Assembly (NCBI RefSeq): GCF_035987325.1
Contig: NZ_CP108488.1
Span: 1,488,001 to 1,552,000 of the forward strand
Direction: 5' to 3'
DNA length: 64,000 nt
From: Streptomyces sp. NBC_01244
GTDB lineage: Bacteria > Actinomycetota > Actinomycetes > Streptomycetales > Streptomycetaceae
Both the position numbers and the translations under genes were made by a program. Below the pieces are notes generated by a model. That model was not told the DNA's origin and ran no database searches. It saw only the letters and a list, made by a program, of their open reading frames with translations. The first letter of the stretch is position 1, and each line of letters starts with the position of its first letter. Shown in pieces: positions 1-64,000 of the stretch.

Positions 1-95
1 TCCTTGGCCCACCGGAACCGGACCCGGCCCACCTTGGGAATGTTGACCATGCCCCAGCGGCGGTGCACGCGGAAGACGTTCAGATCGCGACCCTG
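1..95 (-). pseudogene. TnpB (IS200/IS605 OrfB-type) fragment
   Basis: Read on the minus strand, this edge encodes a peptide including NVFRVHRRWGMVN followed by IPKVGRVRFRW. That is the beta-strand segment near the N-terminal third of Streptomyces TnpB proteins (pattern RRWG-V-IPK-G-VRFRW). The gene would continue leftwards beyond base 1. Within the window it is bounded at about 95-117 by the remains of a plus-strand transport gene, with no start codon or upstream TnpB sequence, so the left part of TnpB is missing or the element is broken. The neighbouring transport gene is truncated at the same place, which suggests insertion followed by decay. Family call is from the motif only; the catalytic RuvC part is outside the window. 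Confidence 0.55.
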
Positions 96-114
96 CGGGG
101 GTACGCCCGGCGCC

Positions 115-249
115 CCCGGGAAGCTGGCGGCGACCCTGCACGACGCGGCCGTCTTCCTGAAGGAGCAGAAGAAGGTGGACGCCGTTGCGGACGAGGCCGC
201 CTTCGGCCGGGCCCTCGCGGTGGAGGAGCTCGGCCGTGCCGCGAACTGA
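115..249 (+). pseudogene. 3' remnant of ABC substrate-binding protein (sulfonate/taurine type)
   Basis: The last ~44 residues (KLAATLHDAAVFLKEQKK, then VDAVADEAAFGRALAVEEL) match the C-terminal helices of SsuA/TauA-type periplasmic binding lipoproteins, where the domain ends with a helix ending FLKEQ-K and a final short helix. Nothing upstream in this frame looks like such a protein: the bases before ~115 belong to a TnpB fragment on the other strand. About 270 residues are therefore missing. The stop at 247-249 overlaps a GTG at 236 that could start the ATPase gene, as expected of an operon. I infer a binding-protein gene destroyed by a transposon-related event; the substrate is a guess from the family. 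Confidence 0.55.
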
Positions 250-284
250 ACCCCCCTTCGGCACCGCCGCCGCGGATGCCGATA

Positions 285-325
285 CCAATACCAGTGCCGG
301 TGCCGGTGCCGGTGCCAGTGCCGCC
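285..325. repeat. hexanucleotide (GCCGGT-like) short tandem repeat
   Basis: Imperfect tandem copies of a GCCGGT/ACCAGT hexamer encode a TNTSAGAGAGASA-like linker if the ATPase gene starts at GTG 236. The hexamer keeps frame. It lies just upstream of the putative frameshift. Confidence 0.5.
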
Positions 326-387
326 GATGGCGATCTCGCCGTGGACCTCTCCGGGGTGTCGGTCGCTACGGGCCCGCGAAGCAGCCC

Positions 388-1092
388 GTGACGGTGCTCG
401 AGGCGGTGGACCTACGGGTCCGCGCGGGCGAGTTCGTCGTCCTCGTCGGCCCCTCCGGCTGCGGCAAGACCACCCTGCTGCGGGTGATCGCCGGCTTCGC
501 CCGTCCGGCCTCGGGCACCGCTTTGGTACGGGGCTCCGCCCCGCGCCCGGGGAGGGGGGCGGGGGTGGTGTTCCAGCAGCCGAGGCTGTTCCCGTGGCGC
601 ACCGTCGGCGGGAACCTCGGCTTCGCGCTGGCCCGCCACGGCGTGCCGCGGTCCCAGCGGCCGGGCCGGATCGCCGAGTTGCTGGACCGGGTGGGTCTGC
701 CCGGCATGGCCGGCCGCCGCACCTGGGAGCTGTCCGGCGGCCAGCAGCAGCGGGTGGCACTGGCCCGCGCCCTGGCGGCGGAGCCCGAACTGCTGCTGAT
801 GGACGAGCCGTTCGCCGCTCTGGACGCGCTGACCCGGGAGCGCCTCCAGGAGGAGGTCCGCTCCCTGGCCGGGCGGCTCGGCACGACGGTGCTGTTCGTG
901 ACGCACTCCGTGGAGGAGGCGGTGCTGCTGGGATCCCGTGTCCTGGTGATGGCAGCGGGGCCCGGCCGGGTGGTGGCGGACCTCCCGGTGCCGCTCTCCC
1001 GCGATCCGGCCACGGACGTCGCGGGGTTGCGCGCCTCCCCCGAGTTCGCGCGGTTGCGCGGCCGGCTGGCCCGGGCGCTGCGCCCGGACTGA
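388..1092 (+). CDS. ABC transporter ATP-binding protein (SsuB/TauB/NrtD type), probable 5' frameshift
   Basis: Nucleotide-binding subunit of a nitrate/sulfonate/taurine-type importer. Visible motifs from GTG 388: Walker A GPSGCGKTT (about residues 22-30), Q-loop FQQPRLFPW, signature LSGGQQQRVALARAL, Walker B LLLMDEPFAALD, H-loop FVTHSVEEA. The family normally has 15-20 more residues before this start. Those residues (DLAVDLSGVSV) are present upstream in another frame, which would start at GTG 236, and adding one base near 366 would join them in frame to RYGPAKQPVTVLE. So the gene looks frameshifted, or starts internally and lacks the first beta strand. No permease gene follows and the binding-protein gene is truncated, so the transporter is unlikely to work as a unit. 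Confidence 0.8.
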   Translation: MTVLEAVDLRVRAGEFVVLVGPSGCGKTTLLRVIAGFARPASGTALVRGSAPRPGRGAGVVFQQPRLFPWRTVGGNLGFALARHGVPRSQRPGRIAELLDRVGLPGMAGRRTWELSGGQQQRVALARALAAEPELLLMDEPFAALDALTRERLQEEVRSLAGRLGTTVLFVTHSVEEAVLLGSRVLVMAAGPGRVVADLPVPLSRDPATDVAGLRASPEFARLRGRLARALRPD

Positions 1093-1103
1093 CCGGAACC
1101 CCT

Positions 1104-2918
1104 TCACCCCGCCACGACCGCCCGGCTCTCACCTCCCAGGGTGAGTGCGGTGTTCACCAGGCCGACGTGGCTGAACGCCTGGGGGAAGTTGCCGAGTTGG
1201 CGCCCGGAGACGGGGTCGTACTCCTCGGCGAGGAGTCCCACGTCGTTGCGTACGGCCAGCAGCCGCTCGAAGAGCTCCCGCGCCTCCTTCTCCCGGCCGG
1301 TCAAGTGCAGGGCGTCGGTCAGCCAGAACGAGCAGGCGAGGAAGGCTCCTTCGTCGCCGGGCAGGCCGTCCACCGAAAGCCCCTCGGTGCTGTAGCGGCG
1401 GACCAGGCCGCTGCGGCCCAGTTCCTCGCGCACCGCGTCGACCGTGCCGATGACGCGGGGGTCGTCGGGCGGCAGGAAGCCGATGCGCGGGATGAGGAGG
1501 GTGGCGGCGTCCAGTTCGCGGGAGCCGTAGTACTGGGTGAAGGTGCGCCGCTCCGCGTCGTAGGCGTTCTCGCAGACGTCGCGGTGCACCGCCTCCCTCA
1601 TGGCGCGCCAGCGGTGCACGTCGCCGGGGAGTTTGGGGTTGAGTTCGAGGGTGCGCACCGCCCGGTCGGCGGCGACCCAGGCCATGACCTTGGAGTGCGT
1701 GAAGTGGCGGCGCGGGCCGCGCACTTCCCACAGTCCCTCGTCGGGGCGGTGCCAGTTCTGCTCCAGGAAGTCGAGGAGCGCGAGCTGGATCTTCCAGGAG
1801 TGCCATTCGGCGGGGAGTCCGGCGGAGCGGGCCACGTAGAGGGAGTCGAGGACCTCTCCGTAGACGTCGAGCTGGAGCTGGTCGACGGCCGCGTTGCCCA
1901 CGCGGACGGGCGCTGAGCCCGCGTACCCCTTCAGCCAGGGCAGCTCGCTCTCCGGGATGCGCCGCTCGCCGCCGATCCCGTACATGATCTGCAGGTCGGC
2001 CGGGTCGCCCGCGATGGCCCGCAGCAGCCACTCCCGCCAGGCGCGGGCCTCGTCGAGGTACCCGGTGGCCACCAGCGAGCCGAGGGTGAGGGTGGAGTCG
2101 CGCAGCCAGCAGTAGCGGTAGTCCCAGTTGCGGACGCCGCCGAGCTCCTCCGGCAGGGAGGTGGTCGCGGCGGCGGCGATTCCGCCGGTCGGGGCGTAGG
2201 TGAGGGCCTTGAGGGTGATCAGGGAGCGGACCACCGCTTCCCGGTAGGGGCCCTCGTACGTGCACTGCGCGGTCCATTCCCGCCAGTCGGCGAGGCTCTG
2301 CTCCAGGGCGGCGTACGGGTCCAGGGGCTCGGGGCGCGGTTCGTGCGAGGGGTGCCAGGTGAGCACGAAGGCGACGCGCTCGCCGGCGGCGACGGTGAAC
2401 TCGGAGCGGGTGCTCATGGCCTCGCCCCACGTGTGCACGGAAGGTTCGCTGCGCAGCCATGCGGCGTCGGGCCCGGCGACGGCGACGCGGTCGCCCTCGC
2501 GGTTGCCGCCGCGCCGAACCCAGGGCACGACGTGCCCGTAGTCGAAGCGCAGGCGCAGGGTGCTGCTCACGGTCGATTCGCCGGTGAGGCCTTCGACGAT
2601 CCGCATCAGGTCGGGCGCGGTGTCGCGCTGCGGCATGAAGTCGATGACCTTGAACGAGGCGCCGTCCTCGGTTTCCCAGAAGGATTCCAGGACGAGCGTG
2701 CCGTCGACGTAGGCGCGGCGGGCGCAGCGCGCGGCATCGGGGGCGGCGGCCGGGGCGATGCGCCAGTGGCCGTTCTCCTCGTCGCCGAGGAGGGCGGCGA
2801 AACAGGCGGCCGAGTCGAAGCGCGGCAGGCACAGCCAGTCGATGGACCCGTCGCGGCCGACCAGCCCACTGGTCATCAGGTCGCCGATGAGTGCGTAGTC
2901 TTCGATGGGTTGTGTCAT
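1104..2918 (-). CDS. glycoside hydrolase family 15 protein (trehalase/glucoamylase-like)
   Basis: Cytoplasmic 604-residue GH15 protein; no signal peptide. The N-terminus IEDYALIGDLMTSGLVGRDG and SIDWLCLPRFDS is the standard start of bacterial GH15 enzymes, with a beta-sandwich domain first and the (alpha/alpha)6 barrel after it. Barrel landmarks are NWDYRYCWLRDST, EGLWEVRGP with the probable catalytic acid Glu, and GDEGAFLACSFWL with the probable base Glu. Actinobacterial members of this kind include trehalases, which fits trehalose turnover in Streptomyces, but maltose or other alpha-glucosides cannot be excluded. Start ATG 2918 gives full family length; a purine-rich stretch lies about 10 bases upstream. 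It stands alone, convergent with the ATPase gene. Confidence 0.9.
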   Translation of the reverse strand: MTQPIEDYALIGDLMTSGLVGRDGSIDWLCLPRFDSAACFAALLGDEENGHWRIAPAAAPDAARCARRAYVDGTLVLESFWETEDGASFKVIDFMPQRDTAPDLMRIVEGLTGESTVSSTLRLRFDYGHVVPWVRRGGNREGDRVAVAGPDAAWLRSEPSVHTWGEAMSTRSEFTVAAGERVAFVLTWHPSHEPRPEPLDPYAALEQSLADWREWTAQCTYEGPYREAVVRSLITLKALTYAPTGGIAAAATTSLPEELGGVRNWDYRYCWLRDSTLTLGSLVATGYLDEARAWREWLLRAIAGDPADLQIMYGIGGERRIPESELPWLKGYAGSAPVRVGNAAVDQLQLDVYGEVLDSLYVARSAGLPAEWHSWKIQLALLDFLEQNWHRPDEGLWEVRGPRRHFTHSKVMAWVAADRAVRTLELNPKLPGDVHRWRAMREAVHRDVCENAYDAERRTFTQYYGSRELDAATLLIPRIGFLPPDDPRVIGTVDAVREELGRSGLVRRYSTEGLSVDGLPGDEGAFLACSFWLTDALHLTGREKEARELFERLLAVRNDVGLLAEEYDPVSGRQLGNFPQAFSHVGLVNTALTLGGESRAVVAG

Positions 2919-2992
2919 TTAGGGCACTTTCCCCCGAATGCCTGCACTCAATCAGCCCGTACGGGTCCCCGCGTAGCCGCCCCCGGTGCGGC

Positions 2993-3580
2993 TCAGTTCC
3001 GTACGAGGAGCAGCACGCCCGCGGTCACGACGCCGAGGGCGACCGCGAGGGCGCCGTGGGCGAGTCGGTGGCCGCGCAGGACGGGCAGGTAGCGGTCGGC
3101 GGCGTACCGGCCGGGGCCGGTGAGCGCGAGGGCGGCGGCGCCGGCGGCGAGCAGGAGCTCGTACTCGACGCCCTGCGGGGCGAAGAAGGAGCCGGCGCCG
3201 TGCACGGCGATCGCGTTGATCATGGTGCCGACCAGAGCGGCGCCCGCCAGCGGGGTGAGCAGGCCGAGGACGAGGCCGAGTCCGCCGAGGGTCTCGGTCA
3301 GGCCGGCGAGGACGGCCATGGCGTCACCCGCCGGGTAGCCGCTGGCGGTGAAGAACTGCCCGGTGCCGCTGATGCCGCCGCCACCGAACCAGCCGAAGAG
3401 CTTCTGGGTGCCGTGGCCGGCCATGGTCAGGCCCAGGACCACGCGCAGGAGCAGCAGGCCGGCGTCATGGGCGGGGGTGGAGAGGGCCGGGGCGCCCGAG
3501 AGGCGCGTGCGGGGCGCGGCCGGTTCACCGGACCGCGGCTTCGGCGTGGTGACGGAGGGGCTGGTCGTGGGGCGGCTCAT
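2993..3580 (-). CDS. DoxX family membrane protein
   Basis: 195 residues. An ~38-residue polar Ser/Pro/Thr-rich N-terminus is followed by a DoxX domain with four predicted membrane helices: LLLRVVLGLTMAGHGTQKL, the AMAVLAGLTETLGGLGLVLG region, LAGAALVGTMINAIAVH, and YELLLAAGAAALAL. A fifth hydrophobic segment (ALAVALGVVTAGVLLLV) ends the protein. The motif GHGTQKLFGWFGG is the DoxX hallmark. DoxX proteins are linked to thiol and oxidative stress in mycobacteria; the role here is unknown. Start ATG 3580 has a good AAGGA ribosome site. It is divergent from a MarR-type regulator, with two operator-like palindromes between, so it is probably repressed by that regulator. Confidence 0.9.
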   Translation of the reverse strand: MSRPTTSPSVTTPKPRSGEPAAPRTRLSGAPALSTPAHDAGLLLLRVVLGLTMAGHGTQKLFGWFGGGGISGTGQFFTASGYPAGDAMAVLAGLTETLGGLGLVLGLLTPLAGAALVGTMINAIAVHGAGSFFAPQGVEYELLLAAGAAALALTGPGRYAADRYLPVLRGHRLAHGALAVALGVVTAGVLLLVRN

Positions 3581-3617
3581 GGGGGGTCCTTCCGGTCGGG
3601 CGGCCCGAGGGTCGGTT

Positions 3618-3680
3618 GTTCAAATTCGAACCACTCCCGCCGACCCTAGCCCGGCATGCGCCGCTGATTCAAATTGGAAC
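3618..3680. promoter_or_regulatory. pair of MarR-type operator palindromes
   Basis: GTTCAAATTCGAAC at 3618-3631 and ATTCAAATTGGAAC at 3667-3680 are two copies of a near-palindrome (consensus TTCAAATTNGAAC), 49 bp apart centre to centre, in the divergent region between the DoxX and MarR genes. They are the only AT-rich stretch nearby. Position and form suggest operators through which the MarR protein controls both genes. Confidence 0.65.
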
Positions 3681-3700
3681 GCCACGTGTAGCCTGGATCC

Positions 3701-4165
3701 ATGGCTGAGACGAAATGGCTGGACGACCGCGAAATGCGGGCCTGGGAGGGATTCCTGGCCGCTTCCGCCCTGGTCAACCGCCGCCTCGATCAGCAGCTCA
3801 AGGACGATGCCGGACTCTCCCACCCGCAGTACGAGATCCTCGTACGACTCGCCAGGGCGCCCGAGGGCGAACTGCGCATGACGGAGCTCGCCAACGGGCT
3901 CGTCAACTCCAAGAGCGGCCTGACCTACCAGGTCACCCAGATGGAGAAGGCGGGCCTCGTCCGCCGCCGCACCTGCCCCTCCGACGTCCGGGGGATATAC
4001 GCCGTCCTCACCGAGACGGGCCGCGCCCGGCTGACGGAGGCCGCGCCGGGACACGTGACCACGGTCCGGGAGGTCCTGGTGGACGTCCTCACCCCCGAAC
4101 AGCTCGACGCGCTCGCGGACGGGCTCGGCGAGGTCAGCCGCCGGCTCCGCACACAGGGCGCCTGA
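3701..4165 (+). CDS. MarR family transcriptional regulator
   Basis: 154-residue winged-helix regulator. It contains LDQQLKDDAGLSHPQYEILV (helices 1-2), the recognition region MTELANGLVNSKSGLTYQVT, and wing GLVRRRTCPSDVRGIYAVLT, all typical of MarR proteins. One Cys (about residue 92) lies in the wing, so thiol-based sensing is possible but unproven. Start ATG 3701. The gene is divergent from DoxX and its stop TGA (4163-4165) overlaps the ATG of the next gene, so the two are translationally coupled. Likely autoregulated through the palindromes upstream. Confidence 0.92.
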   Translation: MAETKWLDDREMRAWEGFLAASALVNRRLDQQLKDDAGLSHPQYEILVRLARAPEGELRMTELANGLVNSKSGLTYQVTQMEKAGLVRRRTCPSDVRGIYAVLTETGRARLTEAAPGHVTTVREVLVDVLTPEQLDALADGLGEVSRRLRTQGA

Positions 4166-4461
4166 TGGACGCGACGACCGTCTGGATCGTCGTGGCGGCG
4201 GTGGTGGCGGCCGGCCTGGCGGTCACCGCGGCCGTGCTCCTCGTACGGGTCTTCGCGGCCCGCCGGCTCCTGCGCGACGCGGGCATCCCCCTGCGCGACA
4301 AGGCCCTGTTCTGGGCCGCCGTGGCGTACACGGTCTCTCCGGTGGACCTGATTCCGGACCCGGTCTACCTGGACGACATCGGCATCCTGCTCCTCGCCCT
4401 GCGCTCCCTCCATGCGGCAGCCTCGGCGGCCCGCCCGCCCAAGGAACTCGACGCGGCGTAG
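4165..4461 (+). CDS. DUF1232 (YkvA-like) small membrane protein
   Basis: 98 residues: an N-terminal membrane helix (VWIVVAAVVAAGLAVTAAVLLV), then the DUF1232 core IPLRDKALFWAAVAYTVSPV followed by DLIPDPVYLDDIGI. The SPVDLIPD motif defines the family. Function is unknown. The start overlaps the MarR stop (TGATG), so it is co-expressed with the regulator. Confidence 0.85.
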   Translation: MDATTVWIVVAAVVAAGLAVTAAVLLVRVFAARRLLRDAGIPLRDKALFWAAVAYTVSPVDLIPDPVYLDDIGILLLALRSLHAAASAARPPKELDAA

Positions 4462-4487
4462 GGCCTGCCGGATCCGGGTCCGTCGGC

Positions 4488-5114
4488 TCAGCGGACCCCG
4501 CGCGGGCGGAACTGGACGCTGATCCGGGGGCCCACCGGGCGGGCCGTTTTGGGGACGGCGTGTTCCATCGTGCGCTGACAGGAGCCGCCCATCACCACCA
4601 GGTCGCCGTGGCCCAGGGGGAGGCGGAGCAGGGTGGGGCCGCCGTCGCGGGGGCGCAGGGCCAGGTCGCGGGGGTCGCCCACCGAGAGGATCGCGACCAT
4701 CGTGTCCTCGGTGGCGGAGCGGCCGGTGCGGTCTCCGTGCCAGGCGACGCTGTCGCGGCCGTCGCGGTAGAGGCACAGGCCCGCCGTGACGAAGGGTTCG
4801 CCCAGCTCAGGGGCGTAGTGGCGGCTCAGCGTGGTACGGGCTTCGACCAGGACGGGGTGCGGCAGCGGGTCGGCCTCGCCGTAGTGGGCCAGCAGGCGCG
4901 GGACCGCCACCTCCCGCTCGTACATCTGCCGCCGCTCGGCATGCCAGGGGACGTCGGCCGCGAGCCGTTCGAACAGCGCGTCGGCCCCCGTGAGCCAGCC
5001 CGGCAAGTGGTCCACCCAGGCGCCGGCGCCCAGCTCCGTGCGCCGGGCGCCCGCGAGCGGGCCGAGCCGGATCTCGTCGCTCTGGTCGAAGAGCGAGCCC
5101 TGGAGTGCGTGCAT
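4488..5114 (-). CDS. AlkB-like 2-oxoglutarate/Fe(II) dioxygenase
   Basis: 208 residues from ATG 5114. The family removes alkyl lesions from nucleic acids. The jelly-roll motifs are visible: LCLYRDGRDSVAWHGDRTG holds the HxD iron ligands (H and D of WHGD), RDLALRPRDGG, LGHGDLVVMGGSCQRTMEHAVPK supplies the second His, and GPRISVQFRPR supplies the Arg pair that binds 2-oxoglutarate. It matches the ALKBH2/3-like AlkB proteins of actinobacteria (N-term QGSLFDQSDEIRLGPL). It stands alone, convergent with the DUF1232 gene. Confidence 0.9.
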   Translation of the reverse strand: MHALQGSLFDQSDEIRLGPLAGARRTELGAGAWVDHLPGWLTGADALFERLAADVPWHAERRQMYEREVAVPRLLAHYGEADPLPHPVLVEARTTLSRHYAPELGEPFVTAGLCLYRDGRDSVAWHGDRTGRSATEDTMVAILSVGDPRDLALRPRDGGPTLLRLPLGHGDLVVMGGSCQRTMEHAVPKTARPVGPRISVQFRPRGVR

Positions 5115-5230
5115 GGGTCCAGGATAACGCGCCATTCGAACATGTGCACGAGTCGAGTGACTCGCTCGCTTCACCACCCGTCGCTAAATGCGTCGACAGC
5201 GCCCCTCGCCACCCGGCAAAGTGGCCGCCC

Positions 5231-5983
5231 GTGACGAGCAGTGAGCTGTGGACCCGTACGACCGCCGAGCGCTACGACGCCGAGGAGACCGAGATGTCCT
5301 CGGCCGCCGTTCTCGGACCGACGCTCGCCTTCCTCGCCGAGCTCGCCGGAAACGGCCGGGCACTGGAGTTCGCCATCGGGACCGGACGCGTGGGCGTCCC
5401 GCTGCGGGAACGCGGCGTGCCGGTCGTGGGCATCGAACTGTCCGAGCACATGGCGGCGGTACTGCGGCACAAGATCGACGAGGACACGCTCCCGGTGGTC
5501 ATCGGGGACATGGCCACCACCGTCGTTCCCGGCGGGTTCACCCTGGTCTATCTCGTCTACAACACCATCACGAACCTGCTCACGCAGGACGAGCAGATCG
5601 AGTGCTTCCGCAACGCCGCACGCCATCTGGAGCCCGGCGGCCGATTCGTCATCGAGCTGGGCGTGCCGCCGCTGCGGTTCCTGCCGCCCGGCCAGGTCGC
5701 GGTGCCGTTCGACGTCTCCGAGCGGCATCTCGGCTTCGACACCTTCGACCTCGTCGAGCAGATTCTCGTCTCGCACCACTTCACCCGCGACGGCGGTGGC
5801 GGTGACGACGACGGCCGCTACCGCCGCGACAGCTCCCGGCACCGCTACGCCTGGCCGGCAGAGCTCGACCTGATGGCACGGATCGCCGGACTCGAGAGGG
5901 AACGGCGCGTCGCGGACTGGGACGGGGCGCCGTTCACCCAGGACTCCGCGAAGCACATCTCCGTGTGGCGCAAGCCGGCCTGA
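5231..5983 (+). CDS. class I SAM-dependent methyltransferase
   Basis: 250 residues from GTG 5231. The SAM-binding motif I is ALEFAIGTGRVGVPLRERG, motif II VVGIELSEHM, then VIGDMATTVVPGGFTLVYLV and the post-motif LEPGGRFVIELGVP. A His-rich insertion and Gly/Asp-rich loop (DGGGGDDDGRYRRD) sit in the C-terminal half. This is a small-molecule-type methyltransferase; the substrate cannot be told. Standalone gene, convergent with the amylase. Confidence 0.88.
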   Translation: MTSSELWTRTTAERYDAEETEMSSAAVLGPTLAFLAELAGNGRALEFAIGTGRVGVPLRERGVPVVGIELSEHMAAVLRHKIDEDTLPVVIGDMATTVVPGGFTLVYLVYNTITNLLTQDEQIECFRNAARHLEPGGRFVIELGVPPLRFLPPGQVAVPFDVSERHLGFDTFDLVEQILVSHHFTRDGGGGDDDGRYRRDSSRHRYAWPAELDLMARIAGLERERRVADWDGAPFTQDSAKHISVWRKPA

Positions 5984-6012
5984 GGCCGGCCGCCGCGCGA
6001 CCGTGGTGGAAA

Positions 6013-6034
6013 TCCCCTCCCTTGCGGGAGGGGA
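6013..6034. terminator. bidirectional terminator hairpin
   Basis: CCCCTCCC / GGGAGGGG arms (6014-6021, 6026-6033), with an extra T-A pair and a TTGC loop, between the convergent methyltransferase and amylase genes. Confidence 0.6.
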
Positions 6035-6041
6035 GGGGAGG

Positions 6042-9000
6042 TCACTTCAGGTAAGGGCCGGCGGCTCCCACCTTGCCGGGGGCGGCGTTGCTGCCGCCCA
6101 GGTCGAGCACGTAGACCCGCAGGTTGCCCTTTCCGGGGGCGGGGACGGACAGGGTGCCGCCGGTGACGGTCTTCACGTCGCCGGTGACCGCGTCCTTGTA
6201 CGTGCCGTTGGGCACGCCCGTGTACGTGGCGGACCCGGTGACGGCCACCAGGGCGAAGCTGTCCACTCCCGTGGCGGTGTCGGTGTAACGGCGCTTGAAG
6301 GCCATGCCTCCCGAGACCCCCTCGGTGGAGTACTGGCCCATCTGGAGCGCGGGCACGGCGCGGCGGATCTCGTTCAGCCGCTGGAGGTGTTTGACCAGCG
6401 GGGACTCAAGGGTGGCGGCGACGGGCCCGGTGGCGGTGGCGACCTTCGAGAAGCCGGAGGCGGTGACCGTTCCCGCGATCTTGTCCCCGTAGTAGGCGCG
6501 GCCGGTGCCGGCCAGCGGACAGGTCGGGCCGCAGTCGATCTGCTTGCCGGCCTGGAACTCGGTCTCGGAGCCGTAGTACAGGGTCGGGATGCCGCGGAAG
6601 GTCCACATCAGGGCCATGTTCTCGGCCCAGGCCTCGGTGCCGCCCGCGTAACGGGTGGAGGATTTCCCGGGGCCGAAGTCGTGGCTGTCCACGTAGACGA
6701 CGTTGTAGGTGGCGTCGTTGTAGCTGTCGTCGGAGTCCTTTCCGTTCTGGAAGGCGTTGTTCGCGTCCCCGAAGTTCATGTGCATGCGCATGTCGATGAC
6801 GTTCATGCCGGAGAACTTGCTGTGGTCGGGGGCGTGGTAGAGGTTGCCGTTGAGGAAGGCGTTGGTGCTGGTCGGCTGCTTGGCCGGGTCGTTGTCGGTC
6901 GTGTACTGCTGGACCGCGGCGGTGGCGTCGTCCGCGCTGTACGCCGCGGATTCCTTCCAGGTGTAGTACTGGGCGGACTGGTTGGCCGAGCCGCGGTTCC
7001 ACTTGTCGTTGACGAAGGAGCCGACCTCGCCGAACACGTAGAAGTCCTGGGCCTTCTGCGCGCCGAACTGCTGGGCCACGCGCTGCTGGATGGCGGGCAG
7101 GAAGCGCCGGTTCCAGGTGACGCGGGGGATGTGCACGGTGGTGTCGACGCGGAAGCCGTCGACGCCCATGTCGATGTACTTGTCGTAGGCGCCGATGAGG
7201 TAGTTCTGGACGGCCGCGTTCTCGGTGTTGAAGTCGGCGAGGTCCTCATGGATCCAGCAGGAACGGGCGTCCTCACCCTCCCAGTTGCCTATCCAGCACT
7301 GATGGAACAGCGCCTTGGGGAACATGCCCGATGTGGGGTTCGGCCACTGGCAGTTGTAGATCGTGTAGCCCTCGGCGCTCTTGTTCTGCGTGGCCGTGCC
7401 CCAGTTGACACAGGTGTTCCCGGCCGGCTCGGCCGTCGACCACAAATCGCCGTTGTAGTACGACTTCCCGCTCTTCGGGTCGACGGTGAGGCCGTCGTAC
7501 TCGAAGCCGCTCTGCTTCTCGTCGTAGTACCAGGACCACTGCGCGTCGCGCACACCGTAGACGGTCGGGGTGAACAGACCCTTGGCTCCCCAGCGGGAAC
7601 TGTGGTTGTAGACCACGTCCTGGTAGATCTTGACGCCCTTGGCGTGGGCGGCGTTGATGAGGTCCTGGTAGGAGGCGCCCGCCGATTCCAGGCGCGGGTC
7701 CACCTTGTAGAAGTCGTAGCCGTGATACCCGTGGTAGTCGTAGTCGGAGCGGTTCAGTACGACCGGGGTGATCCAGATCGCGGAGAAGCCGAGGGCTTTG
7801 ACGTAGTCCAGCTTCTCGACCAGACCCTTGAAGTCACCGCGGAACATGGGGTCGTTGTTGGCGGCGTTCCCGGACTTCACGTGCTGGCTGCCGCCCCGGT
7901 TGTTGGCGCTGTCGCCGTCGTTGAAGCGGGCGGTGAGCACGAAGTAGATCGGGTCCTTGCGCGGGTCGCCGCCCAGCGGCGCCGACCCGGCCGGGGACGG
8001 GGGCCGGGTGCCCGTGGTGGCGACGGCCGCGGCGGCGGAGGCGGAGAGGTTCCCGGCGGCGTCCACCGCCTTGACCGTGTAGGTGTAGGCGGTGCGCTCC
8101 TCCAGACCGGATTCGGTGAGGACCGTGGAGGTGACGGAAGTGACGACCGTGCCCTTGGTGCCGCCCGAGCGGGTGACCTGGTAGCCGGTGACTCCCCGGT
8201 CGTCGGTGGCGGCGTCCCAGGTCACGACGGTGGACACGTCGGTGGCGGCGGCCCGCAGGTTCGCGGGCACGGTGGGCGCGGTGGTGTCGGGGACGACGGC
8301 GGCGCACGGGTCGGCGGCGTTCGCGGTGACCGTGGTGTCCTTCACCGTGGACAGGCCGGTGCCGAGGGCGTAGTTCCTGCCGTTGTTGTTGTCCCAGGTG
8401 CCGTTGCCGTTGTTGAAGGTGGCGGCGAGTCCGGCGGCCGAACCGAGCGGGACCGTCTTCTTCACCCAGCCCGTGCAGGCGGGGTCCATGCCGGTGCCGG
8501 GGACCGTGGTCCAGGAGCCGCCGGTCGGGGCCCAGTGCAGGTTGACGGTGGGCCAGCCGACCGTCGCCGTCGCGTAGTAGACGGTGGCGCTCGCGCCGGT
8601 TCCCGTGCCGGTGCCGGGGTCCGCGGCGCAGGGGTCGCTGTGCGCCACGGCCCCGTCCTTGACGGTGATGACCCCGGTGCCCAGGGCGTAGTTCTTGCCC
8701 CCGTTGTTGTCCCAGGTCCCCTGGCCGTTGTTGAAGGTGGCCTGGAGGCCGGCGGCCGACCCGAGACTGACGGTCTTCTTCACCCAGTCGGTACAGGCGG
8801 TTTCCATCCCGGCGCCGGGGACGGTCGTCCAGCTTCCGCCGTCGGGGGCCCAATGCAGGTTGTAGGCAGCCCAGTTGCGGGTCTTGGTGTAGTAGAAGAC
8901 CGTCGCCGTGCCGTCGCCGGCCGGCGCCGTCGCGGCGGGGGCGACACCGGTGGCGGCGGCCGCTTCGGAGAGAGAGGCGCCGGCGGCCGGCAGCGCGGCC

Positions 9001-9074
9001 GCCAGACATCCGGCGACGGCCAGGGCCAGGGCCGTAGACCGCCCTCTGGGATGCGATCGGGTACGTGATCTCAA
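6042..9074 (-). CDS. secreted alpha-amylase, GH13, with two CBM25 and one FN3 domain
   Basis: About 1010 residues from TTG 9074, which is preceded by GAGGAG at a good distance; an in-frame ATG at 9122 is less likely because it lacks a ribosome site and would put Cys/Glu residues before the signal peptide. Order: Sec signal (TALALAVAGCLAAALPAAGA), two ~85-residue starch-binding CBM25-like repeats (both with NLHWAP-GGSWTTVPG-GM and FNNG-GTWDNN), a fibronectin-III domain, then the GH13 barrel. Catalytic landmarks: nucleophile Asp in GVDGFRVDTTVHI, acid Glu in YVFGEVGS, third Asp in YVDSHDFGPG. It digests extracellular starch. MalR/Reg1-like sites lie upstream, so induction by maltodextrins is likely. 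Confidence 0.92.
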   Translation of the reverse strand: MRSRTRSHPRGRSTALALAVAGCLAAALPAAGASLSEAAAATGVAPAATAPAGDGTATVFYYTKTRNWAAYNLHWAPDGGSWTTVPGAGMETACTDWVKKTVSLGSAAGLQATFNNGQGTWDNNGGKNYALGTGVITVKDGAVAHSDPCAADPGTGTGTGASATVYYATATVGWPTVNLHWAPTGGSWTTVPGTGMDPACTGWVKKTVPLGSAAGLAATFNNGNGTWDNNNGRNYALGTGLSTVKDTTVTANAADPCAAVVPDTTAPTVPANLRAAATDVSTVVTWDAATDDRGVTGYQVTRSGGTKGTVVTSVTSTVLTESGLEERTAYTYTVKAVDAAGNLSASAAAAVATTGTRPPSPAGSAPLGGDPRKDPIYFVLTARFNDGDSANNRGGSQHVKSGNAANNDPMFRGDFKGLVEKLDYVKALGFSAIWITPVVLNRSDYDYHGYHGYDFYKVDPRLESAGASYQDLINAAHAKGVKIYQDVVYNHSSRWGAKGLFTPTVYGVRDAQWSWYYDEKQSGFEYDGLTVDPKSGKSYYNGDLWSTAEPAGNTCVNWGTATQNKSAEGYTIYNCQWPNPTSGMFPKALFHQCWIGNWEGEDARSCWIHEDLADFNTENAAVQNYLIGAYDKYIDMGVDGFRVDTTVHIPRVTWNRRFLPAIQQRVAQQFGAQKAQDFYVFGEVGSFVNDKWNRGSANQSAQYYTWKESAAYSADDATAAVQQYTTDNDPAKQPTSTNAFLNGNLYHAPDHSKFSGMNVIDMRMHMNFGDANNAFQNGKDSDDSYNDATYNVVYVDSHDFGPGKSSTRYAGGTEAWAENMALMWTFRGIPTLYYGSETEFQAGKQIDCGPTCPLAGTGRAYYGDKIAGTVTASGFSKVATATGPVAATLESPLVKHLQRLNEIRRAVPALQMGQYSTEGVSGGMAFKRRYTDTATGVDSFALVAVTGSATYTGVPNGTYKDAVTGDVKTVTGGTLSVPAPGKGNLRVYVLDLGGSNAAPGKVGAAGPYLK

Positions 9075-9128
9075 GGTCTGCTCCTCGAAGCAGGGCCCAA
9101 CAGCCCTGCGGCTCCGCGGCATTGAAAA

Positions 9129-9268
9129 CTTGCCGCAAGGTTTTGCGGGGAGGTTATCCAGCCGTCACCAGCGCGTGAACCCCTTGTGAACCAGAAATCT
9201 GGCCACCGGGCGCGTCCGGGCAGCCGGAAGGGACCCTTTGTGGGGACAACTGCCGCAATCGCTTGCAG
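9129..9268 (-). promoter_or_regulatory. MalR/Reg1-like operator sites upstream of amylase
   Basis: CTTGCCGCAAG (9129-9139), a related TTTTGCGGGG just after it, and CTGCCGCAA plus CTTGCAG at 9250-9268 resemble the CTTGCNGCAAG-type repeats known upstream of Streptomyces amylase genes, where LacI-family MalR/Reg1 binds. The first cluster is ~55 bp upstream of the TTG start. The remaining stretch 9270-9410 shows no gene. Confidence 0.55.
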
Positions 9269-9413
9269 AAATTTTCTCTACGGAGACGGGCACCGGCCGC
9301 GGGCAGGCGGGAGCCACACCCGAGTGAGGTCGACAAATCGACACGGGTGATGCACCGGCCCGGTGGACGACGGCCACGGGGGTCACGGAGGCCACGGGAG
9401 CCGCGAGGCCGGG

Positions 9414-9444
9414 CGAAGCCTCCGGGATGCCGCCGGAGGCTTCG
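9414..9444. terminator. terminator hairpin downstream of S4 gene
   Basis: Perfect 12-bp stem CGAAGCCTCCGG (9414-9425) / CCGGAGGCTTCG (9433-9444) with a 7-base loop, just beyond the stop of the minus-strand S4 gene. Confidence 0.7.
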
Positions 9445-9457
9445 TCGACGACAAGGC

Positions 9458-9853
9458 CTAGCGGCCGCCGCGCAGGGTTTCGATCTCGCGGCGTTCGCGC
9501 TTCGTCGGGCGGCCCGCACCGCGGTCGCGGATGCCGACCACCGCCGCCTCCACCGGCGTCGGCGGCGGCGGGCTGTTGTCCGTCAGGCATTCCGCGGCGG
9601 CCGGGGCGCCGACGCGCTTGGAGACGGGGCGCCGGACCACCACGATGCGCTCGCGTCCCGCGTGGAAGAGGCGCACCTCGCCCCCGGCCCGCACCGCCTG
9701 GGCCGGCTTCGCGCGCTCCCCGTTGACGCGCACGTGTCCCGCCCGGCACGCCGTGGCGGCGATCGCCCGCGTCTTCGTCAGCCGGACCGACCAGATCCAC
9801 ACGTCGACACGCGCCGACCCCGCACCCGCACCCGCGGTTCCCTCTTCAGCCAT
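9458..9853 (-). CDS. S4 domain RNA-binding protein (Hsp15/RqcP-like)
   Basis: 131 residues. The S4 fold starts at VDVWIWSVRLTKTRAIAATA and continues ACRAGHVRVNGERAKPAQAV, RAGGEVRLF, the classic alpha-L RNA-binding pattern of Hsp15. Homologues bind 50S subunits carrying stalled nascent chains and recycle them. The basic C-terminus (GRPTKRERREIETL) is typical of actinobacterial members. Single-gene unit with its own terminator. Confidence 0.88.
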   Translation of the reverse strand: MAEEGTAGAGAGSARVDVWIWSVRLTKTRAIAATACRAGHVRVNGERAKPAQAVRAGGEVRLFHAGRERIVVVRRPVSKRVGAPAAAECLTDNSPPPPTPVEAAVVGIRDRGAGRPTKRERREIETLRGGR

Positions 9854-9965
9854 GCCCCGACTTTAGCGAGGCGAGCCGGGCAGGGCCGAGCCCGTGGAAA
9901 GGGAATGGCTTTTGGTGGTTACGACAAGTGCGGTGGTATCTGCCATGGATATCATCCCAATGGAA

Positions 9966-9995
9966 TTGCAAATGCTGCACAGGTGCCCCTACCTT
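9966..9995 (+). promoter_or_regulatory. sigma70-type promoter, probably leaderless transcript
   Basis: -35 TTGCAA (9966-9971), 18-bp spacer, -10 TACCTT (9990-9995). The -10 ends seven bases before ATG 10003, so the start codon is the likely first transcribed codon; no ribosome site is present. A region of unusual AT content (9920-9990) precedes it and carries a weak imperfect palindrome (GGTGGTATC ... GATATCATCC). Confidence 0.55.
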
Positions 9996-10002
9996 GTCGC
10001 AC

Positions 10003-10398
10003 ATGCAGTCCTACACCATCGGTCAGGCGGCACGCCTTCTGGGCGTCAGCCCGGATACCGCGCGCCGCTGGGCCGACGCCGGCCGCGTCGCGACCCACCG
10101 CGACGAGAGCGGTCGCCGGCTGATCGACGGCCGTGCCCTGGCCGCCTTCTCCGTCGAGGTGGCGCAAGGGGCCCACGCCGAGGACGGCGAGACCTACACC
10201 TCGGCGCGCAACGCCTTCCCCGGGATCGTGACCGCCGTCAAGCTCGGCGACGTGGCCGCCCAGGTCGAGATCCAGGCCGGTCCGCACCGCCTGGTCTCCC
10301 TGCTCACCCGGGAGGCCGTCGACGAGCTCGGGCTGGAGGTCGGCATGCGGGCCACCGCCCGCGTGAAGTCCACCAGCGTGCACATCGACCGCGCCTGA
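10003..10398 (+). CDS. MerR-type HTH plus Mop/TOBE molybdate-binding protein
   Basis: 131 residues. Residues ~1-55 are an excisionase/MerR-type helix-turn-helix (YTIGQAARLLGVSPDTARRW, then DAGRVATHRDESGRRLIDG). Residues ~67-131 are a single Mop (TOBE) domain: SARNAFPGIVTAVKLGDVAA and LVSLLTREAVDELGLEVGM, ARVKSTSVHI. Mop domains bind molybdate or tungstate. The fused layout matches actinobacterial regulators placed beside mod genes, a small functional equivalent of ModE. It sits directly upstream of modA on the same strand. Molybdate-dependent control of the transporter is inferred. Confidence 0.88.
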   Translation: MQSYTIGQAARLLGVSPDTARRWADAGRVATHRDESGRRLIDGRALAAFSVEVAQGAHAEDGETYTSARNAFPGIVTAVKLGDVAAQVEIQAGPHRLVSLLTREAVDELGLEVGMRATARVKSTSVHIDRA

Positions 10399-10544
10399 CC
10401 CCGCCCGGAACCGCTCAGTTCAGTACCGCTCGGCACCACTCAGTACGACGCGTCCCCACCCGCTCCGCCCGTCACCGGCGCGGGTCACCACCGCGCGGAT
10501 CCGGCACCAGGCCGGCCGCCGACCCGACCGAGGAGCACCAGCGC

Positions 10545-11363
10545 ATGTCCCCGATCCTGCCCCTGAACCGCCGTACCGCCGCCCTCGCCCTCTCCGCCGC
10601 CCTGCTCGCGCCGGCGCTCGCCGCCTGCGGCAGCAGCGACGACAAGAAGGACGGGGCCGCCGCCTCCCCGAGCGCGTCCGCGTCCGCCGGGACCAAGGCC
10701 GCGAACCTGACGGTGCTCGCCGCCTCCTCCCTCACCGACGTCTTCAAGGCCGCCGGCGCCGCCTACGAGAAGGCGCACCCGGGCACCAAGGTCACCTTCT
10801 CCTTCGCCGGTTCGCAGGAGCTCGCCGCGCAGGTCAAGCAGGGCGCCCCGGCCGACGCGCTGGTCACCGCCGACACCAAGACGATGGACGGCCTGAAGGC
10901 CGAGACCAACGACCCGGCGGTCATCGCCAAGAACCGTCTGGTGATCGCGACCGGCAAGGGGAACCCGTTCAAGGTCGCCGGTCTCAAGGACCTCGCCGAC
11001 ACCAAGCTCAAGGTCGTGCTGGCCGCGCCCGAGGTCCCGGTGGGCCGTTACAGCAAGCAGATCCTCGACGCCCAGAAGATCGAGGTGAAGCCGGTCTCCC
11101 AGGAGCCCAACGTCCGCGCCGTGCTGAGCAAGGTCGAGCTGGGCGAGGCCGACGCCGGTCTCGTCTACAAGACCGACACCCTCAAGTCCGGTGACAAGGT
11201 CGCCGTCGTGGAGATCCCGGACGCCGAGAACGCCGTGGCCTCGTACCCGGCCGCCTCGCTCAAGGGTTCCAAGAACGCCGAGGCCGCGGCCGCGTTCGTG
11301 GCCTGGCTGAGCACCCCGGAGGCCCAGAAGATCCTCCAGGACGCGGGCTTCCAGAAGGCGTAA
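10545..11363 (+). CDS. modA: molybdate ABC transporter substrate-binding lipoprotein ModA
   Basis: 272 residues from ATG 10545 with AGGAG 10 bases upstream. Lipoprotein signal ALALSAALLAPALAACGSS with lipobox LAAC, then a Ser/Ala linker and a type II binding fold: LTVLAASSLTDVFKAAGAAY, VTFSFAGSQELAAQVKQGAP, ADALVTADTKTMDGL, APEVPVGRYSKQIL. The Ser of AASSL, Ser of FAGSQ and the region VPVGRYS match ModA oxyanion-binding positions. It delivers molybdate to the fused permease/ATPase encoded downstream. It follows the Mop-domain regulator and is separated from modBC by a strong hairpin. Confidence 0.93.
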   Translation: MSPILPLNRRTAALALSAALLAPALAACGSSDDKKDGAAASPSASASAGTKAANLTVLAASSLTDVFKAAGAAYEKAHPGTKVTFSFAGSQELAAQVKQGAPADALVTADTKTMDGLKAETNDPAVIAKNRLVIATGKGNPFKVAGLKDLADTKLKVVLAAPEVPVGRYSKQILDAQKIEVKPVSQEPNVRAVLSKVELGEADAGLVYKTDTLKSGDKVAVVEIPDAENAVASYPAASLKGSKNAEAAAAFVAWLSTPEAQKILQDAGFQKA

Positions 11364-11382
11364 CCGCCTGAAGGGTCCGGTG

Positions 11383-11429
11383 ACGGAGAGGGACTGCCCG
11401 GTCCGGGGGGACGGGCAGTCCCTCTCCGT
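11383..11429 (+). terminator. strong hairpin between modA and modBC
   Basis: Perfect 18-bp stem ACGGAGAGGGACTGCCCG (11383-11400) / CGGGCAGTCCCTCTCCGT (11412-11429) followed by TTTG. It should terminate most transcripts after modA or protect the modA 3' end, giving more binding protein than transporter. Confidence 0.75.
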
Positions 11430-11465
11430 TTGACGTCCGCCGCATTACGCTTCACACGCCGCCCA

Positions 11466-11504
11466 GGCGTCCCGACATCCCCGGTGGCGTCCCGACATCC
11501 CCGG
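11466..11504. repeat. 19-bp direct repeat in modBC leader
   Basis: GGCGTCCCGACATCCCCGG occurs twice (11466-11484 and 11486-11504), immediately before the modBC ribosome site. It may be a simple duplication. Confidence 0.7.
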
Positions 11505-11516
11505 CCAGGAACCCAC

Positions 11517-13511
11517 ATGAGCAGACTCCGTACCCGCCGCGCCCGGCCTCCCGTGGCTCTGGTGCTCCCCGCGCTGCTCGCCGTGGCGTTCCTGCTGATG
11601 CCGCTCGTCGGCATCCTCACCCGCACCCACTGGAGCGATCTCGGCGCGCACCTCACCAGCCCCGGTGTGGTCGAAGCGCTCCGGCTCTCGCTGGTCGTGT
11701 CCCTGTGGGCGCTCGGCTTCTCCCTCCTCCTCGGGGTGCCTCTCGCCTGGCTGCTGGCCCGCGTCGAGTTCAAGGGCAAGGCGCTCGTGCGCTCGCTGGT
11801 CCTGCTCCCCATGGTGCTGCCGCCGACGGTCGGCGGTGTGGCCCTGCTGCTCGGTTTCGGCCGGCGCGGGCTGCTCGGACCCTGGCTGGAGGGCACCTTC
11901 GGCATCACGCTGCCCTTCCACACCTCCGGTGCGGTCGTCGCGGCCACCTTCGTCGCGATGCCCTTCCTCGTGATCAGCCTGGAGGGCGCGCTCGCCGGGC
12001 TCAAGCCGAGCTACGAGGAGACCGCCGCGTCCCTCGGTTCCACACCGCTGCGCGTGTTCTTCACCGTGACGCTGCCGATGGTGGCCCCGGGCCTGGTCGC
12101 CGGAGCGGCGCTGACCTGGGCACGGGCGCTCGGCGAGTTCGGTGCCACCATCACCTTCGCGGGCAACCTCCCGGGGACCACCCAGACCCTCCCGCTCCAG
12201 GTCTACCTGCTGCTCCAGGACGCGCCCGAGGCCGCCACCTCCGTGTCCCTGCTGCTGCTCGCGATCGCCATGGCCGTACTCATCGCCCTGCGCGGGAGGT
12301 GGACGGGAACTCCCGTCGCCCGCAAGGACGGCGGTGCGCCGGTGGTCGCCGAGGAGGCCACCGGCCCCGATCCCGTGGGCCCCGTACCGCCCGGGGCTCC
12401 GGTCTCCCCCGCGTCCCCGGCGCCCTCGCCCGCGGAGCCGGCTCAGCCGGTGGCCGGGACCGCGGCCGACGGCGGGCACTGGCCGCTGCACGCCACCGTC
12501 ACCGGTTTCAACGAGCTCACCCTCGACGCCGAACCCGGCACCACCATCGCCGTCGTCGGCGAGAACGGCGCCGGCAAGACCACCCTGCTGCGCGCCCTGC
12601 TCGGCCTGACCCCCCGTGCCCATGCCGAGCTCCGGCTCGGCGACGCCGATGTGACCGGCCTGCCCCCGCACCGGCGTCAGGTCGCCTGGGTCCCCCAGGA
12701 CGGCGCGCTGTTCCCGCACCTGAGCGCGCTCGCCAACACCTCGTACGGGCTGCGCGCCCGCCGGGTGCCCCGGGCCGCGGCCCGGGCCGAGGCGCAGGCC
12801 TGGCTGGACCGGCTCGGCGTCGGGCACCTCGCCCACCGCAAGCCCGCCCAGCTCTCCGGCGGGCAGGCCCAGCGGGTGGCGCTGGCCCGCGCGCTGGCCG
12901 CCCGGCCCCGGCTGCTGCTGCTCGACGAGCCGCTGGCCGCCCTGGACCAGACCACCCGCGCCCGTGTCCGGCACACCCTGCGCACGCACCTGGCGGGCTT
13001 CGGCGGGGTCTGCCTCATCGTCACGCACGATCCCGTCGAGGCGGTGTCCCTGGCCGACCGGGTCCTCGTGCTCTCCGACGGGCGGACCCTGCAGGACGCC
13101 CCGCCCGCCGAGGTGACCCGGCACCCGCGCTCCCCGTGGGTGGCGCGGATGCTGGGGCGCAACGCCTGGCCCGGCACGGCTTCGGCCGACGGGTTGGAAC
13201 TCGCCGCCGGGGGCCGCCTGGTGGTGGCCGAGGCGCTGCCCGAGGGGGCGCAGGCGCTCGCGATCATCGCCCCCGAGGCGGTGTCCGTGCACCGGGACCG
13301 CCCGGGCGGCAGCCCTCGTAACGTATGGCCCGGCACCGTACGGGAGATCACCTCGGTCGGCAGCCGGCTGCGCGTGCTGATCGGCTCGGACCAGGCGCCC
13401 GACCTGGTCGCGGAGATCACCCCGCAGGCCGCCGCCGAACTGGGAATCGTCGACGGCGCCGCGGTGTGGACCAGCGTGAAGGCGACCGAGGTCACCCTCG
13501 TACGGCTCTAG
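11517..13511 (+). CDS. modBC: fused molybdate permease-ATPase (ModB-ModC)
   Basis: 664 residues from ATG 11517. Residues ~1-265 are the ModB permease with five to six membrane helices and the EAA-loop sequence YEETAASLGSTPLRVFFTV. A ~70-residue Pro/Ala-rich linker (PVSPASPAPSPAEPAQPV) joins it to ModC: Walker A GENGAGKTTLLRAL, Q-loop VPQDGALFPH, signature LSGGQAQRVALARAL, Walker B LLLLDEPLAALD, H-loop IVTHDPVEA. The C-terminus carries a TOBE/Mop-like regulatory domain (GTVREITSVGSRLRVLI ... VDGAAVWTSVKATEVTLV). The fusion places both transporter subunits in one chain, a known actinobacterial arrangement. It works with the ModA encoded just upstream. Confidence 0.92.
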   Translation: MSRLRTRRARPPVALVLPALLAVAFLLMPLVGILTRTHWSDLGAHLTSPGVVEALRLSLVVSLWALGFSLLLGVPLAWLLARVEFKGKALVRSLVLLPMVLPPTVGGVALLLGFGRRGLLGPWLEGTFGITLPFHTSGAVVAATFVAMPFLVISLEGALAGLKPSYEETAASLGSTPLRVFFTVTLPMVAPGLVAGAALTWARALGEFGATITFAGNLPGTTQTLPLQVYLLLQDAPEAATSVSLLLLAIAMAVLIALRGRWTGTPVARKDGGAPVVAEEATGPDPVGPVPPGAPVSPASPAPSPAEPAQPVAGTAADGGHWPLHATVTGFNELTLDAEPGTTIAVVGENGAGKTTLLRALLGLTPRAHAELRLGDADVTGLPPHRRQVAWVPQDGALFPHLSALANTSYGLRARRVPRAAARAEAQAWLDRLGVGHLAHRKPAQLSGGQAQRVALARALAARPRLLLLDEPLAALDQTTRARVRHTLRTHLAGFGGVCLIVTHDPVEAVSLADRVLVLSDGRTLQDAPPAEVTRHPRSPWVARMLGRNAWPGTASADGLELAAGGRLVVAEALPEGAQALAIIAPEAVSVHRDRPGGSPRNVWPGTVREITSVGSRLRVLIGSDQAPDLVAEITPQAAAELGIVDGAAVWTSVKATEVTLVRL

Positions 13512-13530
13512 CGTCCGGGCCTGGCGCCCG

Positions 13531-13553
13531 GCCTGGGGGGTGTCTTGCCCCCC

Positions 13554-13561
<8 letters not shown>
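13531..13561. terminator. G/C-rich hairpin between convergent modBC and uvrA-like genes
   Basis: GCCTGGGGGG and CCCCCCCTAGGC arms around a GTCTTG-type loop, overlapping the stop codon of the minus-strand gene. Probably a shared terminator. Confidence 0.5.
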
Positions 13562-15959
<2,398 letters not shown>

Positions 15960-16092
15960 CGTCTCTCCATACTGTTGGGCTGACGCCGCTCTGTTGGGCT
16001 GACGCCGCCTTCGCGGTCGCGGCAACGCTCCCCTGTCTACCCGATCGGCGGTGTCCTGCGGGAGCGGCGCCAGGTAAGAGGGGCGGTGGATC

Positions 16093-16518
16093 TCAGCGCT
16101 TGCGGGGCTGGTGGAACCGGATCATGTTTCCGGCCGGGTCGCGGAAGGCGCAGTCACGGACGCCGTACGGCTGGTCGATCGGCTCCTGGAGCACGTCACC
16201 GCCGGCGGCCCGGATGCGTTCGAAGGTGGCGTCGCAGTCGTCGGTGCTGAAGATGACCCCGCGCAGCAGGCCCTTGGCCAGCAGTTCCGCCATGGCCTCC
16301 CGGTCGGCGGACGAGGCGTTCTGGTTCGCGACGGGCGGTTCGAGGACGATGTCGACATCCGGCTGCGCGGGCGAACCGAGGGTCACCCAGCGCATCCCCT
16401 CGAAGCCGACGTCGCCCCGGACCTCCAGACCGAGGACGTCCCGGTAGAAGGGGACCGCCGTTTCGTGGTCGTCGACGGCGATGAAGCACTGCGAAAGGTT
16501 GATGTCCATGGGTTTCAC
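16093..16518 (-). CDS. VOC (glyoxalase/bleomycin-resistance) family protein
   Basis: About 141 residues. Two beta-alpha-beta-beta-beta modules of the vicinal oxygen chelate fold: CFIAVDDHETAVPFYRDVLG ... EVRGDVGFEGMRWVTLG and GVIFSTDDCDATFERIRAAG ... YGVRDCAFRDPAGNMIRFHQ. Members chelate a metal and act as isomerases, dioxygenases or drug-sequestering proteins; the substrate is unknown. Start could be GTG 16518 or ATG 16509; neither has a clear ribosome site. It is upstream of, and on the same strand as, the UvrA-like gene, ~130 bp away. Confidence 0.87.
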   Translation of the reverse strand: MKPMDINLSQCFIAVDDHETAVPFYRDVLGLEVRGDVGFEGMRWVTLGSPAQPDVDIVLEPPVANQNASSADREAMAELLAKGLLRGVIFSTDDCDATFERIRAAGGDVLQEPIDQPYGVRDCAFRDPAGNMIRFHQPRKR

Positions 16519-16564
16519 GCTAGGGGCGGGTGGGCGGCGGGTGCTTCTCCGTTCCTGACCGCCT

Positions 16565-19513
16565 TCACCGGCTGCCGGCCGGCAGTACGGAGAGCCAGTC
16601 GCCCGTGGCGAAGGCGTCGGCGCCGATCACGGTCCGGCCGGTGCGCGGGGCCGCGACGGTGAGCACGCCCTCGGTGCGGCCGGCCGCGAAACGGGGGGCG
16701 CCGACGGTGATGACCACGGCCCGTTTGCCGGTGGCCCGGGGGAACTCCGCCAGGAGCCGCAGGCGCAGGACGGCCTCCTTGCGGTCGACGGCCTGCGGCG
16801 CGTACGGCTCTACGACGGCCAGCGCGCCCGTGCCCGGCTCCCGGGCGGCCGTCGCCAGGGCCGCGCGCAGGGCCGTGATCCGGTCGAGCCCGCCGCCGGC
16901 GAGGGTGGGGCGCGTGGAGCCGAGCGGCAGGAACCGTACGCCGCGGTGCACGAAGGCGGGGCGGTCGGTGCCGGTCAGCGCGAAGTCGACGGCCCGGGTC
17001 CGGGCGGAGGCCGCGCCCGGGGTTGCGGAGGAGGCCGCGGCCGCCCGGGCTCCGGCGGGGTCGACGGCGAACCGCCAGGGCCGGGCGTTCACCCGGGCCG
17101 CCGTGGCCACGATCGGATCAGGTGCCCCGGCCGTACGCACGATCCCGGTCGGCGGCGTCCGCGCCGCCAGGGTGTCCAGCAGCAGCCGCGGGGCGGCGGG
17201 CATGGCCGGAGCCGCGGCCGCGGCTCCGGCGGGGGCCTCGGCACGGGTGACCGCGGGGGCCTCGGCCCTGGCTCCGGCCGGGGCCTTGGCGCGGGTGACC
17301 GCGGGGGCGGTGGCCGCGAGCCGGGTCACGGCGAACGGGCGCTCCGCCATCGCCGGGAGCGGCAGGTCGATCTCCCGCCAGCCGGTCCAGTCCACGGCGG
17401 GGCCGCGCAGGGTGACGGCGGCCCCCTCACCGTCGGTGAGTTCCACCGCGGGCCGGGCCCCGGAGCCGTCGCCGTGGACCCAGAGGGAGAGCGAGCGGGC
17501 CAGTTCGGGGACCCGGAGGGGACGGGGCGGGGTCGCTGCGGCCTTCCCGCCCCCGGCGGGCGGTGCGAGGGCGAGCCCCCGGCCGGGACGGCCCTCCCCG
17601 GGCGCGGCGCCGGCACCGGTCCAGCGGGCGGCATCCTCCAGATCCGCGAGCGGCACGTCCGAAAGGCCCACCCCGAGGGCCAGCCGGGCCGGAGCCATGG
17701 GGGCACCGGAGGCACGGGAGACACCGGAGGTACGGGAGGGAGCCGAGGCGGCCGCCCCGCCCGATGCACCTGAGGTGGGCGAGACGGCCGGGATCCCCCG
17801 TACCGTGGCGCGCAACTCACCCGTCGCGTTCGGGACCCGGGCGGTCACCGTGAATCCGCCGCGCCCGTCTTCGGCCACCTTCCACCGGGAACGGTCGAAG
17901 TCGAGCTCCACGTCCCGAGGTTCGACCACGGCGGCGGCGCCTTGCGCGTCGTGCCCGGTCAGGACGAAGCGCGCGGTCTCCCCTTGCTCCGCGAGCCCGA
18001 TGCGCTCCGGCACGGCGCGGACCCGGGTCAGCGCTCCGAGGACGTCGAGGCGGAGCGCCCCGCTCGCCGATCCGAGGCCTGCCCGCACCTCCACCGAACC
18101 GGGACCCGACGCGCGCAGGACCCCGCTGGAATCGATCCGGCCCCGGCCCTCCGGGAGGGACCACGCCGGAGCCGACGGTTGCCCGGACACCGGCCCGAGG
18201 GATGCGTCGTAGGGGGTGGCCCTGAGGGTCCGGGCGAGGCCGGGGAAGGCGCGCGCGGCCCCGCCGGCGGGCTCGATCCGGTAGCCGGCGGCGCGGCCGG
18301 AGCCGGCCGGGGCGGTCAGGACCAGGCCGTTGGGGACCGGGCGCAGGCGGCCGTCGGACGGGGAGTTCTCCACGGTCAGGGCCGTCTCCCCGGTCAGCGC
18401 GGCGAGCAGGGTCGAGGAGCCGCCGCCGTCCAGGTTGAGGGCCTCGTGGGCGCCGAGCCGGTGCATCAGCCGGCCGAGCGCCGTCAGGGTCAGCCCTCCG
18501 CTGTCGCGCTGGCGACCGTCGACGGTGACCAGGCGGGCCCGGCGTCCGTCGCGGGAGAAGCCGACGGCGGTGCGCGGCGCGGCCGCGTTGTTCGGCTCGC
18601 CGTCGTGGTTCTGCGGGACCCCGGCCACCACGAGCGCCTCCCGGCCGCCGACCGCGCTCGCCGGGAGCGGCCCGCCCCCGGCCGCCACCGGGCGGGCCGC
18701 CACGGCGACCGCGTCCCCGGCGCGCAGGGCGGCGAGTTCGGGCGCGGCCGCGCCTGCCGCGACCAGCAGGGTGGTGCCGGGTTCGGGACGCTCCCGGCGC
18801 GCGGGCCCGCGTACCGCCGCGCGCACGGCCGTGACCCGGCCGTCGCGCAGTTCCACCGCCGGTCCGGACACGGGGAGTCCGTCCGCCGGCCACGCGGCGG
18901 TGTAGGCGGCGAAGCCCTCGGCGGGCGGCCGCGCGGTGTTGAAGCCGGCGAGCGGGCGGACCCGGCCGCCGGGCAAGGTGACGCTCCCGTCGAGGGCGAG
19001 GCGGAGCACCCGGCCCGGCCCGTCAGCGCCGAAGCCGACGGCCTGTCCGGCGCCGGGCGAGGCCGCGTGCAGCAGTCGGCCCGCACCGATGCCGGGGCCG
19101 AGCGGCGCGCCGGTACCCCGGATGTCGAAGAAGTCCCCGTTCACGGCGGCGACCACCCGGCGGCCCGGTCCGGCGGGGTGGCGGGCGGCGGAGTCGGCGA
19201 GGGTGGCGACGCCCCGGCCGCCGAGGTACTCCGCCCGCACACCGGCCCCCTGGCCGGTGCGCGGGCCCGTACCCGTACCCGTGCCCGACAGTTGGACGTC
19301 GAGTTCGTCGATGCGCAGCCACCGGTCGGCTTCGAGCCGGTCGTACGACTCCAGCCGTACCCCGGGGGCGATCTGCCGGGCGGTGCGGGCCGTCTCGATC
19401 CCCTCGCCCTTGCCGCTCCCGGAGGCATGGGCCTGCGGGGGCGCCGGGACCACGAGCACCGCGGTGAGCAGAGCCGGCAGCATGACGGGCAACAGCGGGC
19501 GCAGGGTGGGCAT
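16565..19513 (-). CDS. secreted phosphodiester glycosidase (NAGPA/DUF2233) family protein
   Basis: About 982 residues from ATG 19513 (an upstream GTG 19537 adds eight). Sec signal PVMLPALLTAVLVVPAPPQAHAS. The NAGPA catalytic domain spans roughly 70-400: VVAAVNGDFFDIRGTG near its start, AAPRTAVGFSRDGR, LVTVDGRQ, and ALNLDGGGSSTLL with VPNGLVLT at the end. The family includes the human uncovering enzyme and bacterial exopolysaccharide-cleaving proteins. The remaining ~550 residues look like beta-sandwich (Ig/carbohydrate-binding) modules joined by Ala-rich stretches (AKAPAGARAEAPAVTRAEA). It probably acts on cell-surface glycopolymers. Single gene. Confidence 0.82.
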   Translation of the reverse strand: MPTLRPLLPVMLPALLTAVLVVPAPPQAHASGSGKGEGIETARTARQIAPGVRLESYDRLEADRWLRIDELDVQLSGTGTGTGPRTGQGAGVRAEYLGGRGVATLADSAARHPAGPGRRVVAAVNGDFFDIRGTGAPLGPGIGAGRLLHAASPGAGQAVGFGADGPGRVLRLALDGSVTLPGGRVRPLAGFNTARPPAEGFAAYTAAWPADGLPVSGPAVELRDGRVTAVRAAVRGPARRERPEPGTTLLVAAGAAAPELAALRAGDAVAVAARPVAAGGGPLPASAVGGREALVVAGVPQNHDGEPNNAAAPRTAVGFSRDGRRARLVTVDGRQRDSGGLTLTALGRLMHRLGAHEALNLDGGGSSTLLAALTGETALTVENSPSDGRLRPVPNGLVLTAPAGSGRAAGYRIEPAGGAARAFPGLARTLRATPYDASLGPVSGQPSAPAWSLPEGRGRIDSSGVLRASGPGSVEVRAGLGSASGALRLDVLGALTRVRAVPERIGLAEQGETARFVLTGHDAQGAAAVVEPRDVELDFDRSRWKVAEDGRGGFTVTARVPNATGELRATVRGIPAVSPTSGASGGAAASAPSRTSGVSRASGAPMAPARLALGVGLSDVPLADLEDAARWTGAGAAPGEGRPGRGLALAPPAGGGKAAATPPRPLRVPELARSLSLWVHGDGSGARPAVELTDGEGAAVTLRGPAVDWTGWREIDLPLPAMAERPFAVTRLAATAPAVTRAKAPAGARAEAPAVTRAEAPAGAAAAAPAMPAAPRLLLDTLAARTPPTGIVRTAGAPDPIVATAARVNARPWRFAVDPAGARAAAASSATPGAASARTRAVDFALTGTDRPAFVHRGVRFLPLGSTRPTLAGGGLDRITALRAALATAAREPGTGALAVVEPYAPQAVDRKEAVLRLRLLAEFPRATGKRAVVITVGAPRFAAGRTEGVLTVAAPRTGRTVIGADAFATGDWLSVLPAGSR

Positions 19514-19823
19514 CCAGGCAGGATCATCCAGCTCCACGCATATGAGTGGATGAACACAGCGCGAGTCCGGCGACGTCAGCCATTCGCCCGCACCTGCCCG
19601 CGCTCCACCCCCGCCCCCGCCCCCGCCCCGGGAGGCCGTTCAGGCCACCCCGGGCACCAAGCCGTTCAAAGGTGCGCTCTGACACCTCGGCCCGGCCACG
19701 GAATCGACCGTGACTCGCGGCCTCCGTCCTCGCGGTCCGCTTCGTGCGCGGGCTGACGGCGCGATGCAGATCGCCAGGGGCGCGCAGGGCCCGTACACGG
19801 CCGCATGGCCAACCCGGCGGCGC
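19514..19823. other. intergenic region, no gene seen
   Basis: About 310 bases between two minus-strand genes. It holds the promoter region of the glycosidase gene and a C-rich run at 19605-19630 (CCGCCCCCGCCCC-like). No coding bias, hairpin terminator or RNA gene was recognised. Confidence 0.4.
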
Positions 19824-21962
19824 CTACACCGCGCCGGGCGCGCCGGGCTCCGGGGGCGAAGGGGCGGAGGCCGGTACGGCGAACTCGCACCACACGCACT
19901 TCCCGCCGCCCCGGGGCTCCACGCCCCAGGCGTCCGCGAGGGTGTCGACCAGCATCAGGCCGCGCCCGGACACCGCCCAGTCGTCGGCCTCCCGGCGCCG
20001 CGGCAGGGCGCTGCTGGTGTCCTCCACCTCGATCCGGATCCGGCCCTCCGGGGTCAGCCGCATGCTGACGCCGCCGACTCCGTCCGTGTGGACCAGCGCG
20101 TTGGTCATCAGCTCGTCCGCCGCCAGCTCGATCTCGTCGGCCACGTCCCACGCACCCCACGCCGCGGCGGCCGCCCGGATCAGGTGCCGGGCCATCGCCG
20201 GGGCGTCCGGGTCCCCGGGGGTGAGCCGGTGACGCAGCGGGCCGCCGCCGCGCGGGAGCGGGGTGCCGCGGCGGCGCAGCAGGAGCAGGGCCATGTCGTC
20301 CCCGCCGCCCGAGTCCCCGACCAGGTCGCACAGGACGTCGGCGAGTTCCTCGACGTCCGCCGGCCCGTCCCGGACCGCTTCCATGAGCTCGCGCAGACCG
20401 GTGTCGCCATCCCCGCCGGGCCGTTCGGTCAGACCGTCCGTGCACAGCAGCAGGGTGTCCCCGGGGTGCAGTTCGAGGGTGGTGACCGGGTATCCCGTTC
20501 CGGCGGCGCCGAAGGCGCCCGGGCCGCCGGAGGCACCCGCACCGGCCTCCCCCGGCTCGCGCGCCGGGAGGCCCAGCGGCAAACCGCCCGCAACCTGCAC
20601 CCGGTGGCAGCTGCCGTCGCCGCGCCGCACCACCGGGTCGAGGTGCCCCGCACGGACCATCCGGGCCATGCCGCTGGTGAGGTCGATGTCGGCGTACGTG
20701 CAGGTGGCGAAGCGTTCCGTCTCCAGGTCCCGCAGGAAGGCCGAGGCCCGCTCCATCGCCATGCCGGGCGTGTGCCCCTCGGCGACGTACGCGCGCAGGG
20801 CGATGCGCAGCTGGCCCATGACGGCGGCGGCGTCCGTGTCGTGCCCCTCCACGTCGCCGATCATCACGCCGACCCGGCCCTCGCCGAGCGGGACGACGTC
20901 GTACCAGTCACCGCCGATGTCCCGCCCCATCCGGGCCGCCCGGTACCGTACGGCGATCCGCGCCCCCGCCACCTCCGGAATCCGGCGGGGCAGCATGGCC
21001 TTCTGGAGGCCCTCGGCGAGGTCGTGCTCCTGCTCGAAGAGGATCGCGCGCTGCAGGCTCTGCGCGATGCCGCTGCCGAGCGCCATCAGTACGTTGCGCT
21101 CCTCGGCGTTGAAGTCGCCCTCCCGCGTGTAGAGCAGCCCGAGCGCGCCGACGGGCCTGCCCTGCGCGATCAGGGGCAGATAGACGCCACTGCGGACGGA
21201 TAGCGGCTCGATGTACGGCCACAGGTCCGGGTAGCGCCGCTGGAACTCCTCGCGGGAGCCGAGGAACACCGGCCGCATCGTCCGTACGGCCTCGCTCAGC
21301 GGCAGCGGCGCGTCGATCCGCGTGTACTCGGTCTCCGGTACGTACGCGCCCAGCTGCCCCTCCGCGACCAGGTGGATCCGGCCGCCGTCGACGACGCCGA
21401 GCATGACGCTGACGGCGCCGAGGTGGCCGAGGGCCTCGGGGTCCTTGAGGACGTCGGTGACGTCGTTGACGGTGCGGGCGTGCGCGAGGATCGCCGTCGT
21501 CCGCTCGACGACCCCGGTCATGCGGCGCCGGCCCTCGTCGCGCTCACCGGCCGCGCCGGGCTCGCCGGGGTCGTGGACGGCGTCGCGGAGGATCCCGATG
21601 ATCCGGTACGGGCGCCCGCGCGGGTCCCGCAGGATGCGGCCCTGGACATGGGTCCAGCCCGGCGCCCCGTCCCGGTCGCGGCTGCGCACGTAGGCCCCGT
21701 AGTGAGTGCGGCCGGCCTTCAGCGCCTGCGCGACCCGGGCGTCGAGCCGGGCTTCCTCGCCGGGCGCGAGACGGACCCGCAGTCCGGCGGGCGTGCCCGT
21801 GAACTCCCCGGGGCGCAGGTCGAGGACCTCGAGGGCGGTGGTGTCCAGAAACATCTGCCCGCTGTCGAGGTCCCAGTCGAAGGTGCCCATGTGGTTGAGC
21901 GCGAGGCTCGTGTCCGTCCGGGCAGGCCACTCGACCTGGGGGGTCACTCCCCTTTCGGCCAC
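19824..21962 (-). CDS. PAS-GAF-SpoIIE (PP2C) phosphatase with C-terminal anti-sigma-type kinase
   Basis: 712 residues. Order: PAS domain (~20-125; LNHMGTFDWDLDSGQMFLDT ... WTHVQGRILRDPRGRPYRII), GAF (~150-310; SVMLGVVDGGRIHLVAEGQL ... GVYLPLIAQGRPVGALGLLY), SpoIIE/PP2C phosphatase (~330-560; RDIGGDWYDVVPLGEGRVGV, IGDVEGHDTDAAAVMGQLR, LLLCTDGLTER), then HATPase_c (~590-700; ELAADELMTNALVHTDG, GRGLMLVDTLADAWGV). The phosphatase metal ligands Asp are in GGDWYDV and IGDVEGH. The fusion combines anti-anti-sigma phosphatase and anti-sigma kinase activities and probably tunes a SigF/SigB-like partner-switching pathway. Start GTG 21962; a second GTG five codons on is possible. Confidence 0.92.
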   Translation of the reverse strand: MAERGVTPQVEWPARTDTSLALNHMGTFDWDLDSGQMFLDTTALEVLDLRPGEFTGTPAGLRVRLAPGEEARLDARVAQALKAGRTHYGAYVRSRDRDGAPGWTHVQGRILRDPRGRPYRIIGILRDAVHDPGEPGAAGERDEGRRRMTGVVERTTAILAHARTVNDVTDVLKDPEALGHLGAVSVMLGVVDGGRIHLVAEGQLGAYVPETEYTRIDAPLPLSEAVRTMRPVFLGSREEFQRRYPDLWPYIEPLSVRSGVYLPLIAQGRPVGALGLLYTREGDFNAEERNVLMALGSGIAQSLQRAILFEQEHDLAEGLQKAMLPRRIPEVAGARIAVRYRAARMGRDIGGDWYDVVPLGEGRVGVMIGDVEGHDTDAAAVMGQLRIALRAYVAEGHTPGMAMERASAFLRDLETERFATCTYADIDLTSGMARMVRAGHLDPVVRRGDGSCHRVQVAGGLPLGLPAREPGEAGAGASGGPGAFGAAGTGYPVTTLELHPGDTLLLCTDGLTERPGGDGDTGLRELMEAVRDGPADVEELADVLCDLVGDSGGGDDMALLLLRRRGTPLPRGGGPLRHRLTPGDPDAPAMARHLIRAAAAAWGAWDVADEIELAADELMTNALVHTDGVGGVSMRLTPEGRIRIEVEDTSSALPRRREADDWAVSGRGLMLVDTLADAWGVEPRGGGKCVWCEFAVPASAPSPPEPGAPGAV

Positions 21963-22220
21963 ACCTTCAGGGTCTCACTCTTCGACGGTGCGCGCCGGTC
22001 TGCGGGAGCTTGCCGCGGCGGTACGGGGAGGGTGCGGGTTCGCGGTACGCGGGGGTCGGTTCCGGCGTGTCGGCGGCGCCTCGCAACCCCTTGAGCGCTA
22101 GCGACCGCCCCGGACGCCGAATTCCGGGATGAAAAGGGACCAAAGTCCCGGCCTGTCGTGACTTTCGCTGAATAGGCGACTTGTACGATTTCGCGAAGAT
22201 CGATCCGTTCATGATCATCT

Positions 22221-23594
22221 TTGCTGGCGTCAGGAACCCTCTGGATCGGGGTCGTTGGCGCCCACGGCTGTGTGGGGTGTGGCTTGTCGCAAGCGCCGAA
22301 GACGACCGGAGAACCGGCCGAGGCACCGAAGGGAGGGGTGGAAGGAGCGGGGGAAGGAGTGGGGGAAGCAGGGACGGAAAGGGCGGAGGAAGGGGCGCAG
22401 ACCCCGGGCCGAATATCCACCCCCCGCACCGGCCCCACCCCCCGGAGTCCGGTCCTGCGGCCGTACCGGGACCCGCTCGTCCTCGGCCCGCTCTTCCGCG
22501 ACGAGGAACGGGCAGCCGCCCCCGCCACGGCCACCGACCCCTCCGGCACCCCCGGGCGCCCCCGCGGAGGCAGCGGACCCGCCGAGCCCGAGACCCTCCG
22601 GCAGGCCGCCGTACCCGGGGCGATACCCCGGCCCACCCGACCGGCGATGGCGGCGCCGGCCACCCCGCGGACCCTCCCCGCCGTGCTCGATCCCGAGCTG
22701 ACCGAACGCCCCGCGCGGGCTTGTTCCGGCTGGTGGGCCCTGCTCACCGCCGTGTCGGCCACGGCCTGCGCCGCCGCCCTCCCCCGGTTCGAGGAGATCC
22801 GCCTTTCCGCTTCCCCCACCGAGGTCTGGCCCCTGGCCGTCATCGTGTGCTGCGCGCTCCTCGCGCTCGCCGCGCTCTGCGGACTGCGGCGCGGCCGCGC
22901 CGGCCAGGCCTGGTCGCTGACCCTCTTCGGCCGCTACCGCGGCACGATCCGGCGCACCGGCCTGATCTGGTCGAACCCGCTGCCCCGGCACACCCGCGTC
23001 GACGTACGGCTGCGCCACTGGCGCAGCGAGCCGCTCCGCGCCGTGGACTCCGAGGGCACCGCGCTGCGGTCCGTGGTCCTCGTCGTATGGCGGGTCGGGG
23101 ACACCGCCCGCGCGCTGCTCGCGGTCGACGACCACACCGCGTACCTGAGCGGGCAGGTGGAGTCCGCCACCGCCCGGGTGCTCTCCCGGATGCCCGCCGA
23201 CTCCTTCGGCCCCGAACCGGCCGGACCCGCCGGACCCGCCGGACCCTCCGGACCGGAAACCCTGCGCGACACCGAGGCCGTCGGCGACGAGCTGACCCGG
23301 CTGCTCGCCGCCGAGTGCAAGGCCGTCGGCGTGGAAGTCTTCTCCGCCCGGCCGCTGCACGTCGAGTACGCACCGGAGGTCGCCGCCGCGATGCAGCGCC
23401 GCCGGGTCGCCTCGATCGACGCCCGGCACCGGGACTCCGTCCTCACCTCCGTGCTCGACGCCGTCGACGACACCGTCCACCGGATGTCGGACCGCGGGCT
23501 CGTGAGCCTGGACGACTACGAACGCAAGGCCCTGGTCAAGGACTTGACCGTGGCCTTCTACACGGCGCGCGGCCCTGCCGCCGACGCCCTGTGA
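22221..23594 (+). CDS. SPFH/Band-7 domain membrane protein
   Basis: Up to 457 residues. A long low-complexity Gly/Glu/Pro-rich N-terminus is followed by two membrane helices (WWALLTAVSATACAAALP, WPLAVIVCCALLALAALCGL) and an SPFH domain: GRYRGTIRRTGLIWSNPLPR, RVDVRLRHWRSEPLRAVDSE, LRSVVLVVWRVGDTARALLA, ending in VEVFSARPLHVEYAPEVAAA and QRRRVASIDARH. SPFH proteins form membrane oligomers. The start is uncertain: TTG 22221 and several in-frame GTGs in the purine-rich stretch 22250-22380 are candidates. A Pro-Ala-Gly repeat interrupts the SPFH domain near residue 330. The NlpC/P60 gene follows 29 bp later. Confidence 0.75.
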   Translation: MLASGTLWIGVVGAHGCVGCGLSQAPKTTGEPAEAPKGGVEGAGEGVGEAGTERAEEGAQTPGRISTPRTGPTPRSPVLRPYRDPLVLGPLFRDEERAAAPATATDPSGTPGRPRGGSGPAEPETLRQAAVPGAIPRPTRPAMAAPATPRTLPAVLDPELTERPARACSGWWALLTAVSATACAAALPRFEEIRLSASPTEVWPLAVIVCCALLALAALCGLRRGRAGQAWSLTLFGRYRGTIRRTGLIWSNPLPRHTRVDVRLRHWRSEPLRAVDSEGTALRSVVLVVWRVGDTARALLAVDDHTAYLSGQVESATARVLSRMPADSFGPEPAGPAGPAGPSGPETLRDTEAVGDELTRLLAAECKAVGVEVFSARPLHVEYAPEVAAAMQRRRVASIDARHRDSVLTSVLDAVDDTVHRMSDRGLVSLDDYERKALVKDLTVAFYTARGPAADAL

Positions 23595-23623
23595 AAACAC
23601 CCCCGATGGATAAGGAACCATGC

Positions 23624-24580
23624 ATGCGCACGCCCGAGTTCACCGAAGAAATACCCGACAGCTGTGACTGCACCGGCTGCGCGCGCGGCACGACGGCCAT
23701 GACGGCCGCCGCGGCCCGCCGCCGTCGCTGCACCCTGCGCGGCGCCGTGGTCGCGGCGGTCGGCGCCACCCTGCTGATGGGCACCGGAGTGGGCACCGCG
23801 TCCGCGGAACCGGCCCCGGCGCACGCGGGCTGGGACGGCTCGAAGTACTGGTACAAGGACGCGACCGGCTGGTGGCGCTGGACCCAGCACTACAGCAAGT
23901 ACGTGGCGAACAGCGGCCGTTCCTCCGCCGGGGCCTCCTCTTCCCCTTCGTCTTCCTCGCCCTCCTCCGTACGCACCTCCGAGCCGACTTTCCGCGGCCG
24001 CGCGGGCTGGGACGCGAAGGACCGCGTGTACTGGTACAAGGACGGCACCGGCTGGTGGCGCTGGACCCAGCACAAGGCCAAGTACGAGCGCTTCGCCGGC
24101 GGCTCCGGATCCGGCTCCGGCTCTTCCTCGGGCTCGTCCGGCTCCTCGGGCTCGTCCGGCTCCTCGGGCTCGTCCGGTTCCTCGGGCTCCTCGGGCTCCT
24201 CCGGCACCCCCATTCGCCAGGGCACGGAGGGCGCGATCTCCTTCGCCAACAGCCACCTGGGCGACCCGTACGTCTGGGGCGGCAACGGCCCCCGCGGCTG
24301 GGACTGCTCGGGCCTGGTTCAGGCCGCCTACCGCTCCGCGGGCATCGCCCTCCCCCGCGTCGCCTCCGACCAGTACCGGGCCACCACCCCGATCTCCCGC
24401 TCCGAACTGCGCCGCGGAGACCTGGTGCTCTGGACCTCGAACGGCAGCGTCTCGGGCATCCACCACGTGGCGATCTACCTCGGCGGCGGCAAGTACATCG
24501 AGGCCCCCCGCCCGGGCAAGCAGGTTCGCGTCTCCAGCTTCAGCGCGTACAACCCGAACATGTACGGGCGCGTCCGCTAG
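23624..24580 (+). CDS. secreted NlpC/P60 peptidoglycan hydrolase with WYKD repeats
   Basis: 318 residues from ATG 23624 with AAGGA 7 bases upstream. The N-terminus is unusually long and Cys-containing (DSCDCTGCARG) before a signal peptide (LRGAVVAAVGATLLMGTGVG). Two ~27-residue repeats follow (GWDGSKYWYKDATGWWRWTQ and GWDAKDRVYWYKDGTGWWRW, then TQH), separated by Ser-rich linkers and a (GSS)n stretch. The NlpC/P60 domain is C-terminal: catalytic Cys in GWDCSGLVQAAY, His in GIHHVAIYLG, third residue in YIEAPRPG. It cleaves peptidoglycan stem peptides. The aromatic repeats probably bind cell wall. It lies directly behind the SPFH gene and ends at a strong terminator. Confidence 0.9.
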   Translation: MRTPEFTEEIPDSCDCTGCARGTTAMTAAAARRRRCTLRGAVVAAVGATLLMGTGVGTASAEPAPAHAGWDGSKYWYKDATGWWRWTQHYSKYVANSGRSSAGASSSPSSSSPSSVRTSEPTFRGRAGWDAKDRVYWYKDGTGWWRWTQHKAKYERFAGGSGSGSGSSSGSSGSSGSSGSSGSSGSSGSSGSSGTPIRQGTEGAISFANSHLGDPYVWGGNGPRGWDCSGLVQAAYRSAGIALPRVASDQYRATTPISRSELRRGDLVLWTSNGSVSGIHHVAIYLGGGKYIEAPRPGKQVRVSSFSAYNPNMYGRVR

Positions 24581-24607
24581 CAGCCGCCCGGGCACTACGG
24601 CAGCACC

Positions 24608-24644
24608 AGACCTCCCCGAGGGCCGGCGGCCCTCGGGGAGGTCT
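24608..24644. terminator. strong bidirectional terminator
   Basis: 17-bp perfect stem beginning AGACCTCCCCGAGGGCC, 3-base loop, mirrored arm ending TCT. Lies between the convergent NlpC/P60 gene and the next minus-strand gene. Confidence 0.8.
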
Positions 24645-24661
24645 TCGTGTGGGCGGGGGCC

Positions 24662-26431
24662 CTACTGGCCACCGCCGCCGTTGTCCGTACCTCCGTCCTG
24701 ACCCGCGTCGCCACCGGATCCGGGCTCGATCGGCGAGGGCGAGGGCGGGGGCGGCGGGCGCTGGGGCCGCGCCGAAGTCACCGGCGGGGGCGGCGGCGGG
24801 AGCTCGGGCTGTGTCGAGACCAGCGGCGGGGGTGTCGGCTTCGGCGGCTCAGGCCGCACCGAGGTCGCCGGGGGCTCGGGAACCACCGGCGCCGCCGAGG
24901 AGACCTTGGGCGGGGCCGGAGACCGTGGTTCCGACGAGCTCCGCGAGGGTGACGGCGCCACCGCGCTCTTCGAGGGCGACACGGACGGCGTCGGCGAGGT
25001 CGCCCGCCGGTCCGCGGACGGTGAGGTGGAGGCCGACTCGGACACCGAGGCGGATGCGGACGGCGACTCGGAGGGGGACTCCGACCCGGTCACCGACGCC
25101 GACACCGACTCCGAAGGCGACTCCGACGGGGACTCGGACGCCGACTCCGAGGCCGACTCGGACGGGGACTCGGACGGGGACTCCGAGACGGACTCAGAGA
25201 CGGACTCCGAAGGCGAGACCGACTCCGAAGGCGACTCGGAGGGCGACTCGGACGGGGACTTCGACGGAGACTCGGACGGCGACACCGACGGCGACGGCGA
25301 CGGCGACGGCGAGGTGAGCGTCGGCGACGGGGAAGTGAGCGTCGGGGACGGCGAGGTGAACGTCGGCGACGGCGGCGGGGTGGTGAAGATCGGCGTCGGG
25401 ATCACCGGCGGCGGGATCGGCCTGTCGTGCCGGCCGCGGTGGTCACCCCGGTCGCGCTCGAACCAGCGCCGGTCGTGGTAGTCGTAGATCACGAAGTTGT
25501 TCACGATGGTCACGGACGGCGCGATGACCACGACCCGCGAGGGCTGGTACGAGGTCCAAGGCTGCCCGAACCGCTTCGGGTTGGCCTGCAGCGCCACCGG
25601 CGGCCCGAGCGGGTTCCCGCAGGCGCAGCGCACCCGGGGCACCCCGCGGTCGTCCACGAGCACCGCGGTCCCGGCCTGGAGCACGGCCTGGTAGCTGGTG
25701 GGGGCGCCGTCCCGGTAGCCGTGGTTGGTGACCCGGGTGTCCACCCGGAGCTGGACCGGGGTGAGGGAGCGCAGGTAGCCCGGCACGGCCGTCGGCTGGA
25801 TGCCGAGCGAGGAGGCGAAGGCGGCGTTCTTTGCGGGCTGCGCCGAGAGCACCCGGATCTGCTTCTCGACGTCGCAGCTGGCCACGTTGCTCGTGCCCCC
25901 GTACAGCTCGGGCGAGGCTCCGCTGACGCTGCGGGTGGCCGTGGTTCCCGTGGCCGACGGGGCCTTCGACTCGGGCTTCGTCTGCGTCGTCGGGGGCGGC
26001 GGGCTCTCGGGCGGGGCCGTGGCGTCCTTGGCGGCGGTGGACTCGGTGAAGGGGTCGGGCCCCGACGCGGCGGCGGGCTGCAGGAAGACCTCGTTGCCCG
26101 CGGAGGTGGTGGTGCCCCCACCACCGCTGGGCCTGGTCAGGACGACGGCCAGGGTCACGGCGGCGGCGAGGGCGACGATCGTGGTGGCGAGCCGGGGAAC
26201 GGAGCGCCACCAGGCCTTGTGCGGGGGCTCGGGCGGCCCGGGGGGCACCCCGCTCCCGGATCCTCCGGGAGGGGCCGGCGGCGGAGGTGGCGGGGGGCCT
26301 TCACTGCCTCCGGACAGGGGCCCGGAAGGCGGGCCCGTGGGGCGCCCGGACGAGGACGACGGCGGCTGCGAGGGCGGCTGTGACGGCTGTGTCGGCCACG
26401 GCGGCTGCTGGCCGGAGGGTTGAGTGGTCAC
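24662..26431 (-). CDS. membrane-anchored protein with DUF6777-like domain and Ser/Glu/Pro tail
   Basis: 589 residues from GTG 26431 (GAAGA upstream). Order: ~75-residue Pro/Gln/Gly-rich cytoplasmic leader, one membrane helix (LATTIVALAAAVTLAVVL), an outside globular domain of ~230 residues starting NEVFLQPAAASGPDPFTEST, containing CDVEKQIRVL ... VPRVRCACGNPLGPP with a few Cys, then a long tail. The tail is ~140 residues of SPSES-type Ser/Glu/Pro repeats followed by Pro-rich KPTPPPLVSTQPELPPPP. I associate the globular part with the Streptomyces DUF6777 family from memory; function unknown. The tail could span the wall. Expression is divergent from the streptophobe gene. Confidence 0.72.
   Translation of the reverse strand: MTTQPSGQQPPWPTQPSQPPSQPPSSSSGRPTGPPSGPLSGGSEGPPPPPPPAPPGGSGSGVPPGPPEPPHKAWWRSVPRLATTIVALAAAVTLAVVLTRPSGGGGTTTSAGNEVFLQPAAASGPDPFTESTAAKDATAPPESPPPPTTQTKPESKAPSATGTTATRSVSGASPELYGGTSNVASCDVEKQIRVLSAQPAKNAAFASSLGIQPTAVPGYLRSLTPVQLRVDTRVTNHGYRDGAPTSYQAVLQAGTAVLVDDRGVPRVRCACGNPLGPPVALQANPKRFGQPWTSYQPSRVVVIAPSVTIVNNFVIYDYHDRRWFERDRGDHRGRHDRPIPPPVIPTPIFTTPPPSPTFTSPSPTLTSPSPTLTSPSPSPSPSVSPSESPSKSPSESPSESPSESVSPSESVSESVSESPSESPSESASESASESPSESPSESVSASVTGSESPSESPSASASVSESASTSPSADRRATSPTPSVSPSKSAVAPSPSRSSSEPRSPAPPKVSSAAPVVPEPPATSVRPEPPKPTPPPLVSTQPELPPPPPPVTSARPQRPPPPPSPSPIEPGSGGDAGQDGGTDNGGGGQ
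24960..25320. repeat. imprecise GACTCGGA-type repeat coding for SPSES units
   Basis: Degenerate 6-12-base repeats (GACTCGGACGGGGACTC and variants) encode the Ser-Pro-Ser-Glu tail of the minus-strand membrane protein. In-frame and low complexity, likely length-variable between strains. Confidence 0.75.
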
Positions 26432-26561
26432 GGGCTCTTCTTCCCAGGCGGAGGGGTTCCGGTCCCCTGTGGACGTTCCACTGCGGACCCTGCGGACCCT
26501 GCGGCCCTTCGGACCCTGCAGACCTTCCGGGCCCTTGCGGCCCCTGCGGACGGTGCTCCGT

Positions 26562-26589
26562 GGACGTTCCGTTACGGACGTTCCGTTAT
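26562..26589. repeat. 14-bp tandem repeat in divergent promoter region
   Basis: GGACGTTCCGTTAC and GGACGTTCCGTTAT lie head to tail; a third GGACGTTCC is at 26472-26480. Between these are CGGACCCTG-type repeats (26484-26525). The region separates the DUF6777-like and streptophobe genes and could hold regulator sites. Confidence 0.6.
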
Positions 26590-26699
26590 GGAACTTCCGC
26601 GGATCATCAGCGGAAATCTCCGGATTTAGTGCACTCCTGGCGACCATTGTGTGCGCCGTCCGGGTGGTGGCCGCAAGCGGAGCTGCCTACGGTGGCAGG

Positions 26700-28019
26700 G
26701 TGAGCTCTACAACGGCACCGGCCGCGCGAGCCTGGCGCGACGCCCTCGTCGCGGTCCTGGCGGGTTTCGTGGTCATGGCGGTCGTCGCCTCCGCGGGGCT
26801 CGCCCTCGCCGGCGCCGGCGATCTGCCCGGCGGCGCGTTCCCGCACGTGGTGGCCGCCGTCGTACTGATGGCCGCGGGCGGCTCGGTCGAGGTGACGGGC
26901 GGGGCCGGCTTCCTGGCGGGGGCCGACGCGAGCCTGTCCGTACTCCCCCTCTCCGTCAGCCTGGCCGGCGCGCTGACCGCCGGCTGGCTCTTCCTGCGTC
27001 CCCTGCACAACCGGGCCGTGGCGGGGACGCGCGAACTGCTCGCCCGCGCCGCGCCCTTGGTGTTCCTCTGGCTGGTGGCGCTGACCGGAGTCGCCCTGCT
27101 GGCCCGCCGGGACTTCGCGATCTCCACCGGCGATTCGATCATCGGCGACATCGGTGAAGTCCTCGATGCCGGCCCGATGGTGGGCTTCGAGGCCGCGATC
27201 CCCGCCTCCCTCGGCTTCGGACTGCTGTGGATCCTGGGCCTGTTGCTGATCGCCCTCCTGGTGTCCCGGCGCGCGCCGCTCCCGGCGGGGCTGGTCCGCT
27301 TCCACGCGGCGGTGCGGCCGGCGGCGTTCGCCGTGGTCGCGCTCCTCCTCGCGTACGTGGCCGTCGGGATCGGCGTCGCTCTGGTGGTGGCCGCGACCCA
27401 GGGGCACGCGGACCGCACGGTGGCGGTGATCCTGCTGGGCCTGCCCAACCTGGTCTGGCCCGCCCTCACGCTCGGCTTCGGCGGAGCCTGGGAGGGCAAG
27501 GCCGAGGGCCCGTTCGGGCTGCCCGTACCGCAGGTCCTGGACGAGGTGCTGCGCGCCACCGGCCAGGGCTCCGGCTCCGCCTCGGACCTGTCCACCATCG
27601 ACGTGGCCTCGCTCGCCGAGCGGGACTCCCGGGCCTGGTGGCTGGTCGTACTGGCCGTCGTCCTCCTGCTCGGCGCCGGTGCGCTGGCCGCCGCCCGTTC
27701 GCCCGCGCACGTCCGCCCCTGGCAGCACGCCCTCCACCTGGCCGTCGCCCTGGCCCTGGCGACCCTGGTGGTCTGCCTGCTGGCCCGGATCCAGGCCCAG
27801 TTCGGCCTCTCCCTGCTGGGCCTCGGCGACGTCTCCGACCTCAGCGGCGACGTGGAGCTGAGCCCGCTGCTCTGGCGCACGGTCGGCCTCGGCTTCCTCG
27901 CGGGCGCGGTGGCGGGCTTCCTCGGCGCCCTGCTCCCCCGGCGCCGGGGCGGACCCGGCCGCCAGGCCCCCGCCGCATCCGCCGAATCCGCCGGCCCGGC
28001 CGGCCCCGCCGCCCACTGA
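26700..28019 (+). CDS. streptophobe family polytopic membrane protein
   Basis: 439 residues from GTG 26700; a TACGGT seven bases earlier suggests a leaderless message. About ten hydrophobic helices, including ALVAVLAGFVVMAVVASAGL, LSVLPLSVSLAGALTAGWLF, ILGLLLIALLVSR, AFAVVALLLAYVAVGIGVAL and the Gly/Leu-rich LGLPNLVWPALTLGFGGAWE. I recognise it as the actinobacterial streptophobe family, named for hydrophobicity; no function is known. Codon usage is typical of the window. Orientation is divergent from the DUF6777-like gene. Confidence 0.78.
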   Translation: MSSTTAPAARAWRDALVAVLAGFVVMAVVASAGLALAGAGDLPGGAFPHVVAAVVLMAAGGSVEVTGGAGFLAGADASLSVLPLSVSLAGALTAGWLFLRPLHNRAVAGTRELLARAAPLVFLWLVALTGVALLARRDFAISTGDSIIGDIGEVLDAGPMVGFEAAIPASLGFGLLWILGLLLIALLVSRRAPLPAGLVRFHAAVRPAAFAVVALLLAYVAVGIGVALVVAATQGHADRTVAVILLGLPNLVWPALTLGFGGAWEGKAEGPFGLPVPQVLDEVLRATGQGSGSASDLSTIDVASLAERDSRAWWLVVLAVVLLLGAGALAAARSPAHVRPWQHALHLAVALALATLVVCLLARIQAQFGLSLLGLGDVSDLSGDVELSPLLWRTVGLGFLAGAVAGFLGALLPRRRGGPGRQAPAASAESAGPAGPAAH

Positions 28020-28105
28020 CCCGTCGCCCACCTCTTGCGCCGTTCGAGTGAACAGTCGCAAATCGGCTCATCGGGGGATCGTTTCCGCATGACACGCTCG
28101 TCTCC

Positions 28106-28495
28106 GTGAACATGACCAAAGGCCTGTTCCGGCCGCTTCACGCCGCTGGCCTGATCGCCCTCTCCGCGCTCGCCCTGACCCTCTCCACCGCCCTCCCCAC
28201 CCAGGCGACCGGCCCCGGCGCCCGCCACCTCTCCGGCGACACCGGCCGCAAGGACACCTCCGCCCAGGCGGTGTCCGTCAGCACGGTGTTCTGTCCGCGC
28301 GGTACGTCCGTGCAGTCCGGCGGGTACTCCACCACCCACTGGGACCACGGCCGCGACGGCACGCTCCGGCACAGCGTCCTGGCCTCCCACCCCGTCGTCG
28401 ACGCGGACGGCCGCAAGGGCTGGTACGCCTCGGCCGCACACGCCGAGGTCACGGCCCACGTCGTGTGCACGCCTTCCCCCGACCACGGGAACTAG
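28106..28495 (+). CDS. small secreted protein, unknown function
   Basis: 129 residues from GTG 28106. Signal peptide HAAGLIALSALALTLSTALPTQA. The mature part carries one repeat of a pattern common in actinobacterial exoproteins: an FCPRGTSVQSGGYSTTHWDH segment, then HSVLASHPVVDADGRKGWYA and a final AHVVC. The two Cys flank the module and probably form a disulfide. No enzyme motif is seen. It lies alone between the streptophobe gene and the kinase cassette. Confidence 0.7.
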   Translation: MNMTKGLFRPLHAAGLIALSALALTLSTALPTQATGPGARHLSGDTGRKDTSAQAVSVSTVFCPRGTSVQSGGYSTTHWDHGRDGTLRHSVLASHPVVDADGRKGWYASAAHAEVTAHVVCTPSPDHGN

Positions 28496-28537
28496 GGCGT
28501 CTCCCACTCCCCGGGACTCCTCGAACCATCCCTGGCC

Positions 28538-29524
28538 CTAGAACACCGGCAGGGCCCACCGGGGCGGTGGTGGCGGCGGCCCGTCGGAAGCCGCCCGGGC
28601 GGGCGGACGGACGAACGCCGCCACGCCGGGGCCCGCGCCCTCCCCCGCCCCCGCACGCCGCAGCGCCCCCGTGAACTCCAGGCAGCTTCCCCACCGGTCC
28701 TCCGGCGCCTTCGCGAGGGCCCGCGCCAGCACCTCGTCCACCCCCGCCGGCAGGCCCGCCCGCCGGGAGGACACGGCGGGCGGCGGATCGTACTGGTGGG
28801 CCCAGAGCAGGGCCATGTCGTCGTCGCGCTGGAACGGCGGGCCTCCGGCCAGGGTCTCGTAGACCACGCACCCCAGGCTGTAGACGTCGCACCGGCCGTC
28901 GACCGGCTTCCCGGCGATCTGCTCGGGCGCCACGTAGTCCAGGGTCCCGACGAACTGCCCGACGCTCGTGAACCCGGTCAGCGACAGCGATTTCTTCGTC
29001 AGCCCGAAGTCCGTCAGGTAGACGTGCTCGGGGTGTTCGCTGTCGGTACCGCCCGCGACCAGGATGTTGCCGGGTTTCACGTCCCGGTGCACCAGGTCGT
29101 GGGCGTGCGCCGCGTCCAGCGCCGAGGCGACCTGGCCCGCGATCCGGGCCGCCGCCTCCACGGGCAGCGGGCCCGTCCGGTCCAGCATGGCCCGCAGGTC
29201 CTGGCCGGCCACGTACCGCATGGCGATGTAGAGCATCCCGTCGGTCTCCCCCGCCTCGAAGACGGGCACGATGTGCGGGTGGTCGATGGCCGCCGCCACC
29301 TTGGACTCGTGCGCGAACCGCTGCCGGAAGACGTCGTTGCGCGCGAGTTCGGGTGCGAGGAGTTTCAACGCGACGGTCCGGTCCAGCCGTACGTCGTGCG
29401 CGCGGTAGACGACCGCCATCCCGCCGCGCCCGATCTCGGCCTCCACCACGTACCCGGCGATCCGCCGCCCGCGCAGGTCGGACTCCCGCCCGCGGAACGG
29501 CTCCGCACCCGGATCGGAGCCCAT
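28538..29524 (-). CDS. Ser/Thr protein kinase (PknF-like, soluble)
   Basis: 328 residues from ATG 29524. Complete Hanks-type kinase: Gly loop IGRGGMAVVYRA, Lys54 in VALKLL, catalytic loop HRDVKPGNI (Asp148), DFG Asp172 in LTDFGLTKKS, activation-segment TGFTSVGQFVGTLDYVAPEQ, and APE-like motif. After ~residue 285 it has only a Pro/Ala-rich tail (RPPARAASDGPPPPPPRW), no membrane helix or PASTA domains. It is the last gene of a minus-strand trio with a small protein and a double-FHA ABC transporter; its ATG overlaps the preceding stop (TGATG). Likely role: phosphorylating the FHA transporter or partner. Confidence 0.9.
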   Translation of the reverse strand: MGSDPGAEPFRGRESDLRGRRIAGYVVEAEIGRGGMAVVYRAHDVRLDRTVALKLLAPELARNDVFRQRFAHESKVAAAIDHPHIVPVFEAGETDGMLYIAMRYVAGQDLRAMLDRTGPLPVEAAARIAGQVASALDAAHAHDLVHRDVKPGNILVAGGTDSEHPEHVYLTDFGLTKKSLSLTGFTSVGQFVGTLDYVAPEQIAGKPVDGRCDVYSLGCVVYETLAGGPPFQRDDDMALLWAHQYDPPPAVSSRRAGLPAGVDEVLARALAKAPEDRWGSCLEFTGALRRAGAGEGAGPGVAAFVRPPARAASDGPPPPPPRWALPVF

Positions 29525-30150
29525 CAGCCCGTCTCCGGCCCGGGCAGCTCCACGATCTTCGTGGGTTCGTGCGGAACGTGCGGAACATCTCGTACGTCGC
29601 CACCGCCCTCGGTGTCGGCTTCCGCAGGCGGTGTCTGGGGCGCGGGCGGGGCACCGGGTCCCGCGACGACCGCGTAGGTGGCCAGGCGGCTCCCGTCCCC
29701 GTACATCCACCGTCCCGCCGTCTCGTCGTAGAGCCACACGGACTCCCCGTCGACGACGACGCCGACGCGCACTCCCCGCAGGGAGCGCCGGAAGGATTCG
29801 GGGTCGGTCCGCCCGGCCGCCAGGTCGGTGACGGCCCGCCGGTAGCGTTCCAGCTCCTCGGTGCAGCGGGCGAGCAGCGGCTGTGGGTCCTCGACGCGCG
29901 TCAGCGGCCGTCCGCCGGTCGGCGGGGGCTGCGGCACGGCGAGCAGCAGGCGTCCGTCCACCCAGGCGGACCACCCGTTGGCGCACAGGATCTCCCCCCA
30001 TTCCCCGCGCCGCGACAGCAGCCGTACGGGGAGGAAGGCGTCGAGCGGGACGGTCGGGCGGGACAGGTCCGGGGTCTCCCACGCGGGCAGGCCGTCCTGC
30101 GGGACGATGTGGGTGGGCCGGAAGTCCGCGGCTTGGCCGGGGCTGGTCAT
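29524..30150 (-). CDS. unknown protein between FHA-ABC transporter and kinase
   Basis: 208 residues from ATG 30150. No signal peptide or membrane helix. The N-terminal ~75 residues (LDAFLPVRLLSRRGEWGEIL, then CANGWSAWVDGRLLL) look like a small SH3-like beta barrel. A helical middle (LLARCTEELERYRRAVTDLA) and a beta segment (VGVVVDGESVWLYDETAGRW) follow, then an acidic tail. I do not recognise the family. It is encoded six bases downstream of the FHA-ABC gene and its stop overlaps the kinase start, so all three are co-expressed. It could be the kinase's adaptor or substrate; this is inference from position. Confidence 0.72.
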   Translation of the reverse strand: MTSPGQAADFRPTHIVPQDGLPAWETPDLSRPTVPLDAFLPVRLLSRRGEWGEILCANGWSAWVDGRLLLAVPQPPPTGGRPLTRVEDPQPLLARCTEELERYRRAVTDLAAGRTDPESFRRSLRGVRVGVVVDGESVWLYDETAGRWMYGDGSRLATYAVVAGPGAPPAPQTPPAEADTEGGGDVRDVPHVPHEPTKIVELPGPETG

Positions 30151-30155
30151 CGCGG

Positions 30156-32504
30156 CTACTTCCGCATGATGGCCGGCTCGTGGCGGCGCAGCACCCGGCC
30201 CGTCAGCACGCCGAACAGCACGGCAAGGGCTGCCAGCATCCCGACCTCAATGAGCCACAGGCGGGGCTTGTGGTCGAACAGCGGGTCCTGGGTGATCTTG
30301 CCGGGCACGATGGCTCCGAGGTCGATGGTGGCCGACATCGCGCCCATGGCCCAGCGGGCCGGCACGAACCAGGCGAACTGTTCGATGACGGGGACCCCGG
30401 TGAGTTTCAGCAGGGAGCCGCAGAAGACGACCTGCACGATGGTGAGCAGGACCAGCAACGGCATGGTGACCTCTTCCTTGGACACCAGGGCGGAGATCAG
30501 CAGTCCGAGCACCATGGCGGTGACGGACAGCAGGGCGACGACCAGGGTGATCTCGATGAGCGGTGGCAGGAACAGGCCCTTGCCGCCCGGGGCGTTGGTC
30601 TTGACTCCGGCGAGGCCGACCAGGGTGAGGACCACCGCCTGGGCGATGGTGATGGCGCCGAGGACGACCACCTTCGACATCAGGTAGGCGGACCGGGAGA
30701 GTCCCACGGCGCGTTCGCGCTGGTAGATGACGCGTTCCTTGACCAGTTCACGGACGGCGTTGGCGGCTCCGGTCAGGACACCGCCGACGCACAGGATGAA
30801 CAGCGCGTTGAGCGCCGTCTCCGCGGTGAGCTCGCTGCCGGCCAAGGCGCGGGCCATGGCGCCCATGACGAACGGCAGGGCGACCATGATGATCAGGAAG
30901 GTGCGGTCGGCGCTGAGCACGGCGGCGTAGCGGCGGATCAGGGTGGAGAGCTGCGAAGCCCAGGACTGCGCCTTGGGCGGCGGCTTCGGCGCGACGCCGG
31001 CGGCCCGGTCGCCGGCACCGGCGAGCGGGACCCGGCCGGCGACGTCGACATAGCGGCCGTACAGCGGCGAGGCCCGGTGCTCCCCGGCCCAGTCCCGCTC
31101 GCGCTCGTTCTCGAAGGCTTCGAAGGCCTCGGGCCACTGCTCGAAGCCGAAGAATCCGAGCGCCTCGTCCGGAGGCCCGTAGTAGGCGATGCGGCCGCCG
31201 GGCGCGAGGACCAGGAGGCGGTCGCAGACGCTCAGGTTGAGCACGCTGTGGGTGACGACGATGACCGTGCGGCCGTCGTCGGCGAGGCCGCGCAGCATGT
31301 TCATCACCGAGCGGTCCATGCCCGGGTCGAGTCCGGAGGTGGGCTCGTCCAGGAAGAGCAGGGAGGGCTTGGTGAGCAGTTCCAGGGCGACGGAGACCCG
31401 TTTGCGCTGACCGCCGGAGAGGCTGTGGATGGGCTGGTCGGCACGCTGCTGGAGGCCGAGTTCGCCGATCACCTCGTCGACCCGGGCCTCGCGTTCGGCC
31501 TTGGCGGTGTCCTGCGGGAAGCGCAGCTCGGCGGCGTAGACGAGGGCGCGGCGCACGGTGAGCTGCGCGTGCAGGATGTCGTCCTGCGGGACGAGGCCGA
31601 TGCGGCTGCGCAGTTCGGCGTAGTCCCGGTAGAGGTCGCGGCCGTCGTAGAGGACGGTGCCGTGGTCGGCGGGGCGCAGGCCGGTCAGCGCGCCGAGCAG
31701 GGTGGACTTGCCGGCGCCGCTGGGGCCCACCACCGCGAGCAGGGTGGTGGCGCCGACGGGGAAGGAGACGTGGTCGAGGAGGGTCTTGCGGCCCTGGTCG
31801 ACGGCCACGCCGAGGTCCTGGACGTCGAGGGAGACCTCGCCGGTGTCCACGTACTCCTGCAACTGGTCGCCGACCAGGCAGAAGGCGGAGTGGCCGATGC
31901 CGACGATGTCGCCCTCGCCGATGGCGGCGGCCCCGGCGAGGCGGGCACCGTTGAGGTAGGTGCCGTTGTGGCTGCCGAGGTCGGCGATCTCGTACCTGCC
32001 GTCGGGGCGGGCGCGCAGTTCGGCGTGGTGGCGGGAGACGACGAGGTCGTTGATGACGAGGTCGTTGTCGGGGCCGCGGCCGATGCGGACGGCGGCCCGG
32101 TCGGCCAGAGGGCGGACCGAGGTCGGCTGCCGGAAGGTGCTGGTCATGTCCGGGCGGGAGACCGAGGAGGGCCGGGAGACTACGGCCGGTTCGGCGAAGC
32201 GGACGCGCGGTCCGTCGGCGGCGCTGCCGAAGCGCAGTTCGCTGCCGACGCCGACCGCCCACTCGCGGACGCGGTGGCCGTCGACCCACGTGCCGTTGGT
32301 GCTGTCCTCGTCCTCCAGCGTCCAGTGGTCGCCGTCCGGACGCAGCACGGCGTGGTGCCAGGAGACGCGTGCGTCGTCGAGGCAGATCTCGCAGAGGGGG
32401 TCCCGGCCGACGTGGTACGTCCGGCGCGGGCTCATCGCGGTGGAACCCCTGTCCGTTTCCAGGAGGAGCTCTGGCGCGGTCGGCACACCGGGGCGCTGGG
32501 CCAT
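30156..32504 (-). CDS. double-FHA ABC transporter (Rv1747-like, ABCG type)
   Basis: 782 residues from ATG 32504. Two FHA domains: ~30-85 (YHVGRDPLCEICLDDARVSW, then HHAVL and STNGTWVDG) and ~140-195 (VRIGRGPDNDLVINDLVVSR, then HHAEL and SHNGTYLNG), both keeping the Arg/Ser/His/Asn phosphothreonine-binding residues. Then an ATPase module (Walker A GPSGAGKSTLLGAL, LSGGQRKRVSVALEL, LFLDEPTSGLDPG) and six membrane helices of the ABC2/ABCG type. It is the domain plan of M. tuberculosis Rv1747, which is regulated by the adjacent kinase PknF. Here a kinase gene also follows, after one small gene. Probable exporter of a lipid or glycolipid under kinase control. Confidence 0.92.
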   Translation of the reverse strand: MAQRPGVPTAPELLLETDRGSTAMSPRRTYHVGRDPLCEICLDDARVSWHHAVLRPDGDHWTLEDEDSTNGTWVDGHRVREWAVGVGSELRFGSAADGPRVRFAEPAVVSRPSSVSRPDMTSTFRQPTSVRPLADRAAVRIGRGPDNDLVINDLVVSRHHAELRARPDGRYEIADLGSHNGTYLNGARLAGAAAIGEGDIVGIGHSAFCLVGDQLQEYVDTGEVSLDVQDLGVAVDQGRKTLLDHVSFPVGATTLLAVVGPSGAGKSTLLGALTGLRPADHGTVLYDGRDLYRDYAELRSRIGLVPQDDILHAQLTVRRALVYAAELRFPQDTAKAEREARVDEVIGELGLQQRADQPIHSLSGGQRKRVSVALELLTKPSLLFLDEPTSGLDPGMDRSVMNMLRGLADDGRTVIVVTHSVLNLSVCDRLLVLAPGGRIAYYGPPDEALGFFGFEQWPEAFEAFENERERDWAGEHRASPLYGRYVDVAGRVPLAGAGDRAAGVAPKPPPKAQSWASQLSTLIRRYAAVLSADRTFLIIMVALPFVMGAMARALAGSELTAETALNALFILCVGGVLTGAANAVRELVKERVIYQRERAVGLSRSAYLMSKVVVLGAITIAQAVVLTLVGLAGVKTNAPGGKGLFLPPLIEITLVVALLSVTAMVLGLLISALVSKEEVTMPLLVLLTIVQVVFCGSLLKLTGVPVIEQFAWFVPARWAMGAMSATIDLGAIVPGKITQDPLFDHKPRLWLIEVGMLAALAVLFGVLTGRVLRRHEPAIMRK

Positions 32505-32626
32505 GGGGCGATTTTCCCACGATCCGGCGCGCCCGGCATAACCGCAGGTCAGGCGGGCGTTATGGGTAATGACAACGGTCCCCGTTGCAGCCTTTGCCCA
32601 TCGCCCCGAGGTGCGCTTCACTTCAG

Positions 32627-32662
32627 GCGACACGTACGGAAGTCAGCCGACACGTGCGGAAG
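32627..32662. promoter_or_regulatory. direct repeats upstream of the cation exporter gene
   Basis: GCGACACGTACGGAAG (32627-32642) and CCGACACGTGCGGAAG (32647-32662) are 14/16 identical and spaced 20 bp start to start, i.e. on the same face of the helix. They lie 46 bp before the CDF gene start and are candidate metal-regulator sites. Confidence 0.5.
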
Positions 32663-32707
32663 CGGAATCCACGCGCACGCCGCGCACCACGACTCACGGG
32701 GGACACC

Positions 32708-33733
32708 ATGAGCGCGCACGACCACGCGCCGCACGACCACGGCACCGCCGGCCACGAAGATCACGGTCACGCCGGTCACAGCCACGGTGTCGCCGCCGAC
32801 GCGGACCGCCGGTGGCTCGGCATCGCCCTCGGCCTGATCACGGGCTTCATGGCCATCGAGGTGGTCGTCGGCTTCCTGGCGCACTCCCTGGCCCTGATCT
32901 CCGACGCCGCGCACATGCTGACGGACGCCGTCTCGATCGTCCTCGCGCTGATCGCGATGCGGCTGGCCGCCCGGCCCGCGCGCGGTGGATTCACGTACGG
33001 CCTCAAGCGCGCGGAGATACTTTCCGCGCAGGCCAACGGCCTCACCCTGCTGCTGCTGGCGGTCTGGCTGGCGTACGAGGCCGTGCGGCGGCTGCTCGAT
33101 CCGCCGCCCGTGGAGGGCGGGCTGGTGCTGGTGACGGCGCTCGCGGGCATCGTCGTCAACATCGTGGCGGCCTGGTGCATCTCGAAGGCCAACCGCACCT
33201 CGCTCGCGGTGGAGGGCGCCTACCAGCACATCCTCAACGACCTGTTCGCCTTCATCGGCACCGCCGTGGCCGGCCTGATCGTGCTCACCACCGGCTTCCG
33301 GCAGGCCGACTCGATCGCCTCCCTCGTCGTGGTCGTCCTGATGGTCAAGGCGGGCTACGGACTGGTCCGCGAGTCCGGACGGATCCTGCTGGAGGCCGCC
33401 CCGGCCCACGTGGACCCGGACACGGTCGGCGACCGCCTGGTCGGGCAGCCCCCGGTCACCGAGGTCCACGACCTGCACATCTGGACCATCACCTCGGGGC
33501 AGGCCGCGCTGTCCGCACACGTCCTGGTGGCCCCGGAGGGCGACTGCCACGCCGTGCGCCGGGACCTGGAGGCCCTGCTGGCGAAGGAGTACGGGATCAC
33601 GCACACCACCCTCCAGGTGGACCACGTCCAGGACTCCCTCCTCACGGTCGGCCGCCCCGGCGAGGACCGGCCCGACGGCCACTGCGCGGACGCCCACGGC
33701 CCGGTCCACCGGCAGGGTCCGCACGACCACTGA
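32708..33733 (+). CDS. cation diffusion facilitator (CzcD/ZitB-type metal exporter)
   Basis: 341 residues from ATG 32708 with GGGGGA upstream. His-rich N-terminus (HDHAPHDHGTAGHEDHGHAG, then HSHG) and C-terminus (HRQGPHDH) as in zinc-handling CDFs. Six helices: IALGLITGFMAIEVVVGFLA with SLALISDAAHMLTDAVSIVL carrying the HxxxD-type site, and SLAVEGAYQHILNDLFAFIG carrying the second HxxxD. It pumps Zn(II) or another divalent metal out in exchange for protons. Direct repeats upstream may bind a metal sensor. The gene is followed directly by an IS607-like element. Confidence 0.92.
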   Translation: MSAHDHAPHDHGTAGHEDHGHAGHSHGVAADADRRWLGIALGLITGFMAIEVVVGFLAHSLALISDAAHMLTDAVSIVLALIAMRLAARPARGGFTYGLKRAEILSAQANGLTLLLLAVWLAYEAVRRLLDPPPVEGGLVLVTALAGIVVNIVAAWCISKANRTSLAVEGAYQHILNDLFAFIGTAVAGLIVLTTGFRQADSIASLVVVVLMVKAGYGLVRESGRILLEAAPAHVDPDTVGDRLVGQPPVTEVHDLHIWTITSGQAALSAHVLVAPEGDCHAVRRDLEALLAKEYGITHTTLQVDHVQDSLLTVGRPGEDRPDGHCADAHGPVHRQGPHDH

Positions 33734-33847
33734 CACGATCACTGGCACGACTACTGAGGGGCACTCGCGAGGTGGGAACTTCTGGCTTCTTTAGTCCACT
33801 CTTGTGAGTGATGGTCCATTTGGGTGAGTGTCGATACGGTCGCCTGT

Positions 33848-34015
33848 ATGGATCTCAATGAGTCGGCGAGTGCGCGGGGTGTACGTCCCCAAGGTGCGTA
33901 TCGCTGGTTCCGTGAGGGCAGTTGGCTGCCGGTGTTCTGTGCCGGCTTGTACGGACAGCGCTCCGTGAAGATGCGGGCGCGCAGGGCTCTGCCCGCGACG
34001 GTCGGCGATGGCTGA
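33848..34015 (+). pseudogene. truncated IS607 TnpA (serine recombinase) HTH stub
   Basis: From ATG 33848: MDLNESASARGVRPQGAYRW followed by FREGSWLP. This is the MerR-like HTH of IS607 transposases (pattern MNL-E-A-GV-P-TAYRWFREG-LPVPA). After LPVF the sequence no longer matches and the frame stops at 34013-34015 after 55 codons, whereas intact TnpA has ~190-200. The recombinase domain with its catalytic Ser is absent. The stop overlaps the ATG of the TnpB-like gene, so the stub might still drive coupled translation of it. Confidence 0.7.
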
Positions 34016-35648
34016 TCCGGTCAAGGAGCTGCGTGCGATCGCTCCTTCGTTCGTGGCGCTCGGTCCGTGCGGTGTGGCGATACGCAGCCGCCTGAAGCAT
34101 CTAAGTGCCGGGGACGAGGAAGTCCTGCGGCTGGTTGGCGCGCATCAGGGCGCTCTGGCCTCCCGCGACCTCAAGCACCGGTGCGCGGACGGCCCCGACC
34201 ATTCCACCGGCAGGTGGGCGGCACGTAAGCGGGGGCTGACGAGGGAGCCGTCGTCGCGGATCGCCGGGGCGATCACCAAAGCCAGCCACGATCAGTGGGC
34301 GCTCGCCCGGCGTTGCCAGGCCGCGCACATCCAGAACCTCGACGCAGGCATCCGCACACTGCGCCACCGCCTCGCCCTCCCGATCGGGGGGAAGGGAGCC
34401 AAGCGTGCTGCGGGCGGCTACCGCTCCAGGAGCGAGTGGTTCAACAAGTCGCGGCGTCTCGCGGTTCTGGAAGAGCGGCATACGGCTGTCGTGGCCGACT
34501 GGCGGGCGGGTCGGGTCCGGGTGGTCAGGGGTGGGAAGCGGCTGGCAAACACCCGACACCACCTGGACAAGGCCCAGCTCACCAAGGAAGAGTGGCGTGC
34601 CCGGTGGGAAGCCGAACGCTGGTTTCTCGCCGCTGACGGTGAGTCCGGGAAGCCGTTCGGGAACGAAACGATCCGAGTCACCCCCGGCGGTGAGATCAGC
34701 ATCAAGCTGCCCACCCCGCTCGCGCATCTGGCGAACGCCAAGCATGGCCGGTACATTCCGTCCTGCCGGATCGCGTTCGCGCACCGGGGCGCGGAGTGGG
34801 CCGACCGCATCAAAGCGAATCGGGCCGTGGCCTACCGCATCCACCTGGACGTCACACGCGGCCGCTGGTACCTGACCGCATCCTGGCAACGCCTCGCCGT
34901 CCAGACGCTCTCCCTCGCCGCTGCCCGTGCGAACGCCATGGTCGGTGTCGATACCAACGCCGACCACTTCGCCGCCTACCGGCTCGACCCGCACGGGAAT
35001 CCGGTCGGCGATCCGCGCCGCTCCCCCTACGACCTCAGCGGATCGGCCGACCACCGCGACGCGCAGATCCGCCGTGCCATCACCCGGCTACTGCGCTGGG
35101 CGAAGAACACCGGCGTCAAGGCCGTCGCGATCGAAGACCTGGACTTCGCTTCCGAGAAGACACGGGAGAAGCACGGCAGCAAGAAGTGGTTCCGGCAGCT
35201 CATCTCTGGCATCCCGACCGGCAAGCTAAAAGCCAGGCTCGTCTCGATGGTTGCAGAACACGGCCTCGCCATCGTCGCAGTCGATCCCGCCTACACCTCC
35301 AAGTGGGGAGGCCAGCACTGGCAAAAACCGCTGGCCACCCCCCGCCGAAAGATGTCCCGACACGATGCCGCCGGCATCGCGATCGCACGACGCGCCCTCG
35401 GACACCCGATCCGGCGACGGACGGCACCGCCCCTACACGACCAGAGCGATCGTGTAGGGCATCGGACCGCCCAGGCCGCACCGGGTACCCGAGGACGTGA
35501 CGGAAACCGCCCACCCACAACGGACCGGCTTCATGGAGAGCCGACGCCGAGCGGGAAGAGAACGCGGGGACCCAGTGCATCCAAAACCGTTCGGGATGCG
35601 CCCAGTAAGCATGAACGGGTCCAAAACTCACGCATGCACACTGGCTAG
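34008..35648 (+). CDS. TnpB-like RuvC nuclease protein without zinc ribbon
   Basis: 546 residues. It shows RuvC motifs of the TnpB/Cas12 family: VGVDTNADHFAAYRLD (Asp315), AVAIEDLDFASEKTREKHG (Glu376) and RHDAAGIAIARRALG (Asp453). N-terminal region HQGALASRDLKHRC and WFNKSRRLAVLEERH match the TnpB-related accessory proteins of streptomycetes. In canonical TnpB a four-Cys ribbon lies between motifs II and III; here that interval (DPAYTSKWGGQHWQKPLATP) has no Cys. The C-terminal ~75 residues are basic and unstructured, where the guide (omega) RNA of TnpB elements is usually encoded. Could be active, domesticated, or dying; the triad is intact. Confidence 0.82.
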   Translation: MADPVKELRAIAPSFVALGPCGVAIRSRLKHLSAGDEEVLRLVGAHQGALASRDLKHRCADGPDHSTGRWAARKRGLTREPSSRIAGAITKASHDQWALARRCQAAHIQNLDAGIRTLRHRLALPIGGKGAKRAAGGYRSRSEWFNKSRRLAVLEERHTAVVADWRAGRVRVVRGGKRLANTRHHLDKAQLTKEEWRARWEAERWFLAADGESGKPFGNETIRVTPGGEISIKLPTPLAHLANAKHGRYIPSCRIAFAHRGAEWADRIKANRAVAYRIHLDVTRGRWYLTASWQRLAVQTLSLAAARANAMVGVDTNADHFAAYRLDPHGNPVGDPRRSPYDLSGSADHRDAQIRRAITRLLRWAKNTGVKAVAIEDLDFASEKTREKHGSKKWFRQLISGIPTGKLKARLVSMVAEHGLAIVAVDPAYTSKWGGQHWQKPLATPRRKMSRHDAAGIAIARRALGHPIRRRTAPPLHDQSDRVGHRTAQAAPGTRGRDGNRPPTTDRLHGEPTPSGKRTRGPSASKTVRDAPSKHERVQNSRMHTG

Positions 35649-35667
35649 GAACGGTAGGGATGGGGCC

Positions 35668-36162
35668 ATGACCGCGAAGCGCAGCGCCGGGCTCCTCCTG
35701 TTCAGGCAGCCCGGCACGACGGACGACGCCCCCGCCACCCGACCTGTCGAGGTACTGCTCGGCCATATGGGCGGCCCGCTCTGGGAGCGCCGCGACGCGG
35801 GCGCCTGGTCGATCCCGAAGGGCGAGTACGGCCCCGAGGAGACCCCGCGCGACGCGGCCCGCCGGGAGTTCACGGAGGAGATCGGGCTGCCCCCGCCGGA
35901 GGGTCCGTACCTGCCGCTGGGCGAGGTGCGGATGATCGGCGGGAAGCTGGTGACGATCTGGGCGGTACGGGCGGACCTGGATCCGGCCCTCGCGGTGCCC
36001 GGCACCTTCACCATGGAGTGGCCGCCGAAATCGGGGCGGACGGCGGAGTTCCCCGAGCTGGACCGGGTGGAGTGGTTCGCTCCCCCGGTGGCCAGAACCA
36101 AACTGGTGGTGTCTCAGATCCCCTTCCTGGAACGACTGTTGGAGGTTCTGGAGACTTCCTGA
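35668..36162 (+). CDS. Nudix hydrolase (DUF4916/MutT-like)
   Basis: 164 residues from ATG 35668. The Nudix box is GEYGPEETPRDAARREFTEE followed by IG, fitting GX5EX7REUXEEXGU exactly. Preceding RSAGLLLFRQPG and EVLLGHMGGPLW, and following ADLDPALAVPGTFTMEWPPK and VEWFAPPVA, match the actinobacterial Nudix group often described as predicted NTP pyrophosphohydrolases. Substrate is unknown. The start lies 20 bases after the end of the TnpB-like frame, so the element may have inserted close to its promoter. Confidence 0.88.
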   Translation: MTAKRSAGLLLFRQPGTTDDAPATRPVEVLLGHMGGPLWERRDAGAWSIPKGEYGPEETPRDAARREFTEEIGLPPPEGPYLPLGEVRMIGGKLVTIWAVRADLDPALAVPGTFTMEWPPKSGRTAEFPELDRVEWFAPPVARTKLVVSQIPFLERLLEVLETS

Positions 36163-36233
36163 GGGTCCTCGGCAACCAGGGTTGACCCGACCTTTACTTG
36201 CCAACAAACCCCACCTGCGTGGACATTGCACGT

Positions 36234-37490
36234 ATGACGAACGTCGTGCTGGTGGGAACCCTGGACACCAAGGGTGTGGAGTACGGCTGGTTGCGCGAGA
36301 GGCTGCTGCGCACCGGCGTCGAAGTGATCACGGTCGACACAGGAATCATGAACGAGCCCCGCATGCCCGCCGACGTACCGCGCGAAGCGGTGGCGCGGGC
36401 GGCGGGAACGGAACTGTCCGAACTGCGCGCGGCCGCCGACCGGGGCGCGGCCGTCACCACGATGGCCCGGGGCGCCGAAGCGACCCTGTTACGCCTGCAC
36501 GCCGAAGGCCGGCTGCACGGAGTGCTCGCGATAGGCGGCAGCGGCGGGACCTCCATCGCCACCCGGGCGATGCGCGCACTGCCGCTCGGCGTCCCGAAGG
36601 TGATGGTCTCCTCGATGGCGTCCGGGGACGTGGCCCCGTACGTCGGATCGGCGGACATCACCATGATGTACAGCGTCGTGGACATCGCGGGGATCAATTG
36701 CATCTCCGCGCCGGTCCTGGCCAATGCCGTCGCGGCCGTCGCAGGGATGGCCGAGGCCTACGCCCGCTCCGCCATGGAGCTGCGCAGGCCGGCCCCGCTG
36801 GGCTCGGGGCCCCGGCCGCTGATAGCGGCGAGCATGGCGGGCGTGACCACGATCGGCGTGGACGCGGCCCGGGAACGCCTGACCGAACTGGGCTACGAGG
36901 TCCTGGTCTTCCACGTCAGCGGCACCGGCGGCCGGACCCTGGAGACCCTGGCCGGCCAGGGGATCTTCGCCGGGGTCCTCGACCTCACGCTCAGCGAGCT
37001 CGCCGACGACCTGTGCGGCGGCATCCTGACCGCCGGGCCCGACCGGCTCAGCGCCGCCGGGCGGGCCGGGATCCCGCAGGTGGTGAGCCTGGGGGCGCTG
37101 GACATGGTGAAGTTCGGCACGATGGAGAGCCTGCCCGAGCGGGTCCGCTACCGCCGGATCCGCGTCCACAACCCCTCGATCACGGTGATCCGTACGACCG
37201 AGGCCGAATGCGCCGAGCTCGGCCGCCGGGTCGCCGCCAAACTCCGTGCGGCCACCGGCCCCACGGCCGTCTGCGTACCGCTGCGCGGACTGTCCACGCT
37301 CGGCGCCCCGGGCGGGCCCTACCATGACCCCGGCGCCGACGGGGCGCTGTTCTCCGCGCTCCGCGAAGGCCTGCGGGGAAGCGCCGTCCGGACCCACGAC
37401 TACGACACCCACATCAACGATCCGGCCTTCGGGCGGGCGGCGGCCGACCGGCTGCACTCCATGATCGGAGCGCGGGCCGCGGCCGCCTGA
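36234..37490 (+). CDS. Tm-1-like ATP-binding domain protein (UPF0261)
   Basis: 418 residues from ATG 36234. The N-terminus [40 protein letters not shown] (nucleotide-binding Gly loop) and [20 protein letters not shown] are the hallmarks of the Tm-1/UPF0261 family, related to the tomato antiviral Tm-1 N-domain. [32 protein letters not shown] and the conserved [15 protein letters not shown] complete it. In many bacteria it is encoded with a phosphoenolpyruvate-hydrolase-like partner; none is present next to it here. Biological role unknown. Confidence 0.87.
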
Positions 37491-37609
37491 CCCGGGCTCC
37501 CCCGACAACGACAGGGAACCGGCCGTGGCGGAAATGTGTCCCAGGTGATGGCCGGTCCCCTGGAAGGAGCGGCTCCGGGGCGCGGTCACGCCACGGCAAG
37601 GGGGAAGGC

Positions 37610-39238
37610 ATGAACGGCGTGTGGTCGGTTCCCGGTTACTCAGAGGTCCGCGAGCTCGGTTCGGGCGCCAGCGGCCGCGTGGTCCTCGCCGTCCACGAGG
37701 GCACCGGCACGGCCGTCGCGGTGAAGTACCTGAACGACCGGATGCTCGAGAACCCGGTCTTCGTCCGGGAGTTCCGGGCGGAGGCCCAGCTGCTCGGCGC
37801 CCTGCGCTCCCCCTACGTGGTCGGGCTGTACGAGTACGTCGAGGCGCCCGGCGGCGCCGCGATCGTCATGGAACTCGTGGACGGCATCCCGCTGAACTCC
37901 CTGCTCAAGCAGTGCGGGCGGACCGGACCGGAGGCGGCGCTGGTCCTGCTGAAGGGCTCCTTGCTCGGGCTCGCCGACGCCCACCGGGCCGGTGTGGTCC
38001 ACCGGGACTACAAGCCGGCGAACGTCCTGGTCGCGGCCAACGGGACGTCCAAGCTGGTGGACTTCGGCATCGCCACCCCCCTGGGCACCACGCCGGGGGC
38101 GGCGGGCACTCCCGCGTACATGGCCCCGGAGCAGTGGCAGGGCCGGCCCGCCTCGCCCGCGGCCGATGTGTACGCGGCGACCGCGACCTTCTTCGAATGC
38201 CTGACCGGCCGCAAGCCCTACGACGGGCAGAACTTCGCGGAGCTCGCCGTCCAGCACATCGAGGCGCCGGTCCCGGAGACCGAGGCGCCCGAGCCGGTGC
38301 GCCCGCTGATCCGGCGGGGACTGGCGAAGGCCCCCGAACAACGGCCCGAGGACGCCGACGCGTTCGTCGCGGAGCTGGAGGCGGTGGCCCTGGCGGCGTA
38401 CGGGCCCCAGTGGGAGGAGCGCGGACAGCGCAAGCTGGCCGCGCTGGCGGCCCTGCTGCCGCTGCTGTTCCCCTCCGCGGGAGCCCCGGCGCAGGGCTCC
38501 ACGGCACTGGCCACGACGGTCCTGCCGCCGCCCTCGCCCTGGACCCCGGGCGGGCGCGGTCTGCTCGCGGCGGGGGCCGCGCTCGCGCTCGGGCTGGTGG
38601 CCGTCCTCGGCTACCAGGCGGTGGGCTCGGAGTCGGGCGGCGCGAAGGCGCTGAACGCCTTCGCGACGTCGAGCGCGTCGGCGCCGGGCCCGGCCACCCC
38701 GGCGCCCGGACCCAGCCTGTCGGCCTCGCCGACACCGACACCGACACCCACGCCGACACCGACCGCGTCGGCATCCGCTTCGCCGTCGGCGAGCCCGAGC
38801 CCCAGCCCGAGCCACACGTGGCCCACGCCGACTCCGACGCCGACAGCGACGGTGACCAAGCCCCCGACCCCGACCCCGTCCGCGACCCCCACGCCGACCC
38901 CGACCCCGAAGGTCAAGATCTCCGCGGTGAACGTCACCTCTTTCCGGCAGACGGCCCCCGGCACCACCGAGGCCGCCTTCTCCGTCGAAAGCGACGGCGC
39001 GGGCCCGTACACCCTGGTCATCGAGTGGTTCACGGGTGACACCAAGGGCGCGCTGACCGTGCCCGACGGCCGTCAGACGGTCCCCTTCGGAGCCGGGAGC
39101 CTCGGTACGCACACCCTCGCGCACACCTTCGCGCAGGGCTCGGGCTGCTACTGGAGCGTCCGCGCCACCACCACACCGGCCGCCGCCAACCAGAGTTCCG
39201 TCCAGAGCATCTACATCAGGGGGTGCAAGCCGGCATGA
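37610..39238 (+). CDS. transmembrane Ser/Thr protein kinase with Ig-like outer domain
   Basis: 542 residues. Kinase domain ~10-265: Gly loop [12 protein letters not shown], Lys in AVKYL, catalytic loop HRDYKPANV (Tyr in place of the usual Leu), [10 protein letters not shown], and [14 protein letters not shown] membrane helix ([20 protein letters not shown]) lies at about 325. The outside part is a ~100-residue Pro/Thr/Ser linker ([15 protein letters not shown]) then a ~105-residue beta-rich, probably Ig-like domain ([20 protein letters not shown] ... [11 protein letters not shown]) with two Cys. Downstream gene overlaps by ATGA and encodes a related outer domain, so the kinase and that protein likely form a signalling pair. 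Confidence 0.9.
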
Positions 39239-39906
39239 GCGATCCCCGCGCCCCGCAGGGCGACGATGACTACAGCGCCACGGTGCTCGGCAGCCACTGG
39301 ATCACCGGACCGCCCCGGGACACGGAGCGGACCGAGCGGCTCGACGGCGCCGGTGCGACCGGACGCACCGGCCCGACCGCCCGGTTCGACGTGCCGGTCG
39401 GGGCCGTGCCGGACCGGGTCGAGGGCTCGGTCCTGCGCTTCGGACCGGGGGTGACGGCCGCGCTGCCCGCGCCGTTCCCGCTGTTCCCCGACCCGGCCCC
39501 GCGCCGGCGCCGCCGCGAATGGCGGCGCTACACCCTGGCCGCCGTGGTCCTGATCGGTGTCCTCTGCTACCTGGCCTGGCAGCGCTACGGCCCGGCCCTG
39601 GAGGTCCGGGACACCGTGGTGACCACCGACGCCAAGGGTCCGGGCTGCGACGGCACCGCCGACGTGGTGGCCGTCGTACGGACCAACGGGCGGCCGGGGG
39701 TCCTCACGTACCGCTGGCTCCGCAGTGACGGCACCCGCTCGGAGCAGCTCACCGAACGGGTCCCCAGCGGCCGGAAGGAGGCCCGCCTGCACCTGCTGTG
39801 GACCTTCCAGGGCGAGGGCACCCACCCCGCGAAGGCCGAGCTCGAGCTCGTCTCGCCCGTACGGCGAACAGCGGCCGCGGAGTTCACGTACCGCTGCCGC
39901 CCGTAA
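39235..39906 (+). CDS. membrane protein coupled to the kinase, Ig-like outer domain
   Basis: 223 residues from ATG 39235 (overlaps kinase stop). A ~95-residue disordered cytoplasmic part ([20 protein letters not shown]) is followed by one membrane helix ([17 protein letters not shown]) and a ~110-residue beta-rich domain ([20 protein letters not shown], then [12 protein letters not shown] and AEFTYRCRP). Two Cys flank that domain, and its spacing of Trp/Tyr segments resembles the kinase's own outer domain. Thr/Ser in the cytoplasmic part could be phosphorylated. Family not recognised; it belongs to the kinase operon. Confidence 0.78.
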
Positions 39907-39962
39907 GCGGCCGACGCCACCGGCCACGGTCCGACGCGGACCGCACCCGGCGGGTGCTGCCT

Positions 39963-40295
39963 TCAGGAACGACCGCCAGGACGCGCGCCGCCGGGCAGAC
40001 GGATCACCGCGAGCCCGCCGTCGAGGTCGACGCGGGACCGGGGCGGGGCGCCGTCCTCCTCGTCGTCGCGCATGACCAGGGCGCTCTGCCGCTCCTTGAG
40101 TTCGTTCTGCTTGCCCGGCGAGAAGCTCGCGTGGAGTTGCTCGAAGCCGGTCGCGGACATCTGCCCCTTGCGGCCGTTCCACCGCCAGGGCAGCAGACCG
40201 GCACGGCCCGCGCGCTCCAGCGTGAAGTCGAGGAAGGCGATGCCGGTGAGCAGCAGGGCCAGCCCCGGAAGGGTCATGAAGACGACGAAGGCCAT
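39963..40295 (-). CDS. DUF6191-like small membrane protein
   Basis: 110 residues. One N-terminal helix (AFVVFMTLPGLALLLTGIAF), a basic loop (RAGLLPWRWNGRKGQMSATG), and a soluble part FEQLHASFSPGKQNELKERQ, SALVMRDDEEDGAPPRSRVD, LDGGLAVI. This matches a conserved actinobacterial small protein family I recall as DUF6191; function unknown. It is convergent with the kinase operon. Confidence 0.75.
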   Translation of the reverse strand: MAFVVFMTLPGLALLLTGIAFLDFTLERAGRAGLLPWRWNGRKGQMSATGFEQLHASFSPGKQNELKERQSALVMRDDEEDGAPPRSRVDLDGGLAVIRLPGGARPGGRS

Positions 40296-40465
40296 GGCCC
40301 GACCCTAACCCCGGTCCTCCTTTCGGCCAACGGCCCGGGCACGCCGACCCGTCCTTCCGGCCGGGGCGGTCGTGGCCGTGCGGCCGAGGCGCCGCCACCC
40401 CCGCTCCTGGTTGACTCGAATGTGTTGGCGAGGGCATCAGGGATGGCCCTCACGGCACCCTTGCT

Positions 40466-40505
40466 GCCACGTTCCAGCCGGCGACACACCCCACCGGAAC
40501 GTGGC
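40466..40505. repeat. 10-bp inverted repeat
   Basis: GCCACGTTCC (40466-40475) and GGAACGTGGC (40496-40505) with a 20-base loop in the gap 40296-40615. Purpose unclear; perhaps a regulator site or old element end. Confidence 0.5.
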
Positions 40506-40536
40506 TGTCCCGCACGGATGCCAAGTCCGCGCGGGA

Positions 40537-40570
40537 GGCCCGCAGCCGCTTTGGGGAGTGGCTGCGGGCC
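40537..40570 (-). terminator. terminator hairpin of the GNAT-AAA gene
   Basis: Perfect 11-bp stem GGCCCGCAGCC (40537-40547) / GGCTGCGGGCC (40560-40570), 45 bp beyond the stop of the minus-strand gene. Confidence 0.65.
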
Positions 40571-40615
40571 ATCTCGCCTGCCCGTCCGTGGCGGGCGGCG
40601 CGGATCGCTTCTTCC

Positions 40616-41905
40616 TCAGAAGCGGGCGTGCGCGGTGATGTCCGCCGCGAACTCTCCCGTCATCGCCGGGGTCACCGTCGGCCGGCACTGCGCCACCGCC
40701 GCCAGGTAGTCCTCCGTGCTCGCGCCCAGTTGGGCCGCCGCCGCGCCGCGCGCGCCCACCGCCTCCAGGTCCCGCTCGAAGGACACCTGCGCCGCGATCC
40801 GCGCCGCGTGCTCGATGTCGGCCGGGGTGAACAGCTCGCTCGCCCCGACCAGCGCCGCCACGTCCACATCGGGACGGCCCGCCGTGTACCGGGCCCAGAT
40901 CGCGGCGCGGGCGCCCGCGTCCGGGGTGCCGATCGGGATCAGGTAGTCGAAGCGGCCGGGGCGCAGGAAGGCCGGGTCGAGGGAGCGGATGGAGTTCGTC
41001 GCGCAGACCAGCAGCCGTTCGTCGCCCTCGCGGAAGCCGGGTATCAGCTTGAGCAGCTCGTTGGTCACCCCGTGGATGCCGCCGGGCTGGGCGGGCTCGG
41101 TGCGCACGGGCGCGATCTCCTCGACCTCGTCGATGAAGACGAGCACTCGTTCCAGCTCGGCGATGCGGGCGAACGCGTCGCGCAGGGCGGCCGCGAGGTT
41201 CCCCTCGTCGGCGAGGCGGGAGGGCAGCAGTTCCACGAAGGGCCAGCCGAGCCGGGAGGCGATGGCCCGGGCGAAGGTGGTCTTGCCGGTACCGGGCGGG
41301 CCGAAGAGGGTGATGGCGCGCGGCGGCCGCACCCCGTGCGCGGCGGCCCGCTCGGGCTCGGCGAGCGGCAGCACCACGCGCCGCTCGATGAGGTCCTTCT
41401 CGGTCTCCATGCCGGCGACCTTGGCCCACAGGTCGTTCGGCAGGAAGCGGCCGCCGAGGTCGTCCAGGAGACCGGCGGCCGGGCCGTGCAGCGGCTCGGT
41501 CTTCTCGAAGTAGGCGACGGCGGGCTGGCGGGTGTAGCCGGCGTTGAGCAGGCCCTCGCCGAGCAGGTCCTCCTCGGGCAGGACGTACGCGATGCGCCCG
41601 ACGCGGGCGGCGATGAGCCGCCGCTCCAGCTCCACGAGCAGCGCGCTGGCCAGGCCCCGGCCGCGCCAGCCCGCGGCGATGGCGATGCGCATGACCCAGG
41701 CGCGTTCGCCGGTGACGCAGGCGAGGGCGGCGCCGATGGGGACGCCCTGGTGGACGGCGACCACGCAGGGCTGCCGGTCGGTGAGGGCGCTGATGCATTC
41801 GGCGAGTGAGAAGACCGACTCCTGGCCGAGTTCGGCCGTGGTGTCGATCAGATGGACAACGGCCGCGAGATCGCTCTCGCGGTAGTCGTGGATCAGCCAG
41901 TTCAC
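40616..41905 (-). CDS. GNAT-AAA+ fusion protein
   Basis: 429 residues from ATG 41905. N-terminal ~150 residues are a GNAT acetyltransferase: acetyl-CoA loop IAAGWRGRGLASALLVELER, LPEEDLLGEGLLNAGYTRQP, AYFEK. The rest is an AAA+ ATPase: Walker A GPPGTGKTTFARAI, Walker B VLVFIDEVEEIAP, sensor 1 LLVCATNSIRSLDPAFLRPG with Arg finger RPGRFDY, sensor 2 ELFTPADIEHAARIA. This is a Cdc48/FtsH-like clade ATPase. The pairing suggests ATP-driven remodelling linked to acetylation, seen in actinobacteria but poorly understood. Single gene with a terminator downstream. Confidence 0.9.
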   Translation of the reverse strand: MNWLIHDYRESDLAAVVHLIDTTAELGQESVFSLAECISALTDRQPCVVAVHQGVPIGAALACVTGERAWVMRIAIAAGWRGRGLASALLVELERRLIAARVGRIAYVLPEEDLLGEGLLNAGYTRQPAVAYFEKTEPLHGPAAGLLDDLGGRFLPNDLWAKVAGMETEKDLIERRVVLPLAEPERAAAHGVRPPRAITLFGPPGTGKTTFARAIASRLGWPFVELLPSRLADEGNLAAALRDAFARIAELERVLVFIDEVEEIAPVRTEPAQPGGIHGVTNELLKLIPGFREGDERLLVCATNSIRSLDPAFLRPGRFDYLIPIGTPDAGARAAIWARYTAGRPDVDVAALVGASELFTPADIEHAARIAAQVSFERDLEAVGARGAAAAQLGASTEDYLAAVAQCRPTVTPAMTGEFAADITAHARF

Positions 41906-42099
41906 CGGGTACCGCCCCTCGTTCGTGCTCCTGCGTGCCTGCTGCGTGCCTGTTGCGCACCTTGCTGCCGCGAGGCTAGGGGCGGGCGGGTCCGTTGATC
42001 ACGCTCCGTCGTGCACAACACCCGGTCCGGGAACCCTCCGTATCGTCCATAGACTGGTGGTTTCCGCCCGAACTGTTGACCGAGGATCGTCACGCTTTC

Positions 42100-43587
42100 A
42101 TGACTTCGCACATATCCGCCGGCATCCGGCGGCAGCCGTCCCTCGTGTGGCTGGTCCCGGTCCTCTGGACGCTGGCGCTCGGTCTGTGGGGGCTCTCCCG
42201 GCAGAACAGCGTGTGGCGCGACGAGGCGGCGACCTGGCAGGTCGCGGAGCGCACCCCCGGTGAGATCTGGCACCTCCTCGGGAACGTGGACGCGGTCCAC
42301 GGCCTGTACTACCTGCTGATGCACGCGCTCTTCGAGGTGTTCGGAGCGGGCACGACCACCCTGCGTCTCCCCTCGGTGCTGGCGGTCGCGGTCGCCGCCG
42401 GCTGTGTGGCGCTGATCGGGAGCCGGCTGGCGGGCCCGTGGGCGGGGCTGGGCGGCGGGCTGGCCCTCGGCCTGCTGCCCGCCGTGCAGTTCCAGCTCCA
42501 GGAGGGCCGGTCCTACGCGCTGATCGCGGGCGGCGCCGGACTGTCGACCCTGCTCCTGGTCTCGCTGATCGCGGGCACCGGAGCCGGCCCGGCGCGGCGG
42601 ACGTGGCCGCGCTGGACGGCGTACGGGGCCCTCGTGCTGGTCTGCGCCCTGCTGAACTGGTTCTCCCTGCTGATCCTGCCCGCCCACGCGGTGACCCTGT
42701 GGTGGGCGCGGGCCCGGCGCGGTGTCGTGACGCCCTGGCTGCTCGCCTCGGCGGCGGCCCTGGCGGGGGCGCTGCCGCTGATCCTGTTCAGCCGGACCCA
42801 GTCCGGCCAGGTCTCCTGGATACCGGCGCTGACCTGGCACATGATGATCGGCCCGGGCGTCCTGCTGGCGGTCGGTGCGCTGGGCGCGTGGGCAGACCGG
42901 GTGGGCCGGCCGCGCACCGGTGTCCCCACCCGGCTGACGGCGGCCTCGGTCGGGCTGCCGCTGCTGTCGGTGCCCCTGCTGGGGCTGGCCGCCGCCTCCC
43001 TGATCCAGCCGCTGTTCCTGGACCGGTACGTGCTGTTCTCCATGCTGGGGCTGGCCCTGCTGATCGGAGCGGCGCTGGGCGCGGCCGTACGGGCCCTCGC
43101 GCCCCGGTACCCGAAGGCGTCGGGCGCGCTCGTGCCGGTCGTGGTCGCGGTCTCGGGGGTGGCTCTGCTGCCGGTGGCCCTGGCCGACAGGTCTCCGGCG
43201 AGCCGGGTGGACGACGTACTGGCGGTGGCCGGGGAGGTGTCCTTGCTGAAGCGGGACGGCGACGCGGTGCTCTTCGTCCCGGCGGCCCGGCGGGACACCG
43301 CACTGGTCTCGCCCGGGGCGTTCGCCGGCCTGAAGGACATCGCCCTGTCCCGCGGCCCCGCGGAGTCCGGGACCCTGAAGGGCGAGGAGGCCGACCCGGC
43401 GCGGATCTCGGCGGCCCTGCGGGAGCAGCGGCGGGTCCTCCTGGTGACGGACTCGCGGAAGGCGGCCAAGCCCTCGGGCTCCGCGGCGGACCGGGCGAAG
43501 GCTGCCGTCCTGCGGGCGGAGTTCACCGTGGTGGAGGACCGGGAGGTCCGCGGCCGCCGGGTGACGGTGTACGAGCGGCGCGGCTGA
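42100..43587 (+). CDS. polytopic glycosyltransferase (GT39/ArnT-like mannosyltransferase)
   Basis: 495 residues from ATG 42100. N-terminal helix LVWLVPVLWTLALGLWGLSR is followed by SVWRDEAATWQVAERTPGEI, the Asp-Glu motif after helix 1 that defines GT-C transferases. A second conserved segment is VDAVHGLYYLLMHALFEVFG. About ten further helices follow (SVLAVAVAAGCVALIGSRLA, LLSVPLLGLAAASLIQPLFL), then a ~130-residue outside domain. It is expected to move a sugar from a polyprenyl phosphate donor. Partner unknown. Upstream 41906-42099 has GCGTGCCTG-type repeats but no gene. Confidence 0.82.
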   Translation: MTSHISAGIRRQPSLVWLVPVLWTLALGLWGLSRQNSVWRDEAATWQVAERTPGEIWHLLGNVDAVHGLYYLLMHALFEVFGAGTTTLRLPSVLAVAVAAGCVALIGSRLAGPWAGLGGGLALGLLPAVQFQLQEGRSYALIAGGAGLSTLLLVSLIAGTGAGPARRTWPRWTAYGALVLVCALLNWFSLLILPAHAVTLWWARARRGVVTPWLLASAAALAGALPLILFSRTQSGQVSWIPALTWHMMIGPGVLLAVGALGAWADRVGRPRTGVPTRLTAASVGLPLLSVPLLGLAAASLIQPLFLDRYVLFSMLGLALLIGAALGAAVRALAPRYPKASGALVPVVVAVSGVALLPVALADRSPASRVDDVLAVAGEVSLLKRDGDAVLFVPAARRDTALVSPGAFAGLKDIALSRGPAESGTLKGEEADPARISAALREQRRVLLVTDSRKAAKPSGSAADRAKAAVLRAEFTVVEDREVRGRRVTVYERRG

Positions 43588-43597
43588 CCCGGACGGG

Positions 43598-43870
43598 CTA
43601 TCCGTCCGACGGCTTGCGGTCCACCGGGGTGGGGACCTCGATGGGTCCGCCCCCGCGGCGGCGGGGCCGGACCAGGGCGCGGGCACCGCGTCGATGCGGT
43701 AGGCCAGGGCGCAGGCGACCGCCTCGTAGTGGACGCGCCAGCCGCCGGAAGTGCGGTCCTTGAGCTGTTCGGTGCGCATCCGGTCGGCGACGAACCGGTA
43801 CGGGGCGCGGATCAGGACACGGGCGATCCGCGGCAGCCGACCCCACCGCCGACCCGCGGCGGACCCGCCG
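43598..43870 (-). pseudogene. probable frameshifted remnant of an unknown gene
   Basis: On the minus strand, the stretch RIARVLIRAPYRFVADRMRT then EQLKDRTSGGWRVHYEAVAC has strong G/C third-position bias and continues to YRIDAVPAPW, then the good reading passes to another frame (GPIEVPTPVDRKPSDG, stop at 43598). The only ATG in the first frame is internal (43779), and no normal start precedes it. I think this is a short gene with a one- or two-base shift at the GCCGCCGCGGGGGCGG run, or a sequencing error there. No family is recognised. Confidence 0.4.
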
Positions 43871-43940
43871 CGGGAGATTCACAGCGGATTCACACGGATT
43901 CCCCGGTTCCGGTCACAGCTTCACCCGGGAGGCTCGGAAC

Positions 43941-44720
43941 ATGATCCAGCGCCTTTCCTCCCGACCGGACCGCCGCCCCCGCGCCCGTGCCCGTGGCCGG
44001 CGCGCCTCCAGGGTCCTGCTCGCGCTGGCCGTGATGACGGCCCTGACCGGCGTCGACCTCCCCGACGCGTTCGCCGAGCCGCCGCTCGGGGTCACCGGCA
44101 CGGCCGCGGCCGATGCGACGTCCGCGCGGGTCGGCGCGCTGTTCGCGGGCGGTCTCGACGGCGGACACTTCTGCACCGCGTCCGTGGTGCGCAGCGAGGA
44201 CCGCGATGTGATCGCCACCGCCGCGCACTGCCTGGGCAGCCTGGACACCACCTACTTCGCCCCCGGCTACCGCGACGGCGAAGCCCCGTACGGCCTGTGG
44301 AAGCTCACCGACATGTACGTGGCCCCGGGCTGGACGGACGGCGAGGACCCCGACGCCGACATCGCCTTCGCGACGGTGGCCGCGGTCGACGGGCGGGAGA
44401 TCGAGGAGCTCGTCGGGGGCTTCCCGGTCGCGGCCGAGCAGCCGGCCGACGCCACCGTGTCCGTCGTCGGCTACCCGAGCCGTGACGAGTCCCCGCTGTC
44501 CTGCGCCAACGGCACGACGCTGTTCTCCGAGACCCAGCGCCGCATCGAGTGCCCGGACCTCAGCGGCGGCACCAGCGGCAGCCCGTGGCTCGTCGACGGC
44601 GCCCTGGCGGGCGTCCTCGGCGGCCACGAGGGCGGCGGGACCGTGCCGGAGATCTCGTACAGCGCGGTCATGGGCGACCAGGCGGTGGAGCTGTACCGCG
44701 AGGCCGCCGACAACGGCTGA
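43941..44720 (+). CDS. secreted trypsin-like serine protease (S1/V8 type)
   Basis: 259 residues from ATG 43941. Arg-rich start and signal peptide SRVLLALAVMTALTGVDLPD, then a chymotrypsin-fold protease: FCTASVVRSEDRDVIATAAH with active His (AAHC), DADIAFATVAAVDG with active Asp, and CPDLSGGTSGSPWLVDGALA with active Ser in GTSGSPW. Cys pairs CTAS-AHC and CANG-CPD fit disulfides. No long propeptide is visible. It probably acts outside the cell on an unknown protein. Single-gene unit. Confidence 0.9.
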   Translation: MIQRLSSRPDRRPRARARGRRASRVLLALAVMTALTGVDLPDAFAEPPLGVTGTAAADATSARVGALFAGGLDGGHFCTASVVRSEDRDVIATAAHCLGSLDTTYFAPGYRDGEAPYGLWKLTDMYVAPGWTDGEDPDADIAFATVAAVDGREIEELVGGFPVAAEQPADATVSVVGYPSRDESPLSCANGTTLFSETQRRIECPDLSGGTSGSPWLVDGALAGVLGGHEGGGTVPEISYSAVMGDQAVELYREAADNG

Positions 44721-44774
44721 GCCCGGCCTGCCGTGCCGGGGGGCCGGGGCGGGGCCGGAGCGGGGCCGGGGCGT

Positions 44775-45269
44775 TCAGAGGCCGAGGGCCGCCGCGTCGG
44801 AGGCCTCGAACCAGGTCGGCTCGTCGAGCAGGGCCTGGCGGATCCGGTCGACGGCGAAGGACTCCAGCGGCTCCGGCAGCGCGTCCGGGGCGAACCAGGC
44901 CACCTCCAGCGACTCGTTGTCGTTGACCCGCGCCTGCCCGCCCGTGGCCCGGCAGCGGAAGGTGATGTCCTGGAACTGGCAGACGTCCCCGTTCGGGTAG
45001 GTCATCGGCGGGAGCATCTGCACCAGCACCACGCGCTCCGGTACGCACCGCACCGCCGTCTCCTCGTACACCTCGCGCACGGCCGTCTCGGCCGGCTGCT
45101 CCCCCGGCTCGGCGATCCCGCCGACGACCGACCAGCGCCCGGTGTCCGCGCGCCGGCCCAGCAGGACCCGCCCGTCGTCGTCGACGACGATGGCGGTCAC
45201 CCCGGGCAGCAGCAACAACTGGTGACCCGCGGTGGCGCGCAGGGTACGGATGAAGTCAGGTGTGGTCAT
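44775..45269 (-). CDS. Nudix hydrolase
   Basis: 164 residues from ATG 45269. Nudix box GGIAEPGEQPAETAVREVYE followed by ETA (a slightly altered EExGU end). LLPGVTAIVVDDDGRVLLGR before it and FQDITFRCRATGGQARVNDN, SLEVAWFAPDALPE after it match bacterial MutT-type proteins. It may hydrolyse oxidised or modified nucleotides. Divergent-free single gene facing the protease. Confidence 0.88.
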   Translation of the reverse strand: MTTPDFIRTLRATAGHQLLLLPGVTAIVVDDDGRVLLGRRADTGRWSVVGGIAEPGEQPAETAVREVYEETAVRCVPERVVLVQMLPPMTYPNGDVCQFQDITFRCRATGGQARVNDNESLEVAWFAPDALPEPLESFAVDRIRQALLDEPTWFEASDAAALGL

Positions 45270-45312
45270 CCCCCGACCCTACGAGGCCGGCGGCCCCTCG
45301 CGGCCCACGTCC

Positions 45313-46983
45313 CTACGACGCCCTGCGGAGGCGGCGCGCCAGCGTCCAGCCGAGACCGGCCGCGGCGACGGCCAGCAGCAGGTACTCGGCGAGCGGGCCG
45401 AAGCGGGTGGCCGGCGTCTGCGTGGAGCGCAGCGGGATCTCGGCGACCAGGGCGTCGGCCGTGAACATCTTCGTCCGCCGCACGATCTCGCCGTCGGGGC
45501 GGATCACCGCGCTGACCCCGCTGGTGACGGGCACGAGCACGGTCCGGCTGTGCTCCACGGCCCGGACCCGGTCCATGGCGAGCTGCTGGTAGGTCATCTC
45601 GGTGCGGCCGAAGGTGGCGTTGTTGCTGGGCACCGCGATGACCTGGGCGCCGGCCCGGACGGTGGAGCGGACGGCGTCGTCGAAGGCGGCTTCGTAGCAG
45701 GTGACCATGCCGACTCCGCTGCCCGCCATGTCGAAGACGCCGGGCTCCTTGCCGGGGCCGAAGTCGCGCCGCACCCGGTCCACGTCGGAGCTGAAGAGCC
45801 GGACGAAGGAGCGCATCGGGATGCGCTCGCCGAAGGGCTGGATCTTGCGCTTGTCGTAGGTGTCCACGGGGCCCTTGACCGGGTCCCACAGGATCATCGT
45901 GTTGCGCAGCGGGCCCGTCTGCGGGGCCAGCACCGAGCCGATGGCGACGGGCACCCCGATGGTCTTGACCGCGTTGTCGATGACGGCGTAGGCATCGGGC
46001 TCGGCGTACGGGTCGATGTCGGAGGAGTTCTCCGGCCAGACGACGAAGTCGGGCTTCGCGACCTTGCCGAGCTTGACGTCCTCGGCGAGCTGGATCGTGC
46101 GGTTGGCGTGGTTGTCCAGGACCTGGCGGCGCTGGGCGTTGAAGTCGAACCCGGCGCGCGGGACGTTGCCCTGGACGACGGCGGCCACCGCGGTGCCGTC
46201 CTCGGCCGCGTCGGAGACGAGCGGCCGGGCTGCCAGCGCCCCGGCGAGCGGGGCGGCCACGGCGGTGGCGGCGAGCAGCGCGGCGGTGGCCCGGCGGGTG
46301 TCGGCGCCGACGCGCAGGACCTCGTACAGCCCGAATCCGCACAGGGCCACGGCGAAGGAGAGCAGCGGGGTGCCGCCGAGCGCGGCGAGCGGCAGGAAGA
46401 CCCCGTCGGGCTGGCCGAAGGCGAGCTTGCCCCAGGGGAAGCCGCCGAAGGGGGCCCGGGCGCGCAGTGCCTCGCCGGCGATCCAGACGGCGGCGCCCCA
46501 CAACGGCCAGCCGGGGAGCCGGCTGACGAGGGCGATGCCGAGGGCCGTGAGGCCGATCAGCAGGGACTCGAGGGTGACGAGCGCCAGCCACGGCACGGGG
46601 CCGACACCCTCGCCGGTCCAGACGAGCAGCGGCAGCAGGAAGCCGAGCCCGTGCAGCACACCGAGGCCGAACCCGGCCCGCGCGCGGCGCCCGTACAGGC
46701 ACCATCCGAGCAGGGCGAGCGCGAGGGGTGCCAGCCACCACAGCGTGCGGGGCGGGAAGCTGAGGTAGAGCAACACTCCGGACAGGAGCGCGAGCCCGGG
46801 CCGCGCCAGCCGTCCGGCCCACCGCCGCGCGGGGGAACCCGCAACGCCCGCCGCCCGGGGCGCTCGCGTCCGCACGCCGTCTTCCGTTCCCGCTTCCGCC
46901 TGCCCTTGCGGTTCGTTCCCGGCTTCGTTCCCGGCTTCGTTCCCGGCTTCGTTCCCGGCCGCGCGGGTCGCACTGCTGCTCAT
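45313..46983 (-). CDS. lnt: apolipoprotein N-acyltransferase
   Basis: 556 residues from ATG 46983. An ~50-residue variable N-terminus with NEAG repeats precedes six membrane helices (ARPGLALLSGVLLYLSFPPR, LWWLAPLALALLGWCLYGRR). The nitrilase-type catalytic domain holds Glu in FGERIPMRSFVRLFSSD, Lys in DTYDKRKIQPF, and Cys in GVGMVTCYEAAFDDAV. It adds the third acyl chain to lipoprotein N-termini. Actinobacteria encode Lnt, so the gene is expected. It is preceded on the same strand, across a short gap, by a PH-domain gene. Confidence 0.92.
   Translation of the reverse strand: MSSSATRAAGNEAGNEAGNEAGNEPQGQAEAGTEDGVRTRAPRAAGVAGSPARRWAGRLARPGLALLSGVLLYLSFPPRTLWWLAPLALALLGWCLYGRRARAGFGLGVLHGLGFLLPLLVWTGEGVGPVPWLALVTLESLLIGLTALGIALVSRLPGWPLWGAAVWIAGEALRARAPFGGFPWGKLAFGQPDGVFLPLAALGGTPLLSFAVALCGFGLYEVLRVGADTRRATAALLAATAVAAPLAGALAARPLVSDAAEDGTAVAAVVQGNVPRAGFDFNAQRRQVLDNHANRTIQLAEDVKLGKVAKPDFVVWPENSSDIDPYAEPDAYAVIDNAVKTIGVPVAIGSVLAPQTGPLRNTMILWDPVKGPVDTYDKRKIQPFGERIPMRSFVRLFSSDVDRVRRDFGPGKEPGVFDMAGSGVGMVTCYEAAFDDAVRSTVRAGAQVIAVPSNNATFGRTEMTYQQLAMDRVRAVEHSRTVLVPVTSGVSAVIRPDGEIVRRTKMFTADALVAEIPLRSTQTPATRFGPLAEYLLLAVAAAGLGWTLARRLRRAS
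46912..46959. repeat. four 12-bp tandem repeats in the lnt 5' end
   Basis: TTCGTTCCCGGC occurs four times head to tail. On the coding strand it gives repeated NEAG. The unit keeps frame, so copy-number change would only lengthen the leader. Confidence 0.9.
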
Positions 46984-47023
46984 CTGGCGGAGTGTACGTC
47001 CCCTCGCTGTGCCGGTGACGGAG

Positions 47024-47539
47024 TCAGTGGGCCAGGGTGCGCAGATGGGTGCGGATCACCCGGACCGCGTTCTCCGCGTCGTCGACCGTGACGGTGAAGA
47101 GCTTGCCGTCGCCGAGCCGGAGTTCCAGCCCTTCCCCGCGCCGGACGATGACGGCGGTGCCGCGTTCGGGACGCCAGCGGTAGCCCCAGCCGCCCCACTG
47201 CTGCGGGGTGATCCGGGGCACGTACTCGGCGGCCTCCACCTCCGTGAGCCGGATCCTGCGCCGCGGCAGCCCTATGTGCCCGCAGCGCACCTCGATGGCC
47301 TCGGCGTCGACGGTGACGGCGGCGTGCACGAAGGCGAGGGTGCCGAAGAGGATGAGCAGGCCCGCGGCGAGGCAGCCGATCACCGCCATGAGCAGCGCCA
47401 CGATGCCGGCGCCCCAGGCGTGGTCGACCGCGAGCTCGATGCCGAGCGCGAGACAGGCCGCACCGGCTCCGGCGAGGACCCACTGCACGCGGTTGGAGGC
47501 CCGGCCCGTCCAGAGCGGCCCCGGGGGGTGACCCGTCAT
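47024..47539 (-). CDS. PH-domain membrane protein
   Basis: 171 residues from ATG 47539. Two membrane helices (VQWVLAGAGAACLALGIELA and GIVALLMAVIGCLAAGLLIL) and then a bacterial PH-like domain (EAIEVRCGHIGLPRRRIRLT, VEAAEYVPRITPQQWGGWGY, RGTAVIVRRGEGLELRLGDG). Family function is unknown. It lies 40 bp upstream of lnt on the same strand, and divergent from a VOC gene. Confidence 0.78.
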   Translation of the reverse strand: MTGHPPGPLWTGRASNRVQWVLAGAGAACLALGIELAVDHAWGAGIVALLMAVIGCLAAGLLILFGTLAFVHAAVTVDAEAIEVRCGHIGLPRRRIRLTEVEAAEYVPRITPQQWGGWGYRWRPERGTAVIVRRGEGLELRLGDGKLFTVTVDDAENAVRVIRTHLRTLAH

Positions 47540-47620
47540 GTGTAGCAGCGTACTCACGTTCCGCACGGACGCCACCGGCCTCTTGACCTGAATCGCGCTT
47601 GAGGTCCTACGGTCGCGGAC

Positions 47621-48106
47621 ATGACGAACAAAGAGGCGGCAGAGGTGTCGGGGCAGACGATCCCGGAGCGCTATCGCACGGCGGTGGTGCCGCACATCAT
47701 GGTGGCCGACGCGGTCGGCGCCCTGGACTTCTACGCACGGGCCTTCGGGGCCGTGGAGGAATACCGGCTGGACGCACCGGGCGGCGGCGTCCTGCACGCG
47801 GAGCTGCGCGTCGGCGGGGCGGTGCTGATGCTCGGCGACACGGCCGCCGGCGGGTTCGCCGCACCGACCGCGCTCGGCGGTACGTCCGTGGCGCTGCACG
47901 TGTTCGTCGCGGACGTGGACGAACTCGTCCGGACGGCCGCGGCGGCGGGCGCGGAGGTGCTGCAGGAGCCCGCGGACCAGTTCCACGGCGACCGGACGGC
48001 CCACCTGCGAGACCCGTACGGACACACGTGGATCTTCCTGACCCACCTGGAGGACGTGTCGGGGGAGGAACTGGAACGCCGACTGGCCTCGGCCGGGACC
48101 GCCTAG
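47621..48106 (+). CDS. VOC family protein (PhnB/3-demethylubiquinone-like)
   Basis: 161 residues from ATG 47621. VVPHIMVADAVGALDFYARA, FGAVEEYRLDAPGGGVLHAE, LRVGGAVLMLGD and SVALHVFVADVDELVRTAAA, ADQFHGDRTAHLRDPYGHTW form the two halves of the glyoxalase fold. It resembles PhnB-type proteins; no enzymatic assignment is possible. Divergent from the PH gene. Confidence 0.88.
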   Translation: MTNKEAAEVSGQTIPERYRTAVVPHIMVADAVGALDFYARAFGAVEEYRLDAPGGGVLHAELRVGGAVLMLGDTAAGGFAAPTALGGTSVALHVFVADVDELVRTAAAAGAEVLQEPADQFHGDRTAHLRDPYGHTWIFLTHLEDVSGEELERRLASAGTA

Positions 48107-48145
48107 CCGAGACGTCCCGGCCGGGACGGGCCTGGCCTGGTCCGG

Positions 48146-49252
48146 CTAGCCGGGCAGCAGGCCGACGAGTGCGTCCCGCAGGGCCGGGCGGCGGACCGTC
48201 ATGAAACGGTGCAGGGTCCGGGAGCCGAATGCCACCCGCTGGGCGCTGCGGCGGCGCTCGCCTTCGTACGCGCGCAGGGCGGCGGGTAGGCCTCCGGCGT
48301 CATGGGAGGCAACGGCCCGGGTGAGGGACTCCGCGTCGAGGAGGGCGGTGCAGGCGCCCTGGCCGAGGTTCGGGGTCATGGCGTGCGCAGCGTCGCCGAC
48401 CAGGGCGACCGGTCCCGGCGGGGCCGTGCGGGTGAAGCAGGGCAGCGCCGGGTGGAGGTGGCGCATCCGGTAGCGGATCCAGGTCCGCGGGTCGGTGTCG
48501 GCGAGCACGCGCGGGATGGGGTCGTGCCAGTCGGCGAAGGCGGCCCGCAGTTCCTGCGCCGTGGTTGCCTCGGGAACGGTGGCGTACCAGTTGGTGCGGC
48601 CGGGTTCGACCGGGGTCATCCCGAAGAAGCGGCCCCGGCCCCAGGTCTCGCCGTAGACGCCGGTCTCGAATCCGGCGGTGCCGATCCAGGCCGTGGACCC
48701 GAGCTCGCGCGACCGGCTCCTGCCTTCGAAGCGAGCGGTGCGGACCGCGCTGTTGATGCCGTCGGCGCCGACGAGGAGGTCTGCGCCCCGCGCGGCCGAA
48801 GCCTCGTAGGCCTGGCCGTACGCGATCTCCGTGCCTCCGAGCCGGGCGAGTTCGGAGACCAAGGCGTCGATCAAGTAGGGCCGCGAGATGAGGAGTTCGG
48901 GTCGGCCCGCCTTGCGTTCGATCCGCTCCAGCGGGAGTGCGGCCAGGACCCGGCCGTCGGGGCGTCGGATCTGCGCGTCCCGGTACGGGACCGCGCGCGC
49001 TCGGAGCGCCCCGCCGAGGCCGAGCCGGTCGAGCGCCACCTGGGCCGCGGGATGGATGCCGAAGGCGGTGCCGTACTGCTCCGGCTCGGCCCGGCGCTCC
49101 AGGACGGTCACCGCCCATCCGGCCCGGCGCAGGCCGATGGCGGTGGCGAGGCCGCCGACCCCGGCGCCGACGACCACCGCCGAGCCCTTCTCGCTGCCCC
49201 TGCCCCTACCCCTGTCCGTGCCCCTGCCCCTGCCCCCGGTACTCGCGCCCAC
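48146..49252 (-). CDS. FAD-dependent aromatic-ring monooxygenase
   Basis: 368 residues from GTG 49252 with GAGGGG 8 bases upstream. After a GR-rich leader come the Rossmann motif AVVVGAGVGGLATAIGLRRA, the DG motif GADLLVGADGINSAVRTARF, and the GD motif PVALVGDAAHAMTPNLGQGA, all of PHBH-type class A monooxygenases. Length ~370 is normal. It probably hydroxylates an aromatic or polyketide. The gene is divergent from a TetR regulator across an array of palindromes, so that regulator probably represses it. Confidence 0.88.
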   Translation of the reverse strand: MGASTGGRGRGTDRGRGRGSEKGSAVVVGAGVGGLATAIGLRRAGWAVTVLERRAEPEQYGTAFGIHPAAQVALDRLGLGGALRARAVPYRDAQIRRPDGRVLAALPLERIERKAGRPELLISRPYLIDALVSELARLGGTEIAYGQAYEASAARGADLLVGADGINSAVRTARFEGRSRSRELGSTAWIGTAGFETGVYGETWGRGRFFGMTPVEPGRTNWYATVPEATTAQELRAAFADWHDPIPRVLADTDPRTWIRYRMRHLHPALPCFTRTAPPGPVALVGDAAHAMTPNLGQGACTALLDAESLTRAVASHDAGGLPAALRAYEGERRRSAQRVAFGSRTLHRFMTVRRPALRDALVGLLPG

Positions 49253-49288
49253 GGCACACCCCTCGTTCGAGTCGCTCCCAGCCGACCA

Positions 49289-49328
49289 CCACACCCGTGG
49301 TGCCACATCTGTGGTACCACGGACGTGG
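49289..49328. promoter_or_regulatory. three CCACN4GTGG palindromes at 14-bp period
   Basis: CCACACCCGTGG (49289-49300), CCACATCTGTGG (49303-49314) and CCACGGACGTGG (49317-49328) each fit CCACN4GTGG and start exactly 14 bp apart, joined by TG/TA spacers. They lie in the gap between the FAD monooxygenase and TetR genes, and the last ends 14 bp before the TetR start, so they probably bind TetR to control both genes. Confidence 0.7.
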
Positions 49329-49341
49329 TTATGCTGACAAG

Positions 49342-49941
49342 GTGAACCAGGACCGAAGGGACCGGCTGCGGGACGCGGCCATCACGGTGCTCGCCGAGGC
49401 GGGCGGGCGGGGCCTGACGCACCGGGCCGTCGACGCGGCGGCCGACGTGCCGCCGGGCACCGCCAAGAACTACTTCCCGACCCGCGACGCACTCCTGCGC
49501 GCGGTCGCCGGGCGCTGCCTGGAGCAGTACCGGGCGCTCGCCGACCGGCTCGCGGGGGCCGGGCCCGGACCAGCCGACCGGGCCGGACTCGCCGCGCTGC
49601 TCACCGGACTGCTCCGCGATACGGCCGGAGCCGGGCGGCCGCGCATGGTGGCCTACTTGGAGCTCCAGACCGAGGCGACCCGAAGGCCGTGGCTGGCGGA
49701 GCTGCTGGACCCGATCGCGACGGCGGACTTCGCGGCGTTCGGGCACCTGCTGGCCGCCGCCGGACTGCCGGCCGGTCCGCAGCAGGCCCGCGCCCTCACC
49801 CTCGCGCTGCACGGAGCCGTCCTCCACCTCCTGACGGGCGCCCCGGCCACCCTGGCCGCGGCCGGACTCGACGACCTGGACGCCTTCACCCGCGGGGTAC
49901 TGGACCGCGTCTGCCCCGGACCGCACGAGGAGACCCCGTGA
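49342..49941 (+). CDS. TetR family transcriptional regulator
   Basis: 199 residues from GTG 49342. HTH: RDRLRDAAITVLAEAGGRGL, THRAVDAAADVPPGTAKNYF (recognition helix with YF), PTRDALLRAVA. The rest is all-helical, as in TetR ligand domains (RPRMVAYLELQTEATRRPWL). It is divergent from the FAD monooxygenase, and its stop (TGA 49939-49941) overlaps the next gene's start. Probably an autorepressor via the upstream palindromes; the ligand may be a substrate of the monooxygenase. Confidence 0.92.
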   Translation: MNQDRRDRLRDAAITVLAEAGGRGLTHRAVDAAADVPPGTAKNYFPTRDALLRAVAGRCLEQYRALADRLAGAGPGPADRAGLAALLTGLLRDTAGAGRPRMVAYLELQTEATRRPWLAELLDPIATADFAAFGHLLAAAGLPAGPQQARALTLALHGAVLHLLTGAPATLAAAGLDDLDAFTRGVLDRVCPGPHEETP

Positions 49942-50909
49942 CCATCCGGACCGACCGCGCCGACCGTGCCGTTGGAGCCCTGCTCGGCTCGGCGGCCGGG
50001 GACGCGCTCGGCGCGCCCTACGAGTTCGGCCCCGCCGGGCAGTTGAGCGCCCGGGGCGAGGAGATGTGCGGGGGTGGCGGATGGGATCCGGGCGAGGCCA
50101 CCGACGACACGCAGATGGCGGTGCTGGTCGGGGAATCCCTGCTGGACCGCGGCGGGCTCGAACTCCCCGACGTATTCGGCCGGTTCCGGCGCTGGGCGGC
50201 CGGGGACCCCAAGGACATCGGGCTGCAGACGGAGATCGTGCTGACGAGCGGCGACCCGTGGGACCTGGCCGCCGTGCTGCACTTCCAGACCAACGCACGG
50301 GCGGCGGGCAACGGTTCCCTGATGCGCGCCTCGACCTCGGCGGTGTACTTCGCCCCCTCCGGGCGGGAGCCGACCATGGACGCCGCCCGGCGGATCGCCG
50401 CGCTGACGCACGGGGACCGGGCCGCTTGGGAAGGCACGGCCGTCCTGCACGAGCTCGTGCGCGTGGCACTGGAGGGCGGCGATCCCCTGTCCGCGCTCCC
50501 CGCGACGCTGGCGCAGGTGCACCCGGATCACCGGGAACGGTACGCGCGGGTCCTCGCCCCGGACTGGCATCCGGACCTGGCCACCGAGTTCAACGGGGCG
50601 GTGTGGCCCTGCCTGGGCTCGGCCGTGTGGGCGCTGCGCACCACGACGGGCTTCGCCGACGCCGTACGGGCCGCCGTGGACCTGGGCGGCGACACCGACA
50701 CGGTGGCGGCGGTCACCGGCATCCTGGCCGGGGCGCGGTACGGCGCGGCGGCGGTCCCGGAGTCCTGGACGGCCCGCCTGCACGTACCGCTGCCGGGCTT
50801 CGGTGACCGCGTGCTGGACGCGGCCGGCCTACGGGAACTGGCCCGTCGCCTCGCGGAGGCCGGAGCCGACGCGGCGGCGGCCCCGGGTCGGCGGGAGCCC
50901 TGCCGCTGA
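49938..50909 (+). CDS. ADP-ribosylglycohydrolase family protein
   Basis: 323 residues from GTG 49938, overlapping the TetR stop (GTGA). The metal-binding Asp motifs are AVGALLGSAAGDALGAPYEF, EATDDTQMAVLVGESLLDRG and AVDLGGDTDTVAAVTGILAG. Middle segment RAAGNGSLMRASTSAVYFAP is also typical. These enzymes remove ADP-ribose from proteins or free nucleotides. Coupled expression with a TetR gene suggests inducible control; the monooxygenase may share its signal. Confidence 0.92.
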   Translation: MTIRTDRADRAVGALLGSAAGDALGAPYEFGPAGQLSARGEEMCGGGGWDPGEATDDTQMAVLVGESLLDRGGLELPDVFGRFRRWAAGDPKDIGLQTEIVLTSGDPWDLAAVLHFQTNARAAGNGSLMRASTSAVYFAPSGREPTMDAARRIAALTHGDRAAWEGTAVLHELVRVALEGGDPLSALPATLAQVHPDHRERYARVLAPDWHPDLATEFNGAVWPCLGSAVWALRTTTGFADAVRAAVDLGGDTDTVAAVTGILAGARYGAAAVPESWTARLHVPLPGFGDRVLDAAGLRELARRLAEAGADAAAAPGRREPCR

Positions 50910-50946
50910 TCGGCCGGCCCGGACCCGGCTCCCGCGGCCTCGGAGG

Positions 50947-51753
50947 TCACCCCTGGAGGGATCCCCCGACGATGGCGCTCCGCCCGGCCAGCAGACGTCC
51001 TTCGGCATACCCGAGGGCGGGCTCGGGCAGGGTGCCGGGGCGGCCGCTGAGCAGGACGGTCAGGCTGCCGGTGTGCGGCAGGCCGGGCTCCGGACGGGCG
51101 CCGAGCCGGCGCAGGGCCTGGACGGCGACGGGCTCGGCGGAGCCGTGGAAGACGAACGCGCCGCCTCCGGTGCGCCGGTCGAGGGCGGCCCGGATGGGGT
51201 CTTCGACCAGCTCGTAGTGGGTGCAGCCGAGCACCACGTCGGTGACGTCGGCCGGGGTCAGCGCGGCGGCCGCGGCGACGGCCCGTACGACGGCGGCCTC
51301 GTCGCCGGCCTCGACGGCGTCGGCCAGACCCGGGCAGGGCACCTCGGTGACGCGCGCCCCGTCGGCGAAGTCGCGGATCAGGCCGCGCTGGTAGGGACTG
51401 CCGGTGGTGGCGGGGGTGGCCCAGATGGCCACGCGCCCTCCGGCGGCCGCGGCGGGCTTGATCGCCGGCACGGTCCCGATGACCGGGATCGCGGGCTCCA
51501 GTGCGGCGCGCAGCGCGGGCAGTGCGTGGACGGAAGCGGTGTTGCAGGCGACGATCAGCGCGTCCGGCCGGTGCGCGGCGGCGGCCCGCGCGACGCCGAG
51601 GGCCCGCCCGGTGAGGTCCTGCGGGGTCCTCGGACCCCAGGGCATCCCGTCGGGGTCGCAGGACAGCACCAGCTCCGCGTCCGGCCGCAGCCGTCGCATC
51701 GCGGCGGCCGCGGCGATGAGGCCGATACCGGAGTCCATGAGGGCGATCTTCAC
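50947..51753 (-). CDS. aspartate/glutamate racemase family protein (MurI-like)
   Basis: 268 residues from ATG 51753. The two catalytic Cys sites are visible: DALIVACNTASVHALPALRA and TDVVLGCTHYELVEDPIRAA. MKIALMDSGIGLIAAAAAMR is the usual glutamate-racemase start. MurI makes D-glutamate for peptidoglycan; an actinomycete genome may have several paralogs, so I leave the gene symbol open. Convergent with the ADP-ribosylglycohydrolase gene. Confidence 0.85.
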   Translation of the reverse strand: MKIALMDSGIGLIAAAAAMRRLRPDAELVLSCDPDGMPWGPRTPQDLTGRALGVARAAAAHRPDALIVACNTASVHALPALRAALEPAIPVIGTVPAIKPAAAAGGRVAIWATPATTGSPYQRGLIRDFADGARVTEVPCPGLADAVEAGDEAAVVRAVAAAAALTPADVTDVVLGCTHYELVEDPIRAALDRRTGGGAFVFHGSAEPVAVQALRRLGARPEPGLPHTGSLTVLLSGRPGTLPEPALGYAEGRLLAGRSAIVGGSLQG

Positions 51754-51897
51754 TTGGTCACCTTAATCGATCCCCCCGCCCCGCCCGGGGCAACAGGACC
51801 GCCGCTCCCCGGCCCGGAGCGGCTCCCGGCCCAACCGGGGCCGCCGAAACCCGGTGTCCCGCGGCTCCCGCGGTGCCGCTCCCGGCACACTGCCGGG

Positions 51898-53151
51898 ATG
51901 GGTTACCTCCTCGTCGCCGCGTGCGCCTCGCTCGCCGTCTGGCTCTGGCTCGCCCTCGGCCAAGGCATGTTCTGGCGGACCGATACGCGCCTCCCGCCCC
52001 GGCACGCCCCCGCACGCTGGCCGTCCGTCGCGATCGTGGTCCCGGCCAGGGACGAGGCCGAGGTGCTGCCGCTCAGCCTGCCCTCGCTGCTGGCGCAGGA
52101 CTATCCCGGCGAAGCCGAGGTCATCCTGGTCGACGACGGCAGTACGGACGGCACGGCCGCCCTCGCCCGGCGGCTCGCCGACGCGCACCCCGGGCTGCCC
52201 CTGACGGTCCTCTCCCCGGGCGAACCCGGAGCGGGCTGGACGGGCAAGCTCTGGGCCCTGCGGCACGGCATCGCGCACGCCCGCTCCGGAACCGGCGCCG
52301 GCGCCCGCCCCGGCGCGGACGGCCCGGACTCCGGCCCCGGTGCCCACCCCGGTTCCGGCCCGGGTTCCGGCCCGGGCCCCGTCCCCGACTACCTCCTCCT
52401 CACCGACGCCGACATCGCCCACGAACCCGACAGCCTGCGCGAGCTGGTCTGCGCCGCGACGGCGGGCGATCTCGACCTGGTCTCCCAGATGGCCCGGCTG
52501 CGCGCCGTCAGCGTCTGGGAGCGGCTGATCGTCCCCGCCTTCGTGTACTTCTTCGCCCAGCTCTACCCCTTCCGCTGGATCAACCGCCCCGGCGCCCGCA
52601 CCGCGGCCGCCGCCGGCGGGTGCGTCCTGCTGCGCACCGAGGCGGCCGTGCGGGCCGGAGTCCCCGAGTCGATCCGGCAGGCCGTCATCGACGACGTCTC
52701 GCTCGCCCGGGCCGTCCAGCGCACCGGCGGGCGGATCTGGCTCGGGCTCGCGGAGCGGGTGGACAGCGTGCGCCCGTACAGCTCCCTCGCGGACCTGTGG
52801 CGGATGGTCTCGCGCAGCGCCTACGCGCAACTGCGCCACCGGCCGGCGCTCCTGGCCGGGACGGTGGCCGGGCTGGTCCTGGTCTACCTCGTGCCGCCGG
52901 CCGCGCTCCTCGGCGGCCTCGCCGCCGGCCGGCCCGCCGTCGCCTGGGCGGGCGGCCTGGCCTGGCTCCTGATGGCCGGCACCTACCTGCCGATGCTGCG
53001 CTACTACCGCCAGCCGGCGGTCCTCGCGCCGCTCCTCCCGCTCACCGCGCTGCTGTACCTCCTGATGACCGTCGACTCGGCCGTGCAGCACTACCGCGGA
53101 CGCGGAGCGGCATGGAAAGGACGTACCTATGCCCGCCCCGGCGACGCCTGA
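51898..53151 (+). CDS. GT2 glycosyltransferase (HpnB-like)
   Basis: 417 residues from ATG 51898. N-terminal helix YLLVAACASLAVWLWLALGQ, then GT-A fold: SVAIVVPARDEAEVLPLSLP, VILVDDGSTDGTAALARRLA (DxD-type), AGWTGKLWALRHG, LLLTDADIAHEPDSLRELVC, and QAVIDDVSLARAVQRTGGRI. Three C-terminal helices follow. The pattern fits hopanoid-associated HpnB or carotenoid-type transferases; an insertion of ~25 Gly/Pro/Ser residues sits in the middle. The acceptor is not known. Confidence 0.87.
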   Translation: MGYLLVAACASLAVWLWLALGQGMFWRTDTRLPPRHAPARWPSVAIVVPARDEAEVLPLSLPSLLAQDYPGEAEVILVDDGSTDGTAALARRLADAHPGLPLTVLSPGEPGAGWTGKLWALRHGIAHARSGTGAGARPGADGPDSGPGAHPGSGPGSGPGPVPDYLLLTDADIAHEPDSLRELVCAATAGDLDLVSQMARLRAVSVWERLIVPAFVYFFAQLYPFRWINRPGARTAAAAGGCVLLRTEAAVRAGVPESIRQAVIDDVSLARAVQRTGGRIWLGLAERVDSVRPYSSLADLWRMVSRSAYAQLRHRPALLAGTVAGLVLVYLVPPAALLGGLAAGRPAVAWAGGLAWLLMAGTYLPMLRYYRQPAVLAPLLPLTALLYLLMTVDSAVQHYRGRGAAWKGRTYARPGDA

Positions 53152-53323
53152 AACCGGACTCCACCCCTCACCTTCACGTCTTCCGAGGTCAGTGGGTTGT
53201 GACGCTTCGTCAGCAAAGAGCCGGCGCATGATCCGTGCAACACCCAACCGGTGAGTACGAGTAGGAGCAAGACGGGGCGGAAGTGACCAAATCGTGCACG
53301 TGAACGTGAAGTGAAACCTGTGG

Positions 53324-53351
53324 CCCTGACCTGCGAATATGCAGGTCAGGG
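53324..53351. terminator. perfect 11-bp hairpin
   Basis: CCCTGACCTGC (53324-53334) / GCAGGTCAGGG (53341-53351) with a GAATAT loop, about 170 bp beyond the glycosyltransferase and 57 bp before the next start. It lacks a T-run, so it may also act in the leader of the next gene. The rest of 53152-53323 shows no gene. Confidence 0.55.
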
Positions 53352-53408
53352 GCGGTCTTGACGGACCTCGCTATGGACCCGGTGAAGTCGTGGGCTTAAC
53401 TTAGGTCC

Positions 53409-54002
53409 ATGACCTCCCCCCGCTCCACTTATGGCGGCGGTTACTACTCCGCGCCCTCCTTCCCGGACACCCCTATCTACGACTCCCTCGTCGCCGAACG
53501 CGGGACCCCGCAGATCGCCCCGATCCGGGTCCCCGCCGCCTACGACTCGCCGAGTGCCGGCTACTCGAGCGGTGGGTACCTCCCGGCCCTCGCGTCCGCG
53601 CTCCCCGCCCTGCCGGCAGCGCTGCCGCCCGCCCGCCCGCAACAACAGCAGCCGCAGCACGCCCCGGCGTACGGGTACCCGTACCAGCAGCAGGCCGCGC
53701 CGCAGCAGATGCCGCACATGCAACAGATGCAGCAGATGCCGCAGCCCATGTCGATGCCGATGCCGCTCCAGCAGGCGCCGGTGCCGTACGTGCCGCAGCA
53801 GCCGCAGCCGTTCGCGGCCCGCACGGGCTACGCTCCGCAGCCCCAGCCGCAGCAGCCCCGTCCGGTGGCCACGGGCACCGGGTACGAGGCGATGCGCCCG
53901 GCCGCGCCGCGTCCGATGCAGGCGCAGCCCGCGCCCGTGCCGGCCGCCTCGTTCGAGGACCCGTACGGTCGCCCGTACCAGCCGCAGGGGCGCGGCTACT
54001 GA
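53409..54002 (+). CDS. Gln/Pro/Met-rich protein (DUF6643-like)
   Basis: 197 residues from ATG 53409. A conserved N-terminus (TSPRSTYGGGYYSAPSFPDT, PIYDSLVAERGTPQIAPIRV) precedes a long Pro/Gln/Met-rich tail (QQQQPQHAPAYGYPYQQQAA). No membrane helix or catalytic motif. I recall this N-terminus as a streptomycete family (DUF6643); function unknown. A TAACTT-like -10 five bases before the ATG suggests a leaderless or short-leader message. Confidence 0.72.
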   Translation: MTSPRSTYGGGYYSAPSFPDTPIYDSLVAERGTPQIAPIRVPAAYDSPSAGYSSGGYLPALASALPALPAALPPARPQQQQPQHAPAYGYPYQQQAAPQQMPHMQQMQQMPQPMSMPMPLQQAPVPYVPQQPQPFAARTGYAPQPQPQQPRPVATGTGYEAMRPAAPRPMQAQPAPVPAASFEDPYGRPYQPQGRGY

Positions 54003-54074
54003 CCGCTGCGCCCGGCCGGCCCTTTCCGACGAGGTCGCTGCGGAGTCCGTGAAGGCGGCTGGCAGAATTTCCCC

Positions 54075-54899
54075 ATGGTGAAACTGCGTGTCCAGGCGCT
54101 CCACGTCCATCCCGTCAAATCGGTGGCGGGGACGGCACCCGACGAGGTGGCCGTGGAGCCCTGGGGTCTGTCCGGCGACCGCCGATGGGCGGTGGTGGAC
54201 GGGGAGGGCGCGGTCATCACCCAACGCCAGCAGCCGAGGCTGGCCTTGGCGCGGGCCCGACCGCTGGGGGGCGGCGGGTTCGAGGTCTCGGCGCCGGGCA
54301 TGGCGGATCTGACGGTGGAGGTCCCGGGGCGGGGTCCGCTGGAGCCGGTCATGCTCTTCGGCAAGAAGATCGAGACCGTGGCGGCGGCGCGAGCGGCCGC
54401 CGACTGGTTCACCGCGTACCTGGGCGTACCCGCGCACCTGGTGCACCTGGACGACCCGGCCGTACGACGGCCGGTGGATCCCCAGTACGCGCTGCCCGGC
54501 GAGACCGTGAGCCTCGCCGACGGCTATCCGCTGCTGATCGCCACCCTTGCCTCGCTGGACGCGCTCAACGCGCTGATCGCCCGGGGTGACCATCCGGACG
54601 AGGGTCCCCTCCCGATGAACCGGTTCCGCCCGAACGTGGTGGTGTCCGGAGGGGAGGCCTGGGCCGAGGACGGCTGGGAGCGCGTCGCGATCGGCGACGC
54701 CGTCTTCCGCGGGGCGCGCGAATGCGGACGCTGTGTCGTGACGACCACCGACCAGACGACGGCACTGCGGGGCAAGGAGCCGCTCCAGACCCTGGCCAAG
54801 CACCGGCGGATCGGGAAGTCCCTGGCCTTCGGGCGGCTGCTGGTGCCGGTGCGGCTGGGGACGCTGCGGGTCGGCGACGAGGTGCACGTCCTGGCGTGA
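54075..54899 (+). CDS. MOSC domain protein
   Basis: 274 residues from ATG 54075. MOSC_N beta-barrel (VQALHVHPVKSVAGTAPDEV, GDRRWAVVDGEGAVITQRQQ) followed by the MOSC domain: FRPNVVVSGGEAWAEDGWER, VAIGDAVFRGARECGRCVVT, TTDQTTALRGKEPLQTLAKH. The conserved Cys in ECGRCVVT is the likely molybdenum ligand. These proteins act in Mo-cofactor sulfuration or in reducing N-hydroxylated or other compounds (mARC-like). Single gene. Confidence 0.88.
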   Translation: MVKLRVQALHVHPVKSVAGTAPDEVAVEPWGLSGDRRWAVVDGEGAVITQRQQPRLALARARPLGGGGFEVSAPGMADLTVEVPGRGPLEPVMLFGKKIETVAAARAAADWFTAYLGVPAHLVHLDDPAVRRPVDPQYALPGETVSLADGYPLLIATLASLDALNALIARGDHPDEGPLPMNRFRPNVVVSGGEAWAEDGWERVAIGDAVFRGARECGRCVVTTTDQTTALRGKEPLQTLAKHRRIGKSLAFGRLLVPVRLGTLRVGDEVHVLA

Positions 54900-54940
54900 G
54901 ACCAGGCGTGAGCCCAGGCGTGAGACCAGGTGTGAGACCA
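54893..54940. repeat. four 12-bp tandem repeats at the MOSC stop codon
   Basis: GGCGTGAGACCA and close variants repeat four times; each carries TGA in the same frame, the first being the gene's stop. The remaining sequence to 55184 holds no gene and ends in the promoter region of the next. Confidence 0.8.
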
Positions 54941-55184
54941 AGCGTGGATCCTGGCACAGAGCCAACTCCAGGGGGCCGGTGGGACCACCCGGATTGACAC
55001 CTTCGAGGGGCTCTGGCGTCCCCCTGGAACCAACCGCCACCGCCTGCCCGTTGGAGCATTCGGGACGTGAGCACCGGATCGGGTGACACACGTCTCGCGC
55101 GTCCCGGAATGCGGGTGGCCGGGGCATGCGGGAGGCTGGGACGGCAGGCAGGCGCAGACTGGCACAAGTAGGGGGAGCCGGACC

Positions 55185-55796
55185 GTGCGGACAGCAATGG
55201 GAGTGTGGCGCTGGCGGCGCAATCCGCTGCGCCGCCAGACGGATCTATTCGAGGCCTGGGTGGCCTTCGCGGCGCTGCTGTGCGTCCTGTTGGTGGCTCC
55301 GGCCATCGGCTGGGTGGCCGGGGTGCGGGTGGACGGCACGCTGCAGCGGGCCGTGCGCGAACAGCGGGTCGAGCGTCATCTCGTACCGGCGGTGGTGGTC
55401 CGGCCGACACCGGATCCGCTCCCCGGCGCGGCCACCGATCCCGCGGCACAGCGCCAGACCCCGCAGCGCACGCAGATCGTCGCGTCGTGGACGGCTCCCG
55501 ACGGCAGCAGCCACCAGGGCACGGTGCCGGCCGCGGAGGAACCGCCGCGTCCCGGCGACCGGTTCCGGATATGGACCGATACGCACGGTCGCCTGGTCGG
55601 ACAGCCCCTCGACCCGTCCTCCGCCAGTTTCCACGCGGGCATGGCGGGGCTCGCGGCGGCCCTGGGCATGGCCGCGCTGGTGGAGACGCTTCGCCGGCTG
55701 GTCGTACGAAGGCTCATGCATCGGCGGTACATCCGGCTGGACCGCGCGTGGGCCGCGGCGGGACCGGACTGGGGCCGGGCGGGCGCGGGCAGCTGA
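55185..55796 (+). CDS. Rv1733c-like two-helix membrane protein
   Basis: 203 residues from GTG 55185 with a GGGGGAG site. Cytoplasmic Arg-rich start (GVWRWRRNPLRRQTDLFEAW), helix VAFAALLCVLLVAPAIGWVA, an ~85-residue outside domain (VVASWTAPDG-type SASWTAPDGSSHQGTVPAAE, DRFRIWTDTHGRLVGQPLDP), and helix AGMAGLAAALGMAALVETLR. This is the mycobacterial Rv1733c family. Function unknown. The beta-helix/AAA gene follows after ~250 bp on the same strand. Confidence 0.8.
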   Translation: MRTAMGVWRWRRNPLRRQTDLFEAWVAFAALLCVLLVAPAIGWVAGVRVDGTLQRAVREQRVERHLVPAVVVRPTPDPLPGAATDPAAQRQTPQRTQIVASWTAPDGSSHQGTVPAAEEPPRPGDRFRIWTDTHGRLVGQPLDPSSASFHAGMAGLAAALGMAALVETLRRLVVRRLMHRRYIRLDRAWAAAGPDWGRAGAGS

Positions 55797-56045
55797 CCTG
55801 GCAACTCACCGGCCCCGCGCGCGCTACGGTGGAGCGCCGGAGCGGCTGCTCCGATCGGGGCCGTCGAAACGGCCGGTCGATCGAGGTGGACGGTTCGGCG
55901 GCGCGAGCCCCGAACGACGGGGTGCGGGCACGGCGGGAAACTTACACGGCAGCACAGGTACACGGTCGGACACGCGGACGGTTCGGGCCCGCGGACGATC
56001 AGCAGGCGGCTCTACGGAACACGAGGGTGGGGGCACGACAGCACC
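55797..56045. other. intergenic region, no gene seen
   Basis: About 250 bases before the beta-helix/AAA gene. It contains GCGGACGGTTCGGG-like stretches and CGGTCG repeats but no obvious hairpin, ribosome-bound ORF or RNA. Confidence 0.4.
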
Positions 56046-58514
56046 ATGGCTCAGGGCACGGTCCAGGTGACGCACGGCGGTTCCTCGCGGTGGCGTCGCC
56101 GCTCCGGTGATTATCCGACGCTGAGCGCCGCGCTGGCCGCGGCGGGCGACGGCGACGTCCTGTCCATCGCGCCCGGCACCTACCGGGAGAACCTGGTGCT
56201 GCACCACGCCGTGACCCTGCGCGGGCCGGAGGGCTCGCTGGGTTCGGTGCGGATCGCACCGCTCGACGGGGTCGCGCTGACCGTCCGCGCCTCGGCGGTC
56301 ATCCAGGATCTGCACCTGGAGGGCCAGGACCCCACGGCGCCCGCGCTGCTCGTCGAGGACGGCTCCCCCGAGCTCACCGACCTGCGGGTGAGCACCCGCT
56401 CGGCGGCCGGCATCGAGGTCCGCGGGAGCGGCGCCCGACCCCTGGTCCGGCGCTGCACGGTGGAGAACACGGCCGGAATCGGCATCGCCGTACTGGACGG
56501 CGGCGGCGGGGTGTTCGCCGACTGCGAGGTCGTGGCCGCCGGCCAGACCGGGGTCTCCGTGCGCGGCGGCGGCCGCCCCCGGCTGGAGCGCTGCCGGATC
56601 CACCACGCCACGGGCGCCGGCATCGCCGTGACGGGCGACGGCTCGGGCCTGGAGGCGCTGGGCTGCGAGGTCTACGAAATCAAGGGCGCCGGGGTGCAGA
56701 TCGCCGCGCGGGCCACGGCCGTGCTCACCGACTGCGCGGTCCACCGCACCTCCGCCGACGGGGTCACCCTCGACACCGACGCCGTCCTCACGCTCGCCGG
56801 CTGCGACATCCACGACATCCCGGAGAACGCGGTGGACCTGCGCTCGCGCTCCGTGCTCACGCTCAGCCGCACGACCGTCCGCCGCTTCGGCCGCAACGGC
56901 CTGTCCGTGTGGGATCCGGGCACCCGCGTCGTCGCCGACTCCTGCGAGATCCACGACAGCACCGGCGACTATCCGGCCGTCTGGATCAGCGACGGGGCCG
57001 CGGTCTCGCTGGACTCCTGCCGGGTGCACGACGTACCGGACGCCCTGTTCGTGCTGGACCGGGGTTCGCGGGTGGACGTCGTGGACAGCGACATCTCCCA
57101 AGTGCGCAACACCGCCGTCTCGGTGAGCGACGGGGCGACGGCCCAGCTGGACGACTGCCGGATCCGGGAGGCGGCCACGGGGGCCTGGTTCCGCGACCAC
57201 GGCAGCGGCGGCACGCTCGCCAACTGCACCATCGACTCCGTCCAGACCGGCGTCATCGTCACCAAGGGCGCGGATCCCACGCTGGAGCGGTGCACGGTCA
57301 GCTCCCCCGCCGAAGCCGGGTTCTACGTGTCGGCGGGCGGTCGCGGCGCCTTCACGGCGTGCCGGGTCACGGGCAGCGCGGGCTTCGGTTTCCACGTCAT
57401 CGACGGCTGCCGGACCTCCCTGCACCGCTGCCACACCGAGCGGTGCGCGCGCGGGGGCTACGAGTTCGCGGAGGACGGCCCGGTCGCCGAGGACTGCACG
57501 AGCGACGAATCCGGACCGCGCCTCGCCGCCCGGTCCGCCTCCGGCGTGGGCGCCGGCTCGGGTGCGGGGGCGGCGGCCGGGGAGCGTACGGGGATCCGTA
57601 CGGTATCGGCCGCGGCGAGCCCCGTGGCGGCGGGCACGGCCGAGCGGGTACCGGCCCAGCGGCCGGCCGACGAGACGGAAGCCTCGGCGAGCGGGCAGTC
57701 CGCGGTTCGCGGTTCGGTCGAGGTGCTGGGGCACCTCGACGCTCTCGTGGGGCTGGACAGCGTCAAACGCGAGGTCCGTGCGCTGACCGACATGATCGAG
57801 GTGGGCCGGCGCCGGCAACTGGCGGGGCTCAAGGCCGCCTCGGTCCGCCGCCACCTGGTCTTCACCGGCTCCCCCGGCACCGGCAAGACCACCGTGGCCC
57901 GGCTGTACGGGGAGATCCTGGCCTCCCTGGGGGTCCTGGAGCGCGGCCACCTCGTGGAGGTGTCCCGCGTCGACCTGGTCGGCGAGCACATCGGGTCCAC
58001 CGCGATCCGCACCCAGGAGGCCTTCGACCGGGCGCGCGGCGGGGTGCTGTTCATCGACGAGGCGTACGCGCTGGCGCCCGAGGACTCGGGCCGCGACTTC
58101 GGACGCGAGGCGATCGACACGCTGGTGAAGCTGATGGAGGACCACCGGGACGCGGTGGTGGTGATCGTCGCCGGGTACACGGCGGAGATGGACCGCTTCC
58201 TCACCGTGAACCCGGGGGTGGCCTCCCGCTTCTCCCGGACCATCACCTTCGGGGACTACGGGCCCGGGGAACTACTGCGGATCGTGGAACAGCAGGCCGA
58301 GGAGCACGAGTACCTGCTCGGCGAGAAGACCGCCGACGCCCTGCTGACGTACTTCACCGACCTGCCCAAGGGGCCCGCCTTCGGCAACGGCCGCACCGCG
58401 CGCCAGACCTTCGAGTCGATGGTCGAGCGGCACGCGGGGCGGGTCGCGCAGCTGTCGGAGCCGAGCAAGGACGATCTCACCCTGCTCTACCCGGCGGACC
58501 TTCCGGAGCTCTGA
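56046..58514 (+). CDS. right-handed beta-helix fused to CbxX/EccA-type AAA+ ATPase
   Basis: 822 residues. Residues ~20-485 form a pectate-lyase-like beta-helix of ~20 coils, with recurring L-DC-I/V-H and GV-V patterns (RCRIHHATGAGIAVTGDGSG, SCEIHDSTGDYPAVWISDGA) and many Cys at matching coil positions. A ~70-residue Ala/Gly/Ser linker leads to the AAA+ module (~560-822): LVGLDSVKREVRALTDMIEV, Walker A GSPGTGKTTVARLYGE (~608), pore-like EVSRVDLVGEHIGSTAIRTQ, Walker B GVLFIDEAYALA, sensor 1 VIVAGYTAEMDRFLTVNPGV, Arg finger SRFSRT. The AAA part is CbxX/EccA-like, as in type VII secretion and Rubisco activases. The fusion suggests ATP-driven remodelling of a protein bound by the beta-helix. Confidence 0.92.
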   Translation: MAQGTVQVTHGGSSRWRRRSGDYPTLSAALAAAGDGDVLSIAPGTYRENLVLHHAVTLRGPEGSLGSVRIAPLDGVALTVRASAVIQDLHLEGQDPTAPALLVEDGSPELTDLRVSTRSAAGIEVRGSGARPLVRRCTVENTAGIGIAVLDGGGGVFADCEVVAAGQTGVSVRGGGRPRLERCRIHHATGAGIAVTGDGSGLEALGCEVYEIKGAGVQIAARATAVLTDCAVHRTSADGVTLDTDAVLTLAGCDIHDIPENAVDLRSRSVLTLSRTTVRRFGRNGLSVWDPGTRVVADSCEIHDSTGDYPAVWISDGAAVSLDSCRVHDVPDALFVLDRGSRVDVVDSDISQVRNTAVSVSDGATAQLDDCRIREAATGAWFRDHGSGGTLANCTIDSVQTGVIVTKGADPTLERCTVSSPAEAGFYVSAGGRGAFTACRVTGSAGFGFHVIDGCRTSLHRCHTERCARGGYEFAEDGPVAEDCTSDESGPRLAARSASGVGAGSGAGAAAGERTGIRTVSAAASPVAAGTAERVPAQRPADETEASASGQSAVRGSVEVLGHLDALVGLDSVKREVRALTDMIEVGRRRQLAGLKAASVRRHLVFTGSPGTGKTTVARLYGEILASLGVLERGHLVEVSRVDLVGEHIGSTAIRTQEAFDRARGGVLFIDEAYALAPEDSGRDFGREAIDTLVKLMEDHRDAVVVIVAGYTAEMDRFLTVNPGVASRFSRTITFGDYGPGELLRIVEQQAEEHEYLLGEKTADALLTYFTDLPKGPAFGNGRTARQTFESMVERHAGRVAQLSEPSKDDLTLLYPADLPEL

Positions 58515-58563
58515 CAGCAGGCCCGCTCAGGCACAGGTACAGGTACAGGCGTACCGGAGCCCC

Positions 58564-59085
58564 TCACAGGTCCCGGCGCATGCACACCCGGGGCCAGCGG
58601 GCGAGCCCGTGCACGGCCTCGCGGTCGCGGATGTCCCGCAGGCCGGGGCCGAGGCCGCCCTCGTCCAGGGTGCGGAAGCCGCAGCGGGCGTAGTACGGGG
58701 CGTTCCACGGCACGTCGGTGAAGGTCGTCAGGGTGAGCGCGAGGGCGCCCTCCGCGCGGGCCCGCTCCGCGAGGTGTTCCAGCAGGGACCGCCCGATGCG
58801 CCGGTGGGCGCGGTCCGGGTGCACCGACACCTGCTCGACGTGGAGGTTCCCGTCGACGCGGTCGGCGAGGAGGTAGCCGACGGGCGTCCCCGTCCCGGCG
58901 CCCTCGGCCGCGACCCAGGCCAGGCCGGCCCGCCGGTAGCCGTGGAGTTCCTCCAGCGGAAGCGGTTCGTCGTCGGCGATCTCCGGCATGCCGATGGTCC
59001 GGAAGCATTCCCCGGCGGCCCGCTCGATGTCCTGCAGGAGGGCCAGCTCGTCGATGTGCGCTGCTCTGATAAGCATGTACGGCAT
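58564..59085 (-). CDS. GNAT N-acetyltransferase
   Basis: 173 residues from ATG 59085 (or ATG 59076). Acetyl-CoA-binding motif VSVHPDRAHRRIGRSLLEHL and the C-terminal motif TFTDVPWNAPYYARCGFRTL are present. Substrate unknown. It faces the beta-helix gene across ~50 bp. Confidence 0.9.
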   Translation of the reverse strand: MPYMLIRAAHIDELALLQDIERAAGECFRTIGMPEIADDEPLPLEELHGYRRAGLAWVAAEGAGTGTPVGYLLADRVDGNLHVEQVSVHPDRAHRRIGRSLLEHLAERARAEGALALTLTTFTDVPWNAPYYARCGFRTLDEGGLGPGLRDIRDREAVHGLARWPRVCMRRDL

Positions 59086-59225
59086 TGTCCCGGCCGAGAC
59101 CGGGTCCGCGAAACGGGTTCGCCACCGCGCCCTTCGGCCCCGCGGCGGACAACTGACGGACCGACAGCTAGGGTGACAGCCCGCCGGTCGCCGCCGGCCG
59201 TCCGCCGAACCGAGGGAGTGCCGTC

Positions 59226-59717
59226 ATGGCCCGCCGACTCCGCCCCGTAGGACTGGACTTCATCGAGGTCGCCCCCACCCGCCTGGTCTTCGCCGGCCGG
59301 ACCACGGCGGCTCCCGAGGACGTGTACCGGGCGCTGGCCGAGGAGGTCGAGGGCTGGCCGCGCTGGTTCCGGGCCGTCACCCTGGCCCGGCCCACCCACG
59401 GCGGCGCGGGGCGCGAGATCAAACTCGCGGGCGGGGTCCGGTTCCAGGAGACGATCATGGCCGCGGATCCGGAGCGGCGCTACGCGTACCGGGTCGACGA
59501 GACCAACGCCCCCGGCATACGGGCCCTGCTGGAGGAGTGGCGCCTCTCCCCCTCCGGCTCCGGCACCCACGTCCAGTGGACCTTCGCGGCGGACGGCCCG
59601 CCCCCCGTACGTCTCGCCCTGACCGCGGCCCGGCCGGGACTCGGCCACTCGTTCCGCTCGGCCGTCCGCGCGCTGGACTTGCGGCTGGCGGCGCGGCGGA
59701 CCGGTACGGATCAGTAA
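59226..59717 (+). CDS. SRPBCC family protein
   Basis: 163 residues from ATG 59226. START/SRPBCC fold pattern: VFAGRTTAAPEDVYRALAEE, VEGWPRWFRAVTLARPTHGG, FQETIMAADPERRYAYRVDE and SGTHVQWTFAADGPPPVRLA, ending in a long C-terminal helix. Likely binds a hydrophobic ligand. The stop overlaps the end of the minus-strand paralog by 7 bp. Confidence 0.85.
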   Translation: MARRLRPVGLDFIEVAPTRLVFAGRTTAAPEDVYRALAEEVEGWPRWFRAVTLARPTHGGAGREIKLAGGVRFQETIMAADPERRYAYRVDETNAPGIRALLEEWRLSPSGSGTHVQWTFAADGPPPVRLALTAARPGLGHSFRSAVRALDLRLAARRTGTDQ

Positions 59718-60124
59718 GCCGTCGGGTTGGCGGGCGAGGACCAGCTCGACCGCGGGATGCGTTTCGGCCAGGTCCCCGTACCCTCCGGCCGTACCCTCCG
59801 GCCGCACCCTCCGGCCGTCCACACGCGCACGCGGAACTCCTGCAGCGTCAGCGCCGCGGACTCGCCCTCGAAGTGCACCCTGGCGCACCGCCCGCAGCAC
59901 CAGCCCCGGATCCAGAGCCGCTCGGCGGCGGTGAGGCCCGCCTCCATCCGCCTGCGGTACGCCCGCCCGTCTCCCGAGACCCTGACGAAGAGGACGACGG
60001 CGGTCAGCAGCGCGATCGCCGAGATCACGCCGAGGAAGAAGAGCCCCGCCTCCGGGCCGGAGGCCTCCGGGCTCGATGCCCGCCATGGTTCCCCCCGAGG
60101 CTGCGTCGTGATCGAAGTCCGCAC
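59711..60124 (-). pseudogene. degraded copy of zinc-ribbon membrane protein
   Basis: A short copy of the neighbouring 60183-60845 gene. It keeps one membrane helix (GLFFLGVISAIALLTAVVLF) and the C-terminal ribbon (RGWCCGRCARVHFEGESAAL, TLQEFRVRVWTAGG) but has no N-terminal CPRCG domain. At the C-terminus a 13-bp unit repeated three times moves the frame: with one copy, translation would continue GGYGDLAETHPAV, matching GGYGDLAVRHPAV in the intact paralog. At the 5' end the natural ATG (60086, with upstream bases alike in both copies) is also in a different frame from the good reading. Two shifts in one gene argue for a pseudogene. Confidence 0.7.
59777..59815. repeat. three 13-bp tandem repeats causing a frameshift
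   Basis: CGTACCCTCCGGC repeats at 59777-59789 and 59790-59802, then CGCACCCTCCGGC at 59803-59815. The two extra copies add 26 bases (2 mod 3). Slippage to one or four copies would restore the paralog frame. Confidence 0.92.
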
Positions 60125-60182
60125 AGCGTAAGCAGTCGGCGCCGCCGTGCCTACGGGGTTGTCGCCACGGGCCTGCCGGGGT

Positions 60183-60845
60183 TCAGACCGCGGGGTGCCG
60201 CACCGCCAGGTCCCCGTAGCCGCCCGCCGACCAGACCCGCGTCCGGAACTCCTGCAGGGTCAAAGCCCGTTCGCCCGCGAAGTGCACCGTGCCGCAGCGG
60301 CCGCAGTACCAGCCGTCCGCCCAGACGCGGTCGGCGGCCGCCCGGCCCGGTTCGGTCCGGCGGCGCCAGGTCCGTACGGCCCGGCCCGACAGGGCGATGA
60401 GGAGGGGGCCCAGGAGCAGAGAGGCCGCCGAGATCCAGCCCAGGTAGGCCGTCGGGTCCTCGACTCCGAAGGGGAGGTCGCCGTCGCCCCCGTAGAACCG
60501 TGGGACCGTGTCGCCCTCGAACCACTTCCCCGCGATCCCACCCCAGATGAACGCGCCGATCGCCACCAGGACGAACAGGGCCCCGAAGCAGCCCATGTTC
60601 TCGTCGTTCGGCTCGTCCGGTGCGATCGCGAGGGCCTTGGCCAGCGCCGAGTTCTCCTCTCGGGTCGTCACGTTGTCGCCGTCGCCGCCCTTGCTCTCGA
60701 CGCTCAGCTTGGCCTTGGCCCGCAGGTACGCGGCGGACACGCCGAGCACCTGGTCCTCCCGGCCGCACCGGGGACAGGCCAACGAGCCCTCACCGCCCCC
60801 GCCTTGGCCCTGCGCACCCGCACCGCCGTCCGTGAACTCCGCCAT
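60183..60845 (-). CDS. two-ribbon zinc membrane protein, unknown function
   Basis: 220 residues from ATG 60845 with GGGGAG upstream. N-terminal zinc ribbon SLACPRCGREDQVLGVSAAY, a cytoplasmic stretch (KLSVESKGGDGDNVTTREEN), helix MGCFGALFVLVAIGAFIWGG, outside loop, helix LGWISAASLLLGPLLIALSG, then a second ribbon GWYCGRCGTVHFAGERALTL, QEFRTRVWSAGGYGDLA. Family not recognised. The degraded copy lies just downstream, so the pair arose by tandem duplication. Confidence 0.8.
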   Translation of the reverse strand: MAEFTDGGAGAQGQGGGGEGSLACPRCGREDQVLGVSAAYLRAKAKLSVESKGGDGDNVTTREENSALAKALAIAPDEPNDENMGCFGALFVLVAIGAFIWGGIAGKWFEGDTVPRFYGGDGDLPFGVEDPTAYLGWISAASLLLGPLLIALSGRAVRTWRRRTEPGRAAADRVWADGWYCGRCGTVHFAGERALTLQEFRTRVWSAGGYGDLAVRHPAV

Positions 60846-60924
60846 GGCTCCCCGCCCCGCGCCGCACCCCGTCCAAAGTCCGCACAGCGTAGCCAGCCGA
60901 TCCCGCAGCGGACAGGGAAACGTT

Positions 60925-62052
60925 TCAGCCGATGGGCTCGCTCCACACACCGGTCGCCAGCATGGTGTCCAGCGTCCGTGCGTACGGCGCGATGTCGAGC
61001 CCCTGCTCCGCCAGCCACGCGTCGGAGTAGTACTTGTCCAGGTAGCGCTCGCCCCCGTCGCAGAGCAGGGTCACCACGCTGCCCGTGCGGCCCTCCGCCA
61101 CCATCTCCGAGATGATCTTCAGGGCGCTCCACACGCCGGTACCGGTGGAACCGCCCGCCTTGCGGCCGATCACCCGCTCCAGCGCGCGGCACGCCGCGAC
61201 GCTCGCGGCGTCCGGGACCCGCATCATCCGGTCGATGGCCCCGGGCACGAAGCTCGGCTCCATCCGGGGCCGGCCGATGCCCTCGATGCGCGAACCGCAG
61301 TCGCTGGTCGCGTGCGGGTCGTTGCGGGTCCAGCCGTCGAAGAAACAGGAGTTCTCCGGGTCCGGGACGCAGATGCGGGTGTCGTGCTGCATGTAGTGCA
61401 CGTAGCGGGCGATCGTCGCGGAGGTGCCGCCGGTGCCGGCCGTGGCCACGATCCAGGCGGGCTCGGGGTAACGCTCCAACCGCAGCTGCTGGTACATCGA
61501 TTCGGCGATGTTGTTGTTGCCGCGCCAGTCCGTCGCCCGCTCCGCGTACGTGAACTGGTCCATGTAGTGGCCGCCGGTGCGGGCGGCGAGCTCGGCCGAC
61601 TCCTCGTACATCTTCATCGAGTCGTCGACGAAGTGGCACTCACCGCCGTGGAACTCGATGAGCCGGCACTTCTCGGGGCTCGTCGTCCGCGGCATGACGG
61701 CGATGAACGGGACGCCGATCAGCTTGGCGAAGTAGGCCTCCGAGACGGCGGTGGAACCGGACGAGGCCTCGATGACGGGGCGGCCGGGGCGGATCCAGCC
61801 GTTGCAGAGCGCGTAGAGGAACAGGGAGCGGGCGAGGCGGTGCTTGAGGGACCCCGTCGGGTGGGTGGACTCGTCCTTGAGGTAGAGGTCGATGCCCCAG
61901 GCCTCCGGGAGCGGGAAGCGCAGCAGGTGCGTGTCGGCGGATCGGTTCGCGTCCGCCTGCACCTTGCGGACGGCCTCTTTCAGCCACGCGCGGTAGTCCG
62001 CGTCGCTGCGGTCGACGTCGACGGTCGTGGCGGTCGTACCGGTGGTGCTCAT
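60925..62052 (-). CDS. PLP-dependent cysteine synthase-family enzyme (Cds1-like)
   Basis: 375 residues from ATG 62052 with GGAG. PLP fold type II: Lys in [20 protein letters not shown] (schiff-base Lys of GSLKHR), substrate loop [20 protein letters not shown], phosphate loop [20 protein letters not shown], and [20 protein letters not shown]. It resembles cysteine-synthase paralogs such as M. tuberculosis Cds1, reported as a cysteine desulfhydrase. Whether it makes or degrades cysteine cannot be read from sequence. The promoter region has CCGAGGTCC-type tandem repeats (62070-62115). Confidence 0.88.
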
Positions 62053-62317
62053 GCGCCGTGCTCCTTCGTATGTCCCGATGCCCCGATGTCCCGAGGTCCC
62101 CGAGGTCCCCGAGTGCTCGGCGGGCCCGGCGCCCTCTTCGCCTTTCGCCGCCCGCTTTCGCAATGTACCCCCCTCACCTGTACAAACAGTCACTTTGGGG
62201 ATCCATACGGATCGCTTTCGATCGCGTTCGGTTGCACACAGGCCCACAGTGGGTGACCCTGGGGAGGCGTCACCGAGGGTGCAGCACCCGTAACACTGAT
62301 GTCGGGGAGTCGCAGCC

Positions 62318-62935
62318 GTGATCAGTCATTCCCGCAGGCACTGCGTCGTCGAACTGCAGGCCCTGCCCTTGCGGATCGGACAGATCCGCCGAATCGTTTC
62401 GGCGCAACTGCGCCACTGGCAGCTCGATCCGCTCATAGACCGGGCTGCGCTCGGCGTGACGGAGCTGCTCAGCAACGTCCACCGTCATGCGCAGCCGGAC
62501 AAGACGTGCACCGTCGAGATCGAGCTCCGCCTCGGCCGGCTGACCGTCTCCGTCTACGACAGCGACCCCCGCCTCCCCATGCTCCGGGATTCCCGGGCCG
62601 CGGGGGCTTCCGAGGCCGCCCGCCCGGCGGGCATCGCCGCGGTCGACGCCCTGGAGACCTCCGGACGCGGGCTCGCGCTCGTGGAGGCGCTCAGCGAGGC
62701 GTGGGGAGCCCGGCAGCAGGACGACCGCGCGGGCAAGGTGGTGTGGTTCTCGCTGCGCGCCGCCCCCGGCCCCGCCGCACCGGAAGCCCACCCGGTGCTC
62801 CTGGCCGAGAAACCGGTGCCGCACGCCGGCATGACCGTACGGGACACCGCGCCGGCCCCGCCCGTCGCCGCACCCCCCGAGCCGGTCTCCGCCCGCCTGT
62901 CGGTGTCCGCCTCGGTCGCCGCCCGGCCCGGGTAG
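62318..62935 (+). CDS. HATPase anti-sigma-factor-like regulator
   Basis: 205 residues from GTG 62318 (SD GGGGAG). GHKL ATPase: [20 protein letters not shown] with N-box, [20 protein letters not shown] with G1-type, [20 protein letters not shown] with G2. A disordered Pro/Ala-rich tail of ~65 residues follows. These proteins phosphorylate STAS anti-sigma antagonists or bind sigma factors. Streptomyces has dozens; the partner is not adjacent. Divergent from the cysteine synthase-like gene. Confidence 0.9.
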
Positions 62936-62975
62936 CCTCCGGCCGCCGCAGCCGCCCGGAGGGGCCGTCGAGCGC

Positions 62976-64000
62976 TCAGGCCGCCGTGCCCAGGGTCCCG
63001 AGGGGGTCGTCGAGCACCGGCTGCCATGCCAGCTCGGCGGCGCCGACCAGGCTGTTGTGGTCGAGCGTGCACGGCAGGATCGGCACGCCGCCGCTGCGCC
63101 CCCACAGGCTGCGGTCCGCGACCACCGCGCGCAGCCGTTCGGGGTCGGCGTAGAGCAGCTCGCGGTGCAGTCCGCCCAGGATGATCCGGTCCGGATTCAG
63201 GATGTTGACCAGGCCCGCGAGGCCCAGGCCGAGCCGGTCGATGAGCTCCTCGGTGGCCGCCCGCACCCCGGGATCCGCGGACTCCTCGCGCAGCAGGTCG
63301 CGGGCCTGCTGGAGCAGGGACACCTCGGGGCCCGGGATGCGCCCGGCGGCGGTGAGGAAGGCCAGCGGGTCGGCCTCCACGTCGAGGCAGCCGCGGCTGC
63401 CGCAGTGGCAGGGGCGCCCCTCCGGGTTCACGGTGAGGTGGCCGACCTCCAGGGCCAGGCCCGAACTCCCGCTGTGCAAGCGGCCGTCCAGGACAAGCGC
63501 CCCGCCGACCCCGCGGTGCCCGGTGGCCACGCACAGCAGGTGCTGCGCGCTGCGGCCGGCGCCGTGGCGGTGTTCGGCGAGCGCGGCGAGGTTCACGTCG
63601 TTGCCGGTCAGCGCCGGGCCGTCGATCCCGGCCTCCTTCACGCAGTCGGCGAAGATGGCCCGTACGGGGGAACCGGCCGGCCAGGCCAGGTGCAGCGGGT
63701 TCAGCGCCGTCCCCTCCGGCTCCGCGACCGCCGAGGGTACCGCGAGGCCGGCCCCGATGCAGCGCCGGCCGGTCTGCGCGAGCAGCGCGGCCCCGGCTTC
63801 GACGACCGCGCCGAGCACCTGCGCGGGGTCGGCGGACACGGGCACCCGTCCGGGAGCGGTGGCGACGATCCGGCCGCCGAGGCCGACCAGGGCAGCCCGG
63901 AACCCGTCCGAGTGCACCTGCGCCGCCAGGGCCACCGGGCCGTTCTCGTCCACGGAGAGCCGGTGCGAGGGGCGGCCCTGGGTTCCGCCGGCCCCGCCGG
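62976..64000 (-). CDS. ROK family regulator/kinase, 5' end outside the window
   Basis: The minus-strand frame is open past base 64000 (encoded GTQGRPSHRLSVDENGPVAL), so the N-terminus, probably an HTH domain, is cut off. Visible ROK features: AAQVHSDGFRAALVGLGGRI, TGNDVNLAALAEHRHGAGRS, CVATGHRGVGGALVLDGRLH, the zinc motif CHCGSRGCLDVEADP, and LNPDRIILGGLH. The upstream GRPS..L motif is typical of ROK transcription factors rather than glucokinases. It probably senses a sugar. Confidence 0.88.
   Translation of the reverse strand, partial: GGAGGTQGRPSHRLSVDENGPVALAAQVHSDGFRAALVGLGGRIVATAPGRVPVSADPAQVLGAVVEAGAALLAQTGRRCIGAGLAVPSAVAEPEGTALNPLHLAWPAGSPVRAIFADCVKEAGIDGPALTGNDVNLAALAEHRHGAGRSAQHLLCVATGHRGVGGALVLDGRLHSGSSGLALEVGHLTVNPEGRPCHCGSRGCLDVEADPLAFLTAAGRIPGPEVSLLQQARDLLREESADPGVRAATEELIDRLGLGLAGLVNILNPDRIILGGLHRELLYADPERLRAVVADRSLWGRSGGVPILPCTLDHNSLVGAAELAWQPVLDDPLGTLGTAA

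Follow-up and report, generated by a model that had tools for sequence, protein, structure and literature searches.

A beta-helix–AAA+ protein of the CbbX/SpoVK/EccA clade in Streptomyces, encoded away from type VII secretion genes

According to the available part of a 2023 preprint (PMC10659427), those AAA+ proteins of the clade comprising SpoVK, CbbX and EccA whose job is known act on one target each, namely Rubisco, MurG or the substrates of type VII secretion systems (T7SS). The same part describes the activation of MurG by SpoVK, states that SpoVK is confined to sporulating Firmicutes and already names a beta-helix in EccA; thus, the combination of a beta-helix with an AAA+ module of this kind has already been noted. 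CbbX, the red-type Rubisco activase, has chains of about 290–310 residues without a beta-helix, SpoVK, which serves MurG as a chaperone in Bacillus sporulation, begins with a short N-terminal domain, and EccA (TIGR03922, EccA1) has an N-terminal domain of the TPR type. Tandem beta-helix–AAA–AAA proteins of actinobacterial T7SS loci resemble the protein described here in that the beta-helix is likewise followed by AAA, but they have two AAA modules and are often T7SS-linked. A survey that kept clusters conserved in 75% or more of 929 genomes includes, in its available part, a cluster (1451) of orphan Streptomyces right-handed beta-helix proteins syntenic with cysK (PMC13118837). Since the cysK-like gene near the gene described here is Cds1, synteny makes it very probable that cluster 1451 is this gene. 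The available text of the survey mentions neither an AAA+ part nor T7SS or a function for the cluster, and the available parts of these two open-licence sources contain no experiment on this gene.

The gene lies at 56046..58514 of the window, that is, the whole 64-kb stretch analysed (1488001-1552000) from Streptomyces sp. NBC_01244; it, its parts and the upstream neighbours given below are on the plus strand. Its open reading frame, Pfam matches (Beta_helix 1.3e-45, AAA 3.1e-17, AAA_lid_6 3.9e-15) and an AlphaFold2 model (57 sequences, mean pLDDT 88.2, pTM 0.61) divide the 822-aa protein into a right-handed beta-helix at residues about 20-485 (56103..57500), a disordered linker with pLDDT <50 at residues 489-551 (57510..57698) and an AAA+ module with lid, of the CbbX/SpoVK/EccA clade, at residues 557-822 (57714..58511). 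Structure prediction, named as a check in the preliminary description of this DNA, thus recovered the claimed beta-helix of about 20 coils with regular cysteines and the complete AAA+ module. The beta-helix match (PF13229) scores 155.3 bits against a gathering cut-off of 25.9, and the fold is also present in the model. The hydrophobic pattern of the arm has a period of 23 residues, which over residues about 20-485 gives about 20 coils. All 16 cysteines of the protein fall within residues 137-484 in a stack of period 23, so that neither the initial coils nor the AAA part contain any. No hydrophobic segment was seen in the N-terminus (MAQGTVQVTHGGSSRWRRR...), as read from the sequence; the description of a single chain that carries its own binding scaffold and an intact AAA+ remodeller, lacking an evident signal peptide, is supported. 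The best 50 of 1532 Foldseek matches of the model are all AAA+ proteins. The best structural match of the beta-helix was the mannuronan epimerase AlgE4, followed by PL6 alginate lyases, all at the level of fold (10–14% identity).

The AAA+ module contains Walker A, GSPGTGKTT (residues 608-616, 57867..57893), pore loop 1, GEHIGSTAIRT (646-656, 57981..58013), Walker B, LFIDEAYAL (668-676, 58047..58073), sensor 1, IVAGYTAEM (707-715, 58164..58190), an Arg-finger segment, NPGVASRFSRT (722-732, 58209..58241), with Asn722 six residues before R728, and sensor 2, FGNGRTARQ (779-787, 58380..58406). All 73 ortholog AAA rows contain GTGKTT, DEAY, AGY, SRF and GNGR, and 71 of them the full FGNGRTARQ. The module thus displays both the GY signature of sensor 1, defined for the SpoVK/CbbX/EccA higher-order clade in the available part of PMC10659427, and the second Arg finger (sensor 2) of that clade. 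The motor looks alive, and an inactive Walker site, which the preliminary description had listed as a possible objection, is excluded at the sequence level. That description had also likened the AAA part to EccA. The two do share a clade, but this part resembles EccA no more closely than it does SpoVK or CbbX: its NCBIfam scores are 266.6 bits for SpoVK (TIGR02881, cut-off 422.95), the highest, 246.1 for EccA (TIGR03922, 466.65) and 230.5 for CbbX (TIGR02880, 459.25), and all three fall far short of their cut-offs. The closest solved AAA+ module is CbbX, at about 40% identity. In place of the EccA1-type (TPR) domain or the short N-terminal domain of SpoVK stands the PF13229 beta-helix. PADLOC matches were weak and confined to the AAA part (best IetA, 1.7e-9), and a defence system was dropped as a candidate.

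In CbbX, the pore-loop tyrosine grips the substrate; this aromatic residue of pore loop 1 (YIGHTAPKT) we take to be the pore residue. The protein described here differs in having a histidine at this place (HIGSTAIRT), as do 72 of the 73 orthologs, the remaining one having Tyr. Among 33 other single-AAA beta-helix proteins, Tyr stands there in at least 31, as counted over the five commonest forms. In 38 tandem proteins, the residue at this place in the first AAA module is Val or Ile in 26, Tyr in seven and His in two (three unread); in the second module it is Tyr in 24, Phe in two and Trp in two (ten unread). The replacement of Tyr by His might make threading weaker. On the beta-helix, six coils carry His or Tyr at register +3 from the Cys place (H186, Y210, H233, H256, H303 and H328); conservation is 0.97 over these six chosen coils, against 0.98 for their Cys core and 0.71 for the same register over all 15 coils, figures that are a lead and not a test, the stripe having been noticed after the alignment was viewed. 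Among 17 paralogs, His is found at 186 in four and at 328 in two, and at 233, 256 and 303 it is outside the five commonest letters. We take this stripe, noticed rather than predicted, as a putative docking face, and together with the pore-loop histidine it appears as the mark of the ortholog branch. An N-terminal SRWRRR (residues 14-19, 56085..56102) is invariant in 40/40 orthologs, of which 19 belong to the Kitasatospora side; in the same region of 17 aligned paralogs R18 alone is common (13/17), and W16 occurs in two.

Orthologs are found in 36 of 37 genomes of the genus Streptomyces, the source included (72–100% identity), in Actinacidiphila (72%) and in the Kitasatospora group (58–60%, one record there being labelled Streptomyces); one listed ortholog (P0050) is named SpoVK. 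Plasmid homologs (269 records) are all less than 60% identical to the protein. No ortholog was found in G032, a good genome, where a MOSC search returned nothing (an empty answer, which is no proof) and the best Cds1 match is 31% identical, so that the segment is either gone or lies in an unassembled region; unless the latter holds, the gene can be lost. In G220, decayed pieces of a second copy with stop codons, about 49–87% identical, lie at G220:C1:249820-251720, and an intact ortholog is also present. In a tree of AAA domains (130 rows, including 14 of the 73 orthologs, some long rows being unsafe), the orthologs form one branch with support of 94/99, with one change in 92% of 200 bootstrap trees. 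The tree does not settle the order in which the beta-helix subfamilies join; thus, descent from a T7SS ancestor is no more than possible.

The preliminary description had noted that no Esx or EccC gene is nearby, and this holds: EccC is absent from the window, and the nearest in the genome is about 1.16 Mb off (G000:C1:327373). The new cytosolic system that it suggested, taken as one free of any T7SS tie, is not supported, since the same genome has a T7SS-linked paralog and more than half of the relatives examined lie near EccC. The paralog, a beta-helix–AAA–AAA protein (locus L067, 8149-11547 of G000:C1:297000-316000), is encoded beside EccB, EccD and EccC, all above NCBIfam cut-offs although EccB is truncated where the stretch ends, and a mycosin-like protease below its own cut-off (174.9 versus 278.75). 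It passes the cut-offs of both SpoVK (score 529) and EccA (492.2 versus 466.65) with the scores of its two AAA modules summed; the AAA domains of such tandem proteins are 55–56% identical to the AAA described here. Directly after the tandem gene lies a gene for an 860-aa protein without an NCBIfam match at 1e-5. Altogether, 71 non-orthologous beta-helix–AAA genes were collected, 34 from relatives' loci and 37 from named loci, giving 70 distinct genes (L052 is the same as L145); one further AAA gene without a recognised beta-helix (L170) was dropped from the count. The fetched flank contains EccC, no farther than 8.0 kb off, for 38 of the 70; for 14 it contains a giant protein of >1600 aa but no EccC, and 18, some at contig ends, have neither. 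By contrast, EccC was found near none of 43 distinct ortholog loci, several flanks reaching less than 4 kb to one side (1.6–3.5 kb in at least six), and in none of 20 loci of a second, separate ortholog set. The difference between 38/70 and 0/43 has a Fisher p of 6e-11, which is only indicative because the rows are related by descent. Co-occurrence with T7SS elsewhere, which the preliminary description had named as evidence against itself, is therefore real for the relatives, the paralog in its own genome included, but not for the orthologs. The beta-helix–AAA architecture is not a new system but one known from T7SS-locus relatives.

EccC exceeds its cut-off in 184 of 199 genus genomes. Fourteen of the other 15 keep the full beta-helix–AAA protein (at least 1222 bits), the exception, G074, being 82% complete, and EccD exceeds its cut-off in none of the 15, with slight sub-cut-off matches in two (G117 and G220). 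These genomes rule out an obligate partner of canonical ESX. However, all 15 encode EccC-like proteins below the cut-off, and a WXG100 protein above the Pfam cut-off lies beside the EccC-like gene in the four such loci read (4/4), so that a lesser T7SS-like cassette is a possible customer. EccC-like proteins of about 1490–1640 aa with a WXG100 neighbour are seen in L072, L200, L201, L202 and L203; four of these five genomes have no EccD above the cut-off, and in the fifth, G000, to which L072 belongs, EccD is encoded at another place. The canonical ESX locus of the source genome (L071) encodes EccB, a subtilase, two WXG100 proteins, EccC and EccD, and no AAA gene of this kind was found within its 19.5 kb. 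Another protein of the same genome (L068, 8191-10152) combines the EccA1 N-terminal domain PF21545 with AAA and scores 300 bits, below the cut-off, with TIGR03922. No T7SS genes were recognised in its 19-kb stretch, and most of the genus genomes searched contain matches of this kind.

The genes preceding this one in the window encode a DUF6643 protein (53409..54002), a MOSC-domain protein (54075..54899) and an Rv1733c-family protein (55083..55796; NF050032, 198.6 bits), the usual upstream neighbour in Streptomyces; in 20 ortholog loci of relatives they are found in 20, 19 and 18, respectively. A family search places Rv1733c immediately before the gene in 34 of the 36 genus genomes, the exceptions being G031, which has it elsewhere, and G010, with only an 18-position scrap. 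By our own gene calls and phmmer at 1e-8, it precedes the gene in 38 of the 43 named loci and was not found there in two Streptomyces loci (L113 and L122) and three of the Kitasatospora group (L125, L126 and L128). Genomes have up to eight Rv1733c-like matches, many distant from the beta-helix–AAA gene, and two are present in the ortholog-free G032; in family f3 (order-level), which has T7SS-linked relatives, none of the 14 genomes searched has a match. Between the two genes lies a conserved promoter-like element, GCTACGGTGG (55823..55832), the CTACGGT form of which recurs in 17 of the 18 other orthologs aligned with the window (loci L002-L030 left out), suggesting that the beta-helix–AAA gene may have its own promoter. 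In 16 of 20 relatives (L032-L047), the gene is followed by a convergent one whose product, a membrane protein of about 850 aa, resembles a hydrolase by eye; in the window, a GNAT gene (58564-59085) stands in its place.

The reading that we favour, with a probability of about 0.6, is a dedicated cytosolic AAA+ chaperone of a T7SS-related family, a ring with tethered beta-helix arms that hold a partner. By analogy with CbbX and SpoVK, the AAA+ modules would form a ring, each subunit bearing a rigid beta-helix of about 20 coils on a flexible tether. The beta-helix would dock one dedicated partner, as suggested by the branch-specific conserved residues and by the role that the literature proposes for N-terminal domains in the clade, and ATP-driven motion would remodel or activate this client rather than degrade it, since no protease is fused. 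The Streptomycetaceae branch is best read as a core-genome member acting apart from canonical T7SS. A more specific version seems rather improbable, namely that a T7SS-type beta-helix chaperone was withdrawn from secretion in Streptomycetaceae and turned into a core remodeller of one cytosolic or membrane-associated client; the pore histidine and the stripe would then make grip and docking respond to pH or a metal, and SRWRRR would provide a hold on a membrane or polyanion. The protein is a clade member that most of the Streptomyces examined have kept, and it combines an intact motor with a large recognition arm of its own; its client, once found, would reveal of what use a beta-helix is to an AAA+ motor and might also illustrate the reuse of secretion chaperones.

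The main rival to such a chaperone is that the protein acts in trans as the EccA of a T7SS, which could be the canonical ESX locus or the lesser cassette made up of EccC-like and WXG100 proteins. The T7SS linkage of relatives, the ESX locus devoid of an AAA gene of this kind, the cassettes in the genomes without canonical EccC and the EccA-level score, summed over two modules, of the tandem paralog all fit this idea. We nevertheless consider it unlikely: the gene persists in 14 of 15 genomes lacking both EccC and EccD above the cut-offs, EccC is near none of the 43 orthologs, and the separate L068 protein is the better candidate for EccA in trans because it has the EccA1 N-terminal domain.

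Two further rivals look outside secretion. That the beta-helix is or was carbohydrate-active or sugar-binding, with the AAA+ motor targeting an enzyme of the cell wall or of glycans, much as SpoVK activates MurG (available part of PMC10659427), agrees with the AlgE4 and PL6 matches and with the hydrolase-like membrane protein downstream; the low identity of those matches and the neighbours counted, among which, conserved neighbours being identified in part, no cell-wall gene was recognised, make it quite doubtful. The preliminary description had instead suggested the Rv1733c-like protein, presumed to be membrane-anchored, as the partner, and the two could form one envelope-linked unit. Adjacency in most loci speaks for such a unit, whereas the five loci without the upstream gene, the distant matches, those in G032, the intervening promoter-like element and the situation in f3 all point the other way. 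The partnership is thus weakly supported, the Kitasatospora-group loci argue against an obligate one, and the unit as a whole seems improbable.

The gathered loci supply T7SS-linked beta-helix chaperones for comparison. In ten of 38 tandem paralogs (L069, L070, L079, L083, L088, L140, L141, L155, L160 and L170), the second AAA module lacks the Walker A pattern GxxxxGK[ST] and thus may be a dead partner module. By-eye WXG100 proteins beside EccC were not counted in L056 and L063, which gave no Pfam match, nor in L057, with a sub-threshold 24.1 against a cut-off of 27.3. Giant proteins of about 2200–2740 aa adjoin or lie near single-AAA beta-helix genes in L053, L054, L056, L061, L084, L086 and L087, from genomes of f3 and three Streptomyces. 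Three adjacent ones were considered as T7SS effectors; since one has a sub-threshold T7SS_signal match (23.7, cut-off 27) and two have none, we call them giant proteins only. In L065, a divergent beta-helix-only gene (9083-10924) lies beside a beta-helix–AAA gene.
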